Of a DNA stretch of 64,000 bases, positions 1 to 64,000 are shown piece by piece. Source of the stretch: Arthrobacter crystallopoietes (GTDB taxonomy: Bacteria; Actinomycetota; Actinomycetes; Actinomycetales; Micrococcaceae); the NCBI RefSeq assembly GCF_017603825.1, contig NZ_CP072014.1, positions 2,852,001-2,916,000 on the forward strand, read 5' to 3'. A model generated the notes under the pieces. It did no database searches. It worked only from the letters and a program-made list of their open reading frames with translations, and was not told where the DNA came from. The first letter of the stretch is position 1. Every line of letters begins with the position of its first letter. The translations under genes and the position numbers were made by a program.

Positions 1-2
1 CT

Positions 3-77
3 TGGATTCCCGCCGATCTTCCGATCATCACGGCTGTACTGGAGACGGTGGAACAGGTAGACACCGCCCGATCCTGA
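3..77 (+). CDS. possible 3' end of a truncated upstream gene
   Basis: Reading frame 3 is open from the window edge to a TGA at 75-77 and gives about 24 residues (WIPADLPIITAVLETVEQVD then TARS). The amphipathic, helix-like composition resembles the C-terminus of a globular protein more than the other two frames do, but the piece is too short to name. The other forward frames also end within about 90 bases, so the assignment rests on composition only. Confidence 0.3.
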   Translation, partial: WIPADLPIITAVLETVEQVDTARS

Positions 78-111
78 ACGGATGAATACGCCGATCCTGA
101 ACGGATGAATA
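68..111. repeat. 21-bp tandem direct repeat, 23-bp period
   Basis: The same 21 bases occur at 68-88 and 91-111. Each copy contains the interrupted palindrome ATCC-TGAAC-GGAT. The first copy overlaps the stop codon of the possible upstream gene. It could be an operator pair or a local duplication; nothing in the sequence decides. Confidence 0.6.
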
Positions 112-124
112 TGGTGGACTGAAC

Positions 125-172
125 GAAGAAGCCGGGAGAAATGCCGGAGCCAGGATCTGGGCGGGCTTCTTC
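125..172. terminator. hairpin between convergent genes
   Basis: GAAGAAGCC (125-133) is perfectly complementary to GGCTTCTTC (164-172) across a 30-base loop. It lies between the possible forward gene ending at 77 and the reverse gene ending at 240, so it could stop transcription from both sides. There is no T tract and the loop is long, so the call is weak. Confidence 0.3.
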
Positions 173-239
173 CTGTTCGTGCTGCTGACTGAGCCACCAC
201 GGACTTTGCCTCGACGACTGCCGGCAGGGTGCCAGACGC

Positions 240-1301
240 TCAGAAAAGCGTGGGCTCCAAAGCAGGCGATGCCTCCGGGGTTGTATGTCCAGGGGCCGGA
301 GCCTGCCCCTCGGCTGCCGGAACGGCCGTGCGGACGCGCAGATGGGCGGCGCCGCCGGATAGCGAGTAGCGGGTTTTGAGCTTTGCTACCCGTCCTGCCA
401 GCCACTGGCGGTAGTCCTTGGAGGCGTAGGTGCCGCCGTTGTAAAGTCCGTGGTACCTGCCCACAAGCTCCGGGTATTCCCTGCCCAGCCACCGCAGGTA
501 CCACTCCCGCGCACCTGGGCGCAGGTGCAGGGCGCCCGCTGTGACGCCAGACGCTCCGGCAGCAGCCAGCTGGGAGAACAAGCGGTCCAAATGCTCGTCC
601 CCGTCCGTAAGCCACGGCAGGATCGGCATGGCCATGACGTTGCAATTAAAGCCCGCGTCCGCAACCGCCTTGATGAGGTCCAGCCGGGCCTTGGGCGTGG
701 GTGTCCCGGGCTCGACCTGCTGCTGAAGCCGCGCATCCGCAAAAGCAAGAGACACGCCGATTCCGATGTCCACACTTTCGGCGGCCTTGGCCAGGAGCGG
801 CAGGTCCCGCTTCAGCAAGGGCCCCTTGGTGAGGATGGAGAACGACGTTCCGGAGTCGGCAAGAGCTTCGATGATGCCGGGCATAAGTTTGTAGCGGCCC
901 TCGGCACGCATGTAGGGGTCCGAGTTTGTTCCCAGCGCAACTGGTTGCCGTTTCCACGATGGCCGGGCCAGTTCGCGGCGAAGCACTTCGACGATGTTTG
1001 TCTTGACAATGATCTGGGTGTCAAAGTCCCGCCCGGCATCCAGATCCAAATATTCATGGGTCTTGCGCGCAAAGCAGTAGGTGCATTGGTGCAGGCAGCC
1101 GCGGGTGGGATTGATGGTCCACTCGAACGGCATGGCCGACTGCGTAGGAACTTTGCTGAGCGCAGACTTGCAGACAATTTCGTGGAAGGTGACTCCGCTG
1201 AACTCGGGGGTTTGCGTGGAGCGCACCAGGCCTGCCATCTTCGCAAGGCCCGGCAACGCCAGATCATCAACAGAATCCAAAGCTTGCCCGTCCCAACGCA
1301 T
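240..1301 (-). CDS. Rv2578c-family radical SAM protein (spore photoproduct lyase-like)
   Basis: A 353-residue protein with the radical SAM cluster motif CLHQCTYC (Cys69, Cys73, Cys76), which binds the 4Fe-4S cluster that cleaves S-adenosylmethionine. Conserved surrounding stretches (CKSALSKVP, ARKTHEYLD, ALGTNSDPYMRAEGRY, ILTKGPLL) match the actinobacterial Rv2578c family, distantly related to spore photoproduct lyase; the true substrate of the family is not established. The start is placed at 1301 because family members begin MRW; an in-frame ATG at 1337 would add 12 residues, and neither start has a clear ribosome binding site. The protein ends EPTLF, which resembles a sliding-clamp-binding pentapeptide. 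The gene runs in the same direction as, and 54 bases after, the HExxH gene. Confidence 0.85.
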   Translation of the reverse strand: MRWDGQALDSVDDLALPGLAKMAGLVRSTQTPEFSGVTFHEIVCKSALSKVPTQSAMPFEWTINPTRGCLHQCTYCFARKTHEYLDLDAGRDFDTQIIVKTNIVEVLRRELARPSWKRQPVALGTNSDPYMRAEGRYKLMPGIIEALADSGTSFSILTKGPLLKRDLPLLAKAAESVDIGIGVSLAFADARLQQQVEPGTPTPKARLDLIKAVADAGFNCNVMAMPILPWLTDGDEHLDRLFSQLAAAGASGVTAGALHLRPGAREWYLRWLGREYPELVGRYHGLYNGGTYASKDYRQWLAGRVAKLKTRYSLSGGAAHLRVRTAVPAAEGQAPAPGHTTPEASPALEPTLF

Positions 1302-1355
1302 AAGACAATTCGAACACACGTTCGAGGTCTTCGGCAAGGGCTGCGCAGGTTCAGA

Positions 1356-1784
1356 CTAGTTCTTCGTGCGTCGGCGCCGCACGGGACGCTCACAATAGCC
1401 CCCTTCGCGCAGGCCTGCCCACCGTTCGAAGATGTTGCGCGAGGCGAGATCGCCGGTTCGCAGCAGCGACCAGAGCGCGGCCACGCCATACAGCGGCAGG
1501 AAAGGCAGTCCCAAGCAGCAGGCGTACTGGGTGCTGTGGCGTGCCTCGTGACCCATCAGGACGGAATTGGCGGCCAGATGCGCGGCGGTCGGGCGGAGCA
1601 GTACCACGTTTCCCAGCGTGAAGGCCGATGCTTTGGGCACCGGCCAGGTGTAACCCTGCGCAACAAGCAGGCCGCGGGGCCCGGGCTGGAGGGAACATCC
1701 CGCCGCCTTCGCTACGGCGAGTCCCACCAGGGTGGAGAGATTGATCAGGTTCAGGTAGCGGCGCAGGCGCTCACCGGCGGTCAT
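1356..1784 (-). CDS. small HExxH-motif protein, conserved hypothetical
   Basis: A 142-residue basic protein I cannot name. It carries GHEARH (HExxH at residues 79-83), a zinc-metalloprotease-like motif, followed by a hydrophobic stretch (residues about 88-105) and a conserved-looking tail (NIFERWAG, GGY). No third zinc ligand is obvious, so peptidase activity is only a possibility. The ATG at 1784 is preferred because the extra upstream sequence in the open frame (to 1892) is Cys/Arg/Ser-rich and unlike protein; no good ribosome binding site precedes either start. It is divergent from pheS, with about 230 bases between them. Confidence 0.6.
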   Translation of the reverse strand: MTAGERLRRYLNLINLSTLVGLAVAKAAGCSLQPGPRGLLVAQGYTWPVPKASAFTLGNVVLLRPTAAHLAANSVLMGHEARHSTQYACCLGLPFLPLYGVAALWSLLRTGDLASRNIFERWAGLREGGYCERPVRRRRTKN

Positions 1785-1892
1785 GCCAACATCATAGGTT
1801 CTGCAGGTGCGGCGCCTCCCGGAGGGCGTGTCCGTCGATGGGCAGCAACTGGCGTCCGCTCCCACGATGTCGGAGGTGTCGGCACTGTCCAC

Positions 1893-1898
1893 TAGACT
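1893..1898 (+). promoter_or_regulatory. possible -10 element for pheST
   Basis: TAGACT at 1893-1898 is the typical actinobacterial -10 hexamer (TAnnnT). It would give a leader of about 115 bases before pheS. No convincing -35 is visible. I looked in the leader for a T-box specifier or a phenylalanine-rich leader peptide and found neither. Confidence 0.4.
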
Positions 1899-2017
1899 GT
1901 TTGTGCTGAGACATGACCGATGTGCCGGGCACCTGAAGCGCTGCCATAGCGTATTCGAGGCACCTGTTCATGAGCCGAAGACACACCTGCATACAGAATC
2001 AATAGGTAAGAACATAC

Positions 2018-3097
2018 ATGTCTGAAACCACACTGGGGACTGAGACCCCGCAGGCCGCCGCGGCGCCGCATCCGCTGGACGAGGCAGCCATTGGCGCCGC
2101 CGTCGAGCAGGCGCTGGCCGCGATTGCCGCTGCCGCCAACCTTGAAGAACTGAAGGCCGCCCGCATTGCCCACACCGGTGAGAAGTCGCCGCTGAGCCTG
2201 GCCAACCGCGAGATCGGCAAGCTCGCCAAGGAAGAAAAGGCTGCGGCCGGCAAGCTTGTGGGCCCGGCGCGAGGACGGCTGAATAAGGCGCTGACTACCC
2301 GTACCGAGGAGCTCGAGGCGGAGCGGGATGCGCAGATCCTCGTGGATGAGGCCGTGGACGTTACGGCTGCCCCGCGCCGTCGTCGTGCTGGTGCCAGGCA
2401 CCCGCTGTCCATTCTGCAGGAACGCGTGAGCGACATCTTCGTCGGCATGGGCTGGGAAATCGCCGAAGGTCCCGAGGTGGAGTCCGAGTGGTTCAATTTC
2501 GACGCGCTGAACTTCAAGCCGGACCACCCCGCGCGGGAGATGCAGGACACCTTCTTCGTGGAGCCGCCGGAAGCCCACCTGCTGATGCGTACGCATACTT
2601 CGCCGGTCCAGGTGCGGTCCATGCTGGAGCGCGAGGTGCCGATTTACGTGCTCTGCCCGGGCAAGGTGTTCCGCACCGACGAACTGGACGCCACCCATAC
2701 ACCCGTGTTCCACCAGTTCGAAGGCCTGGCCATCGACAAGGGCCTGAGCATGGCTGACCTGCGCGGGACGCTGGAGCACTTCGCCCGGCAGATGTTCGGC
2801 GCCGACGCCAGCATCCGGCTGCGTCCGAACTTCTTCCCCTTCACCGAGCCTTCCGCGGAGCTGGACATCTGGCATCCGGGTGCCAAGGGCGGCCCGCAGT
2901 GGATCGAGTGGGGCGGCTGCGGCATGGTGCACCCCAACGTGCTGCGTGCTGCCGGAATCGATCCCGAGGTCTATTCGGGCTTCGCCTTCGGCATGGGCAT
3001 CGAGCGCACGCTGATGTTCCGCAACGAAGTCGGCGACATGCACGACATGATTGAAGGCGATGTACGGTTCAGCGAACACTTCGGGATGGAGATCTAA
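2018..3097 (+). CDS. pheS: phenylalanine-tRNA ligase, alpha subunit
   Basis: Catalytic subunit of the alpha2-beta2 cytoplasmic synthetase that charges tRNA-Phe with phenylalanine using ATP. The 359 residues begin with a coiled-coil arm (about 25-110), followed by the class II aminoacylation core: motif 2 [19 protein letters not shown] (218-236), and motif 3 [13 protein letters not shown] near the C-terminus. Length is normal for the family. The start is an ATG preceded by AGGTAAG. pheT begins three bases after the stop, so the two subunits are cotranslated from one mRNA, matching the order found in most bacteria. Confidence 0.97.
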
Positions 3098-3100
3098 GTA

Positions 3101-5644
3101 ATGCGTATCCCACTTTCCTGGTTGCGCGAGTATGCCCAGGTACCGGCGGAAGCAACCGCTGAAGACGTCATGGCCGAACTGGTCAAGGTTGGTCTCGAAG
3201 AGGAGGACGTTCACCGTCCGCTCGACGAACTGAAGGGCCCGGTAGTCGTCGGGCAGGTGCTCTCGGCCGAAAAGGAACCGCAGTCCAACGGCAAGACCAT
3301 CAACTGGTGCCAGGTCCGGGTGGTGCCGGAGGGCCAGGAGCAGACCCTGACCGGAGACGGCATCGACCCCTCCGGGGTGCAGGGCGTTGTCTGCGGCGCG
3401 CACAACTTCGAGCCGGGGGACAAGGTTGTCGTCACCCTGCCCGGCGCCGTGCTGCCCGGTGACTTCAGGATCACCCCGCGCAAGACCTATGGCCACGTTT
3501 CCGCCGGCATGATCGCTTCCGTGCGGGAGCTCGGCATCGGTGATGACCATGACGGCATCCTCGTGCTCGGGACCCTGGGCCTGGATCCCGAAATTGGGGC
3601 GGACGCCCTCGAGGTGCTCAGCCTCTACGACGAGGCTGCCGAGATCAACGTGACCCCGGACCGCAGCTACTGCTTCTCCATTCGTGGCGTGGCCCGCGAA
3701 TTCGCCCATGCTACGGGTACCGGGTTCAAGGATCCGGCCGCCGCCGTCGTCGTCGATCCTTCCACCGGCCCCGGCTACCCTGTCCGGCTCGAAGACCAGG
3801 CACCCATTTACGGCAAGCCCGGCTGCGACAGGTTTGTCGCCCGCACGGTGCGCGGCGTGGACCCCACCCGGCCGACGCCGACCTGGATGGCTTCGCGACT
3901 GCGCCTGGCCGGGATCCGTTCCATCTCGCTCGTGGTGGACATTTCCAACTACGTCATGCTCGAGCTGGGCCAGCCGCTGCACTTCTACGATCTGGACCGG
4001 CTCCAGGGCGACATTGTGGTGCGCCGCGCCAACGCGGGGGAGACGCTGCGGACGCTGGACGACAAGGTGCGCAAGCTGGATCCCGAGGACCTGCTGATCA
4101 CCGACGATTCCGGTGCAATCGGCATTGCCGGTGTAATGGGCGGGGCAGCCACCGAGGTCTCGGACAGCACGGTCAATGTGCTCATCGAAGCGGCTCATTT
4201 CGAAGAGGTCAGCATTGCCCGCTCCCGCCGCCGCCACAAGCTGCCCTCCGAGGCGTCCAAGCGCTTCGAGCGGGGCGTGGACTGGCAGGTGGCCGACGAG
4301 GCCGCGCAGCGCGCCGTGGACCTGCTGACCGAGCTGGCCGGCGGTACCGCGGACACCACGGTGACCGACGCCGGGCAGGAACCGGCCGCCGTTGTTATTG
4401 ATCTGCCGGCGGGCTTTGCGGCCGAAAGGATCGGCATCGACTTCACCGAGGAACAGATCACCGTGGCGCTTACGGACCTCGGCGCGGATGTTGAAAAGTA
4501 CGACGGCGGGTACAGGGTTACGGCGCCGAGCTGGCGTCAGGATCTGGAGATCAAGGAAGACCTGGCTGAGGAGATCGCCCGCCTGGTCGGCTATGACAAC
4601 ATCCCGGCGACCCTGCCGGTGGCGCCTCCCGGGCGCGGCCTGACGCGCGTGCAGCAGCAGCGCCGGCGCGTCATGCAGGCGCTCGCGGACGCGGGTCTGA
4701 CCGAGGTGCTTTCGTACCCGTTTGTCACCAAGGCCGCCAATGACACCTTCGGTGCCGCGGCGGACGGCGAGGAACGCAGCGCGCTCAAGCTGGCCAATCC
4801 GCTCAGCGATGAACACGGCTATCTGCGCACCTCCGTGCTGCCGGGGCTGCTGGAAACGGCGCGCCGGAACCACTCCCGCGGCTTCCGTGACCTGGCCCTG
4901 TACGAGGCCGGGCTCGTCTTCCTGCCCAACGGCCGCCTCGGCTCGGCGGAGATCCCGCCGCTGGGCGTGCGGCCCCCGGAGGAGGTGCTGGACGAACTGT
5001 ATGCGGGCATTCCCGAGCAGCCGCTGCACCTTGCGGCTGTCTTCATGGGCCACGATTCGCCCGCCGGCGCCAACCACACCCCGCGTCCCTGGGATTGGGC
5101 GGACGCGCTGGATGCAGCGCGGCTGGTGGGTGACGTGCTCGGCGTCGAACTGGTAGTGGAGCAAGGTTCGCACCAGGCCTTCCACCCGGGCCGTACGGCG
5201 AGGATTTCGCTGCGCAACGGCCAGAGCGTGGGCTACGCGGGCGAACTGCACCCGAAGTTGCTCGCCGCGCAGGACCTGCCCGAACGCACTGTAGCGCTGG
5301 AGCTGAACGCGGACGCGCTCTTCGATGCAGCCCCGGACGTTATCGTCGCCAAGCACCTTTCCACCTACCCGGTGGCCACGCAGGATGTGGCGCTGGTGGT
5401 GGATGCGGACACGGCCGCGGAGGCAGTCCGGGAGACCCTGCGCGAGGGCGCCGGCGAACTGCTGGAGGACATCGCGCTCTTCGACGTGTACGCCGGCACA
5501 GGCATTGAAGACGGCAAGAAGTCCTTGGCCTTCGGGCTGCGCTTCCGCGCCGATGACCGCACGCTGACGGCCGATGAGGCCTCGGAGGCCCGGGCCGCCG
5601 CGGTGGCTCTGGCCGCCGAACGGTTCGGCGCCGTCCAGCGTTAA
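3101..5644 (+). CDS. pheT: phenylalanine-tRNA ligase, beta subunit
   Basis: The 847-residue beta subunit supplies tRNA recognition and editing of mischarged Tyr-tRNA-Phe. Domains in order: N-terminal arm and OB-fold tRNA-binding domain (about 40-155, GPVVVGQVL), B3/B4 editing domain (roughly 225-400, with RRRHKLPSEASKRFERGVD), B5 domain, a catalytic-like core without the active site, and a C-terminal FDX-ACB anticodon-binding domain (about 755-847, STYPVATQDVALVVD). Length is normal. It is the last gene of the pheST operon: a 14-bp perfect hairpin follows 18 bases after the stop. Confidence 0.97.
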   Translation: MRIPLSWLREYAQVPAEATAEDVMAELVKVGLEEEDVHRPLDELKGPVVVGQVLSAEKEPQSNGKTINWCQVRVVPEGQEQTLTGDGIDPSGVQGVVCGAHNFEPGDKVVVTLPGAVLPGDFRITPRKTYGHVSAGMIASVRELGIGDDHDGILVLGTLGLDPEIGADALEVLSLYDEAAEINVTPDRSYCFSIRGVAREFAHATGTGFKDPAAAVVVDPSTGPGYPVRLEDQAPIYGKPGCDRFVARTVRGVDPTRPTPTWMASRLRLAGIRSISLVVDISNYVMLELGQPLHFYDLDRLQGDIVVRRANAGETLRTLDDKVRKLDPEDLLITDDSGAIGIAGVMGGAATEVSDSTVNVLIEAAHFEEVSIARSRRRHKLPSEASKRFERGVDWQVADEAAQRAVDLLTELAGGTADTTVTDAGQEPAAVVIDLPAGFAAERIGIDFTEEQITVALTDLGADVEKYDGGYRVTAPSWRQDLEIKEDLAEEIARLVGYDNIPATLPVAPPGRGLTRVQQQRRRVMQALADAGLTEVLSYPFVTKAANDTFGAAADGEERSALKLANPLSDEHGYLRTSVLPGLLETARRNHSRGFRDLALYEAGLVFLPNGRLGSAEIPPLGVRPPEEVLDELYAGIPEQPLHLAAVFMGHDSPAGANHTPRPWDWADALDAARLVGDVLGVELVVEQGSHQAFHPGRTARISLRNGQSVGYAGELHPKLLAAQDLPERTVALELNADALFDAAPDVIVAKHLSTYPVATQDVALVVDADTAAEAVRETLREGAGELLEDIALFDVYAGTGIEDGKKSLAFGLRFRADDRTLTADEASEARAAAVALAAERFGAVQR

Positions 5645-5662
5645 GCAAAGAGCGAACTGAAC

Positions 5663-5702
5663 AACGACGGCGGGGCGCGCCTTGGTAGGCCCCGCCGTCG
5701 TT
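5663..5702 (+). terminator. pheST terminator hairpin
   Basis: AACGACGGCGGGGC (5663-5676) and GCCCCGCCGTCGTT (5689-5702) form a perfect 14-bp stem with a 12-base loop. There is no T tract after it, typical of GC-rich actinobacterial hairpin terminators. Confidence 0.85.
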
Positions 5703-5723
5703 GGCGGTCTTGGAGGTAAGTGT

Positions 5724-6446
5724 ATGAGGGGTGAGGTCATCCTGCGGCTGGTCCGCCTGGCCGATTCCGGTTCCGGCATGTCCAGCCGCGGCTTCCGCCG
5801 GGGTGCCATCCGCAACCTGTCGCGTGACGCAGTGCGTCGCCTGGCCGCGGATGAGCTCGACGTCGAAACCGAACGTGTGCAGTTGGCGTTCGACTGCCGG
5901 GACTGCCTGCGCGGCAACGATGGAAGCCATGGCCAGCCGTACCTGCTGCTGGACGGAAATCCTGCGCCCGTTCGGGTCAGTTACAGCCGCAGCGGGGGCT
6001 GGCTGCTGGCCGCGCTGTCCTTCCGGCCGGTGCTCCTGGGTGTGGACCTGGAGGACACCGGATCGGCGGCCTTCGGCGAGGCCGACAACATCGACGCCGT
6101 GATGCTCACCCACGACGAACGCGCCCTGCTCGCCCGGGCTGTTGACCGCCGGCGCCTCCGCGCACAGCTCTGGACACGGAAGGAAGCCGTGCTGAAATCC
6201 ACCGGCCACGGCCTGCGCCTTGCCCCCGATGAGGTAGGGGTGGCGGATGCGGAAGGAAGCGCACTGCTGACCATCTGGCCCGGTTCCGCCGGGGAACGGC
6301 CGGGCGTGCAACTCGTGGACCTGCAGCTCACCCCGGCCATGGCCGACGGGACGGCCGTCCCGTCAACGCTGACCGCGGCTCTCGCCATCGGCGGTTCGGC
6401 CGACCCGGGTGTTATTTTCCGGGAAACTCTGGCAGTGCCGCGCTGA
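5724..6446 (+). CDS. 4'-phosphopantetheinyl transferase superfamily protein
   Basis: A Sfp-type enzyme of 240 residues that would move the phosphopantetheine arm of coenzyme A to a carrier-protein serine. Family signatures are visible: substrate-binding VSYSRSGGW, magnesium-binding GVDLED, and the W-x-x-KEA-x-x-K helix LWTRKEAVLKSTGHGLRL. The ATG at 5724 is chosen because GGAGG sits at 5712-5716; 14 upstream residues in the open frame are discarded. Its natural partner is probably the carrier domain (Ser546) of the large synthetase at 7821-11726, the only carrier protein recognised nearby. The last 35 bases overlap the convergent peptidase gene tail-to-tail, so the two cannot share an intervening terminator. 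Confidence 0.88.
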   Translation: MRGEVILRLVRLADSGSGMSSRGFRRGAIRNLSRDAVRRLAADELDVETERVQLAFDCRDCLRGNDGSHGQPYLLLDGNPAPVRVSYSRSGGWLLAALSFRPVLLGVDLEDTGSAAFGEADNIDAVMLTHDERALLARAVDRRRLRAQLWTRKEAVLKSTGHGLRLAPDEVGVADAEGSALLTIWPGSAGERPGVQLVDLQLTPAMADGTAVPSTLTAALAIGGSADPGVIFRETLAVPR

Positions 6447-7824
6447 CCAGCCATGGCTCCAGGAGCGTGGCGGCGGAAAAGTCCGGCCGCCCCGCTTCCG
6501 AGTCAGCGAGCTCGATGAACTGGCTTGTTGAGACGGATCCGTGCCGGTAGTCGGCGCACCAGCGGCGCAGAATGCGGAAAAACGGCTCGTCGCCGAGCGC
6601 GGTCCGCAGGGCGTGCAGGGCCAGGGCACCGCGTTTGTAGACCCGGTCATCGAACATCAGCTGCGGACCCGGATCGCCCACGGTGATGTCCTGTTTGAGC
6701 GCTGCGAGCATTTGCCAGGCGGCTTTGGCACGGCCGGCGGCAGGCAGGGAGCCGGAGGCCTCGGACCAGATCCACTCGGAATAGCACGCGAAGCCTTCGT
6801 GCAGCCAGATATCTTTCCAGCTTGCTGCCGTCAACGAATTGCCGAACCACTGGTGCGAGAGCTCATGCGCGATCAGGCGCTGCGCCTCCCACCCGTTGTC
6901 CAGGTGGTTGCGGCCGATGATGGACAGCGACTGGGCCTCCAACGGGATTTCCAGTTCGTCCTCGGCCACCACTACGGTGTACCGGTCAAAGGGGTACGGG
7001 CCGAAAGACCGGACGAATACTGCCATCATGTCTTCCTGCCGGGACAGGGCCGCGACGGCGTCCGTGAGCAGCGGTGCAGGCGCTGCGACCAGCTGGGCCG
7101 CGACGGCATCGCCCTCCGGGCCGGCTGGCCCCGGAGGCACAAGATCCTGCAGGACGTACCGGCCTATCTGGAGCGTGGCCAGATAGGTTGCCATGGGTTC
7201 GCGCATTTCATAAACCCAGGTTTCCCGGGAGGCCTTTTTATGGTGGCCTACCAGTTCGCCGTTGGCCACAGCGCGGTAGCCGGCGTCCGTGGTTGTGCTG
7301 ATGCGGAAGGTAGCTTTCTGGCTGGGGTGGTCGTTGCAAGGGAACCACGAGGAGGCGCCGTCGGGCTGCCCGGCGACCAACACGCCGTCGGTGAGTTCCT
7401 CCCACCCCACCTCGCCCCAATCGCCGTTAATCGGTGCGGGAGTGCCTTCGTAGCGGATATCCAGTACCAGCCGGGTCTCTGCGGGCAGCGGTTCCTTCAG
7501 TGCGAGAACCAGTTTGCCGTTGCGCTGCGACGTTTTCCTGGGGCGTTGCCCGTTGACCTGGACGCGGCTGGCCTGCAGCCCGGTCAGGTCCAGTTCCAGC
7601 CGGCTGGTGTCCCTGAGCGTGCGTCCGGTGAGCACGGCGCGTCCGGCCAGCCGGTTGGACGCCAGCTTGCACTCCAGGTCAAGGTCATAGTGCGTGACGA
7701 GCAGGTCGCCGGTGCCGCGGCCCGGAAGATAGGGATCCGGCAGCGGCGCAGACACAGCTGCCGGCAATGCAGCGGCAGGACCATCGGCTGAGGCATCGGC
7801 GGGACTTGATGATAGGCAGGTCAT
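6412..7824 (-). CDS. M1-family zinc aminopeptidase
   Basis: A 470-residue gluzincin peptidase. It has HELSHQWFGN with the zinc ligands His320 and His324, catalytic Glu321, and third ligand Glu343 in LHEGFACY, i.e. HExxH-18-E. The aminopeptidase motif usually written GAMEN is replaced by PLEAQ, as in a known bacterial subgroup; the protein is shorter than PepN because it lacks the C-terminal helical domain. No signal peptide or membrane segment is seen. The start is the ATG at 7824, which overlaps the stop of the upstream synthetase as ATGA, so translation is coupled; a TTG at 7842 is the alternative. Zinc aminopeptidases of HExxH type degrade epsilon-poly-lysine in Streptomyces, so I infer that this enzyme may trim or degrade the neighbour's product or protect the cell from it. 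A general peptide-cleaving role is equally possible. Confidence 0.9.
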   Translation of the reverse strand: MTCLSSSPADASADGPAAALPAAVSAPLPDPYLPGRGTGDLLVTHYDLDLECKLASNRLAGRAVLTGRTLRDTSRLELDLTGLQASRVQVNGQRPRKTSQRNGKLVLALKEPLPAETRLVLDIRYEGTPAPINGDWGEVGWEELTDGVLVAGQPDGASSWFPCNDHPSQKATFRISTTTDAGYRAVANGELVGHHKKASRETWVYEMREPMATYLATLQIGRYVLQDLVPPGPAGPEGDAVAAQLVAAPAPLLTDAVAALSRQEDMMAVFVRSFGPYPFDRYTVVVAEDELEIPLEAQSLSIIGRNHLDNGWEAQRLIAHELSHQWFGNSLTAASWKDIWLHEGFACYSEWIWSEASGSLPAAGRAKAAWQMLAALKQDITVGDPGPQLMFDDRVYKRGALALHALRTALGDEPFFRILRRWCADYRHGSVSTSQFIELADSEAGRPDFSAATLLEPWLVSAALPEFPGK

Positions 7825-10800
7825 GAGGTGGTAAACGTCCAAGGTCGTACGGGATTGCCCATCCAGTAGCTCGCCGCGGGCACGGTCTCTCCCCGCATCA
7901 CCAGGGAAGCCGGGCCAACGGTGGCGCCGTCGGCAAGGGAAGCGGCCGGCAGGATGACTCCGTGCGGGCCCATCGTGGCGCCGGCTGCGAGTTCCACCGT
8001 ATCAATGCTCATGATCCGATCGTGGAACAGGTGGGTCTGGACCACGCAGCCGCGGTTGACTGTGGCACCATCGCCGAGCCTGACCAGGTCCGCCTCGGGG
8101 AGCCAGTAGCTCTCGCACCAGACGCCATGGCCGATCTTCGCGCCCAGCGCCCGCAGCCACCAGACCAAAGCGGGTGTGCCGGCTGCGGCGCGGCCGAACC
8201 ACGGCGCGCTAACCAGTTCCACAAACGTGTCCACCACTTCATTCCGCCAGATGAACGAGCTCCACAGCGGATGCTCGCCGGGCTTGATCCGCCCGACCAG
8301 GAGCCACTTGGCCAGCACCGAAGTGCCGGCCGCGGCGGCGCCGGCCAGCATCAGTACCAGGCCGCCGGCGAGGGCGGCGGCGAGGTAGCCGTAGGTTCCG
8401 GCCAGCCAGTCAAAGACCGCGAGAACCACCAGGGCCAGTGCCACGGTGACGGCCACCGGAACAAAACGGCACAATTCCCAGAGTGTGCGCGCCAGCTTAA
8501 GCCTCGCCGGCGGGGCGAAGGTGCGGCTGGAATCCGCTTCGATGGAGGTCCGGCGCAGGCGTACCGGCGGGCTGCCCAGCCAGGAGGAACCGGCCTTGGC
8601 CTTCGACGGTGTGGCGGACAGGACGGCAACCAGCGAGTTCTTCGGCACGCGCCGTCCGGCCGCGGTCATGCCCGAGTTGCCCAGGAAGGACCGCTTGCCG
8701 ATCTTGGCCGGGGCGATCTTCATCCACCCGCCGCCAAGTTCATACGAGGCCACCATGGTGTCGTCCGCCAGGAAAGCACCCTCGCCGATGGTGGTCATCT
8801 TGGGAACCAGCAGCACGGTGGATGCCTCTACGTTGCGGCCTACCTTGGCGCCCAGCAGGCGCAGCCAGACGGGGGTAAACAGGCTCGCGTAGATGGGGAA
8901 GAGGATGTCGCGCGCCATGTCCAGCACGCGTTCGGTGGCCCAGACCTGCCAGCCCACCCGGCTGCGCACCCGGTGATAGCCCTCCTGCACGCCGAGCCCC
9001 AGCAGGCGGACCGTAACGAGAACCAGCACCAGGTTGGTCAGGAACCAGACCAACGCCGCGGCCGGCACGGCGGCGAGCAACGGCACAAACGCGGCCCACA
9101 GGCTGCTGTTGCCGGGCACCAGGAAAATAACGACGGCGATCGCGGCCGCCGCTGCGGCAAAAGGGATCAGCGCCAGGGCAGCGGAAGCCAAGGGGTAGAA
9201 GATGCTCCACAACGGGCTCGATTTTGCCGGGGGTTCCGGCCAGGCGTGCTTTGACTTGCCGGTGCGTTCGGCGGGGGAGCCGGAGAAATTGAGACCGGCC
9301 TTGACCTTGCCGGTGACAGCGGAGCCGGGCTCCACGGTGGCGCCGGCACCGATGCTGGTGCCCGGCATGAGCGTACTGCGCGCCCCGATGGTGGCCCCGG
9401 CCCCCACGCTGATGGCACCGATATGGACCCTGTCGCCGTCGAGCCACCAGCCGGAGAGGTCTACCTCGGGTTCGACGGACGCCCCCCGGCCCAGCGTGAG
9501 CAGGCCGGTCACCGGCGGTACCGAGTGCAGATCCACGTCCCGGCCGATGTCGGCACCGAGAGCGCGTGCGTAGTACGGGACGAAGGGGGCACTGGCGAGG
9601 GAGACGGCCGATGCCATGTCTGCGATCTGTTCGGCCAGCCACAACCGCAGATGCACCCGGCCCGAGCGCGGGTAGGTACCGGGCCGGAGCCCCCGCAGCA
9701 GCAGCCGGGCGGCGAGCACGGAGATGGCCATCCGCCCGGGCGGGCTGACAAAGACGGCCCAGCTGGCAAGGACCCACCACCAGGACAAGGTCGGCGCCGC
9801 CGTCAGCACGCCCAGGAGGGACAGTGAGTTGTTGAGGATCATCAGGTACGTCAGCCAGCGCATGCCGACCAGGACAGTCAGCGGGATCCCCATCAATGTC
9901 TGGAAGATCTGGCTCTTGCGCTGCGTGCGCCGGACCTGCCGTTCCCTCGGCTCGGCCTGCACTCCGTCCGGAACCGACTGGCGCGCGGCCTCAATGAGGG
10001 CGCCGATGCGGGGATGGGCGTAGATCTCCGACACGGCAATGGTGGGGTACCGGACCCGCAGGGCCGACACGAGCTGGGCCGCAGCCAGCGAGCCCCCGCC
10101 GCTGGCGAAGAAGTCCGCATCCAGCGAGGCGACCGGCAGGCCGAGCACCGAACTCCACTGCTGCGCAATCCAGGCGGCGTCCGCCTCCAGCCGGAGCTCT
10201 CCTGCGCCGTCGGCCGGCTCGGAGCCCGGCAGCGGCCAGGGCAAGGCGTTGCGGTCCACTTTGCCGCTGGTCTTGGTGGGCAGGGTGTCGACGACGGCCA
10301 GCAGCGGGATCAACGGAGCCGGCAACTGGCCGCCCAAGAGCTCGCGGGCGCTGTCGACGTCGTAATCAGCGGGCGCCGCCAGGTAGCCGACCAGGATCTG
10401 GTTGCCCGCGGCGGTGGTCTTCACCGCGGCCGCGGCGCCGGAGACGCCGGGCAGGGCCTGCAGGGCGCTGTCCACTTCCCCGAGTTCAATCCGTCGGCCG
10501 CCGAGCTTGACCTGCTCATCCGCCCGGCCGACAAAGAGCAGGCCGGCCGGGTCATAGGTGACCAGATCGCCGCTGCGGTAGGCGCGCGCCCAGCCCAGGG
10601 ACGGCATCGGCGCGTACTTCTCCGCGTCCTTTGCCGGATCGAGGTAGCGGGCCAGGCCCACGCCGCCGATGATCAGCTCGCCCGTGCCGCCCTCGATGAC
10701 CGGAACGCCATCGGAATCCACCACGGCCAGGTCCCAGCCGTCCAGCGGCAGGCCGATCCGCACCGGACCGTCCCCGCCCAGCGGCGCGGCGCAGGCCACC

Positions 10801-11726
10801 ACGGTTGCCTCCGTAGGGCCATAGGTGTTCCAGACATCGCGGTCCGCCACGGCCAGCCGGCGTGCCAGTTCCGGCGGGCAGGCTTCGCCGCCGAAGATGA
10901 GCAAGCGGACATTTTCCAACGCCTCGGCCGGCCACAGTGCGGCCAGCGTCGGCACCGTGGAAACCGCCGTAATTCCGCGGCTGAGCAGCCACGGGCCCAG
11001 ATCCATGCCGCTGCGGACCAGGGAGCGCGGCGCCGGCACGAGGCAGGAGCCATGCCGCCAGGCGAGCCACATTTCCTCACAGGAGGCATCGAAGGCCACC
11101 GAGAGCCCGGCCAGCACCCGGTCCTGCGGACCCAACGGCTCATGCGGCAGGAAGATCCGGGCCTCGGCGTCCACAAAGGCGGCGGCGGACCGGTGGGTGA
11201 CAGCAACGCCCTTCGGCGTCCCGGTGGAGCCGGAGGTGAAGATCACCCAGGCATCGTCTGCCAGCTCGGCCGGCCGCGGATTCGGGAACGGCGCCGGACG
11301 CTCCGGCGACGTCACGATTTCGCCATCGGCTTTCAGAATGCCGGCCACTTTGGCCTCGCTGAAAACCAGCCGGGCGCGTTCATCGGGGTCATCCGCATCG
11401 ACCGGGACGTAGGCCGCGCCGATGTACAGGGTCGCGAGAATGCTGACATACAGTTCGCGCGTGCCGGAAGGAATCCGAATGCCCACCTTGTCGCCCGCCC
11501 CGAGCCCGGCCTCATGCAGCAGCTTCGCCTGCCGGCGGACGGCCTCCAGCAGTTCGGCGTAGCTCAGGGGCTGCTGCCCATCGTCCAGCGCCGAAGCGTC
11601 CGGGTAGGCCTCCGCGCTCGCCGTCAGGATGTCTATCAGGGTCCGGGGCGGGGGAGCGCTGCCGGCACCGGGCAGCTGGGGTTCATGCACAATCACTTGA
11701 ACACCATGGCCAACGAAGGTGAACAA
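7821..11726 (-). CDS. Pls/PosA-family non-ribosomal peptide synthetase (epsilon-poly-lysine synthetase-like)
   Basis: A 1301-residue membrane enzyme that joins amino acids without ribosomes. Domains: adenylation (about 28-500; TSGSTGTPKG at 164-173, NTYGPTEATV at 300-309, YRSGDLV, GRADEQVKLGGRRIELGEV, Lys489), carrier (about 515-580; phosphopantetheine site Ser546 in ASGGGSLAAAQ), then about six membrane segments (near 610-640, 645-662, 840-870, 878-908, 1087-1106, 1112-1140) alternating with three soluble left-handed beta-helix, acetyltransferase-like domains (about 720-815, 955-1060, 1195-1290). This is the layout of epsilon-poly-L-lysine synthetase, whose tandem C domains form isopeptide bonds. 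The by-eye specificity code D213 A214 E217 S256 I277 G279 T301 V309 V310 K489 suggests a basic amino acid, probably lysine. The open frame begins at TTG 11726; in-frame GTGs at 11696 and 11690 are alternatives, and none has a clear ribosome binding site. Product is inferred. Confidence 0.9.
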   Translation of the reverse strand: MFTFVGHGVQVIVHEPQLPGAGSAPPPRTLIDILTASAEAYPDASALDDGQQPLSYAELLEAVRRQAKLLHEAGLGAGDKVGIRIPSGTRELYVSILATLYIGAAYVPVDADDPDERARLVFSEAKVAGILKADGEIVTSPERPAPFPNPRPAELADDAWVIFTSGSTGTPKGVAVTHRSAAAFVDAEARIFLPHEPLGPQDRVLAGLSVAFDASCEEMWLAWRHGSCLVPAPRSLVRSGMDLGPWLLSRGITAVSTVPTLAALWPAEALENVRLLIFGGEACPPELARRLAVADRDVWNTYGPTEATVVACAAPLGGDGPVRIGLPLDGWDLAVVDSDGVPVIEGGTGELIIGGVGLARYLDPAKDAEKYAPMPSLGWARAYRSGDLVTYDPAGLLFVGRADEQVKLGGRRIELGEVDSALQALPGVSGAAAAVKTTAAGNQILVGYLAAPADYDVDSARELLGGQLPAPLIPLLAVVDTLPTKTSGKVDRNALPWPLPGSEPADGAGELRLEADAAWIAQQWSSVLGLPVASLDADFFASGGGSLAAAQLVSALRVRYPTIAVSEIYAHPRIGALIEAARQSVPDGVQAEPRERQVRRTQRKSQIFQTLMGIPLTVLVGMRWLTYLMILNNSLSLLGVLTAAPTLSWWWVLASWAVFVSPPGRMAISVLAARLLLRGLRPGTYPRSGRVHLRLWLAEQIADMASAVSLASAPFVPYYARALGADIGRDVDLHSVPPVTGLLTLGRGASVEPEVDLSGWWLDGDRVHIGAISVGAGATIGARSTLMPGTSIGAGATVEPGSAVTGKVKAGLNFSGSPAERTGKSKHAWPEPPAKSSPLWSIFYPLASAALALIPFAAAAAAIAVVIFLVPGNSSLWAAFVPLLAAVPAAALVWFLTNLVLVLVTVRLLGLGVQEGYHRVRSRVGWQVWATERVLDMARDILFPIYASLFTPVWLRLLGAKVGRNVEASTVLLVPKMTTIGEGAFLADDTMVASYELGGGWMKIAPAKIGKRSFLGNSGMTAAGRRVPKNSLVAVLSATPSKAKAGSSWLGSPPVRLRRTSIEADSSRTFAPPARLKLARTLWELCRFVPVAVTVALALVVLAVFDWLAGTYGYLAAALAGGLVLMLAGAAAAGTSVLAKWLLVGRIKPGEHPLWSSFIWRNEVVDTFVELVSAPWFGRAAAGTPALVWWLRALGAKIGHGVWCESYWLPEADLVRLGDGATVNRGCVVQTHLFHDRIMSIDTVELAAGATMGPHGVILPAASLADGATVGPASLVMRGETVPAASYWMGNPVRPWTFTTS

Positions 11727-11769
11727 GAGGTGGCCTACCGGCCGGTACCAGGCCCAAAAGTGGCGAAGG

Positions 11770-12735
11770 TTACGGGATCAACAGGAGTTTGCCGGTGGTG
11801 CGGCGGGACTCGAGGTCGGAGTGCGCCTGCTCCGCCTCGGCCAGCGGGTAGCTCGCGCCCACCCGGATCTGGAGCGAACCGTCCAGGACCGCGGCGAAAA
11901 GCTCCTCCGAGCGCCAGCGGCGTTCTTCCGCGGTGAGCAGGTGGTCGGCCAGCTTGGGCCGGGTCACGAACAGCGAGCCGGCCGCGTTCAGCCGTTGCAG
12001 GTCGAACGGCGGAACCTGCCCGGACGCGCCCCCGAAGAGCACCAACGTGCCGCGGATCCGCAGGCTGGCGAGCGAGCCGTCGAACGTATCCTTGCCCACG
12101 CCGTCGTACACCACGTCCACACCAGTGCCGCCAGTCAGCTCGCGCACCTGCTCCGCGAAGCCGTCGTAGCGCAGTACTTCGTCCGCTCCTGCTTCCCGTG
12201 CCAGCTTTTCCTTTTCATCGCTGGAGACCGTCGTGATGACCCTGGCACCCTTGGCCTTGAGCAGCTGGGTCAGGACCAGGCCCACGCCGCCGGCACCAGC
12301 GTGCGTCAGCACGGTCTGGCCGGACTGGACCTTGAAGCTCGAATTGACCAGATAGTGCGCCGTCATGCCCTGGAGCGGAATGGCCGCGGCTGTCTCGTCG
12401 CTGACCCCGTCCGGGACAGGCAGGGCGCCGTCCGCGTCAACGAGCGTATACTGCGCATAGCCGGCGCGTGCCTCGGAGGTGGCCACCCGGTCGCCGGCGG
12501 CAAAACCCGTAACGCCGTCCCCGCAGGCCTCGACGGTCCCGGCGATCTCGCTGCCTGGGGTGAACGGGAACCGGACCTTGTACACGCCGCTGCGCTGATA
12601 GGTGTCGATAAAGTTCACGCCCGCGGCCGCAACCTTGACCAGCAGCTGGCCCGGGGCCGGTGTGGGGATCTGGACCTCCTGCAGCTGCATAACCTCGGGT
12701 CCTCCGGGCGCTTCGGCAACTATTGCTTGGGCCAT
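11770..12735 (-). CDS. NADPH:quinone oxidoreductase, MDR family
   Basis: A 321-residue zinc-independent medium-chain dehydrogenase/reductase of the quinone oxidoreductase type, which reduces quinones or enones with NADPH. Seen: N-terminal GroES-like domain (VNFIDTYQRSGVY, PFTPGSEIAGTV), a Rossmann domain with HAGAGGVGLVLTQLLKAKGARV, and the C-terminal LLIP ending common to the family. The structural-zinc cysteines of alcohol dehydrogenases are absent. The ATG at 12735 is chosen because AGGAGG lies 10 bases upstream; the open frame continues for eight codons to a TTG. It is transcribed divergently from argC and ends 43 bases before the Pls-like synthetase, so the three reverse genes may form one transcript, though a metabolic link is not evident. 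Confidence 0.93.
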   Translation of the reverse strand: MAQAIVAEAPGGPEVMQLQEVQIPTPAPGQLLVKVAAAGVNFIDTYQRSGVYKVRFPFTPGSEIAGTVEACGDGVTGFAAGDRVATSEARAGYAQYTLVDADGALPVPDGVSDETAAAIPLQGMTAHYLVNSSFKVQSGQTVLTHAGAGGVGLVLTQLLKAKGARVITTVSSDEKEKLAREAGADEVLRYDGFAEQVRELTGGTGVDVVYDGVGKDTFDGSLASLRIRGTLVLFGGASGQVPPFDLQRLNAAGSLFVTRPKLADHLLTAEERRWRSEELFAAVLDGSLQIRVGASYPLAEAEQAHSDLESRRTTGKLLLIP

Positions 12736-12843
12736 GGCGTGTGGTCCTCCTGTAATCAACCGCGCACGCGCGTGCCGCGGCAGCTAGACTGGCGTTTTCG
12801 CGCACCTGCAGTCTCCGCTGCAGATGCTGGCTTCATCGTATCG

Positions 12844-12877
12844 TGCATAATTATGACCTCCTGTGAATAAGTTTTCC
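12844..12877. promoter_or_regulatory. tandem ARG-box-like operators upstream of argC
   Basis: TGCATAATTATG (12844-12855) and TGAATAAGTTTTCC (12864-12877) each resemble the bacterial ARG box (TGAAT-n4-ATTCA). Their centres are 21 bp apart, two helical turns, which is the spacing of paired ArgR sites in other bacteria. They sit immediately upstream of the argC -10 hexamer. ArgR, encoded in the same operon (18286-18834), is the expected ligand with arginine as corepressor. Confidence 0.7.
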
Positions 12878-12879
12878 TG

Positions 12880-12885
12880 TATAGT
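12880..12885 (+). promoter_or_regulatory. argC -10 element; leaderless start
   Basis: TATAGT at 12880-12885 is followed by six bases and then the argC ATG at 12892. The transcript should therefore begin at or next to the start codon, and no ribosome binding site is present. No good -35 is seen; the second ARG box lies where it would be. Confidence 0.6.
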
Positions 12886-12891
12886 GACCTT

Positions 12892-13923
12892 ATGACTTTT
12901 TCGGTAGCTGTTTCCGGTGCCAGTGGCTATGCTGGCGGAGAAGTGCTCCGCCTGCTGGCCAGCCATCCAGAGGTCTCCATCGGGGCCATCACGGCGCACA
13001 GCAATGCCGGCTCGCGATTGGGTGCGCTCCAGCCGCACCTGCATACTCTGGCCGAGCGTGAGCTGACGGAAACCACCGTGGAAAACCTGGCCGGGCACGA
13101 CGTCGTCTTCCTGGCGCTGCCGCACGGTGCCAGTGCGGAGATCGCCGCCAAGCTGCCCGAAGAGACCTTGGTGATCGACGCCGGAGCGGACCACCGGCTG
13201 GAAGACCCGCTCGTGTGGGAAAAGTTCTACGGCACGGTCCATGCGGGCACCTGGCCATACGGCCTGCCCGAGCTGCCGGGCCACCGCGAACGCCTGCGCG
13301 AGGCTAAACGGATCGCCGTGCCGGGCTGCTATCCCACCAGCTCGCTGCTCGCCCTGACACCGGGCTTCAGCGCCGGCCTGCTGGAAACCCAGGACGTGGT
13401 CATCGTTGCCGCGTCGGGGACTTCCGGGGCGGGCAAGTCGGTCAAACCGCATCTGCTGGGCTCCGAGGTCATGGGCGGCATGAGTCCGTACGGCGTCGGG
13501 GGTGGACACCGGCACACGCCCGAAATCGAGCAGGGCCTTTCCGCTGCCGCCGGCGAAACCGTCCAGGTTTCCTTCACGCCCACGCTCGCGCCGATGAGCC
13601 GCGGCATCCTGGCCACCGCCACGGCCCGGGTGAAGCCGGGGACCGACGCCGCAGCGCTGCGCCGGGCCTGGGCCGAGGCCTATGCGGACGAGGCCTTTGT
13701 GCACCTGCTGCCGGAGGGTCAGTGGCCGCACACCAAGTCGGTCCAGGGCTCCAACCACGTAGCCATCCAGCTGGCCTTCGACGAGCATGCCGGCCGCGTG
13801 ATCGTCAGCTGCGCCATCGACAACTTGACCAAGGGCACCGCCGGCGGCGCAGTCCAGTCCATGAACATCGCCCTCGGTCTTGAGGAGACCGCCGGCCTGA
13901 CCCACCAGGGAGTAGCACCGTGA
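12892..13923 (+). CDS. argC: N-acetyl-gamma-glutamyl-phosphate reductase
   Basis: Reduces N-acetylglutamyl phosphate to the semialdehyde with NADPH, the third step of arginine synthesis. The 343 residues show an N-terminal Rossmann motif [16 protein letters not shown] (7-22) and the catalytic cysteine Cys146 in [12 protein letters not shown]. Length is normal. It is the first gene of an eight-gene operon and appears to be translated from a leaderless mRNA. Its TGA overlaps the GTG start of argJ by four bases (GTGA), coupling translation of the two. Confidence 0.97.
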
Positions 13924-15071
13924 GCGTCACCGCTGCACAAGGTTTCCGCGCCGCAGGCGTGACCGCCGGGCTGAAGGCCTCCGGCAATCCGGACGTGGCC
14001 CTGGTGGTTAACGACGGTCCCGCCAGATCGGCCGCCGCAGTTTTCACCTCCAACCGCGTGGCCGCTGCCCCCGTCCACTGGTCCCGGCAGGCGATTAGCG
14101 ACGGCCGGGCGGACGCCGTGATCCTGAACTCCGGCGGGGCCAACGCCTGCACCGGCCCCGAAGGCTTCCAGAACACCCACAGCACCGCGGAGAAAACCGC
14201 CGCACTGCTGGGCATTTCCGCCTCCGATGTGCTGGTGTGCTCCACCGGGCTGATCGGCGAGCAGCTGCCCATGGACAAGCTTCTTCCCGGCGTCGAGGCT
14301 GCCGCGGCGGCCCTCAACAACGACGGCGGCGCTGACGCCGCCACCGCGATCATGACCACCGACAGTGTGGCCAAGCAGTCGCGGTTCGACGGCTCGGGCT
14401 ACGTGATCGGCGGTATGGCCAAGGGCGCCGGCATGCTGGCCCCCGGCCTGGCCACCATGCTGGTGGTCATCACCACCGACGCCCATGTCGAAGCCCCCGC
14501 CCTGGACATGGCCCTGCGCGAGGCCACCCGGGTGACCTTCGACCGGACGGACTCGGACGGCTGCATGTCCACCAACGACACCGTAGTCCTGCTGGCCTCC
14601 GGTGCCTCCGGCGCGGTCCCGGACCTGGCCCAATTCAGCGCCGGACTGACCACCGTCTGCGCCGACCTGGCCCGCCAGCTGATTACCGACGCCGAGGGCG
14701 CCAGCCACGACATCGCCGTCACCACCATCAATGCCGCGTCCGAACGGGATGCGGAGGTGGTCAGCCGTGCGGTGGCCCGGTCCAACCTCTTCAAGACCGC
14801 CATCTTCGGCAAGGACCCCAACTGGGGCCGCGTGCTCTCCGCCGTCGGCACCACCGACGCAGTCTTTGAACCGGACCAGCTGAACGTCACCATGAACGGC
14901 GTGCAGGTGTGCCGCAACGGCGGCGTGGGGGACTCCCGCGACCTCGTGGATCTGGAAGCCCGCGAGGTCATCGTGATGATAGACCTGAATGCCGGCAACG
15001 AGTCCGCCACCATCTGGACCAACGACCTCACGCACGACTACGTGCACGAGAACTCCGCATACTCGAGCTGA
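13920..15071 (+). CDS. argJ: bifunctional glutamate N-acetyltransferase / ornithine acetyltransferase
   Basis: Transfers the acetyl group from N-acetylornithine to glutamate, recycling acetyl in arginine synthesis; many forms also make N-acetylglutamate from acetyl-CoA. The 383-residue precursor carries the self-cleavage site in [14 protein letters not shown], where Thr179 becomes the N-terminal nucleophile of the beta chain. The N-terminal oxyanion-hole threonines are in [12 protein letters not shown]. The GTG start overlaps the argC stop. No separate argA or argE is present in the cluster, consistent with the cyclic pathway. Confidence 0.96.
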
Positions 15072-15078
15072 GGTACCG

Positions 15079-15987
15079 ATGAACACGATGCTTGTAGCTC
15101 AGGACAAGGCGGGCACGCTGATCGAAGCGCTGCCGTGGATCCAGCGCTTCGCCGGGACCACCATGGTCATCAAGTACGGCGGCAACGCCATGGTCAACGA
15201 TGAGCTGCGCAGGGCTTTCGCCGAGGACATCGTCTTCCTGCACCATGTGGGCATCAAGCCAGTGGTGGTGCACGGCGGCGGCCCGCAGATCAACGCTATG
15301 CTTTCCAAGCTCGGCATTGAATCCGAGTTCAAGGGCGGCCTGCGCGTGACCACGCCGGAGGCCATGGACGTGGTCCGGATGGTGCTCACCGGCCAGGTAG
15401 GCCGGGAACTGGTCGGCCTGATCAACTCGCACGGCCCCTACGCCGTCGGGCTTTCGGGTGAAGACGGCGGTCTGCTGCAGGCCGTGCGCACCGGCACGGT
15501 GGTGGACGGCGAAGAGGTTGATCTGGGCCTCGTCGGCGAAGTAGTCGGTGTGAATCCTTCCGCCATCCTGGATCTGCTTGAGGCCGGCCGGATCCCGGTA
15601 ATCTCCACCGTGGCCCCGGAGATCAACAACGACGGCGAAGGCACCAACCAGGTGCTGAACGTCAACGCGGACACGGCCGCGGCTGCCGTGGCCGATGCCC
15701 TGCATGCCTCGCGCCTGGTGATTCTGACCGACGTCGAGGGGCTGTATGCCAACTGGCCGGACAAGTCCTCGCTGATTTCCTCGCTGACCGCCTCCGAGCT
15801 GCGGAACCTGCTGCCGAAGCTCGAGTCCGGCATGATCCCCAAGATGGAAGCCTGCCTCAAGGCGGTCGACGGGGGAGTGGAGCGTGCCGCGGTGGTCGAC
15901 GGCCGGATGGCGCACTCGATCCTGCTTGAAATATTTACGGCTGCCGGCATCGGCACCCAAATTGTTCCGGACGGAGACGAGAAATGA
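15079..15987 (+). CDS. argB: acetylglutamate kinase
   Basis: Phosphorylates N-acetylglutamate with ATP; in cyclic pathways it is the step usually feedback-inhibited by arginine. The 302 residues have the amino-acid-kinase signatures IKYGGNAM near the N-terminus and VHGGGPQIN, and [14 protein letters not shown] plus GGMIPK-like [11 protein letters not shown] in the C-terminal half. The N-terminal extension before the kinase core is of the type seen in arginine-sensitive enzymes. The ATG at 15079 has GAGGT at 15070-15074; a second in-frame ATG lies at 15088. The stop overlaps the argD start as ATGA. Confidence 0.96.
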
Positions 15988-17330
15988 GTGAGGCAATCCA
16001 ACAGGCAGCAGCACAGCCGGCGGCCGGCTCGGCGTCGGAACTGGCCAGCCTCGACGGGCTGCACAACCAGGAACTGCTGGCCCGCTACAACCAGTCGCTG
16101 ATGGGCGTGTTCGGCACGCCGCAGCGCGTGCTGGTCCGCGGCAACGGCTGCACCGTCTGGGACGCCGACGGCAAGGAGTACCTGGACCTGCTCGGCGGCA
16201 TCGCCGTGAACGCCCTGGGCCATGCGGACCCGTTCATCACCAGCATCATCTCCAGCCAGCTGTCCACGCTGGGCCATATTTCCAACTTCTTCACCAGCCC
16301 GACGCAGATCGCGCTGGCCGAAAAGCTGCTGGAGCTGGCGCAGGCCCCGGCCGGTTCGAAGGTTTTCTTCGCCAATTCCGGCACGGAGGCCAACGAGGCG
16401 GCCTTCAAGCTGGCCCGCCGCAACTCCACCGCCACGCGGAACAGGATCATCGCCCTGGACGGCGCCTTCCATGGCCGGACCATGGGCGCCCTCGCGCTGA
16501 CGGCCAAGCAGGCCTACCGGGAACCGTTCGAGCCCCTGCCCGGCGGCGTGGAGCACATCCCCTTCGGCGACGTGGACGCGCTGCGGGCCGCAGTCGACGG
16601 AACGGTGGCCGCCGTCGTTCTTGAGCCGATCCAGGGCGAAGTCGGGGTACGGCCGCTGCCTGCCGGCTACCTCAAGGCCGCCCGCGAAATCACCCGCGAG
16701 GCCGGCGCGCTGCTGATCCTGGACGAAGTCCAGACCGGCGTGGGGCGCACCGGCAACTGGTTCGCCTATCAGGGCAGCGTGGCCGGCGGCGAGGACATCC
16801 TTCCGGACGCCATCACCCTGGCCAAGGGCCTGGGCGGCGGGTTCCCCATCGGCGCCATGGTGACGTTCGGCGAGCAGGTTTCCACCCTGCTGACCGCCGG
16901 ACAGCATGGCACGACGTTCGGCGGCAACCCGGTGGCAACCGCCGCCGCGCTGGCCACGCTGCACTCGATTGAGGCCCGGCAGTTGCTGCAGCATGCGAAC
17001 GACGTCGGCGCGCAGCTTCGTACCGCGTTGGCTGGTATCGACGGCGTCACCGAGGTCCGAGGCGAGGGCCTGCTGATCGGCTTCGACCTGGTCGAGGAGG
17101 TTGCCGCACCGGCCGTCCGTGCAGCGTTGGAGGCCGGATTCATCATCAACAACCCCGGTCCGCGCACGCTGCGCCTCGCGCCGCCGCTGATCCTCACCGG
17201 CACGCAGGCTGGGACTTTCATCCAGGCGCTGCCCGCCATCCTGGCAGCAGCAGCCGAAACTGCCGCCGAAACCACTGCCGCGGCCCACCCCGCAGCCCCC
17301 AACGCCGATGCCCCGAAGGACACGCCATGA
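15984..17330 (+). CDS. argD: acetylornithine aminotransferase
   Basis: PLP-dependent class III transaminase that converts N-acetylglutamate semialdehyde to N-acetylornithine using glutamate. The 448-residue protein has [17 protein letters not shown], the cofactor pocket [13 protein letters not shown], and the Schiff-base lysine Lys281 in [12 protein letters not shown]. The last 30 or so residues are an Ala/Pro-rich tail ([13 protein letters not shown]) beyond the usual end, making the protein longer than most homologues; its role is unknown. ATGA overlaps join it to argB before it and argF after it. Confidence 0.96.
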
Positions 17331-18289
17331 TCCGCCACTTCCTCAAAGACACCGACCTGAGCCCGGCCGAACAGCTCTCGGTGCTGGACCTGGCCGCGCA
17401 GATGAAGGAGTCGCCGTACCTGTACCAGCCGTATGCCGCGGAGGGTGCCGGGCGCAAGACCGTGGCGGTGATCTTCGACAAGACCTCCACCCGGACCCGG
17501 CTGTCCTTCGCTACCGGCGTGGCGGATCTGGGCGGCGTGCCGCTGATCATCAATCCGGGCGAATCCCAGATGGGACACAAGGAGTCCATTTCGGACACCG
17601 TCAAGGTTCTGGAGCGCATGGTCTCGACCGTGGTCTGGCGGACCTACGCCCACTCCGGACTCGAGGAAATGGCCGCCGTCTCGCGGGTGCCGGTGATCAA
17701 CTCGCTCTCCGACGACTACCACCCGTGCCAGCTGCTGGCGGACCTGCTCACCATCAGGGAGCACAAGGGCGAGCTCGCCGGTCTGACCATGACGTACTTG
17801 GGGGATGCGGCCAACAACATGGCCAACTCCTACCTGCTGGCCGGCGTCACGGCGGGCATGCATGTACGCATCGGCGGACCGGCTGGCTACCTGCCTGCTG
17901 CCGACGTCGTCGCCGAAGCCGAGGCGCGCGCCGCGGAAACCGGCGGCTCGGTACTCATTACCTCCGACGCGGCCGAGGCACTGGCCGCTGCCGACATCGT
18001 CGCCACCGACACCTGGGTCAGCATGGGCCAGGAGGAGGAAAAGGCCCAGCGGCTGGAACTGTTCAGGGACTACGCCGTGGACGCAGCGGCGATGAAGCTG
18101 GCCGCGCCGGACGCCATCGTGCTGCACTGCCTGCCGGCCTACCGCGGTTACGAAATCGCGGCCGACGTGATCGACGGCGAGCAGTCCGTGGTGTGGGATG
18201 AGGCAGAGAACCGGCTGCACGCTCAGAAGGCCCTGATGGCCTGGCTGATGGACAAGGCCGGTTTGGCACCGCTGCAGAAGCTTTCTTGA
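17327..18289 (+). CDS. argF: ornithine carbamoyltransferase
   Basis: Makes citrulline from ornithine and carbamoyl phosphate in the cytoplasm as a trimer. The 320-residue chain has the carbamoyl-phosphate motif STRTR (54-58), the domain link HPCQLLADL, and the ornithine-binding HCLPAYRG. The latter is the actinobacterial variant of HCLP. Length is normal. It overlaps argD by ATGA and its stop overlaps a possible TTG start of argR. Confidence 0.97.
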
Positions 18290-18834
18290 AGGCGCTGAAG
18301 GAACAACAGGCCGTGACCAGCATGCCCACCACCAAGACCGCCCGCCAGGCCCGTATCACAGCGATCCTGACCGGGCAGTCCGTGCGTTCGCAGGCAGAGC
18401 TCGCGGCGCTGCTCGCTGCCGAAGGCGTCCAAGTGACGCAGGCAACCCTGTCCCGCGACCTGGTGGAACTCGGTGCTGTGCGCGTGCGCAGCCAGGACGG
18501 CGCGCTGGTTTACGCCGTCAGGTCCGAGGGCGGTGAGCGCGCCCCGCAGGCCGGCATCACGCAGGAGATTCTGGATGCCCGCCTGGCTAAGCTGTGCGCG
18601 GACCTGCTGGTTACCGCCGAGGCCTCCGGCAACCTGGTGGTCTTGCGGACACCGCCCGGAGCCGCGAACTTCCTGGCCCTGGCCATCGATCATTCCGTCA
18701 TGCCCTCCGTGCTGGGCACCATCGCCGGTGACGACACCGTGCTGCTGGTGACCAGGGACCCTAACGGCGGCGCCGACCTGGCCGCCCGCTTCCTGCAGTT
18801 CGCGGACGAGCCCGCCCGCAACAGCCAGACCTGA
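18286..18834 (+). CDS. argR: arginine repressor
   Basis: Hexameric transcription factor that senses arginine and binds ARG boxes. An N-terminal winged helix ([24 protein letters not shown], then [18 protein letters not shown]) is followed by the arginine-binding oligomerisation domain ([26 protein letters not shown]). The likely target is the tandem site at 12844-12877. The first possible start is TTG 18286, overlapping argF as TTGA; GTG 18313 and ATG 18322 are alternatives better placed after GAAGGA, so the first 9 to 12 residues are uncertain. Confidence 0.94.
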
Positions 18835-18874
18835 ATACATTCCAACCCTGCAAAGCATTAGGAGCACACCCCAA

Positions 18875-21507
<2,633 letters not shown>

Positions 21508-21525
21508 CCACCGCGAAAACCAACT

Positions 21526-21576
21526 AACGACGGCGGATCCGCACCGGCAGCGGGCAGGTGCGGATCCGCCGTCGTT
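21526..21576 (+). terminator. arginine operon terminator
   Basis: Bases 21526-21545 and 21557-21576 form a perfect 20-bp stem with an 11-base loop. The lower arm starts AACGACGGCGG, the same sequence as the base of the pheST terminator. No T tract follows. Confidence 0.9.
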
Positions 21577-21627
21577 CTCCGCCCTCCGACACTCTTGCTA
21601 TGCCCTCCGAGTCTCCTCTGAAAACCG

Positions 21628-21647
21628 AAGTTACCGACCAGTAACTT
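21628..21647. promoter_or_regulatory. palindromic operator candidate upstream of the SRPBCC gene
   Basis: AAGTTAC (21628-21634) and GTAACTT (21641-21647) form a perfect inverted repeat around CGACCA. The 20-bp symmetrical site is of the kind bound by TetR-family repressors. It lies 62 bases before the ATG of the gene at 21710, where a promoter is expected. No regulator gene is adjacent. Confidence 0.5.
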
Positions 21648-21709
21648 GGGTCTTTGGGGTAGTTTGTGAAACAGAGATGCAGCCGGAGCGCCGAGCCGAG
21701 GAAGTGACG

Positions 21710-22708
21710 ATGACGACGCTGAGCCCGCAGGATGAGAAAGTAGTTCCGTCGGGACGGATCGAACGGATCGCGTCCGACTATGTGCTGGCTTTTGACCGCC
21801 AGCTCGACTACCCGCACAGCTACCTCTGGAGCCTGCTGGCGGAGCCCGAACACGTGGCCAAGTGGCTGGGGAACCTGCTCACCGGCTGGGAATTGGGGCA
21901 GCCTTACGAACTGGAGGTCGGCGGCACCGTCACCGGTACCGTGCTGCAGCTGAATGCACCGCTGAGCCTGCAGATCACCTGGGAGGACGAGCTGGACAAT
22001 GAATCCGTGCTCGAGTGGCGAATGCTCAACAGCAACGGCGGCACCCTGGTGCAGCTGCGGGCGCGGTCCGAGAGCCGGGCGTTCCTGACCGAAGGCGCCG
22101 CGGGCTGGGAAACCATCCTGGACGCGTTCGAGGATGTGGCGGCCGGACGTACGCCGCAGTCACAGCCGGACCGCTGGGCAAAGCTGCGCGAAGCGTACTC
22201 CCGCGAGTACTCCCTTTCCCACACGATGGGCACCCTCGGCAAGGACTCCGGCCACGACTGCGTCCACTTTGACCGGTTGCTGGGCGCGGACAGGTCTACC
22301 ATCTGGCAGGCCCTGACACAGCCGGACATGTTCGGGAAATGGCTCGCACCCGGGACGCTGCAGCTGCAGGTCGGCGGGAACGTCCGGTTAGACTTCGAGA
22401 AATTCACCATGCGCGGCGACGTGACCTACTTGGTGAATGAGCAGGGACTGGAGTACAGCTGGTGCAGCCCGGAAGTGGAGCAAAGTTCGGTGCACTGGCT
22501 GCTGGAGAACTCCGACGGCAAGACACTCCTGAAACTCCACCACGGGCTGCGCTCGAAGGCCCGCGTCGCCGAACTCATGGCACTGTGGCACGAGCGGCTC
22601 GACGCGCTGGATCTGTACCTCTCCGGAGCCGAAGTCCACCCTTCCGCGCACCACCGGGAAGCCTTGACACATTTTTACCGCCGGATGGCCGGCAGCACCG
22701 GATCGTAG
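21710..22708 (+). CDS. twin-domain SRPBCC (AHSA1-like) protein
   Basis: A 332-residue protein with two START-like beta-barrel domains in tandem. Each begins with a segment of the AHSA1 type: HSYLWSLLAEPEHVAKWLG in the first and STIWQALTQPDMFGKWLAPG in the second. The domains (about 10-155 and 170-310) are roughly similar to each other, so a duplication is likely. Such domains bind hydrophobic ligands or, in AHSA1, Hsp90; bacterial members rarely have known function, and I do not assign one. The ATG at 21710 follows GAGGAAG; 11 codons upstream in the open frame lack a ribosome binding site. The stop shares one base with the start of the DNA glycosylase gene. Confidence 0.8.
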   Translation: MTTLSPQDEKVVPSGRIERIASDYVLAFDRQLDYPHSYLWSLLAEPEHVAKWLGNLLTGWELGQPYELEVGGTVTGTVLQLNAPLSLQITWEDELDNESVLEWRMLNSNGGTLVQLRARSESRAFLTEGAAGWETILDAFEDVAAGRTPQSQPDRWAKLREAYSREYSLSHTMGTLGKDSGHDCVHFDRLLGADRSTIWQALTQPDMFGKWLAPGTLQLQVGGNVRLDFEKFTMRGDVTYLVNEQGLEYSWCSPEVEQSSVHWLLENSDGKTLLKLHHGLRSKARVAELMALWHERLDALDLYLSGAEVHPSAHHREALTHFYRRMAGSTGS

Positions 22709-23352
22709 TGGAGACCCTCCCCGCCATCCCGGGAGCACTGCTTAAATGGCTCGCACGTCCCGCCGATGAGGTGGCCCCGGGACTGCTCGGTGCGCACCTG
22801 CTGCGGACGACGGCGGAGGGCGCCGTGGGCGTGCGGATCACCGAGGTGGAGGCCTACCTTGGCGAAAGCGACCCGGGATCGCATGCCTTCCGCGGCCAGA
22901 CCAACCGCAATAGGGCCATGTTCGGACCGGCAGGCCACATTTACGTCTACTTCACCTACGGAATGCACCACTGCGTCAACATCGTCTGCGGCCATGCCGG
23001 AATAGCCACCGGTGTCCTGATCCGCGCCGGTGAGGTGACCCACGGACGCGAACTCGCGTACCGCCGTCGTACGTCGGCAAAAAACGATACCGAGCTGGCC
23101 CGCGGTCCCGGCCGCCTTGCGCAGGCCTTGGGACTGACGCTGGCCGATAACGGCCGGGCGTTCATCCCCGGCGAACTCGAGCTCCGGCTGCCGGCCACGT
23201 CCGCTCCGGCAGCCCATGTGCGCAGTGGGCCCCGGGTGGGCGTCAGCGGTGAGGGCGGGACCGACAGCTACCCCTGGCGGTTCTGGCTGGAGGGGGAGAG
23301 AACGGTCTCGCCCTACCGCGCGGCCAAACCCCGCCGCCGCTCGGCCGGCTAA
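22708..23352 (+). CDS. 3-methyladenine DNA glycosylase, AAG/MPG family
   Basis: Removes alkylated purines such as 3-methyladenine from DNA, starting base-excision repair. The 214 residues show RITEVEAYLGESDPGSHAFRG (the glutamate that activates water), RNRAMFGPAGHIYVYFTYGMHHCVN, and RGPGRLAQALGL, all hallmarks of the family. The start is the GTG at 22708, overlapping the upstream TAG by one base. M. tuberculosis Rv1688 (mpg) also lies close upstream of tyrS, supporting the identity; here apt and a helicase gene lie between. Confidence 0.92.
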   Translation: METLPAIPGALLKWLARPADEVAPGLLGAHLLRTTAEGAVGVRITEVEAYLGESDPGSHAFRGQTNRNRAMFGPAGHIYVYFTYGMHHCVNIVCGHAGIATGVLIRAGEVTHGRELAYRRRTSAKNDTELARGPGRLAQALGLTLADNGRAFIPGELELRLPATSAPAAHVRSGPRVGVSGEGGTDSYPWRFWLEGERTVSPYRAAKPRRRSAG

Positions 23353-23447
23353 TCGACACGCGGGCAAGTCCTGAGCCACGGAGCCGGAAGATGTCCGCGC
23401 AAGCAGGTCTTCCCGTCATGCCGTCATTCCTGCAGGCTCGTGGCCGG

Positions 23448-23453
23448 TAGGGT
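23448..23453 (+). promoter_or_regulatory. apt -10 element; leaderless start
   Basis: TAGGGT at 23448-23453 lies six bases before the GTG start at 23460, and no ribosome binding site is present between them. The spacing fits a leaderless transcript. Confidence 0.45.
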
Positions 23454-23459
23454 AGTGGG

Positions 23460-23999
23460 GTGAGTGAACGAGCTTCTGAGTCCGCTGAATCAGTGATCAG
23501 CCGGCTTTCGGCAACCGTCTCCGACTACCCGAAACCAGGCATTGTTTTTCGGGACCTGACGCCCGTTTTCGCGGACGGTCCTGCACTGCGCACCATTGTG
23601 CACGCCCTCATCGATCCCTTCGAAGGGCAGTTCGACGCGGTGGCCGGCATCGAAGCGCGCGGCTTCCTGCTGGCGGCCGCCGGAGCGTACGCGTCGGGCA
23701 AAGGCGTGGTGACGGTCCGGAAGAAGGGCAAACTGCCGCGCAAGGTTTACTCGGAGGACTACACCCTCGAATACGGCTCGGCGACGCTGGAACTGCATGC
23801 CGACGACCTCAAGCCCGGCATGCGCGTGCTCATTCTGGACGATGTGCTGGCCACCGGCGGCACCCTCGGCGCGGCCTGCCGGCTATTCGAACGTGCCGGA
23901 GTGCAGGTGTCCGGTTTCGGAGTCGTGCTTGAACTGACCGGCCTGCGCGGACGCGCGGCGCTGGCAGGCCACCGGATCCGCTCGCTGGTCCGCGAATAA
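23460..23999 (+). CDS. apt: adenine phosphoribosyltransferase
   Basis: Salvages adenine to AMP using PRPP. The 179-residue protein has the type I PRTase signature VLILDDVLATGGT (123-135) and PKPGIVFRDLTP near the N-terminus that contacts the base. GTG start. A hairpin with a T6 loop follows five bases after the stop. In many actinobacteria apt sits beside relA; here it lies between a DNA glycosylase and a helicase gene. Confidence 0.95.
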   Translation: MSERASESAESVISRLSATVSDYPKPGIVFRDLTPVFADGPALRTIVHALIDPFEGQFDAVAGIEARGFLLAAAGAYASGKGVVTVRKKGKLPRKVYSEDYTLEYGSATLELHADDLKPGMRVLILDDVLATGGTLGAACRLFERAGVQVSGFGVVLELTGLRGRAALAGHRIRSLVRE

Positions 24000-24003
24000 T
24001 TAC

Positions 24004-24031
24004 ATCCGGTTTTTTCCGGATCGGCTCCGAT
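24004..24031 (+). terminator. double hairpin after apt
   Basis: ATCCGG (24004-24009), six T and CCGGAT (24016-24021) form a 6-bp stem; a second ATCGG-CT-CCGAT palindrome (24020-24031) abuts it. Together they could end the apt transcript, but stems are short and no T tract follows. Confidence 0.4.
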
Positions 24032-24126
24032 GCTGTCGCCGCGCTGCGGCCCTGACGTGGGCGTTCAGGTAATTTCATGCCGGGCACTGTAAGATTGACG
24101 CTCTGCCTTTGCGGGAGGAACACATA

Positions 24127-26382
24127 ATGCAGGAAGCGGTTTCGGCACACGCGGAACTTGAACACGAGCGGGACTATGTCGCGGGTTTGTACCAGCGTCT
24201 GGATGAGTTGCGCGCCGAAAAACAGCAGCAGCTGGACCGGGTCCGCAGCGGTGGTGCCGTGGGCACGATGCAGAATATTTCTGAACGTGACGCCTTCGCC
24301 ACCATGTACGAGGACCGGCTCGCCCAGCTCAACGCCGTCGACGACCGCCTTGTCTTCGGCCGCCTGGATCTGGACAGCGGGGAATCCCGTTACATCGGCC
24401 GCATCGGACTGAGCACCGCTGATCTGCAGCGGCTCATGGTGGACTGGCGGGCTCCGGAGGCCGGAGTCTTCTACCAGGCCACGGCCTTCGAGCGCCAAGG
24501 CGTACGACGGCGGCGCCACTTGATCCTGAAGGGCCGCGATGTCAAAGCCGTTGAGGACGACGTGCTGGACGCGTCGATGCTCGATTCGGGCAACCTGCAG
24601 GGAGAAGGCGCCCTGCTGGCAGCGCTGAACTCGAAACGCACCGGCCAGATGTCGGACATCGTCGGCACCATCCAGGCCGAGCAGGACCGGATCATCCGCA
24701 GCCCCATGCCGGGCGTGCTGGTGGTCCAGGGCGGGCCGGGCACGGGCAAGACCGCCGTTGCCCTGCACCGCGCGGCGTACCTGCTGTACATGCACCGGGA
24801 GCGGTTGAAGTCCGCCGGCGTCCTGCTGGTCGGGCCGTCGAACTCCTTCATGAAGTACATCGAACGCGTCCTGCCGTCACTTGGCGAGACCGGTGTGGTG
24901 ATGTCCACTCTGGGCAAGCTGATGCCGGGGATCAGCGCCGTGCCGGAGACCAACCAGGCCGTCGCCGAGCTCAAGGGCCGCGCGTCCATGGCCAAGGTGG
25001 TGGCGCGCGCGGTGGCTAACCGGCAGCGCATCCCGGCGGGACCGCGCAAGCTCAATGTCGAGGGCACTATCCTTACGCTGACTCCGAAGCAGGTGATCCG
25101 CGCCCGGGACAGGGCTCGGTCCACCGGCAAGCCGCACAACGAGGCGCGCACGACGTTCGTGAAGATCCTGCTGCGCGAACTGACCGAGCAGCTGACCCAG
25201 GCCTTGGAAGAGTCCTCCGGGCCGGGCAACAATGCGGACCGCAGTTACCTGACGGAAGACGTGCGTACTTCCCGCGACGTGCGGGTGGCGCTGAACTTGT
25301 GCTGGATGCCGCTGACGCCGGAGCAACTGATCGGCGAACTGCTAAGCAAGCCCGCGCATCTCGAAGGTGCTACGCCCCAGCTGAGCGACGCGGAACGGGC
25401 ACTGCTCTTGCGTGATCCGTCGGCGCGGTGGACCGAGGCCGACGTGCCGCTCCTCGATGAGGCTGCCGAACTCCTCGGCCCGATGGATGTTTCCAGCGCC
25501 CGCGACAAGTCCCAGCGGGAGCATCAGCGTGCCCGCGACGTCGCTAATGCCGAGCAGTCCCTCGTGAACCTGGACGAGGCGTTGAAGGCCAGCGGGATCG
25601 ACGGTCTCGTGAGCGCCGAGGACCTGGCGGCCCACAACCAGATCCAGGAGACGCGCTTTACCGCGGCGGAACGGGCGGCATCGGACCGGACCTGGGCCTT
25701 CGGCCACATCGTGGTCGATGAAGCGCAGGAACTTTCGGCCATGCAGTGGCGGCTGTTGATGCGCCGCTGCCCGCTGAAGTCCTTCACGGTGGTGGGCGAC
25801 ATCGCCCAGACCAGCTCCGCTGCCGGGGCGCACTCGTGGCAGCAGGTCCTTGAGCCCTTTGCCCAGGACCGCTGGCGGCTGGAAGAGTTGACAGTGAACT
25901 ACCGCACCCCGTCGCAAATCGCGGAAGCCGCGGTGCGCATGGCTAACGCGGCCGGACTCGTAGTCTCTGCGCCCAAGGCAGTCCGGGACGGTAACTGGGA
26001 ACCGATTATTGACAAGGTGGACGACGGCGGACTTCTCGGCAGGCTGCTCGAGGCCATGCCGGAGGAGCTCGACGCCCTCGACGGCGGCCTGTTGGCAGTC
26101 ATCGCCGCGGACCATCGCGTGGAAGCAGCACGGAAGGCGTTGGCGGCTGTCTACGGAAGCCGCGTGGGCGCGGGAGCCGGCGGGTTGGACCAGGACATCA
26201 CGGTCATCGGACCGAAGGAAGCCAAGGGACTGGAATTCGACGGCGTTGTCCTGCTGGAACCGGCGGAACTGCTCGACGGTGTCAGCGGCAAGGTTGGCGA
26301 TCTGTACGTCGCGATGACGCGTCCCACCCAGCGTCTTCGTCTTCTGGCCGAGGGCGATGTCCCACCGGGCATCGAAGGCTGA
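24127..26382 (+). CDS. HelD/HelR-like UvrD-superfamily ATPase
   Basis: A 751-residue superfamily I helicase-like ATPase. It begins with a coiled-coil arm (ELEHERDYVAGLYQRLDELRA), the type that HelD uses to enter RNA polymerase. Walker A GGPGTGKT is at 202-209; Walker B and motif II are in HIVVDEAQELSAMQW, motif III in VVGDIAQTS, motif IV near LTVNYRTPSQIAE, and motif VI at YVAMTRPTQRLR. Proteins with this architecture dislodge stalled RNA polymerase; HelR forms in other actinobacteria also displace rifampicin. ATG 24127 follows GGGAGGA, with -10-like TAAGAT at 24090-24095. The rifamycin-associated palindrome that precedes helR elsewhere is not seen. DNA helicase activity of another kind remains possible. 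Confidence 0.85.
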   Translation: MQEAVSAHAELEHERDYVAGLYQRLDELRAEKQQQLDRVRSGGAVGTMQNISERDAFATMYEDRLAQLNAVDDRLVFGRLDLDSGESRYIGRIGLSTADLQRLMVDWRAPEAGVFYQATAFERQGVRRRRHLILKGRDVKAVEDDVLDASMLDSGNLQGEGALLAALNSKRTGQMSDIVGTIQAEQDRIIRSPMPGVLVVQGGPGTGKTAVALHRAAYLLYMHRERLKSAGVLLVGPSNSFMKYIERVLPSLGETGVVMSTLGKLMPGISAVPETNQAVAELKGRASMAKVVARAVANRQRIPAGPRKLNVEGTILTLTPKQVIRARDRARSTGKPHNEARTTFVKILLRELTEQLTQALEESSGPGNNADRSYLTEDVRTSRDVRVALNLCWMPLTPEQLIGELLSKPAHLEGATPQLSDAERALLLRDPSARWTEADVPLLDEAAELLGPMDVSSARDKSQREHQRARDVANAEQSLVNLDEALKASGIDGLVSAEDLAAHNQIQETRFTAAERAASDRTWAFGHIVVDEAQELSAMQWRLLMRRCPLKSFTVVGDIAQTSSAAGAHSWQQVLEPFAQDRWRLEELTVNYRTPSQIAEAAVRMANAAGLVVSAPKAVRDGNWEPIIDKVDDGGLLGRLLEAMPEELDALDGGLLAVIAADHRVEAARKALAAVYGSRVGAGAGGLDQDITVIGPKEAKGLEFDGVVLLEPAELLDGVSGKVGDLYVAMTRPTQRLRLLAEGDVPPGIEG

Positions 26383-26388
26383 TATTTT
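26383..26388 (+). promoter_or_regulatory. tyrS -10 element; leaderless start
   Basis: TATTTT at 26383-26388 directly follows the helicase stop codon and lies seven bases before the GTG at 26396. No ribosome binding site separates them, so tyrS is probably transcribed on its own as a leaderless mRNA. Confidence 0.6.
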
Positions 26389-26395
26389 AGAGTCC

Positions 26396-27706
26396 GTGTC
26401 AACTAATACGTTTCTGAGTTCCCAAAGCAATGACCCCAGTTTCGCCAATGTATGGCAGGAACTGAAGTGGCGCGGACTGGTCCATGTCTCCACCGATGAG
26501 GCGGAGCTGGAAAAGCTGCTGGCCGGTGAACCGATCACGTATTACTGCGGCTTCGACCCGACGGCGCCGAGTCTGCATCTGGGCAACCTTGTCCAGCTGT
26601 TGACCATGCGCCGGCTGCAGCTGGCGGGCCACAAGCCCCTCGGACTGGTCGGCGGTTCCACCGGTCTGGTCGGGGATCCGCGCCCCACCGCGGAGCGGAC
26701 GATGAACACCAAGGAAACCGTCGCCGAATGGGTCGGTTACCTACAGAGCCAGGTACAGCGGTTCCTCAGCTTCGAGGGCGAGAATCCTGCCCGGATGGTG
26801 AACAACCTGGACTGGACTGCGCCGATGAGTGTGCTGGACTTCCTGCGGGACGTCGGCAAGCACTTCCGTGTGGGCACCATGATCAAAAAAGACATCGTCG
26901 CCTCCCGGCTAAACTCCGACGAGGGCATCAGCTACGCGGAGTTCAGCTACCAGATCCTCCAGGGCATGGACTACCTGGAACTGTTCCGCCACTACGGCTG
27001 CGTGCTGCAGACCGGCGGGTCGGACCAGTGGGGCAACCTGACCAGCGGTACCGAGTTGATCCGCAAGGTCGAGGGCAAGTCCGTCCATGCCATCGGCACT
27101 CCGCTGATCACCAACTCGGATGGAACGAAGTTCGGCAAGAGCGAAGGCAACGCCATCTGGCTCGACGCCGCGATGTGCAGCCCGTACGCGATGTACCAGT
27201 TTTGGCTGAATACGGCCGACGCCGACGTTGTCGAGCGGCTGAAGGTCTTCACCTTCCGGAGCAGAACGGAAATCGAAGAGCTTGAGAAGGCAGTAGCTGA
27301 ACGTGCCCACACCCGCGAGGCCCAGCGCGTGCTCGCCTACGATGTGACCTCGCTGGTGCATGGTGAGGAAGCGACCGACAAGGTGATCGCTGCTTCGGCG
27401 GCGTTGTTCGGACAGGGAGAATTGGAAGCGCTGGACGAAGCCACGTTGGTTTCCGCCACGTCGCAGCTGCCCAGCGCCACTGTGGAGCGCGGTTCCTTGA
27501 ACATCATCGGGTTGCTGGTTGCGTCCGGTCTCGTGCCGAGCAATTCCGGCGCGCGTCGCACCGTAGCCGAAGGCGGTGCGTACGTGAACAACGAAAAAAT
27601 CACGGATCCGGATGCAGTCATAGACGCTACAAAGCTGCTGCACGGCAAGTACCTGCTGATGCGAAGGGGCAAGCGCACCCTGGCGATGGTCGAAGTACCT
27701 GCATAG
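26396..27706 (+). CDS. tyrS: tyrosine-tRNA ligase
   Basis: Class I synthetase that charges tRNA-Tyr. The 436-residue protein has the HIGH-type motif LHLGN, the tyrosine pocket YQILQGMDY, the KMSKS equivalent KFGKSEGNA, and a C-terminal S4 RNA-binding domain (GARRTVAEGGAYVNNEKI). The GTG at 26396 is used because it lies directly downstream of a -10 hexamer and matches the family N-terminus; upstream codons overlap the helicase gene. A hairpin followed by TTTT at 27741-27810 ends the gene ahead of the rRNA promoters. Confidence 0.96.
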   Translation: MSTNTFLSSQSNDPSFANVWQELKWRGLVHVSTDEAELEKLLAGEPITYYCGFDPTAPSLHLGNLVQLLTMRRLQLAGHKPLGLVGGSTGLVGDPRPTAERTMNTKETVAEWVGYLQSQVQRFLSFEGENPARMVNNLDWTAPMSVLDFLRDVGKHFRVGTMIKKDIVASRLNSDEGISYAEFSYQILQGMDYLELFRHYGCVLQTGGSDQWGNLTSGTELIRKVEGKSVHAIGTPLITNSDGTKFGKSEGNAIWLDAAMCSPYAMYQFWLNTADADVVERLKVFTFRSRTEIEELEKAVAERAHTREAQRVLAYDVTSLVHGEEATDKVIAASAALFGQGELEALDEATLVSATSQLPSATVERGSLNIIGLLVASGLVPSNSGARRTVAEGGAYVNNEKITDPDAVIDATKLLHGKYLLMRRGKRTLAMVEVPA

Positions 27707-27740
27707 CCAAAGGCTGCACGTCGGGAAATCCCGGCAAGCC

Positions 27741-27810
27741 AACCAGGCGGGCCCGGTCCCTGCCAGCTGCCGGCACGGCGGCGGGCACGGGGACGGGTCC
27801 GCCTGGTTTT
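27741..27810 (+). terminator. tyrS terminator
   Basis: AACCAGGCGG (27741-27750) pairs with CCGCCTGGTT (27799-27808), with further imperfect pairing inside, and a TTTT run ends the structure. It insulates tyrS from the rRNA promoter 21 bases beyond. Confidence 0.75.
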
Positions 27811-27830
27811 GTGCGGTAGTTCAGACGGAT

Positions 27831-27859
27831 TTGCAGGAGCCCGCAACCTTGTGTATTGT
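27831..27859 (+). promoter_or_regulatory. rRNA operon promoter P1
   Basis: TTGCAG (27831-27836), a 17-base spacer and TATTGT (27854-27859). Transcription would start near 27866, about 445 bases before mature 16S rRNA. Confidence 0.7.
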
Positions 27860-28026
27860 TTTCTGAGTCGCCGCCGCTGAGTCGAAATAGACAAAGCGAG
27901 CAGGAGGACAAAATCCCAAGATAAATCGGAAGCAATTCCGGCGTGCACTTGATGCAAAAGCCGGAGACGCTGAAAATCGTTGCGGGTGCATTCTTTATTG
28001 AATGGAAAATCGCGGAAAACGCCGAT

Positions 28027-28055
28027 TTGACAAGAGATATCGAATGAAATAAATT
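28027..28055 (+). promoter_or_regulatory. rRNA operon promoter P2
   Basis: A consensus -35 TTGACA (28027-28032), 17-base spacer and TAAATT (28050-28055). With P1 it gives the tandem promoter arrangement common in rRNA operons. The leader 27860-28310 is AT-rich compared with the genome and holds no gene that I can support. Confidence 0.7.
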
Positions 28056-28133
28056 TATGAACATCGCAACGAAGAAATGCGAAACAAATTGAATTCAAGT
28101 AATTCGAGTTTCAAAAAGTATTCGTTTGCTCCT

Positions 28134-28155
28134 GTTGTTTGAGAACTCAATAGTG
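28134..28155 (+). promoter_or_regulatory. boxA-like antitermination element, 16S leader
   Basis: GTTGTTTGAGAACT followed by ATAGTG resembles the mycobacterial boxA element that recruits Nus factors. Almost the same 22 bases recur at 30176-30197 before 23S rRNA, as expected for antitermination of a long untranslated operon. Confidence 0.65.
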
Positions 28156-28161
28156 TGCCAA
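28148..28161 (+). other. pre-16S processing stem, 5' arm
   Basis: CAATAGTGTGCCAA here can pair over 14 bases (one G-U) with TTGGCACACTGTTG at 30042-30055, beyond the 3' end of 16S. The stem encloses the whole 16S gene and is the expected RNase III substrate. Confidence 0.75.
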
Positions 28162-28310
28162 GTTTGTTGATACCAATTTTTTATTGGTTGAATTATTGTC
28201 GTGGGGCACCGCCTCCGTGGTGTTTCCGCGATGTTTTTTAGCCTGGTTTGAATTTAGTGCAGTGCTGGTTCCCGTTTTCCCGGGGGCCGGTGTTGTGTCT
28301 GTTAGTAAAC

Positions 28311-33433
<5,123 letters not shown>

Positions 33434-33640
33434 CACACACTTCCCTGGCCGCCGAACCGACTTCAAACGGTTCCCGGCAACATACAGGGGAAGGAAAAGA
33501 TACGTGCATCGCGTCCACTATGTGGTTCCCGGACAACAACCGTCCGCAGGAACACACAATTGCATACAGTCCAACCATGAACTGATGTAACCACAGGTTT
33601 CACCCCCAGCCCGCGGAACCGGGCCCGGAGGGTGGCAAGG
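33434..33640 (+). other. 23S-5S spacer
   Basis: About 207 bases without a gene. It holds the 3' arm of the 23S processing stem (33509-33528) and a GC-rich stretch CCCGCGGAACCGGGCCCGG just before 5S. Confidence 0.8.
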
Positions 33641-33759
33641 GTTACGGCGGTCATAGCGTGGGGGAAACGCCCGGTCCCATTCCGAACCCGGAAGCTAAGA
33701 CCCACAGCGCCGATGGTACTGCACCCGGGAGGGTGTGGGAGAGTAGGTCACCGCCGGAC
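33641..33759 (+). rRNA. rrf: 5S ribosomal RNA
   Basis: About 119 bases with the 5S landmarks CCCGGTCCCATTCCGAACCC and GAGAGTAGGTCACCGCCGG. The ends GTTACGGCGG and CCGCCGGAC pair to form helix I. Confidence 0.95.
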
Positions 33760-33770
33760 ATCTTTTGAGC

Positions 33771-33805
33771 GTGAAGGGCTCCACCATGACGGTGGAGCCC
33801 TTCAC
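33771..33805 (+). terminator. rRNA operon terminator
   Basis: GTGAAGGGCTCCACC (33771-33785) and GGTGGAGCCCTTCAC (33791-33805) form a perfect 15-bp stem with a 5-base loop, 12 bases after 5S rRNA. Confidence 0.9.
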
Positions 33806-34054
33806 CCATTTAAGGCCATCTTCATGGCGGGAATCGCCGTCGGCCCGTCCGAGCGCTGAAGCCAGGGCCCGCCGTCGTAAGTGGTATCACAGCCCAGTCA
33901 GCCGGCCGTGTTGATGGTCTGCACTAGACTGGTCTGGTGGCACATCTTGTGCCGCGTTCTGATCAATAGATCAACACAAATCACCAGATAAATAGAGATG
34001 GCGGCTGAAGGCTCCTTTGAGGGGTGCCAGGCCCGCACTGAGAGGAGCTCCGGC

Positions 34055-36004
34055 ATGGCTGATTTCCGTGGTCGTGGGGAACGAGACGACAAGGGCGGTG
34101 CCGGACGGGGCAACTTCGGCGTCCGCTCAGGATCTGACAAACCTGCTGGACGTGGCGAGGGGCCACGTCGGGACAGTGAAGCACGACGGCAAGGCGGTGC
34201 CTATCGCGGCACAAGCAATTCGGGCGGTGACCCGCGCGGTTTCCGCGCACGCGACGATCGCCGTGGCGGCAGCGGTGAAGGTGCAGCTGGCCGGGATAGA
34301 TCCGGTCCCCGCCGTGAATATGGCGACCGTCCCCGTCAGGACCGCACCGATGGTCCTCGTCGTGAGTACACCGATCGTCCGCGCCAGGACCGTGGTGCCC
34401 CTCGCGGCTCCGGCCAGGGAGGCGAGGGCTATAAGCCTCGCCGTGAGTACGGTGACCGTCCGCGTCAGGATCGCGGTGATGGTCCTCGTCGTGAGTACAC
34501 CGATCGTCCGCGTGAAGACCGTGGCGGTTCCCGTGGGGCTGAAGGTTACAAACCTCGCCGCGAGTACGGTGACCGCCCTCGCCAGGATCGCACCGATGGT
34601 CCTCGTCGTGAGTACACCGATCGTCCCCGTCAAGACCGTGGTGCCGAGGGCTATAAGCCTCGCCGTGAGTACGGTGACCGTCCGCGTCAGGATCGCGGTG
34701 ATGGTCCTCGTCGTGAGTACACCGATCGTCCGCGTGAAGACCGTGGCGGTTCCCGTGGGGCTGAAGGTTACAAGCCTCGCCGTGAGTACGGTGACCGTCC
34801 CCGTCAGGATCGCGGTGATGGTCCTCGTCGTGAATACACCGATCGTCCGCGTGAAGACCGTGGCGGTTCCCGTGGGGCTGAGGGTTTCAAGCCCCGGCGC
34901 GAATTCGGTGACCGCCCGCGCCAGGACCGTGGCGGCCCCCGTGGCTCCGATCGGGGCGGGGAGGGATTCAAGCCGCGCCGCGACGGGGAAGATCGCTTCG
35001 GCGAACGGAAGTATGGGGCGGACCGAGGCGCTGGTCAGCCTCCGCTGAAGAATGCACAGGATCTGCGCAGCTCCAACAGGGCCGATCGTCCCCGCTCTCC
35101 CCAGATCGACGATGACGTTACCGGGCAGGAACTGGACCGGGTTATCCGTGCACAGCTGCGAACGCTGGAATCAAAGAGCGCAGAGTGGGTTGCCAAGCAC
35201 CTGGTGATGGCGGCGCGTCTCATGGACGACGATCCCGAGCTCGCGTTCCAGCATGCCTTAGCTGCCAGCCGCCGTGGGGGCCGGATGGCTCCGGTCCGCG
35301 AGGCTGTCGGACTGACTGCCTACGCCGCCGGCCACTACGGAGAGGCCCTGCGGGAATTCCGTACCTACCGTCGGATCAGCGGCTCCAACGCACACCTGCC
35401 CGTGATGGCCGACTGTGAGCGCGGACTTGGCCGACCTGACCGTGCCCTCGAGATGATCCGTTCCGAGGAAGCTACGGACCTGGACGCTGCCGGCAAGGTG
35501 GAACTGGCGATTGTGGCGTCGGGCGCGCGGATGGATCTGGAGCAGTATGACGCTGCCGTGGCTGCGCTTGAGATTCCGCAGCTCGACAAGAACCGGGCAT
35601 TCTCATACAGCCCCAGGCTGTTCCGGGCCTACGCCGACGCCCTTGAGTCCGTGAAGCGCGCTGAAGAAGCCGAGCAGTGGCGCCGCCAAGCGCGACTGGC
35701 AGAGAGCGCGTTAGGCGTAGGAGAGTTTGCCGAGCCGGAAATCTTCGACCTCGGTGATGAAGATGAGGAGCCGGAAACCAGGCGTCCACGCGAGGTGTCC
35801 ACTGGATACGAGGCAGTTCCGGGCGAGGCAGCAGGCAGCGCCGAACCAGATGAAGAAGTATCAGGAGGTGCGGAAGCCGATACCGAGGGCAAGGACGTTG
35901 AACCGCGTCTTTCCGAGGCAGCGCTCGAGGACGAAGACCTCCATGAAATCCAGGACCCGGCTGCCGGGGAACACGACGTCAAGCACCCCGGAGACGAAGA
36001 CTGA
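34055..36004 (+). CDS. RG-rich repeat protein with C-terminal TPR-like domain (Rv1691 position)
   Basis: A 649-residue protein in three parts. Residues 1-330 are disordered and very rich in Arg, Gly and Asp; 84-313 consist of about seven repeats of a unit of up to 39 residues (EGYKPRREYGDRPRQDRGDG, then PRREYTDRPREDRGGSRGA). Residues about 355-540 form a helical TPR-like region (AQLRTLESKSAEWVAKHLVM, LMDDDPELAFQHALAASRRG) conserved among actinobacteria. The last 100 residues are strongly acidic. The position before the HAD, tlyA, nadK and recN genes matches M. tuberculosis Rv1691. The basic disordered region suggests RNA binding; this is inference, favoured by the rRNA operon next door. ATG 34055 follows AGAGGAG; a -10-like TAGACT is at 33925-33930. 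Function unknown. Confidence 0.85.
   Translation: MADFRGRGERDDKGGAGRGNFGVRSGSDKPAGRGEGPRRDSEARRQGGAYRGTSNSGGDPRGFRARDDRRGGSGEGAAGRDRSGPRREYGDRPRQDRTDGPRREYTDRPRQDRGAPRGSGQGGEGYKPRREYGDRPRQDRGDGPRREYTDRPREDRGGSRGAEGYKPRREYGDRPRQDRTDGPRREYTDRPRQDRGAEGYKPRREYGDRPRQDRGDGPRREYTDRPREDRGGSRGAEGYKPRREYGDRPRQDRGDGPRREYTDRPREDRGGSRGAEGFKPRREFGDRPRQDRGGPRGSDRGGEGFKPRRDGEDRFGERKYGADRGAGQPPLKNAQDLRSSNRADRPRSPQIDDDVTGQELDRVIRAQLRTLESKSAEWVAKHLVMAARLMDDDPELAFQHALAASRRGGRMAPVREAVGLTAYAAGHYGEALREFRTYRRISGSNAHLPVMADCERGLGRPDRALEMIRSEEATDLDAAGKVELAIVASGARMDLEQYDAAVAALEIPQLDKNRAFSYSPRLFRAYADALESVKRAEEAEQWRRQARLAESALGVGEFAEPEIFDLGDEDEEPETRRPREVSTGYEAVPGEAAGSAEPDEEVSGGAEADTEGKDVEPRLSEAALEDEDLHEIQDPAAGEHDVKHPGDED
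34304..34993 (+). repeat. in-frame tandem repeats inside the RG-rich gene
   Basis: Units at 34424-34540, 34646-34762 and 34763-34879 are each 117 bp and encode identical 39-residue blocks; 34541-34645 is a 105-bp shortened unit, and diverged partial units flank them. The copies differ by few, mostly silent, bases, pointing to recent expansion by slippage or recombination. The repeats are contiguous coding sequence, not a CRISPR array. Confidence 0.9.
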
Positions 36005-36008
36005 ACCG

Positions 36009-36992
36009 ATGTTGATCGACGGTTATGACGCTCTGCTCTGTGATCTGGACGGGGTGGTTTACGCCGGTGCCGGTGCCATAGCAGGAGCGACTGAAGCTCT
36101 CGACAGGTTGCCGGCGGCCGGTGTCAGACTGGGCTATATCACCAACAACGCGTCCCGGTCTTCCGAGCAGGTTGCGGCGCATCTTCGGGAACTCGGTGCG
36201 CCGGCGCGTGCGGACCAAGTGTTTGGGTCCGCCCGTGCCGGCGCGGCACTGCTGGCAAAGCATGTGCCGCCGGGAGCCAAGGTCTTGGTAACCGGCAGCC
36301 GGACCTTGGTCCAGGAGATTGAAGCCTTGGGGTTTGTGCCCGTGGATTCCGCTGCCCAGCGGCCCCACGCCGTCATCCAAGGCTTTGATCCTGCGGTGAG
36401 CTGGCTGGATCTGGCCGAGGCATCGTATGCGATAGCAGCTGGTGCATTCTGGATAGCCACCAATACGGACCTGACGATTCCCCGCGCCGAGGGGATAGCG
36501 CCGGGAAACGGGGCGCTGGTGGCTGCTGTCCAGACAGCCACGGGGGCGACGCCGCTGGTGGCAGGTAAGCCTGAGGCGGCTCTCTTTACGACGGCGGCGG
36601 AAAGCCTCCATGCGGTGACACCGCTTGTCGTCGGAGACCGTCTGGACACAGACATCCTTGGCGGCAACAACGCTGGCATGCATACGGCGGCGGTGCTGAC
36701 CGGCGTCGATACGGTGGAAACGATCCTCGCCGCCCGGACAGCCGAACGGCCGCGCTACCTGCTGGCCAACCTGGGCGATCTGTACCAGCCGTATCCGCAG
36801 GTAACTTCTGCCGATGGAATTTTCACCTGCGGCCGCTCGAGCGCTACGGTCGAGAACGGCGTTGTCCGTTATAGCGGTGACCGCAATGAGCTCGACACCT
36901 GGCGGGCTGCCTGCGCCGCATGGTGGAACGCCCACCCCGAAACGCCAGCCGCGTTCATGCCGGAACTGGCCGCGCACGCGTCGATAGACTGA
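36009..36992 (+). CDS. HAD-IIA family phosphatase (NagD/G3P phosphatase-like)
   Basis: A 327-residue haloacid-dehalogenase hydrolase. Motif I is LLCDLDGVVYAG with the nucleophile Asp12 and acid Asp14, motif II GYITNNAS, then a C2 cap, PLVAGKPEAALF with the motif III lysine, and motif IV VVGDRLDTDILGGNNAG. The M. tuberculosis gene in this position (Rv1692) is a glycerol-3-phosphate phosphatase, so a similar role is possible. The C-terminal 60 residues (YSGDRNELDTWRAACAAWW) extend beyond the catalytic core. The ATG lies four bases after the preceding stop, so the two are probably cotranscribed. Confidence 0.92.
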   Translation: MLIDGYDALLCDLDGVVYAGAGAIAGATEALDRLPAAGVRLGYITNNASRSSEQVAAHLRELGAPARADQVFGSARAGAALLAKHVPPGAKVLVTGSRTLVQEIEALGFVPVDSAAQRPHAVIQGFDPAVSWLDLAEASYAIAAGAFWIATNTDLTIPRAEGIAPGNGALVAAVQTATGATPLVAGKPEAALFTTAAESLHAVTPLVVGDRLDTDILGGNNAGMHTAAVLTGVDTVETILAARTAERPRYLLANLGDLYQPYPQVTSADGIFTCGRSSATVENGVVRYSGDRNELDTWRAACAAWWNAHPETPAAFMPELAAHASID

Positions 36993-37036
36993 AACAGGCC
37001 GGGGGAACAGCCCCTGATGGTGGAAGGAACTGACCG

Positions 37037-37258
37037 ATGGATCCGATGTCTGACCCGATCACTTCCGCTGGACAGCTGTCGCCGGAATCAGCCGTTACGC
37101 AGTGGCCGGTCTCGGTTGTGTCCACCGAGGACGAGAGCGTGGACGAAATCATTGAGCCGTTGACTTCGCTGCCGCAAGTCCCGATAACCGAACATGCTGC
37201 CGTCTTTACCTACATGCATGATGGCCTGCTGGCTGATCTGGATGCTGGAGCAGACTGA
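37037..37258 (+). CDS. small acidic conserved protein upstream of tlyA
   Basis: A 73-residue acidic protein, not recognised as any known domain. M. tuberculosis has a short hypothetical gene (Rv1693) in exactly this place between the HAD phosphatase and tlyA, which supports it as real. AAGGA stands upstream of the ATG at 37037; a second in-frame ATG at 37046 is possible. TAGACT at 36985-36990, over the stop of the HAD gene, could be a -10 element for this gene and tlyA-nadK-recN. It ends seven bases before tlyA. Confidence 0.65.
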   Translation: MDPMSDPITSAGQLSPESAVTQWPVSVVSTEDESVDEIIEPLTSLPQVPITEHAAVFTYMHDGLLADLDAGAD

Positions 37259-37265
37259 GGCAGGA

Positions 37266-38120
37266 ATGACGAGACTGGATCAGGAACTGGTAGCTCGCGG
37301 ACTGGCAAGGTCCCGGACCCATGCCGCAAAGCTTATCTCCGCCGGCCTGGTGAGCCGCGGGGGGAACGTGGTACGGAAGGCGTCCGCCTCTGTGGCAGCT
37401 GATGACAAGCTGGAGGTGGCGGCAGGGGGCGAGCCTGAATACGTCAGCCGGGCCGGGCACAAACTGGCCGGCGCGCTTCGTGCCTTCCCTGCGGTAGAGC
37501 CCGAGGGCCGCCGATGCCTGGATGCCGGGGCGTCCACCGGTGGCTTCACCCAGGTGCTCCTTGAAGCCGGCGCGCGGGAGGTAGCTGCCGTCGACGTCGG
37601 CCACGGCCAGATGGTGCCGCAACTGAGCGCCGATGAGCGGGTCCATCTCTTCGAGGGCGTGAACGCCCGGTACCTCGACAGTGCCGATATCGGCGGCCCG
37701 GTCTCGCTGACGGTTGCGGACCTGTCCTTCATCTCGCTGACCTTGGTGATAGCGGCCCTCAGCGCGGCGACAGAGCCCGACGGCGACATGGTGCTGATGG
37801 TGAAGCCGCAATTCGAGGTGGGGCGTGAGTCATTGGCGAGCACCGGCGTCGTCAGTTCGGAAGCCGAACGGCGAAGGGCGGTGGAAAAGGTAGTACGCAG
37901 CGGGCTGGAGCACGGACTGCACATCAAGGGGTTGGCCCGCAGTCCGCTGCCGGGCCAGGACGGTAATGTTGAATTCTTCCTGTGGATGAAGGTGCCCGCT
38001 ATCCGGGCCCCGGCTAGGATCGGAACTGAGCTTGATGCCGCCGTCCGCAACGCCATGGAACAGTATCCGGAACCGCCGGATGCGGAACAACCCAATAAAC
38101 TACCGGGAGTAAACGCATGA
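37266..38120 (+). CDS. tlyA: TlyA family rRNA 2'-O-methyltransferase
   Basis: A 284-residue protein with an N-terminal S4 RNA-binding domain (RLDQELVARGLARSRTHAAK) and an FtsJ-like SAM-dependent methyltransferase domain (CLDAGASTGGFTQVLLEAGA, VADLSFISL, LMVKPQFEVG). In mycobacteria TlyA methylates ribose at C1409 of 16S and C1920 of 23S rRNA and makes ribosomes sensitive to capreomycin. The length and both domains indicate the two-substrate type. The ATG follows GAGGCAGG; the stop overlaps nadK as ATGA. Confidence 0.95.
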   Translation: MTRLDQELVARGLARSRTHAAKLISAGLVSRGGNVVRKASASVAADDKLEVAAGGEPEYVSRAGHKLAGALRAFPAVEPEGRRCLDAGASTGGFTQVLLEAGAREVAAVDVGHGQMVPQLSADERVHLFEGVNARYLDSADIGGPVSLTVADLSFISLTLVIAALSAATEPDGDMVLMVKPQFEVGRESLASTGVVSSEAERRRAVEKVVRSGLEHGLHIKGLARSPLPGQDGNVEFFLWMKVPAIRAPARIGTELDAAVRNAMEQYPEPPDAEQPNKLPGVNA

Positions 38121-39109
38121 GCAGACGGATTCTGGTTCTGGCCCACACCGGACGCCACGACGCTCTGGCCGCCGCCCAGGAAACGTGTGCCCAGCTCCAT
38201 GCCTCCGGCCTGGTTCCGGTGATGCGGCGCAAAGAAGCGGAGCACATCCGACAGGTCTATTCCCATCTGGCCGCTCCGCTCGAGATCCTGGACGAAGATG
38301 TGAAGCTCAAGGACGTGGACCTGGGCATGGTGCTCGGCGGGGACGGTACCATTCTGCGCTCCGCCGAACTGGTCCGGGACTCTGATGTACCCCTGCTGGG
38401 CGTGAACCTGGGCCACGTGGGCTTCCTGGCTGAAAGCGAACGTGCAGACCTTGCCCAGACCGTCCATTGGGTGGTGGAGCGCCAATACACCGTTGAGGAA
38501 CGGATGACCATCGACGTGCAGGTCTGGCTGGACAAGCGCAAGATCGGCCACACCTGGGCGTTGAACGAGGCCACCGTGGAAAAGGGGGACCGCCAGCGGA
38601 TGGTTGAGGTCGTCGTCGAAGTCGACGCGCTGCCCATTAGCTCCTTCGGCTGCGACGGGGTGGTGATGGCCACGCCCACCGGCTCGACGGCCTATGGTTT
38701 CTCGGCCGGGGGACCGGTGGTCTGGCCCGAGGTGGAAGCCTTGCTGATGGTCCCGATCAGTGCGCATGCGCTGTTTGCCAAGCCGCTGGTGGTGGCCCCG
38801 GACTCGGTCATGGCCGTGGAACTGCTGAACCGCACTGACGCCAATGGCGTGCTCTGGTGCGACGGCCGGCGCAGCCTCGACCTGCCGCCCGGTTCCCGTG
38901 TTGAGGTAACGCGCTCGGACAAGCCGGTCCGGTTGGCCCGGACCAGACGTACGCCCTTTGCCGAACGGCTGGTACGCAAGTTCGAGTTGCCGACCAAGGG
39001 CTGGCGCGGTCCGATCAGCGCGGACGAGGCCCAGCCGCAGACGACGCCGTTGGATACTATCCGGACGATCGAACCGCATCACACCCCGCCCGAGGAGGAA
39101 CGTCGATGA
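38117..39109 (+). CDS. nadK: NAD kinase
   Basis: Phosphorylates NAD to NADP. The 330 residues include the diacylglycerol-kinase-like motif LGGDGTIL (73-80), the substrate-binding NEATVEKGD region, and ATPTGSTAYGFSAGGPVVWPE. In actinobacteria this enzyme uses ATP or polyphosphate. About 30 C-terminal residues (QPQTTPLDTIRTIEPHHTPP) lie outside the usual fold. ATGA overlaps link it to tlyA and recN. Confidence 0.96.
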   Translation: MSRRILVLAHTGRHDALAAAQETCAQLHASGLVPVMRRKEAEHIRQVYSHLAAPLEILDEDVKLKDVDLGMVLGGDGTILRSAELVRDSDVPLLGVNLGHVGFLAESERADLAQTVHWVVERQYTVEERMTIDVQVWLDKRKIGHTWALNEATVEKGDRQRMVEVVVEVDALPISSFGCDGVVMATPTGSTAYGFSAGGPVVWPEVEALLMVPISAHALFAKPLVVAPDSVMAVELLNRTDANGVLWCDGRRSLDLPPGSRVEVTRSDKPVRLARTRRTPFAERLVRKFELPTKGWRGPISADEAQPQTTPLDTIRTIEPHHTPPEEERR

Positions 39110-40830
39110 TTGACGAAATCAGAATCAGCAACCTCGGTGTCATTACGGAGGCCGTGTTGCCGCTGGGCCCCGGGCTTTCCGTAGTCACGGGTGAGACCGG
39201 CGCCGGAAAGACCATGGTGGTGACCGCGCTGGGTCTGCTGCTTGGTGCCCGTTCGGATGCCGGCGCGGTGCGCACCGGTGCTTCCTCCGCCGTCGCCGAA
39301 GCCGTGGTCCGGCTTGCCCCGGACAGTCCCGCCATCGCCCGCGCACAGGAAGCCGGTGCGGACATTGAAGAGTACGATGGCGAAGCAGAGCTGATGCTGG
39401 CCCGTACCGTAAACGCCGACGGCCGCAGTCGGGCGCATGTCGGCGGCCGTTCGGCTCCGGTGGGCACGCTGGCTGAAATCGGCGAACAGCTGGTGGCGGT
39501 CCATGGGCAGTCGGAACAGCTGCGGCTGAAGAGCCAGTCCGCACAGCGGGAGGCCCTGGACAAGTTCGGCGGACCCAAGCTGGCCAAGGCCCTGGCGGCG
39601 TTCCGCCAGTCCTACGACCGTTGGCGGCAGGCGACGGCGGAGCTGCAGTCGCTGCGGACCGAGGCCCGTGAACGGCTGCGCGAAGCGGAGTCATTGCAGC
39701 TGGCACTGGAGGAAATCGACGGCATCGACCCGCAGCCTGGTGAGGATCTGGTGCTCAAGGCGGAGGCCACCAAGCTGGCCAACGTAGAGCAGCTGCGCGC
39801 TGCCGCACAGCTGGCGCACCAGGCGCTGATCGCGGAGGAATTCACCGACTCCGGCGATGCCACCTCGCTGGTGGACGCGGCGAAACGATCCTTGGAGCAG
39901 GTCCAGGCAGATGACCCGGAACTGGGCAAGGCCGCAGGCCGGCTCGCAGAAGTTGGCTATATCCTGGCCGACGTTGCCGCAGATCTGGCCAGTTACTCCG
40001 CTTCGCTGGACAACGAAGGCCCCGAACGGCTGGCGGAGCTGGAGGCGCGCCGGGCCAGCCTCGCCGGACTGGTGCGCAAGTATGCACCGAGCATCGACGA
40101 GGTGCTGGACTGGAGCGCAACCGCCCGCCAGCGTCTGGAAGAGCTGACTGACGATTCCAGCCGGATCGAGGCGCTGGAAACGGAAATCGCGGCGCTCGAT
40201 ATCGAACTGACCGAAACCGCCGGCAAGATCACCGCCATGCGCGGCAAAGCCGGTGGCGAACTCGGCCGCAAGGTGGGAAAGGAGCTGGCCGCACTGGCCA
40301 TGCCGGACGCCGAACTGCACATCCAGCTTGAGCCTGCCGAGGAGCTTGGACCGCACGGGGCGGACAACATCGCGTTCCTGCTGAAGCCGCACCCGGGCGC
40401 GCCGCCGCGTCCGCTGGGCAAGGGTGCCTCCGGCGGTGAGCTCTCACGGGTCATGCTCGCCATTGAAGTAGTACTGGCCGCGGTGGACCCGGTGCCGACG
40501 TTTGTCTTTGACGAGGTTGATTCCGGCGTCGGCGGTAAAGCAGCGGTGGAGATCGGGCGCAGGCTGGCCATGCTGGCCAAGTACGTCCAGGTCATCGTGG
40601 TTACCCATCTGCCGCAGGTCGCGGCCTTCGCCGACCAGCACATCCGCGTCTATAAAACCTCAGCGGCCGCAGCTAAGAATGCCGAAGGCGTGACGGCCAG
40701 CGACGTCACCTTGCTCTCGGATGAAGAGCGGGTGACGGAGCTGGCCCGGATGCTAGCCGGCCAGGAGGAATCCGAACTGGCCCGTGCCCATGCACAGGAA
40801 CTGATCGAAGGGGCCAAAGGAAGCCGCTAA
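39106..40830 (+). CDS. recN: DNA repair protein RecN
   Basis: An SMC-like ATPase of 574 residues acting early in double-strand-break repair. The ATP-binding head halves lie at the two ends: Walker A GETGAGKT (29-36), and the signature GKGASGGELSRVMLA with Walker B FVFDEVDSGVGG near the C-terminus. Between them are two coiled-coil arms (about 150-380). No LexA site was seen; the ATGA overlap with nadK implies shared expression. Confidence 0.95.
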   Translation: MIDEIRISNLGVITEAVLPLGPGLSVVTGETGAGKTMVVTALGLLLGARSDAGAVRTGASSAVAEAVVRLAPDSPAIARAQEAGADIEEYDGEAELMLARTVNADGRSRAHVGGRSAPVGTLAEIGEQLVAVHGQSEQLRLKSQSAQREALDKFGGPKLAKALAAFRQSYDRWRQATAELQSLRTEARERLREAESLQLALEEIDGIDPQPGEDLVLKAEATKLANVEQLRAAAQLAHQALIAEEFTDSGDATSLVDAAKRSLEQVQADDPELGKAAGRLAEVGYILADVAADLASYSASLDNEGPERLAELEARRASLAGLVRKYAPSIDEVLDWSATARQRLEELTDDSSRIEALETEIAALDIELTETAGKITAMRGKAGGELGRKVGKELAALAMPDAELHIQLEPAEELGPHGADNIAFLLKPHPGAPPRPLGKGASGGELSRVMLAIEVVLAAVDPVPTFVFDEVDSGVGGKAAVEIGRRLAMLAKYVQVIVVTHLPQVAAFADQHIRVYKTSAAAAKNAEGVTASDVTLLSDEERVTELARMLAGQEESELARAHAQELIEGAKGSR

Positions 40831-40891
40831 GCTGTACGATCGGCTGGAGGAACAGACTCCCGCCACCGCAATATTGGCGGCGGGAAGCTGA

Positions 40892-42661
<1,770 letters not shown>

Positions 42662-42663
42662 CC

Positions 42664-43347
42664 ATGTCCGCTGCCGGTCCAAAGGTGTTTGCCGACCAGC
42701 CTGATCCGCGCACGCTGGTTGCTTCCGAGACGTTGTACGAGGGCAGGATCTGGAACGTCGTCAGCGATACCTTCAGTCTCTCCGGCGACGCCGAGGACGT
42801 CCTGGTCCGCGACTACATCGCCCACCCGGGCGCGGTAGCCGTCGTGGCCATGGACGACCACGGCCGCATCCTGCTCCTGAAGCAGTACCGGCAGCCGGTC
42901 CGGATGTCGCTGTGGGAGATCCCAGCCGGCCTGCTGGATGTCGAGGGCGAGGACTTTGTGGTTGCGGCTGCCCGGGAACTGGCAGAGGAGGCGGACCTCG
43001 CGGCCGGCCGCTGGGACGTGCTGGTGGATTTCTTCAATTCACCGGGCTCGTCGAGCGAAGCCATCCGCATCTACCTGGCCAGAAACCTTACTGACGTTCC
43101 CGAAGCTGACCTGCATACACGGACGGATGAAGAAGCAGAAATCGAGCACCTGTGGGTGGATCTCGACGACGCCGTCCAAGCTGTGATGGCAGGCCGCCTG
43201 CACAATCCGTCGGCCGTCGCCGGCGTACTGGCTGCCGCCGAAGCGTCACGGCACGGATTTGAAGGGCTCCGTCCGGCCGACGCACCCTGGCCGGAGCATC
43301 CCTCACAGCGGCACCACCCGGCGCCGGCCGCCGGGACGGGGCAGTGA
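42664..43347 (+). CDS. NUDIX hydrolase, ADP-ribose pyrophosphatase type
   Basis: A 227-residue NUDIX protein that probably cleaves ADP-ribose or related nucleoside diphosphates to monophosphates. The NUDIX box reads GLLDVEGEDFVVAAARELAE followed by EADL, with the magnesium-binding REL-x-EE glutamates. The preceding WEIPAG and the following FFNSPGSSSEAIRIYLA match ADP-ribose pyrophosphatases. It starts two bases after pyrG and corresponds to M. tuberculosis Rv1700. The C-terminal 35 residues are Pro/His-rich and not part of the fold. Confidence 0.92.
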   Translation: MSAAGPKVFADQPDPRTLVASETLYEGRIWNVVSDTFSLSGDAEDVLVRDYIAHPGAVAVVAMDDHGRILLLKQYRQPVRMSLWEIPAGLLDVEGEDFVVAAARELAEEADLAAGRWDVLVDFFNSPGSSSEAIRIYLARNLTDVPEADLHTRTDEEAEIEHLWVDLDDAVQAVMAGRLHNPSAVAGVLAAAEASRHGFEGLRPADAPWPEHPSQRHHPAPAAGTGQ

Positions 43348-43353
43348 GGTTGC

Positions 43354-44334
43354 ATGGCCGGAAGCGTGCAGGCCGCCACCACGGCCGGTGATCTAGGAAC
43401 GACGGCGCTGGACAGGGCCGTATCGGACTATCTGCAGCACATGGCCGTTGAACGCGGCCTGGCGGCCAATACCGTGGCCGCCTACCGCCGTGACCTGAAG
43501 CGGTACCTGCATTTCCTGGAACAGCGGTCGGTCAATGACCCGGCGAAAATCAGCCGCCATGACGTCACTGCCTTCGCGCAGGTTCTCTCCGATGGATCGG
43601 ACGGCGCGTCGGCCCTAAGCGTCCGTTCCGCGGCACGGACCATTGTCGCGGTGCGCGGTCTGCACAAGTTTTGGAGCCTGGAGGGGATCACCGCCACGGA
43701 TCCGGCCACCGACGTCCACCCGCCGATGCCGGGCAAACGCCTGCCCAAAGCCATCTCGGTCGGCGAAGTTACCCGGATTCTGGAAGCGGTCGGCACCGAA
43801 ACGCCCACCGGCCAGCGTGACCGTGCGCTGCTCGAATTTCTCTACTCAACCGGCGCGCGGATCAGCGAGGCCGTCGGTCTCGACGTCGATGACGTGAGCG
43901 TCGAAACCATCGACGAGGGACCCGCTGTCGTACGTCTGCTGGGCAAGGGCTCCAAGGAGCGGCTGGTGCCGCTGGGATCCTATGCGGCCAAAGCCGTTGA
44001 CGACTATCTGGTCCGCGCCCGTCCGGGCATCGCTGCCAAAGGCCGCGGCACACCCGCGCTTTTCCTGAACGCCCGTGGCGGACGGCTGAGCCGCCAGAGC
44101 GCATGGACCATCCTGAAAACGGCGGCAGAAAAGGCCGCCATTGGCCGGGACGTCTCGCCGCACACGCTGCGGCATTCATTCGCGACCCACCTGCTTGAAG
44201 GCGGCGCGGACGTGCGTGTGGTGCAGGAGCTGCTGGGCCACGCGTCGGTCACCACCACACAGGTGTACACACTGGTCAACGCCGACACATTGCGCGAGGT
44301 TTACGCCGCGGCCCACCCGCGTGCGCTGGGCTAG
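43354..44334 (+). CDS. xerD: site-specific tyrosine recombinase XerD
   Basis: Resolves chromosome dimers at dif with XerC. The 326-residue protein has an N-terminal SAM-like core-binding domain ([20 protein letters not shown]) and the catalytic set Arg169, Lys201, His270, Arg273, His296 and nucleophile Tyr305 ([29 protein letters not shown]). Its conserved place after pyrG and the NUDIX gene marks it as the housekeeping recombinase, not a phage integrase. ATG with GAGG just upstream; six bases after the NUDIX gene. Confidence 0.95.
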
Positions 44335-44373
44335 CACGTCCTGGGGGCAGGTCAGGAAGGATAGACTCGGCTC

Positions 44374-44862
44374 ATGAGTGAAGTGGCCGTGGCTTTGTGC
44401 TTCCTGGTGCGGGAAATGGACGGCGGACTTGCTGTACTGCTGGGCCACAAGAAGTCCGGTTTCGGTACCGGCAAGGTCGTCGGGGTCGGCGGAAAGCTCG
44501 AGCCGGGGGAGACCGTAGCTGAGGCTGCCTGCCGCGAGGTCTTGGAAGAGACGGGCGTGACGGTCCGGCAGGAGGACCTGGAACCTGCGGGACGAATCCT
44601 GTTCGACTTTCCGTCACGGCCGCTCTGGAACATGGATGCCGCGCTTTTTGTAGCGCGCCGCTGGACCGGGGAACCGGCAGAATCCGAGGAAATTGTTCCG
44701 GAATGGTTCAGGCTGGATGCGCTGCCGCTGGCGCTCATGTGGCACGACGCCGGCACGTGGCTGCCCATGGCACTCACCGGGGCGATGCCCAACTTCCGCA
44801 TCGTGCTCAACGACGACAACGAAACCGCGGCCAGATTCGATCCGCTGGAGCCGCTCCCGTAG
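44374..44862 (+). CDS. MTH1-type NUDIX hydrolase (8-oxo-dGTP diphosphatase-like)
   Basis: A 162-residue NUDIX protein close to the MTH1 branch of MutT. The stretch GFGTGKVVGVGGKLEPGET resembles the oxidised-purine pocket and NUDIX box of human MTH1, followed by REVLEETGV; PLALMWHDAGTWLP parallels the MTH1 W-P-D-D segment that grips the base. It probably removes 8-oxo-dGTP, 2-oxo-dATP or similar damaged nucleotides. TAGACT at 44362-44367 lies six bases before the ATG, so its mRNA may be leaderless. The gene is convergent with prpC; a strong bidirectional hairpin separates them. Confidence 0.88.
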   Translation: MSEVAVALCFLVREMDGGLAVLLGHKKSGFGTGKVVGVGGKLEPGETVAEAACREVLEETGVTVRQEDLEPAGRILFDFPSRPLWNMDAALFVARRWTGEPAESEEIVPEWFRLDALPLALMWHDAGTWLPMALTGAMPNFRIVLNDDNETAARFDPLEPLP

Positions 44863-44895
44863 AGCCGGGCCCTGCCGCAAGCCATGGAACTACCT

Positions 44896-44941
44896 GCAGC
44901 GCAGGATGCCAGCCGGAAGCACGGCGGGCATCCTGCGCTGC
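44896..44941. terminator. bidirectional terminator between mutT-like gene and prpC
   Basis: GCAGCGCAGGATGCC (44896-44910) and GGCATCCTGCGCTGC (44927-44941) form a perfect 15-bp stem with a 16-base loop. It lies 33 bases after the forward gene and 12 bases after the reverse gene, so it can serve both. Confidence 0.85.
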
Positions 44942-44953
44942 GGCTGTTATTGG

Positions 44954-46096
44954 TCAGAGCGAACGCTGGTCCGGTCCGTTGTACTCGCTCAGCGGGCGGA
45001 TCAGGGAGTTGGCTTCACGCTGCTCCATGATGTGTGCCGTCCAACCGGTGATGCGGGCGGCGACGAACAGCGGAGTAAACGTCTGAGTGTCGAAGCCCAT
45101 CAGGTGGTACGTCGGGCCCGCCGGATAGTCCAGGTTCGGCTTGATGTTCTTCTTCTCGGCCATGGCCGATTCCAGCGCCGTGTACAGCTCAGCCAGGTCC
45201 GGCCGGTTGTAGTAAGCGATCATCTTGTCGAGGGCGGCCTTCATGGTCGGGACACGCGAGTCGCCCTTCTTGTAGACACGGTGTCCGAACCCCATGATCT
45301 TCTTCTTGGTGGCCAGGGCATCCTCCAGCCACGCCTGCGCGCGCCGGGTGATGTCGCCTCCTTCGGTACCGATCTCTTCGAAGGTGTCCATCACGGCCTC
45401 ATTGGCGCCGCCGTGGAGCGGGCCCTTGAGCGCGCCGATGGCCCCGGTGACCGCGGAATGAAGATCCGCCAGGGTCGAGGTGATGACTCGCGCCGTGAAG
45501 GTCGAGGCGTTAAATGAGTGCTCGGCGTAGAGGATCATCGAGACGTTGAAGGCCTCGATCACCTCGGGGGCAGCTTCCTCACCGAAGGTCATGTAGAGGA
45601 AGTTAGCCGAGTAGTCCAGGTCTTCGCGGGGCTCGACAACGTCCTGGCCGCGCCGACGGCGCTGGTCGTAGGCGACGACGGCGGGGAACGCGGCGAAGAG
45701 GTCCTTGGCCTTGGCCAGGTTGGCTTCCGGGGACGAGTCCTCCGAGTGCGGATGCCGTGCCCCGATGACGCTCGCCGCCGTTCGGCACACGTCCATGGGG
45801 TGGGACGATGTGGGCAGCGTATCGATGACGGACTTGACCACTGGGTCCAGTGCCCGCCCGGAGCGCTCGTGGGCCGTAAATTCCGCCAGCTGCGCGTTGG
45901 TGGGAAGCTCGCCGTGCCAGAGCAGATACGCGACCTGCTCGAAACTGCACTGGGCAGCCAGATCCTGGACCGGGTAACCGCGGTAGAGCAGGGAATTGGT
46001 GTCCGCGTTGACTTTGGAAATGCGGGTGGTGTCGGCGACGACGCCGGCAAGTCCTTTGTGGATCTGCGGTGCTTCTGTGGTTGCTTCGCTGGTCAT
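44954..46096 (-). CDS. prpC: 2-methylcitrate synthase
   Basis: Condenses propionyl-CoA with oxaloacetate in the methylcitrate cycle; such enzymes often also act as citrate synthase. The 380-residue protein has the catalytic histidines in LYAEHSFNASTF and GFGHRVYKKGDSR, and the active-site aspartate region NLDYPAG. The operon partners prpD and prpB make the methylcitrate assignment firm. ATG at 46096 with AAGGAG upstream. It is the last gene of the operon, 30 bases after prpB. Confidence 0.95.
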   Translation of the reverse strand: MTSEATTEAPQIHKGLAGVVADTTRISKVNADTNSLLYRGYPVQDLAAQCSFEQVAYLLWHGELPTNAQLAEFTAHERSGRALDPVVKSVIDTLPTSSHPMDVCRTAASVIGARHPHSEDSSPEANLAKAKDLFAAFPAVVAYDQRRRRGQDVVEPREDLDYSANFLYMTFGEEAAPEVIEAFNVSMILYAEHSFNASTFTARVITSTLADLHSAVTGAIGALKGPLHGGANEAVMDTFEEIGTEGGDITRRAQAWLEDALATKKKIMGFGHRVYKKGDSRVPTMKAALDKMIAYYNRPDLAELYTALESAMAEKKNIKPNLDYPAGPTYHLMGFDTQTFTPLFVAARITGWTAHIMEQREANSLIRPLSEYNGPDQRSL

Positions 46097-46126
46097 AGCG
46101 ACTCCTTTATCAAGACAGCGATGCCG

Positions 46127-47032
46127 TCAGTGTTGTCCGGGTACCTGGAAGTTGAAGACCGAAGTGTCGAAGTGGTTGTAAGCTTCATAATCCACCAATT
46201 CGTACAAACGTGCACGGGTCAGCATGTTTTCCACGTCGGCTTGCTGCGAACCCTTGGCCTTGATCGTGTCCAGGGTGCGTTCCGCAGCGCCCATGGCGCT
46301 GCGCAGCAGTGTTACCGGATAGATGACAATGTTGACGCCGGCCGAGGCCAGCTGCTCGGTGGTGAACAGCTCGCTCTTGCCGAACTCCGTCATGTTCGCC
46401 AGCACCGGTACGTCCACGGCGTCGCGGATGGCCTGGAATTCCTCCAGGTTGCGCATTGCTTCGGGGAAGATGGCGTCGGCACCGGCATCCACCAGGGCCT
46501 TGGCACGGTCCTGCGCTGCTTCGATGCCGTCCACGGCCCGGATATCGGTCCGGGCCATGATCAGGAAGTTCGGATCGCGGCGCGCGTCCGCCGCGGCGCG
46601 GATGCGCTTGGTGGCCGTCTCCAGATCCACTACGTTCTTGCCGTCGAGGTGGCCGCAGCGCTTCGGATTGAACTGGTCCTCGATATGGCAGCCGGCCATC
46701 CCGGCGTTTTCGAGTTCCTGGATGCTGCGGGCCACGTTCATGGGCTCGCCGAAACCAGTGTCGGCGTCGACGATCGCCGGCAGCTCGGTCATCCGAGCGA
46801 TCTGTCCTGCCCGGGTTGCCACTTCGGTCAGTGTGGTCAGTCCGATGTCGGGCAGGCCCAGGTCATTGGCCAGCACCGCGCCGGAAATGTAGACGCCGTT
46901 GAAGCCCTTCTCCTCGATGAGCCGTGCCGAAAGCGGGTTGAAAGCACCGGGGAACTGCTGGATCGTGCCCGAGGCCAGGCCTTCGCGCAGCGCTACACGC
47001 TTCTGCTCGGGGGTGGTTTTCGCGTACAGCAT
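46127..47032 (-). CDS. prpB: methylisocitrate lyase
   Basis: Splits 2-methylisocitrate into pyruvate and succinate. The 301 residues form the isocitrate-lyase TIM barrel, with FNGVYISGAVLANDLGLPD at the N-terminal side, the metal-binding DADTGFGEP, and the catalytic loop PKRCGHLDGK carrying the active-site cysteine. Its ATG directly abuts the prpD stop codon; AAGGGG within the end of prpD can serve as the ribosome binding site. Confidence 0.95.
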   Translation of the reverse strand: MLYAKTTPEQKRVALREGLASGTIQQFPGAFNPLSARLIEEKGFNGVYISGAVLANDLGLPDIGLTTLTEVATRAGQIARMTELPAIVDADTGFGEPMNVARSIQELENAGMAGCHIEDQFNPKRCGHLDGKNVVDLETATKRIRAAADARRDPNFLIMARTDIRAVDGIEAAQDRAKALVDAGADAIFPEAMRNLEEFQAIRDAVDVPVLANMTEFGKSELFTTEQLASAGVNIVIYPVTLLRSAMGAAERTLDTIKAKGSQQADVENMLTRARLYELVDYEAYNHFDTSVFNFQVPGQH

Positions 47033-48568
47033 TTAGAAAAGCCCCTTCGGTCCGGCGCTCAGGTTGATGACGCCGTCGGCCGCTGCAATATTAAGCTGGT
47101 CCAGTTCTCCCGCGGCAAGTTCGGGCAGACGTTCGACGGCGGCGAGGAACCTGTCGATTTCGGCCTCCTCCACCAGACGATTGCCGTTCTGGCCGGCAGC
47201 CAGCGTGCGCAGTTTGTTGATGTACTGCTCGCGGGCAAACGGGCGGGCACCCAGCGGGTGCGCATCGGCAACGGCAATCTCATCCACAATGGTGCTGCCG
47301 TCCTTGAGCGTGATCTCCACGCGGCCGCCGAAGGCCTTTTCGCTGATGTCCAGCGAATGGTAGCGGCGGGTCCATTCCTGGTCCTCTTCCGTGGTCACCT
47401 TGTGCCAGAGGTCTACGGTATCGGCACGTCCCGCACGCTCAGGGGTGTAGGAATCGACGTGGTGCCACTTTCCGTCCTGCAGGGCGACGGTGAAGATGTA
47501 CGGGATGGAGTGGTCCAGCGTTTCCCGGGAGGCCATCGGATCGTACTTCTGCGGGTCGTTCGCGCCGGAGCCAATGACATAGTGCGTGTGGTGCGAGGTG
47601 TGGATGAGGATCTTGTCCACGTTCGCCGGATCGGTGGCTTCCGGGTGCGCGCCGTGCAGCTTGCGGGCCAGATCGATTAAGGCCTGTGCCTGGTATTCGG
47701 CCGAGTGCTCCTTGGTATAGGTGTCGAGGATGGCGCGCTTGGCTTCGCCGTCGGCGGGCAGCGGCACCTCGTAGGCAGCCTCGGGTCCGTCGAGCATCCA
47801 GGCGATGACGCCGTCTTCGCCCTCGTAGATGGGAACCGGCGAGGTCTGCCCGCGCATGGCCCGGTCAACGGCTTCCACAGCCATCTTGCCTGCGAATGCC
47901 GGTGCGTGGGCCTTCCACGTTGAGATCTCGCCCTTGCGGGACTGGCGGGTCGCCGTCGTCGTATGCAGTGCCTGGCCCACGGCCTGGAAGATGGTTTCGA
48001 CGTCGAGACCCAGCAGGGTGCCGATGCCGGCTGCGGCGGACGGGCCGAGGTGGGCGACGTGGTCGATCTTGTGCTTGTGCAGGCAGATGGCCTTCACCAG
48101 ATCCACCTGGATTTCGTAGCCGGTGGCGATTCCGCGCACAAGGTCGCGTCCGTTGGCGCCGGTGTGCTGCGCGACGGCGAGAATGGGAGGAATATTATCG
48201 CCCGGGTGGGAGTACTCGGCGGCGAGGAAGGTGTCGTGGTAGTCCAGTTCGCGCACGGCGACACCGTTGGCCCAGGCGGCCCACTCCGGCGAGGTCTTGC
48301 CGGCAACGCCGTAGATTCCTGCTCCGTTGCCGTTCGCCGAGACCGGGTGGCTCAGCGCCTGCGAACGGGCGGCCACGATCGGGCCGCGGTTTAGCGAAGC
48401 AACGGCCACGGAGGCGTTGTCGATGATGCGGTTGATGACCATTTCGGTCACGTCTTCGCTGACTTCCACCGGGTCGACGGCGACCTTGGCGATCTTGTAG
48501 GCGAGCTGGTCCTGCCGCGGAAGGTTCTCTTCACTGCGGTAGACGCGGACTTTGTGGTTGACGGTCAT
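47033..48568 (-). CDS. prpD: 2-methylcitrate dehydratase
   Basis: Iron-sulfur-independent dehydratase of the MmgE/PrpD family that turns 2-methylcitrate into 2-methyl-cis-aconitate. The 511-residue protein has the family segments [39 protein letters not shown] and the late VEITLKDGS. Length is slightly above the usual 480. The ATG overlaps the stop of the upstream GntR regulator gene as ATGA, placing regulator and enzymes on one transcript. Confidence 0.95.
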
Positions 48569-49221
48569 GAGGCTGTCCTCTCGGCTGACGGTTGGGTGGT
48601 TTTGAGATGTTCCAGGCTTTGATACAGATGTACTGCGGTGGCCGCTGCGGCGAGCTGGCCGTCCCCGGCGGCGATGGCCCCGGCGATGTTGGCGTGCTCC
48701 GTGGCTGCTGCCAGCAGGCGTTCGGGATTGTCTTTGGCCAGCCGGCGGATCCGGACCAGATGCACCCGCAGGTTTTTCAGCGCCTGCAGCAGATAGGCGT
48801 TGTCGATGGCCTCGTCGATGGCCCGGTCCAGCCGGCCCACGAGAGCGTAGTAATCATGGCGGGCCGGATCATCGCCGCGCAGCAGCTGGGCCGCCGAGGC
48901 GAACTCCTGCTGCAGGCACGTGAAGACTGCCGGATCCCCGCGCCGTGCCGCCAGAGACGCGGCCTGGCACTCCAGTGCGGTGCGGAGTTCGAAGAGTTCG
49001 GCAGCGGTATCGAGCGAGATGGCGGTGACGACGACGCCGCGGCCGCTGTGCGGGGCAGCGAGGCCTTCGGCAGTCAGCCGTCCGAGTGCTTCACGCAGGG
49101 GAGTGCGGGAAACCCCCAGCCGTTCGGCCTGTTCCACTTCCCCGAGGACGGTACCCGGCGGCAGCCGCCATTCGACGATGTCCTCCCGCAAGGCCCAATA
49201 GGCACGCTCGCTGGCACGCAT
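48565..49221 (-). CDS. GntR-family (FCD) transcriptional regulator of the prp genes
   Basis: A 218-residue regulator with an N-terminal winged helix ([40 protein letters not shown]) and a C-terminal FCD effector domain ([20 protein letters not shown], with histidines in [10 protein letters not shown] suited to metal and carboxylate binding). It heads the prpDBC operon and probably senses propionate, methylcitrate or a related acid. Candidate operators TGTATACA stand at 49271-49278 and 49333-49340. The ATG at 49221 is chosen because GGGAGG precedes it by seven bases; the open frame upstream runs through the operator. Confidence 0.88.
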
Positions 49222-49268
49222 TGGAACCTCCCGTTCTGCAGGTCGTGGTGAGTTTGAATACAGTACCA

Positions 49269-49340
49269 GTGTATACACAGCAGGGAAGTAAGCAAGGGCT
49301 GATAAGACTTTCTCGGCTGAATAGGCGAGAAATGTATACA
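49269..49340. promoter_or_regulatory. two TGTATACA operators between divergent prp genes
   Basis: GTGTATACAC (49269-49278) and TGTATACA (49333-49340) are palindromes with centres 63 bp apart, six helical turns. The first lies close to the expected promoter of the reverse GntR-prpDBC operon. The second is just upstream of a possible prpE promoter (TTGGAC 49350-49355, TAGTAT 49371-49376). A GntR dimer at each could control both directions. Confidence 0.6.
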
Positions 49341-49412
49341 GGACTCTTGTTGGACGCGGGTTTCGACCGATAGTATGGCGAGCATCACATCGAAGCTTCG
49401 AAAGGGATCAGC

Positions 49413-51305
49413 GTGGACAGCTACCGCACTATGTACGAGGCCAGTTGCGATGAGCCGGAGAAGTTCTGGCTCGATGCCGCCTCGGCCATCCAGTGGGACC
49501 AGATGCCTGCCCAGGCCCTCGACGATGGCAACCCGCCGATGTACCGCTGGTTTCCGGACGGTGAGCTCAACACCAGCGTCAACGCCCTGGACCGCCATGT
49601 TGCCGCCGGCCGCGGCGGGGATGCCGCCCTGATCTACGATTCGGCGATGCTGGGGCTGCAGCGCACCTACACCTATCAGGACTTGCTGTCCGAGGTTGAG
49701 CGCTTTGCAGGCGTGCTGCGCGGCCGGGGAGTTGGCCAAGGCGACCGGGTCATCATTTACATGCCCATGATTCCCGAGGCCGCCGTGGCCATGCTGGCGG
49801 TAGCCCGGCTCGGAGCGGTCCATTCAGTGGTGTTCGGTGGATTCGCGGCACAGGAACTCGCCGCCCGGATTGATGATGCACGCCCCTCGGCCATCGTGAC
49901 CACCAGCGGCGGAATCGAACCGTCGCGCCGGATCGAGTACCTGCCGGCGGTCGCCGAAGCCATCGGGCTGGCAGGCCACGCCGTTGCCGATGTGATCGTC
50001 AAAGCGCGCGAGGGATTCCAACATACCGTCGAGGACTTCGCGACCGCCGGTACGGTTTGGCATGACTGGGACGCGCTGGCGGCAACCGCCGAGCCGGCCG
50101 GCCCGGTGTCGGTCAAGGCGACCGACCCGCTCTACATTCTCTATACGTCAGGTACAACCGGCGCCCCGAAGGGCGTAGTGCGGGACAACGGCTCCCATGC
50201 GGTGGCCATGGCCTGGTCGATGAAGAACATTTACAACGTTGGCCCGGGCGACGTCATGTGGACCGCTTCTGACGTCGGCTGGGTGGTGGGACACTCCTAC
50301 ATTGTTTATGGACCCCTGATTGCCGGAGCCACCACTGTGCTTTACGAAGGCAAGCCGGTAGGGACCCCGGATGCCGGCGCATTCTGGCGGGTAGTCCAGG
50401 ACCATCATGTGGATGTGCTCTTTACCGCCCCCACTGCGCTGCGGGCCATCCGCAAGGCCGACCCGGCCGCCGCGCTGGTCAAGGACTATGACATCTCGTC
50501 CCTGCGCACACTGTTTGCGGCGGGCGAGCGGCTGGATCCTGAGACGTACGAGTGGATTTCGGCTGCCCTGCAGGTGCCGGTAATCGACCATTGGTGGCAG
50601 ACGGAGACCGGCTGGGCCATCGCAGCCAATCCGCTCGGCGTGGAGCAGCTTCCGGTCAAGGCCGGATCGCCCACCGTGCCGGTGCCGGGGTACCGGCTGG
50701 AAATCGTCGACGCCGGCGGGCAGCCGGTGCCGCCCGGCACCGAAGGCAACATCGTGCTGCGGCTGCCCCTGCCGCCGGGAACCCTGACCACGCTGTGGGG
50801 CAACGACGAGCGGTACATCCGGTCCTACCTGGACATCTTCGACGGTTATTACACCACGGGGGACTCCGGCTACCTGGACGAGGACGGCTATCTGTTCGTG
50901 ATGGGCCGCACCGACGACGTCATTAACGTCTCCGGCCACAGGCTCTCCACCGGGGCAATGGAACAGGCCGTGGCGCGGCATCCCGCGGTGGCCGAATGCG
51001 CGGTCGTCGGTATTGCCGATGACCTCAAGGGACAGCGGCCCAGCGGGTTTGTGGTGCTCAAGGCCGGCAGCGAGATGGCGCAGGAACAGCTTCAGCGGGA
51101 ACTGGTGGACCTGGTGCGCTCGCAGATCGGGCCGGTCGCGGACTTCAAGGAGATACGGATCGTGGCCGCACTGCCGAAGACACGGTCAGGCAAGATCCTG
51201 CGCAAGACCATGCGGCAGATCGCCGACGGCGAGGCGTACACCGTGCCTTCCACTATCGAGGATCCACTGGTGATTGACGACCTGGTGCGCCTGCTGCAGC
51301 CCTAG
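49413..51305 (+). CDS. prpE: propionyl-CoA synthetase (PrpE-like acyl-CoA synthetase)
   Basis: Activates propionate to propionyl-CoA through an adenylate. The 630-residue ANL enzyme has the phosphate-binding loop YTSGTTGAPKG (244-254), HWWQTETGWAIAAN, TTGDSGYLDEDGY, and the catalytic lysine Lys594 in TRSGKILRKTMRQ, a site commonly controlled by lysine acetylation. SVVFGGFAAQELAARIDDARP and the divergent prp operon favour propionate over acetate. GTG start after GAAAGGGA. It is convergent with the response regulator gene; a short hairpin fills the 17-base gap. Confidence 0.92.
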   Translation: MDSYRTMYEASCDEPEKFWLDAASAIQWDQMPAQALDDGNPPMYRWFPDGELNTSVNALDRHVAAGRGGDAALIYDSAMLGLQRTYTYQDLLSEVERFAGVLRGRGVGQGDRVIIYMPMIPEAAVAMLAVARLGAVHSVVFGGFAAQELAARIDDARPSAIVTTSGGIEPSRRIEYLPAVAEAIGLAGHAVADVIVKAREGFQHTVEDFATAGTVWHDWDALAATAEPAGPVSVKATDPLYILYTSGTTGAPKGVVRDNGSHAVAMAWSMKNIYNVGPGDVMWTASDVGWVVGHSYIVYGPLIAGATTVLYEGKPVGTPDAGAFWRVVQDHHVDVLFTAPTALRAIRKADPAAALVKDYDISSLRTLFAAGERLDPETYEWISAALQVPVIDHWWQTETGWAIAANPLGVEQLPVKAGSPTVPVPGYRLEIVDAGGQPVPPGTEGNIVLRLPLPPGTLTTLWGNDERYIRSYLDIFDGYYTTGDSGYLDEDGYLFVMGRTDDVINVSGHRLSTGAMEQAVARHPAVAECAVVGIADDLKGQRPSGFVVLKAGSEMAQEQLQRELVDLVRSQIGPVADFKEIRIVAALPKTRSGKILRKTMRQIADGEAYTVPSTIEDPLVIDDLVRLLQP

Positions 51306-51306
51306 C

Positions 51307-51320
51307 CCGGCGCTCGCCGG
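51307..51320. terminator. short hairpin between convergent prpE and response regulator
   Basis: CCGGCG-CT-CGCCGG is a 14-base palindrome filling most of the 17-base gap between the two stop codons. The two-base loop is too tight for an ideal terminator, so the call is tentative. Confidence 0.35.
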
Positions 51321-51322
51321 CA

Positions 51323-52036
51323 TCACGCCCGGCGCCAGGTGTACTCGAATTCCGGCCGCCCCCGCGTGCCGTAACGGGGAGACCGGACGGCGGCGTTCTG
51401 CTCCGCAAGGTGCTCCAGGTACCGGCGTGCGGTCACCCGGGACATGCCCAGCCGTTCGGTGACCTCAACCGCCGAGATGGGGGATGGACTGCTTTTCAGC
51501 AGCGTGATGACGCTTTGCAGGGTCTCTTCGGAAAAACCTTTGGGCAGGGTGGCCGCGGCCGGGGTGCGCAACGCGGCGAAGGCGCGGTCCACGGCCTCCT
51601 GGGTGGTGGCACTGCCGTGCTGGGCAAGGCTGTCCCGGAACTGCCGGTAGTGATGGAGTTTGTCGCTGAAGGCGGCGAAGGTGAACGGCTTGATCAGGTA
51701 CTGCGCAATGCCGGAGGAAATGGCCTTGCGAACAATCGGCAGTTCCCGGACTGCGGTTACGGCGATGATTTCCACCGGCAGGCCGGAACCGCGGATTCTG
51801 CGCAGGATATCCAGTCCGTGCAGGTCCGGCAGGTTCATGTCCAGCAGCACCAGATCGACGGCGACGGCGGACTCCTGCTGCCTTCCGGGGGACAGTCCCA
51901 GGAACGCCAGGGCCTCCGAACCCGTCCGCGCCACACCAGCGAGCTGGAAGCCCTCGATCCGCCGCACATACTCCGCATGGGCGGCGGCTGCCACGGATTC
52001 GTCTTCGACCACGAGGACACGGATCGGATCAGGCAA
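51323..52036 (-). CDS. CitB/DcuR-type response regulator
   Basis: A 237-residue two-component regulator. The receiver domain has the acidic pair Glu11-Asp12, phosphorylation site Asp66 in LVLLDMNLP, and the conserved lysine in YLIKPF. The C-terminal winged-helix domain (ISAVEVTERLGMSRVTARRYLEHLAEQ) is of the CitB type. The start is set at the TTG at 52036 because GGAGG stands five bases ahead and the receiver begins there; it overlaps the kinase stop by eight bases. Probable target is the dicarboxylate symporter gene beyond the kinase gene. Confidence 0.9.
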   Translation of the reverse strand: MPDPIRVLVVEDESVAAAAHAEYVRRIEGFQLAGVARTGSEALAFLGLSPGRQQESAVAVDLVLLDMNLPDLHGLDILRRIRGSGLPVEIIAVTAVRELPIVRKAISSGIAQYLIKPFTFAAFSDKLHHYRQFRDSLAQHGSATTQEAVDRAFAALRTPAAATLPKGFSEETLQSVITLLKSSPSPISAVEVTERLGMSRVTARRYLEHLAEQNAAVRSPRYGTRGRPEFEYTWRRA

Positions 52037-53723
52037 TGGTGCCTCCGGTTTCCTCTTCCGTAGCAGGCTGGAGCGGATGCAGCGGCAGCGACACGGTGAA
52101 TACGGCTCCTTCCTCATTGTCCACGGTCAGTTGCCCGCCCAATCTCTTTACGGCTTGGCGCACCAAGGCCAGGCCCACACCGCGGCGCCTGCCGCCGTCG
52201 GCCTTGGAGCTGAAGCCAAGGCTGAATATGCTCTCCAGCTCCGATTCCGGAATCCCCGGCCCGCTGTCGTGAACCTCGATCCATAATTTCTCGGAAGTGC
52301 TGAGGAAGTCTATCGAGACTTCCCGGTGCTCGGACCCTGAGACCGCGTCGAAGGCGTTATCGAGCAGGTTTCCCACGATGGTTACGAGCGCGGCCGGATC
52401 GAGGCCGGCGCGGGCACCGGCAGGCACCGTTTCGGCGCCGAAGGCAGTGTCCGCAGTGATGTTGAGCTCGATGCCGCGCTCGTTGGCCTGGGCTGCCTTG
52501 CCCACCAGCAACGCCGAAATGAAGGGTTCGTCCACGGCGGAGACGACCTTGTCCGTCAGCTGCTGCGACTGCTGCAGGTCGCGGGCCGCGAACTCGATCG
52601 CATCGCTGTCCCTGCCCAATTCGATCAGCGACACGATGGTGTGCAGCCTGTTGGAGTGCTCGTGCGTCTGGGCCCGGAGCGCGTCGGTGAGGGTATGCAT
52701 GGACTCCAGCTCGCCGGCCAGGGATTGGACCTCGGTCCGGTCGCGTAAGGTCGCCACGGTTCCCAGCGGCGCGGCCGGCTTTGCGGCACGGCTTCCTGCC
52801 GCGGCACCGGCAGTCCGAGCCCGCTGTGGCGGGCGCACGGCAGGGTCCTGACTGACGACCAGTACCTGGTCATCGGTCACAAGCACCTCCTCCCGCGCAA
52901 CGCGGCCGCTGAGCAGCAGCTCTTTCAGCGGCCCCGGGATCTTCAGGTCGGCGATGTCCAGAGCCGGGCCTCCCGGCGGCCTGGGCGGCAGGTTCAGCAG
53001 CCGGGCCGCCTGGTCGTTGTAGAGCACCAGCTGTCCGCTGGGACCGACCAGGAGCACGCCTTCGCGGACCGAGTGCAGGACCGAATCGTAGAAGATGAAA
53101 ATTCTGGACAGCTGCTCCGGGCCCCATCCCAAGGTGGCCCGGTTCAGGTAGCGGCTGAGGAGCCACGAGGCCACCGACGACGCCGCCATGACGGCCACGG
53201 CGGTGAGGATCACGAAGGGGAGCCTGGCCGCAATGGCCACCGAGACATTGGTGACAGTGACACCGGTGGCCACCATGCCGTGGACGGTGCCGTCCTCGTC
53301 CTGGATCGGCACAATCGCCCGGACGGACGGGCCCAAGGTGCCGGCAACAGTTTCGGTCCAGATCTCTCCTCTTAGCGCCTGCTCGGTGCTGCCGATGTAC
53401 GTCCTGCCTATCTCGGCGGGATCCGGATGAGTAAAGCGGGTGCCATCCGGGGCCATGATCGTGATGAAGTCCACCGAGGCATCGTCCATGATAGCGCGCG
53501 CATACGGCTGCAGGGCCGAGGTTGGATTAGGCGTCTGGACCGCTTCCAGGACAAAGGGACTCGCTGCGATGGTCACGGCGACGGATCGCATGCGCTGCTC
53601 TGCGCGGCTGTAATTCTGGTCCCGCGCATCGAGGAACAAAACTGTGGCTACAACAGCCGTCAGCACCGTCAGGAAAATGAGCTGGCCGGCGAATATCCGC
53701 GCCGCGAGGCTCCAGCTCTTCAT
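52029..53723 (-). CDS. CitA/DcuS-type sensor histidine kinase
   Basis: A 564-residue membrane kinase. Order: membrane segment (about 10-31), extracellular PAS-like sensor (32-165; RAIVPIQDEDGTVHGMVATG), second membrane segment (168-190), cytoplasmic PAS domain (205-330), then the kinase with phosphorylated His354 in QTHEHSNRLHTI and the ATPase boxes (NLLDNAFDAV, HDSGPGIPES, GVGLALVRQAV). Such kinases sense citrate or C4-dicarboxylates outside the cell. ATG 53723 with GAAAGGAAAA upstream. It is divergent from the symporter gene across 124 bases that must hold both promoters. Confidence 0.92.
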   Translation of the reverse strand: MKSWSLAARIFAGQLIFLTVLTAVVATVLFLDARDQNYSRAEQRMRSVAVTIAASPFVLEAVQTPNPTSALQPYARAIMDDASVDFITIMAPDGTRFTHPDPAEIGRTYIGSTEQALRGEIWTETVAGTLGPSVRAIVPIQDEDGTVHGMVATGVTVTNVSVAIAARLPFVILTAVAVMAASSVASWLLSRYLNRATLGWGPEQLSRIFIFYDSVLHSVREGVLLVGPSGQLVLYNDQAARLLNLPPRPPGGPALDIADLKIPGPLKELLLSGRVAREEVLVTDDQVLVVSQDPAVRPPQRARTAGAAAGSRAAKPAAPLGTVATLRDRTEVQSLAGELESMHTLTDALRAQTHEHSNRLHTIVSLIELGRDSDAIEFAARDLQQSQQLTDKVVSAVDEPFISALLVGKAAQANERGIELNITADTAFGAETVPAGARAGLDPAALVTIVGNLLDNAFDAVSGSEHREVSIDFLSTSEKLWIEVHDSGPGIPESELESIFSLGFSSKADGGRRRGVGLALVRQAVKRLGGQLTVDNEEGAVFTVSLPLHPLQPATEEETGGTIA

Positions 53724-53847
53724 GCGTTTTCCTTTCGGTCTGCGAACAGTATGAACGTAATGGTGATGGCAGTCACTGTGACGGGCAACATGGTTTGCAA
53801 CGCTCCGCCGACCCCGGCGGCACCTCACCTTTCAAAAGGAGCAACCC

Positions 53848-55248
53848 ATGGCATCGACGCTGAAGGTTCCCCAGACTAAGCCAAAGCCCAAGAAGGACAA
53901 GACGCACTTTCTCTACATCGCGGTTATCGTAGCTGTTGTGCTCGGTGCTGTGATCGGGTTGGTCGCCCCTGACTTCGCCCAGTCGCTCAAGCCCATCGGC
54001 ACCGCGTTCATCGGGTTGATCAAGATGATGATCGCCCCGGTCATCTTCTGCACCATTGTGCTCGGCGTCGGTTCGATCGCCAAAGCCGCCACGGTCGGCA
54101 AGGTCGGCGGCATGGCGTTGGGCTACTTCATGCTCATGTCTACCTTTGCCTTGGGCCTCGGCTTGGTCGTCGGCAACGTGATCCACCCGGGCGAGGGCCT
54201 GGACATTTCGGGCACCGGCTACGAGGTGGAAGCCGCTGAGAGCCACGGCACCGTTGACTTCCTGCTAGGGATCATCCCCACGACACTGCTGTCGTCGCTG
54301 ACGGCGGGCAACATCCTGCAGACCCTGTTCGTCGCGCTGATCGTCGGTTTCGCGCTGCAGAAGATGGGCCCGGCAGGCAAGCCGATCCTGCGCGGCATCG
54401 GACACATCCAGACGCTCGTGTTCCGCATCCTCATCATGGTCATGTGGCTGGCTCCCATCGGCGCTTTCGGTGCCATTGCAGCAGTCGTCGGCGCCACCGG
54501 CGTCCAGGCCATTATCAGCATGGCCACCCTCATGATCGGCTTCTACATCACCTGTATCCTCTTCATAGCCGTAGTACTGGGCCTGATCCTGAAGCTGTGC
54601 ACCGGGGTCAATATCTTCAAGCTGATGAAGTACCTCGGCCGCGAGTACCTGCTGATCTTCTCCACTTCGTCCTCCGAGGCCGCGCTGCCCCGCCTGATTG
54701 CAAAGATGGAACACCTCGGCGTTTCCAAGCCCGTGGTCGGGGTGACGGTTCCGACCGGCTACTCCTTCAACCTGGACGGCACCGCCATCTACCTGACCAT
54801 GGCAGCGCTCTTTGTCGCCACGGCTATGGGCAAGCCGCTTGAGCTCGGCGAGCAGATCTCGCTGCTGGTCTTCATGATCATCGCTTCCAAGGGTGCTGCC
54901 GGTGTCACCGGTGCCGGCCTGGCCACGCTGGCCGGCGGTCTGCAGAGCCACCGGCCGGACCTGGTTGACGGCGTGGGTCTCATCGTCGGCATCGACCGCT
55001 TTATGTCCGAAGCCCGCGCCCTGACCAACTTCACCGGTAACGCCGTGGCCACCGTGCTGATCGGCACCTGGACCAGGGAAATCGACCGCCCCCGGGTGGA
55101 CGAGGTCCTGGACGGGCGGCTTCCCTTCGACGAAGAGACCATGAACGCCGGCCACGCGTCGGAAGAAATCGTCGAGGATCTTCGGGAGCCCGTCCGCGAG
55201 GCCGCGGCACCGGCACGCGACTCAGAACTGGCGACCTCCCGCCAGTAG
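53848..55248 (+). CDS. C4-dicarboxylate:cation symporter, DctA type
   Basis: A 466-residue membrane transporter of the DAACS family, importing succinate, fumarate or malate with protons or sodium. About eight membrane helices and the two re-entrant loops are indicated by STSSSEAALPRL and the conserved GYSFNLDGTAIYL, plus FTGNAVATVLIG near the substrate site. The hydrophilic tail of about 50 residues is Arg/Glu/Ala-rich. ATG with AAAAGGAG upstream. Position beside a CitA/CitB pair implies induction by external dicarboxylates; succinate is also a product of the neighbouring methylcitrate cycle. Confidence 0.92.
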   Translation: MASTLKVPQTKPKPKKDKTHFLYIAVIVAVVLGAVIGLVAPDFAQSLKPIGTAFIGLIKMMIAPVIFCTIVLGVGSIAKAATVGKVGGMALGYFMLMSTFALGLGLVVGNVIHPGEGLDISGTGYEVEAAESHGTVDFLLGIIPTTLLSSLTAGNILQTLFVALIVGFALQKMGPAGKPILRGIGHIQTLVFRILIMVMWLAPIGAFGAIAAVVGATGVQAIISMATLMIGFYITCILFIAVVLGLILKLCTGVNIFKLMKYLGREYLLIFSTSSSEAALPRLIAKMEHLGVSKPVVGVTVPTGYSFNLDGTAIYLTMAALFVATAMGKPLELGEQISLLVFMIIASKGAAGVTGAGLATLAGGLQSHRPDLVDGVGLIVGIDRFMSEARALTNFTGNAVATVLIGTWTREIDRPRVDEVLDGRLPFDEETMNAGHASEEIVEDLREPVREAAAPARDSELATSRQ

Positions 55249-55279
55249 CAGTCCCACGAACCCGCGAACCTGGGTTCCA

Positions 55280-55324
55280 CACCGACGGCGGTACGTGCCT
55301 TCCCGGCGCGTGCCGCCGTCGGTG
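55280..55324 (+). terminator. symporter gene terminator
   Basis: CACCGACGGCGG (55280-55291) pairs with CCGCCGTCGGTG (55313-55324), extended inward by four more pairs including one G-U. The GACGGCGG arm repeats that of the pheST and arginine terminators. Confidence 0.85.
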
Positions 55325-55510
55325 TTTCGTCGTCCGTCTCTGGCGATCCAGGCAATTGTCACAAGGGTTGGGAAGTGTAAACCTTAGACCTCTACTTGAA
55401 GCTAAAGGCTCGCCGGTGACGCTTGGCATATTCGGGAAATGACAGCATCGTGACTGTAACCTTGTCTGGAAGAAGAACAGCCGCGAAACGATGGAAGCTG
55501 GGATAGATAC

Positions 55511-56398
55511 GTGAGTAGCGAACAGGGTTCGACGACTCTGCAGGAAGCGGAAGACGCGGTCATGGGCCCCACCGGCCGGCCGCTCACTGAATTTCCCGAG
55601 CCACCCGTGCTGACCTCACACGGACCAGCCCGGATCATCGCCATGGTCAACCAGAAGGGCGGCGTCGGCAAGACCACGTCGACCATCAATCTGGGCGCCG
55701 CGCTGGCCGAGGCCGGGCGGCGTGTCCTGCTGGTGGATTTCGATCCCCAAGGAGCCCTTTCCGCCGGGCTGGGTACTAACCCGCACGAGTTGGACCTCAC
55801 CGTCTATAACGTGTTGATGGACCGCAAGGCCGATATCCAGGAGGCCATCCAGAGCACGGACTTCGAAAACATTGATCTCTTGCCGGCCAACATCGACCTT
55901 TCCGCGGCGGAAGTCCAGTTGGTCAACGAGGTCGCCCGCGAACAGGTGCTGGACCGGGCGCTGCGTAAGGTCGAAGACGATTACGACGTGATCCTGATCG
56001 ACTGCCAGCCCTCGCTGGGCCTGCTCACCGTCAACGCCCTGACCGCCGCCCATGGCGTGATCATCCCGCTGATCTGCGAGTTTTTCGCCCTGCGGGCCGT
56101 GGCACTGCTGGTGGAAACCATCGAGAAGGTCCAGGACCGGCTGAACCCGCGCCTGCAGATCGACGGCGTGCTCGCCACTATGTACGACGCCCGCACCCTG
56201 CACAGCCGCGAGGTCATCGGCCGGCTGCTCGAAGCTTTCGGCGACAAGGTCTTCGAGACCGTCATCAAGCGCACGATCAAATTTGCCGACGCCACGGTGG
56301 CCGCGGAGCCGATCACCAGTTATGCCGGCAACCACGCGGGGGCCGGTGCCTACCGCCAGCTGGCCAGGGAGCTGATCGCCCGCGGCGGCGCACCCTGA
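55511..56398 (+). CDS. ParA family ATPase
   Basis: A 295-residue MinD/ParA-type ATPase with the deviant Walker A KGGVGKTT (49-56), LLVDFDPQGALSAGLG and Walker B-like VILIDCQPSLGLLTVNAL. No ParB gene follows; instead scpA and scpB do, as in M. tuberculosis (Rv1708-Rv1710). It therefore probably assists chromosome condensation or positioning and is not the origin-linked ParA. The first 38 residues are an extension rich in Ser, Glu and Pro. GTG start; its stop overlaps the scpA ATG by one base. Confidence 0.9.
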   Translation: MSSEQGSTTLQEAEDAVMGPTGRPLTEFPEPPVLTSHGPARIIAMVNQKGGVGKTTSTINLGAALAEAGRRVLLVDFDPQGALSAGLGTNPHELDLTVYNVLMDRKADIQEAIQSTDFENIDLLPANIDLSAAEVQLVNEVAREQVLDRALRKVEDDYDVILIDCQPSLGLLTVNALTAAHGVIIPLICEFFALRAVALLVETIEKVQDRLNPRLQIDGVLATMYDARTLHSREVIGRLLEAFGDKVFETVIKRTIKFADATVAAEPITSYAGNHAGAGAYRQLARELIARGGAP

Positions 56399-57318
56399 TG
56401 ACTGACGCGGGACCGGCGGCGGAGACGCTGGCGGCACCGCGGGCCGAGGGCCGTCCCGGTTTCGAAGTACGGTTGGACAATTTCAGCGGCCCCTTCGACC
56501 TGCTGCTGGGCCTGATCTCCAAACATGAGATGGATATCACCGAGGTCGCACTGGCCCGGGTCACGGACGAGTTCATTTCCTACACCCGTCGCCTGCAGGA
56601 GTCCGGCCAGGACTGGGCGCTGGACGAAGCCAGCGAATTCCTCGTTATCGCCGCGACCTTGTTGGATCTCAAGGCGGCACGGTTGCTGCCCACTGGCGAA
56701 GTGGAGGACGACGAGGACATCGCCCTGCTCGAAGCCAGGGACCTGCTCTTTGCCCGCCTGCTGCAGTACAAGGCGTTCAAGCAGATTGCCGCGCTGATGG
56801 GACGCTGGCTGGAGGAAGAAGCTGCCCGCTACCCGCGCCAAGTCAGTCTGGAGCCGCAGTTCGCGGCGCTGCTGCCGGAGCTAATCTGGCGGACTTCGCT
56901 GGCGGACTTCGCCAAACTGGCGGGCAAGGCGCTGGAGCCGAAAGCACCAAAGCCCACGGAGGTGGGGCTGGCGCACCTGCATGCTCCGGCCGTCAGTGTG
57001 AAGGAGCAGGCGGCGATCATCGCGGACCGGCTCCAAGACGCCGGGCCGCTGTCCTTCCGGGCGCTGACCGCGGATGCTGCCGACACCACGGTGGTGGTCG
57101 CCCGCTTCCTGGCCCTGCTGGAAATGTTCCGCGACGCAGTCATCGCCTTTGACCAGGCGTCGCCGCTGGGGGATCTGACGGTGCGTTGGACCGGACCCGA
57201 CAGGGACTGGAGTACCGAACGGCTTAGCGAGGAATACGAAGATGTGCCGGCGCCCGGGTCCGTCCCCGGGGACGGACCCGTTCCCGCCGCGGCCGGAAAG
57301 GAAGGGCAGGATGACTGA
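56398..57318 (+). CDS. scpA: segregation and condensation protein A
   Basis: Kleisin subunit that bridges the SMC heads in the condensin complex. The 306 residues have the N-terminal SMC-neck-binding segment (EVRLDNFSGPFDLLLGLISK, EMDITEVALARVTDEFISY), a middle region DEASEFLVIAATLLDLKAAR, and a C-terminal winged helix (TTVVVARFLALLEMFRDAVI). The final 35 residues are Pro/Gly-rich and overlap the scpB start by eight bases. Confidence 0.95.
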   Translation: MTDAGPAAETLAAPRAEGRPGFEVRLDNFSGPFDLLLGLISKHEMDITEVALARVTDEFISYTRRLQESGQDWALDEASEFLVIAATLLDLKAARLLPTGEVEDDEDIALLEARDLLFARLLQYKAFKQIAALMGRWLEEEAARYPRQVSLEPQFAALLPELIWRTSLADFAKLAGKALEPKAPKPTEVGLAHLHAPAVSVKEQAAIIADRLQDAGPLSFRALTADAADTTVVVARFLALLEMFRDAVIAFDQASPLGDLTVRWTGPDRDWSTERLSEEYEDVPAPGSVPGDGPVPAAAGKEGQDD

Positions 57319-57943
57319 CAGAGCCGATGCCGCGCCGTTGGCCGCGGAAGAATCCGGCGCGGATCTGCAGTCCCTCCCCGGCGGCCCCCGAGCTGCCCTC
57401 GAAGCGGTACTGATGGTCATCGATGAGCCGGCCACCGACGTCGAACTGGCCACCGCCCTGGGTCTGCCAATTGCCGAAGTCCGGACGCTGCTGGTGCAGC
57501 TCCAAAGGGATTACGACGGCGCGGGCTCTCCGGACGGTTCACCCCGGGGATTCGAACTGCGCAGCATTGCCGGCGGCTGGCGGATCTTCTCGCGCAGTGA
57601 TTTTGCCGACATCGTATCCGGCTTCATCCTGGAGGGACAGACTGCCCGTTTGACCCAGGCCGCGTTGGAGACGCTGGCCGTGATTGCCTACCGCCAGCCG
57701 GTGTCCAGGGCGCGGGTTTCGGCCATCCGCGGCGTGAATGTGGACTCGGTGGTGCGGACCCTCGTCCAGCGTGGTCTGATTGAGGATGCGGGCACGGATC
57801 CGGAGACAGGAGGCCTCCTGTACAAGACCACCTCGTATTTTCTGGAAAGATTGGGTATAGGAAATGTTTCCGAGCTGCCCAAACTGGCACCGCATCTGCC
57901 GGGGCTGGAAAATTTGGCAGACATCGACGACTCCGATATCTAA
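57311..57943 (+). CDS. scpB: segregation and condensation protein B
   Basis: Partner of ScpA in the SMC condensin complex. The 210-residue protein holds two winged-helix domains: PRAALEAVLMVIDEPATDVE with LATALGL, and LTQAALETLAVIAYRQPVSR followed by GVNVDSVVRTLVQRGLIE, the best conserved part of the family. The ATG at 57311 lies inside the end of scpA (ATGACTGA) after AAGGAAGGGCAGG, so translation is coupled. Confidence 0.95.
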   Translation: MTDRADAAPLAAEESGADLQSLPGGPRAALEAVLMVIDEPATDVELATALGLPIAEVRTLLVQLQRDYDGAGSPDGSPRGFELRSIAGGWRIFSRSDFADIVSGFILEGQTARLTQAALETLAVIAYRQPVSRARVSAIRGVNVDSVVRTLVQRGLIEDAGTDPETGGLLYKTTSYFLERLGIGNVSELPKLAPHLPGLENLADIDDSDI

Positions 57944-57974
57944 GACTGACTCTCGCTAGTTCTAAGGACAGACC

Positions 57975-59087
57975 ATGACACAGGCGCCCCGATCCGGTTC
58001 CGGCCGCAACAACCCACGCGGCGGCGGCAAGGGCCCCCGGCAGTCAGGCAAACCCGGTGGCGGTTTCTCCGGCGGCGCCGGCAAGGGCCGCTCCGGGAAG
58101 TCCTTCGGCAAGCCGCAGGACGGGCCCCAGGCCGGCAAACCGCGCCCGGGCCAGTCCGCCGGCGCCAAGCCGGGTTCAGCCGCAGGCCGCAAGCCCGGCG
58201 CCTCTGCGGGTCGGAAGCCCGGCCCCAACGCCGCGTCCGCCGGGCCGCGCGCCTACGGCAAGGAGCGTTTCGGCCAGAACCTCGGTCCGGTAAATAACCG
58301 CCCGAAGAAGGCCAAGACGCCCAGAACCGGGCACGGCGAGACCTCCGATCAGCATGATCCGCAGGGCGTGCGGCTGCAGAAGGTGCTCGCCGGTGCCGGC
58401 GTTGCCTCGCGCCGTGTCTGCGAAGACATGATCGAAGCCGGCCGCGTGGAAGTCGACGGCGTTGTCGTCACCGAGCTCGGCGTGCGTGTAGACCCCGCCA
58501 CGGCCGTGATCCACGTGGACGGCATGCGGATCCAGACCGACGAGTCGCTGGTGTACTTCGTCTTCAACAAGCCCAAGGGCGTTGTCTCGACCATGGAGGA
58601 TCCGGAAGGCCGCCCCTGTGTCAGTGATTACCTGAAGAAGAACAAGGACCAGCGCCTGTTCCATGTGGGCCGGCTGGACCAGGCCACCGAGGGTCTGCTG
58701 CTGCTGACCAACGACGGCGAACTGGCCAACCGCCTGACGCACCCGTCCTACGAGGTGCCCAAGACCTACTTGGTCCAGGTACGCGGCCCGATGGCGCACG
58801 GCATCGGCGCGCAGATGAAGGACGGCATCGAGCTCGAGGACGGCGTGGCCAAGGTGGATTCCTTCCGCTTGGTGGATTCGACCCCGGGGCACGTTCTGGT
58901 GGAGGTTGTGCTGCACTCGGGCAAGAACAGGATTGTGCGCCGGCTTTTCGACGCCGTCGGACATCCGGTGGTGCGGCTGGTCCGCACCCAGGTGGGTCCG
59001 ATCAGGCTGAACGACCAGCGGCAGGGCACTATCCGCGCCTTGGGCAGGACGGAAATCGGTCACCTGCTGGCAACGGTAGGGATGTAA
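57975..59087 (+). CDS. RluB-type 23S rRNA pseudouridine synthase with disordered N-terminus
   Basis: Converts a uridine of 23S rRNA to pseudouridine (RluB family; the E. coli enzyme acts at U2605). Residues 1-130 are disordered and rich in Gly, Lys, Pro, Ser and Arg (GGGKGPRQSGKPGGGFSGG). Then come an S4 domain (VRLQKVLAGAGVASRRVCED) and the catalytic domain with Asp235 in GRLDQATEGLLLLTNDG. The end GTIRALGRTEIGHLLATVG is ordinary. ATG after AAGGA; 31 bases after scpB. Corresponds to M. tuberculosis Rv1711. Confidence 0.93.
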   Translation: MTQAPRSGSGRNNPRGGGKGPRQSGKPGGGFSGGAGKGRSGKSFGKPQDGPQAGKPRPGQSAGAKPGSAAGRKPGASAGRKPGPNAASAGPRAYGKERFGQNLGPVNNRPKKAKTPRTGHGETSDQHDPQGVRLQKVLAGAGVASRRVCEDMIEAGRVEVDGVVVTELGVRVDPATAVIHVDGMRIQTDESLVYFVFNKPKGVVSTMEDPEGRPCVSDYLKKNKDQRLFHVGRLDQATEGLLLLTNDGELANRLTHPSYEVPKTYLVQVRGPMAHGIGAQMKDGIELEDGVAKVDSFRLVDSTPGHVLVEVVLHSGKNRIVRRLFDAVGHPVVRLVRTQVGPIRLNDQRQGTIRALGRTEIGHLLATVGM

Positions 59088-59090
59088 AGC

Positions 59091-60209
59091 TTGAATCCTG
59101 CACACCTACAGGCCACCCATCTCTCGGGTCCGGTTCTGGTTATCGGCACCGGTCTGCTCGGCGCCAGCATCGGACTCGGTCTGCGCGCCCGCTCCGTCGA
59201 CGTCGTCCTCTCGGATCCCTCGCCCTCGGCACAGGCCGTCGCCCAGGATATCGGAGCCGGACGGGCTCTGGACCCGGGGGAGGAGTTGTCCCCGCAGCTT
59301 GTCGTCGTGGCGTCCCCTCCGGACGTGACCGCCCGGGTGGTTTCGCAGGCGTTGCGGGACTATCCGTCCGCCGTCGTTGTTGATATTGCCAGCGTCAAGG
59401 CCTCCGTACTCACCGAACTGCAGCAGGACCCGGCACTTGGAGTTGCGGATCTGGCGCGCTATATCGGCACGCATCCGATGGCGGGACGGGAGAAGTCCGG
59501 CCCGGTGGCGGCCCGCGGCGAACTGTTCACCTCCATGCCGTGGGTGCTGTGCCCCAACGAGCAGACCAGCGCCGCTGCCTTGAAGACGGCGCAGGCGCTG
59601 GCCATTGACCTCGGGGCAGTGGTCTCGAAGATGTCCGTGGATGAACATGATGCCTCGGTGGCCCTGATCTCCCACCTGCCGCAGGTGATGTCCTCGTTGC
59701 TGGCCAGCCGGCTGCAGGACACCGAGCCGCATGCCCTCTCCCTTGCGGGGCAGGGGCTGCGCGATGTCACCCGCATCGCCGCCAGCGACCCTGCCCTCTG
59801 GGTGCAGATCCTGGGCGCCAACGCAGCGAAGCTGGTTCAGATCCTCTACGGCGTTCGTGAGGACCTGAACCGGCTGATCGGCACCCTGGAGCATCCGGAG
59901 GCTGCCGGTGCGCGGCTGGATCTCGCGCAGCTGATCAGCGAAGGCAACGCGGGCCAGGCCCGGATCCCGGGCAAGCACGGCGCGCCGCCGCAGTCGTTCG
60001 CCTGGCTGACCGTGCTGGTGGATGACCGGCCCGGGCAGATTGCACAGCTGCTGACTGAGATCGGCGAGGTGGGCATCAACCTGGAGGATCTGCGGCTGGA
60101 CCACTCCTCTGGACAGGACGTGGGTATGGTGGAAATTTCCGTCCTGCCCAGCAGACGGCAGGAATTGATTGACTACTTGGATTCGCACGGATGGAAGGTA
60201 CTGCAATGA
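59091..60209 (+). CDS. tyrA: prephenate dehydrogenase
   Basis: Oxidatively decarboxylates prephenate to 4-hydroxyphenylpyruvate on the way to tyrosine. The 372 residues have an NAD-binding Rossmann motif VLVIGTGLLGASIGLGLRAR (15-34), the catalytic histidine segment IGTHPMAGREKSGP, and SVDEHDASVALISHLPQ. A C-terminal ACT domain (about 300-372, VDDRPGQIAQLLTEIGEVGI) suggests feedback control by tyrosine. TTG start at 59091, three bases after rluB, with TAGGGATG ahead; no better codon is available. The stop overlaps cmk as ATGA. Confidence 0.93.
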   Translation: MNPAHLQATHLSGPVLVIGTGLLGASIGLGLRARSVDVVLSDPSPSAQAVAQDIGAGRALDPGEELSPQLVVVASPPDVTARVVSQALRDYPSAVVVDIASVKASVLTELQQDPALGVADLARYIGTHPMAGREKSGPVAARGELFTSMPWVLCPNEQTSAAALKTAQALAIDLGAVVSKMSVDEHDASVALISHLPQVMSSLLASRLQDTEPHALSLAGQGLRDVTRIAASDPALWVQILGANAAKLVQILYGVREDLNRLIGTLEHPEAAGARLDLAQLISEGNAGQARIPGKHGAPPQSFAWLTVLVDDRPGQIAQLLTEIGEVGINLEDLRLDHSSGQDVGMVEISVLPSRRQELIDYLDSHGWKVLQ

Positions 60210-60910
60210 GCTCGGCAGCTACGGATATGAGGCACTACCGGCTGGGGAAACCACTGGTGGTGGCCATCGACGGGCCGTCCGGTTCGGGCAAATCCAGCGT
60301 CAGCAGGGAAACCGCCCGCCGGCTGCATGCGGCGTACCTGGACACGGGCGCTATGTACCGCGCGGTCACCTGGCATTGTCTGGATACCGGTGTGGACCTG
60401 CAGGAAGCGGCTTCCGTCGAGAAGGCCAGCCGCGAAGTGGACTTGAAGATCAGCACGGATCCCGACCACGAACTGGTCAGCGTAGGTGGCACTGATGTGA
60501 CCTTGGCCATCCGTGAGCCCAGCATCTCCTCGGCGGTCAGCGCGGTGGCCACCACCCTGGGCGCCCGGGCCGAGCTCATCCGCCGCCAGCAGCAGATCAT
60601 CGCGGACTCAGGAAGGCGGATCGTTGCCGAAGGCCGCGACATCACCACCGTGGTGGCCCCGGACGCCGAGGCCCGCATCCTGCTCACCGCCAGCGAAGAA
60701 GCCCGGCTGCGCCGCCGCGGTATCCAACTTGGCGGAACCCAGAGCGATGCGCAGCTGCAGGAGCAGGTCCTGACCCGGGACGCAAAGGATTCAACAGTGG
60801 TCAACTTCCACGAGGCCGCCGACGGCGTTTTCACCGTGGATTCCTCCGACCTGGACTTCGAGGAAACTGTCGAGGCCGTTCTCGCTGCAGTCCGCAGCGC
60901 TGCGCACTGA
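60206..60910 (+). CDS. cmk: cytidylate kinase
   Basis: Phosphorylates CMP and dCMP. The 234-residue protein has the P-loop GPSGSGKS (23-30), [13 protein letters not shown] that holds the nucleotide, and [12 protein letters not shown]. Together with pyrG it supports CTP metabolism, though the two are 17 kb apart. ATG overlaps the tyrA stop (ATGA). The order rluB-tyrA-cmk-der differs from M. tuberculosis only by the presence of tyrA. Confidence 0.95.
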
Positions 60911-61034
60911 CCTACACGAAAACCGGCCCTCGGCCGCCCTGTGGCTATACAGCGTCACGGTTGAATCCGCCAGCGTGTTTCAATGGACACTGCGGCAGAA
61001 CCGATCTACATGCATTAACAGAAGGACAGCGACC

Positions 61035-62591
61035 ATGAGCGCCACACAATCCGGCAACGGGCCCACCGGAGACGGATACACCGGCAGCGAGTACGAGCCC
61101 GCCGGCGAAGACAACATCGCCGAGCGTCTCGAGGAAATCGACGACGCCGAGGCTGAGCAGCGCGCGCAGTCCCTGCGCGCCGGCTTGGCGGACTATGAGC
61201 TGGACGAAGAGGACGCCGCTCTTCTGGCCGGAATGGACCAGGACTTCGACGAGGATGCGCCAAAACACTTAGATCCCGTCCTCGCCATCCTCGGCCGTCC
61301 CAATGTGGGCAAATCCACCCTGGTCAACCGCATTCTGGGCCGCCGCGAGGCCGTCGTGGAGGACACCCCCGGCGTGACCCGCGACCGGGTGACCTACGCC
61401 GCGCACTGGAGCGGCCGCAATTTCACCCTCGTGGACACCGGCGGCTGGGAGCACGATGCCAAGGGCATCCATGCCCGGGTGGCGGAACAGGCCGAGATCG
61501 CCGCCGACATGGCCGACGCCGTGCTGCTGGTCGTGGACGCCAACGTCGGCGCAACGGCAACGGATGAGTCCGTGGTCCGCATGCTCCGGCGCAAGAAGAA
61601 GCCCGTCATCCTGGTCGCCAACAAGGTGGACGACATGGCCCAGGAAGCCGATGCCTCCACTTTGTGGGGACTGGGCTTCGGGGAACCGTACCCGGTATCG
61701 GCACTGCACGGCCGCGGGACCGCCGACATGCTCGATGCCGTCATGGAGGTCCTGCCCGAGTATTCCGCCTACGGGGGACTGGAACGCAGCGGAGGGCCGC
61801 GCCGCGTGGCCCTGATCGGCCGGCCGAACGTCGGCAAGTCTTCGTTGCTGAACAAGCTGGCCGGCAGCGAACGCGTTGTGGTGGACCCGCTGGCCGGAAC
61901 CACGCGCGACCCGGTGGATGAAATGATCGAGCTCGGCGGACGGACCTGGCGGTTCGTGGACACCGCGGGCATCAGGCGCCGCGTCCACATGCAGCAAGGT
62001 GCGGACTTCTACGCCTCGCTGCGGACGCAGTCCGCGTTGGAGAAGGCGGAGGTCGCCGTCGTTCTTCTGGCGGTGGACGAGGTGCTCAGCGAGCAGGACG
62101 TACGCATCCTGCAGCTGGCCATCGACTCAGGCCGGGCCTTGGTGCTGGCGTTCAACAAATGGGATTTGCTCGACGACGAACGACGACGCTACCTGGAACG
62201 CGAAATCGAGCAGGACCTGGCCCACGTAGACTGGGCGCCGCGCGTCAATATCTCCGCCAAGACCGGATGGCACAAGGACCGCTTGGTGCCAGCCCTCGAC
62301 ACGGCCCTGGAATCGTGGGACAGGCGCATCCCTACCGGACGGCTCAATGCGTTCCTCGGCGAGCTGGTGGCCGCCCACCCGCACCCTGTGCGCGGCGGCA
62401 AGCAACCCCGGATCCTCTTCGGTACCCAGGCATCGAGCCGCCCGCCGAAGTTTGTGCTGTTCACCACTGGGTTCCTGGATCCCGGATACCGCCGCTTCAT
62501 CACCCGCCGCCTGCGCGAGACGTTTGGCTTCGAAGGCACGCCCATCGACGTCGCCATGCGTGTGCGCGAAAAGCGCAGCCGCCAGCGTTAA
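61035..62591 (+). CDS. der: ribosome-associated GTPase Der (EngA)
   Basis: Double GTPase needed for 50S ribosome assembly. The 518 residues start with an 80-residue acidic extension ([32 protein letters not shown]), followed by G domain 1 (GRPNVGKST, 87-95; DTPGVTRDR), G domain 2 (GRPNVGKSS, 262-270; [12 protein letters not shown]) and a C-terminal KH-like domain. The acidic extension is common in actinobacterial forms. The ATG at 61035 has GAAGGA eight bases upstream. A 124-base gap after cmk suggests its own promoter. Confidence 0.95.
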
Positions 62592-62679
62592 GTAACGCGG
62601 GGCACGGGTGGTAATCGCCGGCCAAAATATGCTGTAAGGTATTTGAGGTAGTTCAGCCGGGCAGGCCCCGGCAGGACAA

Positions 62680-62753
<74 letters not shown>

Positions 62754-62761
62754 CAGCAGGT

Positions 62762-62798
62762 AAAAGTCCCGGTGATCGTTGATCACCGGGACTTTTTT
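62762..62798 (+). terminator. tRNA-Pro terminator
   Basis: AAAAGTCCCGGTGATC (62762-62777) and GATCACCGGGACTTTT (62781-62796) form a 16-bp stem with a 3-base loop, ending in six T. This is the most canonical intrinsic terminator in the window. Confidence 0.92.
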
Positions 62799-62882
62799 CA
62801 TGCGTGCGCAGGCTCGCGTGGTGAGCGGCGGTGCGTGCCGACATGTGTCGCCGCTGGCTGTCGGAGGGTGAATTTCTGTGCC

Positions 62883-62888
62883 TATACT
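62883..62888 (+). promoter_or_regulatory. possible -10 element for gcvH
   Basis: TATACT at 62883-62888 would start transcription near 62895, giving a leader of about 60 bases. No clear -35 or glycine riboswitch fold is seen in 62800-62957. Confidence 0.4.
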
Positions 62889-62957
62889 TTCAGCTGTGGC
62901 CCGTTGCCGTCGGCAACACCGGCCCAGAAGATCCAGCGGCGCAAGAGAGGCATTTAC

Positions 62958-63344
62958 ATGAGCAACGTTCCAGCAGACCTTCACTACACCGCCGAACACG
63001 AGTGGGTGACCGCTGCAGGCACCGAGGGAGTTGTCCGTATCGGCATCACGGACTTTGCCCAGGACGCACTCGGCGACGTCGTCTACGTGCAGATTCCGGA
63101 AACCGGAACCACCATCACCGCCAACGACGTTGTGGGCGAGGTCGAATCCACTAAGAGCGTCAGCGACATTTACGCACCGGTCACCGGTGAAGTAGTGGCA
63201 TCCAATGATGCGCTGGAATCGGATCCGGCTCTGATCAACTCAGATCCCTATGGTGAAGGTTGGCTGATGGAAATACGGCTCGCTGATGCTTCGGCAACCG
63301 AATCACTGCTCAGTGCTTCGGAGTACGAACAGCAGGTAGGCTAG
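62958..63344 (+). CDS. gcvH: glycine cleavage system H protein
   Basis: Lipoyl carrier that shuttles the aminomethyl group between the P and T proteins. The 128-residue protein has the lipoylated lysine Lys66 in VGEVESTKSVSDIYAP and a full-length biotinyl/lipoyl fold. gcvP and gcvT are not in the window; gcvH is followed by garA and a MerR gene, as in M. tuberculosis (Rv1826-Rv1828). AAGAGAGG precedes the ATG. Confidence 0.95.
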   Translation: MSNVPADLHYTAEHEWVTAAGTEGVVRIGITDFAQDALGDVVYVQIPETGTTITANDVVGEVESTKSVSDIYAPVTGEVVASNDALESDPALINSDPYGEGWLMEIRLADASATESLLSASEYEQQVG

Positions 63345-63370
63345 AGCTACCGGTACCGTAGTTTTTTGAA

Positions 63371-63406
63371 CGGTCAACCGGTCACCGACCGGTTGACCGC
63401 TATTTT
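63371..63406 (+). terminator. hairpin terminator between gcvH and garA
   Basis: CGGTCAACCGGTC (63371-63383) and GACCGGTTGACCG (63387-63399) form a perfect 13-bp stem with a 3-base loop, followed by CTATTTTTG. It ends only 20 bases before the garA start codon, so garA needs its own promoter or read-through; TATTTT at 63401-63406 could double as a -10. Confidence 0.8.
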
Positions 63407-63425
63407 TGCAGGGGAGGACGATTTA

Positions 63426-63908
63426 ATGGTGGGCGAAGAGCACAACGCAAGAGGCACCAGACATGACCATGGTGCTTCGGAGGCTTCAGCCGAGACCACT
63501 TCCATCAGCCTGCCCCCGCAGGCAAAGACTTACCTGCCGAAACCGCAGCTGACCACGGAAGAGGAAGCCGCGGTATTGGCGCTGCCGGCGGGGTCGGCCC
63601 TGCTGATCGCTCATAGCGGACCCAACCATGGCGCCCGCTTCCTGCTCGATCAAGACGTGACGACCGCCGGCCGGCACCCGGAAGCGGACATCTTTCTCGA
63701 CGACGTGACCGTATCCCGCAAGCATGTCGAGTTCCGCCGCACCGGCGAAGGATTCACCGTGGTGGACTCCGGCAGCCTGAACGGCACATACGTCAACAAC
63801 GACCGCGTCGACAGCTTGGCGCTGCGGACCGGTGACGAGGTGCAGATCGGAAAGTTCCGGTTGACCTACTACGCCGGCAGCGGGGCCGCTGGGAAGGGCC
63901 AGGCCTAG
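63426..63908 (+). CDS. garA: FHA-domain regulator GarA/OdhI
   Basis: A 160-residue regulator that, in mycobacteria and corynebacteria, binds and inhibits 2-oxoglutarate dehydrogenase and controls glutamate metabolism until phosphorylated. The phosphorylation motif ETTS (residues 23-26) is present, and the FHA domain (about 55-150) has GRHPEADIFLDD, VSRKHVEF and SLNGTYVNN, the phosphothreonine-binding residues. Phosphorylation by PknB/PknG-type kinases makes the FHA domain bind its own tail. ATG 63426 with GGGGAGGA upstream; a longer open frame to 63366 runs through the terminator hairpin and is rejected. Confidence 0.93.
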   Translation: MVGEEHNARGTRHDHGASEASAETTSISLPPQAKTYLPKPQLTTEEEAAVLALPAGSALLIAHSGPNHGARFLLDQDVTTAGRHPEADIFLDDVTVSRKHVEFRRTGEGFTVVDSGSLNGTYVNNDRVDSLALRTGDEVQIGKFRLTYYAGSGAAGKGQA

Positions 63909-63912
63909 GCGG

Positions 63913-64000
63913 TGCCCGCATCCCAACCTATACGGCGTCCGCTCGGCACCGGCAGGGACACGTTCCGTAGCAGCGTCCTCAACATCGGGGAAGTGCTGCA
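63913..64000 (+). CDS. MerR-family regulator, N-terminal fragment (Rv1828/FtsR position)
   Basis: The frame opens at GTG 63913, four bases after garA, and runs off the window. The visible residues end SSVLNIGEVL, the usual start of the MerR helix-turn-helix in the protein that follows garA in actinobacteria (Rv1828; FtsR in corynebacteria, an activator of ftsZ). Only about 29 residues are present, so identity rests on this motif and synteny. Confidence 0.65.

Follow-up and report, generated by a model that had tools for sequence, protein, structure and literature searches.

A pls-pldII gene pair, probably for epsilon-polylysine, next to a phosphopantetheinyl transferase gene in Arthrobacter crystallopoietes

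Three adjoining genes near one end of a 64,000-nucleotide stretch of Arthrobacter crystallopoietes DNA (the window) raise the question of whether they form a self-contained unit that makes, activates and degrades a cationic amino acid polymer, as a preliminary description of the sequence proposed. All three genes are indeed present. Our analysis indicates that the two genes on the minus strand very probably constitute a pls-pldII operon for epsilon-polylysine, with the transferase on the opposite strand acting as a general activator outside the operon. The features discussed below are as follows.

5662..5703, plus strand: predicted hairpin of 15 pairs separating pheT from the transferase gene, with no T run after it
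5724..6446, plus strand: Sfp-type 4'-phosphopantetheinyl transferase (PF01648), convergent with the peptidase gene and located behind pheST
6412..7824, minus strand: pldII-like M1 zinc aminopeptidase (PF01433 and PF17900), overlapping the pls stop codon
6483..11765, strand not applicable: segment with pls and nearly all of pldII that is absent from a 92-93% identical genome (L102) of the same genus (blastn)
7821..11726, minus strand: pls, epsilon-poly-L-lysine-type synthetase (TIGR02353, match to 7wew, pocket, AlphaFold2 model)
7824..9944, minus strand: C-terminal membrane and polymerisation region of Pls, residues 595-1301 (AlphaFold2 model)
9987..10172, minus strand: Pls carrier domain with serine 546 in GGGSL (Pfam PP-binding, residues 519-580)
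10227..11624, minus strand: Pls adenylation (A) domain with its C-terminal part, about residues 35-500 (Pfam AMP-binding 35-360; alignment to 7wew 22-501)
C1:3228610-3231927, elsewhere in the genome: tandem-carrier protein of a split Pls-like system

Architecture and predicted product of the synthetase

The pls reading frame has 1301 codons when counted from TTG. The true start is probably an in-frame GTG at 11696 or 11690, since alignments of the closer homologues mostly open at residues 8-17, unlike that of one homologue (G136) which opens at residue 1. The dN/dS of 0.13-0.18 against four same-genus relatives argues that the frame is no chance reading, and this purifying selection indicates that the protein is used, and nothing more. 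Pfam matches at E up to 0.01 comprise AMP-binding, PP-binding, Hexapep and Hexapep_2, with neither a C domain nor a TE domain among them, which agrees with the single adenylation domain and single carrier of the preliminary description. At least 98% of 80 clade-1 rows keep the carrier serine, as do at least 93% of 15 clade-2 rows.

The C-terminal region falls inside the Pls C-domain family, both by its match to TIGR02353 (residues 608-1293, 713.5 bits against a curated cut-off of 423.1) and by its modelled fold. The AlphaFold2 model of this region (mean pLDDT 89.3, pTM 0.89) contains three repeats, each composed of a helix pair, a strand, two helices and a beta-helix, with the helix pairs at about residues 603-676, 854-910 and 1074-1144. 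The predicted architecture is thus that of the Pls/PosA type, having six membrane helices in three pairs and three beta-helix domains, and it agrees with the C-terminal model of PosA from Acinetobacter baumannii as described in PMC10522769 (here and below, papers are cited for the portions consulted). The proposal of about six membrane segments and three hexapeptide domains is therefore borne out by the model but only partly by direct sequence scans, as a simple hydropathy scan gives four clear membrane segments and a single hexapeptide stretch (residues 773-806) passes the Pfam cut-off.

Among all PDB chains the best match of Pls is 7wew (659 bits; the next 404). This is an epsilon-polylysine synthetase, which we take to be that of Streptomyces albulus, and its A domain is 67% identical to that of the window's enzyme. 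With pocket positions assigned from PheA numbering, the A-domain pocket of Pls reads DAESIGTVVK and is identical to that of 7wew at 10/10 positions. The codes given in PMC10522769 agree with these positions. The same code occurs in 83 of 98 fetched loci that have a frame similar to the synthetase; the 15 loci with a different code include one (L106) in which the similar frame encodes the split system's A-carrier protein. The identity of the pocket makes epsilon-poly-L-lysine the likeliest predicted product. The window's protein is, however, at most a candidate strict orthologue of the crystallised enzyme, since 7wew places between clade 1 and clade 2, outside the clade of the window's protein, and a tree with an outgroup does not settle its place.

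The M1 peptidase as partner of the synthetase

The start codon of the peptidase gene overlaps the synthetase stop codon as ATGA, and in 68/68 family loci and 12/12 loci outside the family the synthetase gene is followed on its own strand by a peptidase gene. The 68 family loci are the fetched clade-1 rows exclusive of the window's own locus; they include two interrupted synthetases (G144 with two stops, G010 with one) and leave out a 62% identical match cut by a contig end (G067:C9), where a peptidase match follows at once, as well as a second, partial match with a stop in G055. The zinc motif HExxH-x18-E is present in the window's peptidase and in 80/80 neighbours of clade-1 pls genes, and the peptidases of four same-class pls loci (L117-L120) are 44-47% identical to it. 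The closest solved sequences are the two-domain M1 zinc metalloproteases 6a8z and 6iff (174 bits, residues 31-474), presumably both Deinococcus M1dr; PldII of S. albulus is also an M1-family peptidase. At E < 1e-50, a peptidase is found in 75/80 genomes that have a synthetase relative versus 0/69 that do not; two of these 69 genomes have matches that fall short of the cut, at 2.3e-41 and 3.4e-43. These counts support the M1 peptidase as a dedicated partner of the synthetase. According to PMC9223678, translation of the S. albulus pldII gene is coupled to that of pls, and the PldII protein is an aminopeptidase located outside the membrane. On the basis of its M1 domains, zinc motif, ATGA coupling and adjacency, the window's enzyme would be of the PldII type, a comparison made with PldII as described.

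The pair is ordinary in its family. A synthetase relative occurs in 80 of 149 sampled genomes, while the clade-1 synthetase is absent from three of eight sampled same-genus genomes. Alignment to a same-genus relative (L102) gives pieces that end at 6482 and resume at 11766, with 3 bases between them in that genome. Synthetase and peptidase are gone together there, and the piece of pldII left behind points to a loss of the pair. This remnant, along with pheT and qor relatives that both lie in the fetched stretch at 61/68 family loci, leads us to reject a recent arrival of the pair.

We envisage that Pls activates L-lysine with ATP and loads it onto its own carrier, and that the membrane-embedded C-terminal region would then join lysines via the epsilon-amine and pass the chain across the membrane. 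This chemistry is extrapolated from characterised relatives, and the proposal draws on the pocket, domains and fold computed here. The translationally coupled M1 enzyme would trim or remove the polymer and in this way cap the length of the chains and shield the producing cell, the role reported for PldII of S. albulus. Compatible with the same chemistry is the rather unlikely alternative that the two genes are not expressed in culture, or act at the cell surface rather than as an antimicrobial system. When cultured, Corynebacterium variabile, for example, produced no polymer itself, yet its gene worked in S. coelicolor (PMC8117764), and the pair can evidently be lost; purifying selection attests to use of the protein only, and nothing here separates these roles. 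The clean loss in a close relative offers a natural comparison for the role of the polymer.

The transferase and a second polymer system

The transferase gene begins at an ATG with GGAGG a few bases upstream and has 240 codons. Its product matches PF01648 with 40.8 bits (cut-off 25) and TIGR00556 with 19.8 bits, below the cut-off of 45.35. It contains the motifs GVDLE and WTRKEAVLK, with residues G106, D108, W150, E154, A155 and K158 invariant across 38 sequences. The domain, the GVD and WxxKEAxxK motifs and a length about twice that of AcpS mark it as a predicted Sfp-type enzyme, so that a carrier-activating transferase does adjoin the pair. It would convert the Pls carrier to its active form.

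Whether this transferase is dedicated to Pls in a self-contained three-gene unit is a separate matter, and we judge it improbable. The transferase is the convergent neighbour of the peptidase in 50/68 family loci, and a further 10 have it at another place within the fetched stretch. By profile it is found in 75/80 genomes with a synthetase relative versus 21/69 without (counts that ignore kinship); of the five genomes missed, G075 and G142 show a weak match to the transferase in their fetched loci. This co-occurrence leaves room for a closer tie. Against dedication, no transferase was found within the stretch fetched for 8/68 family loci (one of which, L093, ends at a contig end) and for 11/12 loci outside the family, the remaining one having it beside the pair. 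The fetched stretches of the four same-class loci L117-L120 show none. In the window it sits on the opposite strand behind pheST with the hairpin between (5645-5723 folds at -40.3 kcal/mol, z -3.81 versus shuffles). The genome has seven PP-binding matches and two PF01648 matches, the second in a 117-codon frame; the window's transferase is the only Sfp-size one found. Finally, two same-genus genomes (L102 and L103) lack the pair and keep the transferase in place, and on this retention we reject the dedicated unit. The peptidase is thus a near-constant partner of the synthetase and the transferase is not. What stands of the proposed make-activate-degrade unit is a synthetase with its dedicated peptidase, while the transferase is probably a general carrier activator shared with other pathways.

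The genome also holds a split Pls-like system which, as the window's transferase is the only one of its type, this enzyme may serve as well. We tentatively suggest that two amino acid polymer systems, an ordinary Pls and a split Pls-like machine, run from this one activator. The split machine would consist of a polymerising membrane protein with four tandem carriers and no A domain; a separate A-carrier protein would load it, and a diaminopropionate-type pathway that includes a TauD-type oxygenase would feed it. Service to both systems would explain how the transferase has outlived pls in two same-genus genomes, both of which have the split system.

Comparison with known systems

The preliminary description considered such a locus uncharacterised in Arthrobacter-type bacteria, a view that the literature has overtaken. 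A 2021 paper (PMC8117764) reported homologues of Pls from coryneform genera, Arthrobacter among them, together with a pls-peptidase operon, and NAPAA clusters occur in all nine Micrococcaceae and Dermatophilaceae genomes of PMC11078813. In the literature that we consulted, we found no tested Arthrobacter enzyme.

The Pls/PosA family is known to make polymers of other diamino acids (PMC8117764, PMC10522769) and arginine-pathway genes, suppliers of ornithine, sit beyond qor; nonetheless a product built from ornithine, diaminobutyrate, diaminopropionate or beta-lysine is very improbable and is rejected on the A-domain pocket, which at position 2 has the alanine of lysine enzymes rather than the methionine of PosA or the phenylalanine of the diaminopropionate enzyme (PMC10522769), and no diamino-acid pathway gene other than the arg genes was present among the scanned neighbours. 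PosA, the delta-poly-L-ornithine synthetase of A. baumannii, belongs to the same family and differs in its pocket (DMEHNGTVSK; PMC10522769). The S. albulus Pls-PldII system is alike in domain order as described, in its pocket and in the peptidase gene coupled directly behind, and differs in its A domain, which is 67% identical; for the peptidase itself, 6a8z and 6iff are the nearest solved relatives. C. variabile and other coryneform Pls share the peptidase gene in an operon and a lysine-type pocket, with the difference that production of epsilon-polylysine in S. coelicolor has been demonstrated for the enzyme of C. variabile (PMC8117764), while that of the window is predicted from its sequence. 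The pair is a pls-pldII operon of a kind already in print for related bacteria, to which it adds a well-supported example from an Arthrobacter-type genome.

The synthetase and its adjoining peptidase

The features of the window are as follows:

7821-11726, reverse strand: open reading frame of the synthetase, 1301 codons
6412-7842, reverse strand: open reading frame of the M1 peptidase (pldII-like), 476 codons
5682-6446, forward strand: open reading frame of the Sfp-type transferase, 254 codons
28312-33759, forward strand: rRNA operon (16S, 23S, 5S)

From sequence context, the peptidase start was trimmed to an ATG at 7824 that forms an ATGA overlap with the synthetase stop. The transferase start was likewise trimmed to the ATG at 5724, which is preceded by a GGAGG, in agreement with the preliminary description. 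Because nearer homologue alignments open mostly at synthetase residues 8-17, with one at residue 1, the synthetase more probably starts at a GTG, either 11696 or 11690, than at the TTG at 11726, the exact position being uncertain.

Residues 608-1293 of the synthetase match NCBIfam TIGR02353 (Pls/PosA family non-ribosomal peptide synthetase) at 713.5 bits against a cut-off of 423.1. Among all PDB chains the best match is 7wew, the crystallised epsilon-polylysine synthetase A domain, at 659 bits versus 404 for the runner-up, so that the Pls-type identity initially proposed is well borne out. In Pfam, a single AMP-binding domain, a single carrier and a single Hexapep stretch score over cut-off, and the carrier serine S546 is conserved. 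The proposed layout of membrane segments and hexapeptide-like domains is recovered in an AlphaFold2 model of residues 595-1301 (36 sequences; mean pLDDT 89.3, pTM 0.89), in which a unit made of a helix pair, one strand, two further helices and a beta-helix occurs three times along the C-terminal region. With pocket positions that we take to follow PheA numbering, the A-domain code is DAESIGTVVK, identical to 7wew at all 10 positions. This code occurs in 83 of 98 fetched loci with a synthetase-like ORF, including 68/68 clade-1 loci (the group of the window's synthetase) from the bacterial family, 12/12 outside it and 3/15 of a second lysine-pocket group, clade 2; DAESIGTVIK is found in 12 and deviant codes in three. 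Positions assigned in this way match the codes in the relevant part of PMC10522769. Comparison with four same-genus relatives gave a synthetase dN/dS of 0.13-0.18.

The peptidase has M1 domains over the Pfam cut-off, M1 being the family to which S. albulus PldII presumably belongs, and its closest solved sequences are the zinc metalloproteases 6a8z and 6iff (474-residue). An HExxH-x18-E motif is present in 80/80 peptidase neighbours of clade-1 synthetases. The gene follows that of the synthetase, in the same orientation, in all 68 family loci, where its start is estimated to lie between -43 and +272 bases relative to the end of the synthetase, and in all 12 outside the family. Among 149 family genomes, the window's own included, 80 have a synthetase relative (E <= 1e-100); 75 of these versus none of the other 69 have the peptidase at E < 1e-50; two of the latter have weaker matches (2.3e-41 and 3.4e-43) that this cut excludes. 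Four of the five exceptions (G049, G061, G083, G103) have synthetase relatives at 47-49% identity only, and the fifth, G105, at about 30% only.

Phylogeny, block loss and the transferase

In an A-domain tree, clade 1, whose 32 rows all have a neighbouring peptidase, and the 14-row clade 2 are split from each other with support of 99/94. Since 7wew sits on the branch joining them, we assign the synthetase only to a lysine-type group, strict orthology to the crystallised protein lying outside this claim. Clade 2 (L098, L099, L101, L124-L129 and others) consists of lysine-pocket synthetases about 50% identical to that of the window, 12 of its loci carrying the DAESIGTVIK pocket; an M1 peptidase is absent from the fetched stretch in 11/15 loci and about 3.3-3.8 kb away in 4/15. 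Some genomes harbor both clades. Five Mycobacterium plasmid records hold genes annotated as Pls/PosA that share about 60% identity with the window synthetase.

The clade-1 synthetase is missing from three of eight sampled same-genus genomes (G007, G038, G105). Two of these retain the transferase between pheT and qor (loci L103 and L102), with neither synthetase nor peptidase in that interval; in G038, whose pheT locus lies outside the fetched set, a more distantly related transferase is encoded on a different contig. L102 shares 92-93% identity with the window; it lacks exactly window positions 6483-11765, a 5.28 kb block (gap site L102:9575-9579), and keeps a 36-base pldII-only remnant (window 6447-6482). 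The pair thus appears to have been lost as a block in this lineage.

The transferase gene lies on the plus strand behind pheST, convergent with the peptidase, and a strong 15-pair hairpin devoid of a T run occupies 5662-5703 between pheT and it. Its product scores 40.8 bits against PF01648 (cut-off 25) and below the cut-off of TIGR00556, and its motifs are invariant across 38 aligned sequences. It is convergent in 50 of the 68 family loci, elsewhere in the stretch in 10 and not found in eight, one of which (L093) stops at a contig end. As raw counts that ignore kinship, profile matches occur in 75/80 genomes with a synthetase relative versus 21/69 without; the fetched loci of two of the five profile-negative synthetase genomes contain a weak match. 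The window's genome has only two PF01648 matches, the second in a 117-codon frame. Its seven PP-binding matches comprise one in a short protein and the carrier of Pls, plus four within a single protein and a further one in the protein next to it. The locus had been described as self-contained, activation included, and this part is not supported: the transferase persists without the pair in L102 and L103 and occurs in just one of 12 fetched synthetase stretches outside the family. Given this retention and these counts, the transferase is most plausibly a general activator.

The domains, the pocket, the fold, the overlap of the genes, their co-occurrence and the block loss were computed directly. 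Together with them, we consider it very probable that the synthetase would use lysine, join it by epsilon linkages and pass the polymer through its own membrane region, that the peptidase would trim the polymer and protect the producer itself, and that the shared transferase would provide activation; the product is the most provisional element of this reading.

A split system elsewhere in the genome

A second TIGR02353 protein of this genome lacks an A domain and has four carriers in tandem. It belongs to a five-gene run outside the window:

L106:5541-14623 (G000:C1:3227540-3236622): PALP, four-carrier Pls/PosA-type membrane protein, A-carrier protein, TauD, ornithine-cyclodeaminase type

The A-carrier protein accounts for one of the three deviant pockets. 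The run is complete in 7/8 sampled same-genus genomes; in the eighth, G105, the contig opens before the second gene and the remaining four are present. Similar runs, with carrier counts not settled, occur in Kocuria, Geodermatophilus, Pseudonocardia and Streptomyces records, and in 6/17 loci (L153, L154, L156, L159, L162, L164) a further copy of the tandem-carrier protein stands in its stretch with none of the other four genes. In S. albulus PD-1, cysteine-synthetase and ornithine-cyclodeaminase homologues produce the diaminopropionate of PDAP (a passage of PMC4668381). The run resembles a split system of the diaminopropionate type, for a polymer or a peptide, and is less familiar than the pls-pldII pair.

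Relation to known systems

The preliminary description knew of no such system characterised in Arthrobacter-type bacteria. Passages of the literature show that it is not unknown there: PMC8117764 already reports homologues of Pls from Arthrobacter, Micrococcus, Glutamicibacter and other genera, the review PMC8506220 restates this for Arthrobacter, and NAPAA clusters are listed for Arthrobacter relatives (PMC11078813, PMC12025171). The portions available of the literature on Pls and NAPAA in Arthrobacter and its relatives yielded no tested Arthrobacter Pls enzyme; the C. variabile pls gene yields epsilon-polylysine in S. coelicolor (PMC8117764, in part). The repeat order of our C-terminal model equals that described for the PosA model in a section of PMC10522769. 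The pls-peptidase operon is, from the same portion of PMC8117764, known in Streptomyces and Corynebacterium, and pldII of S. albulus is translationally coupled to pls (PMC9223678, in part).
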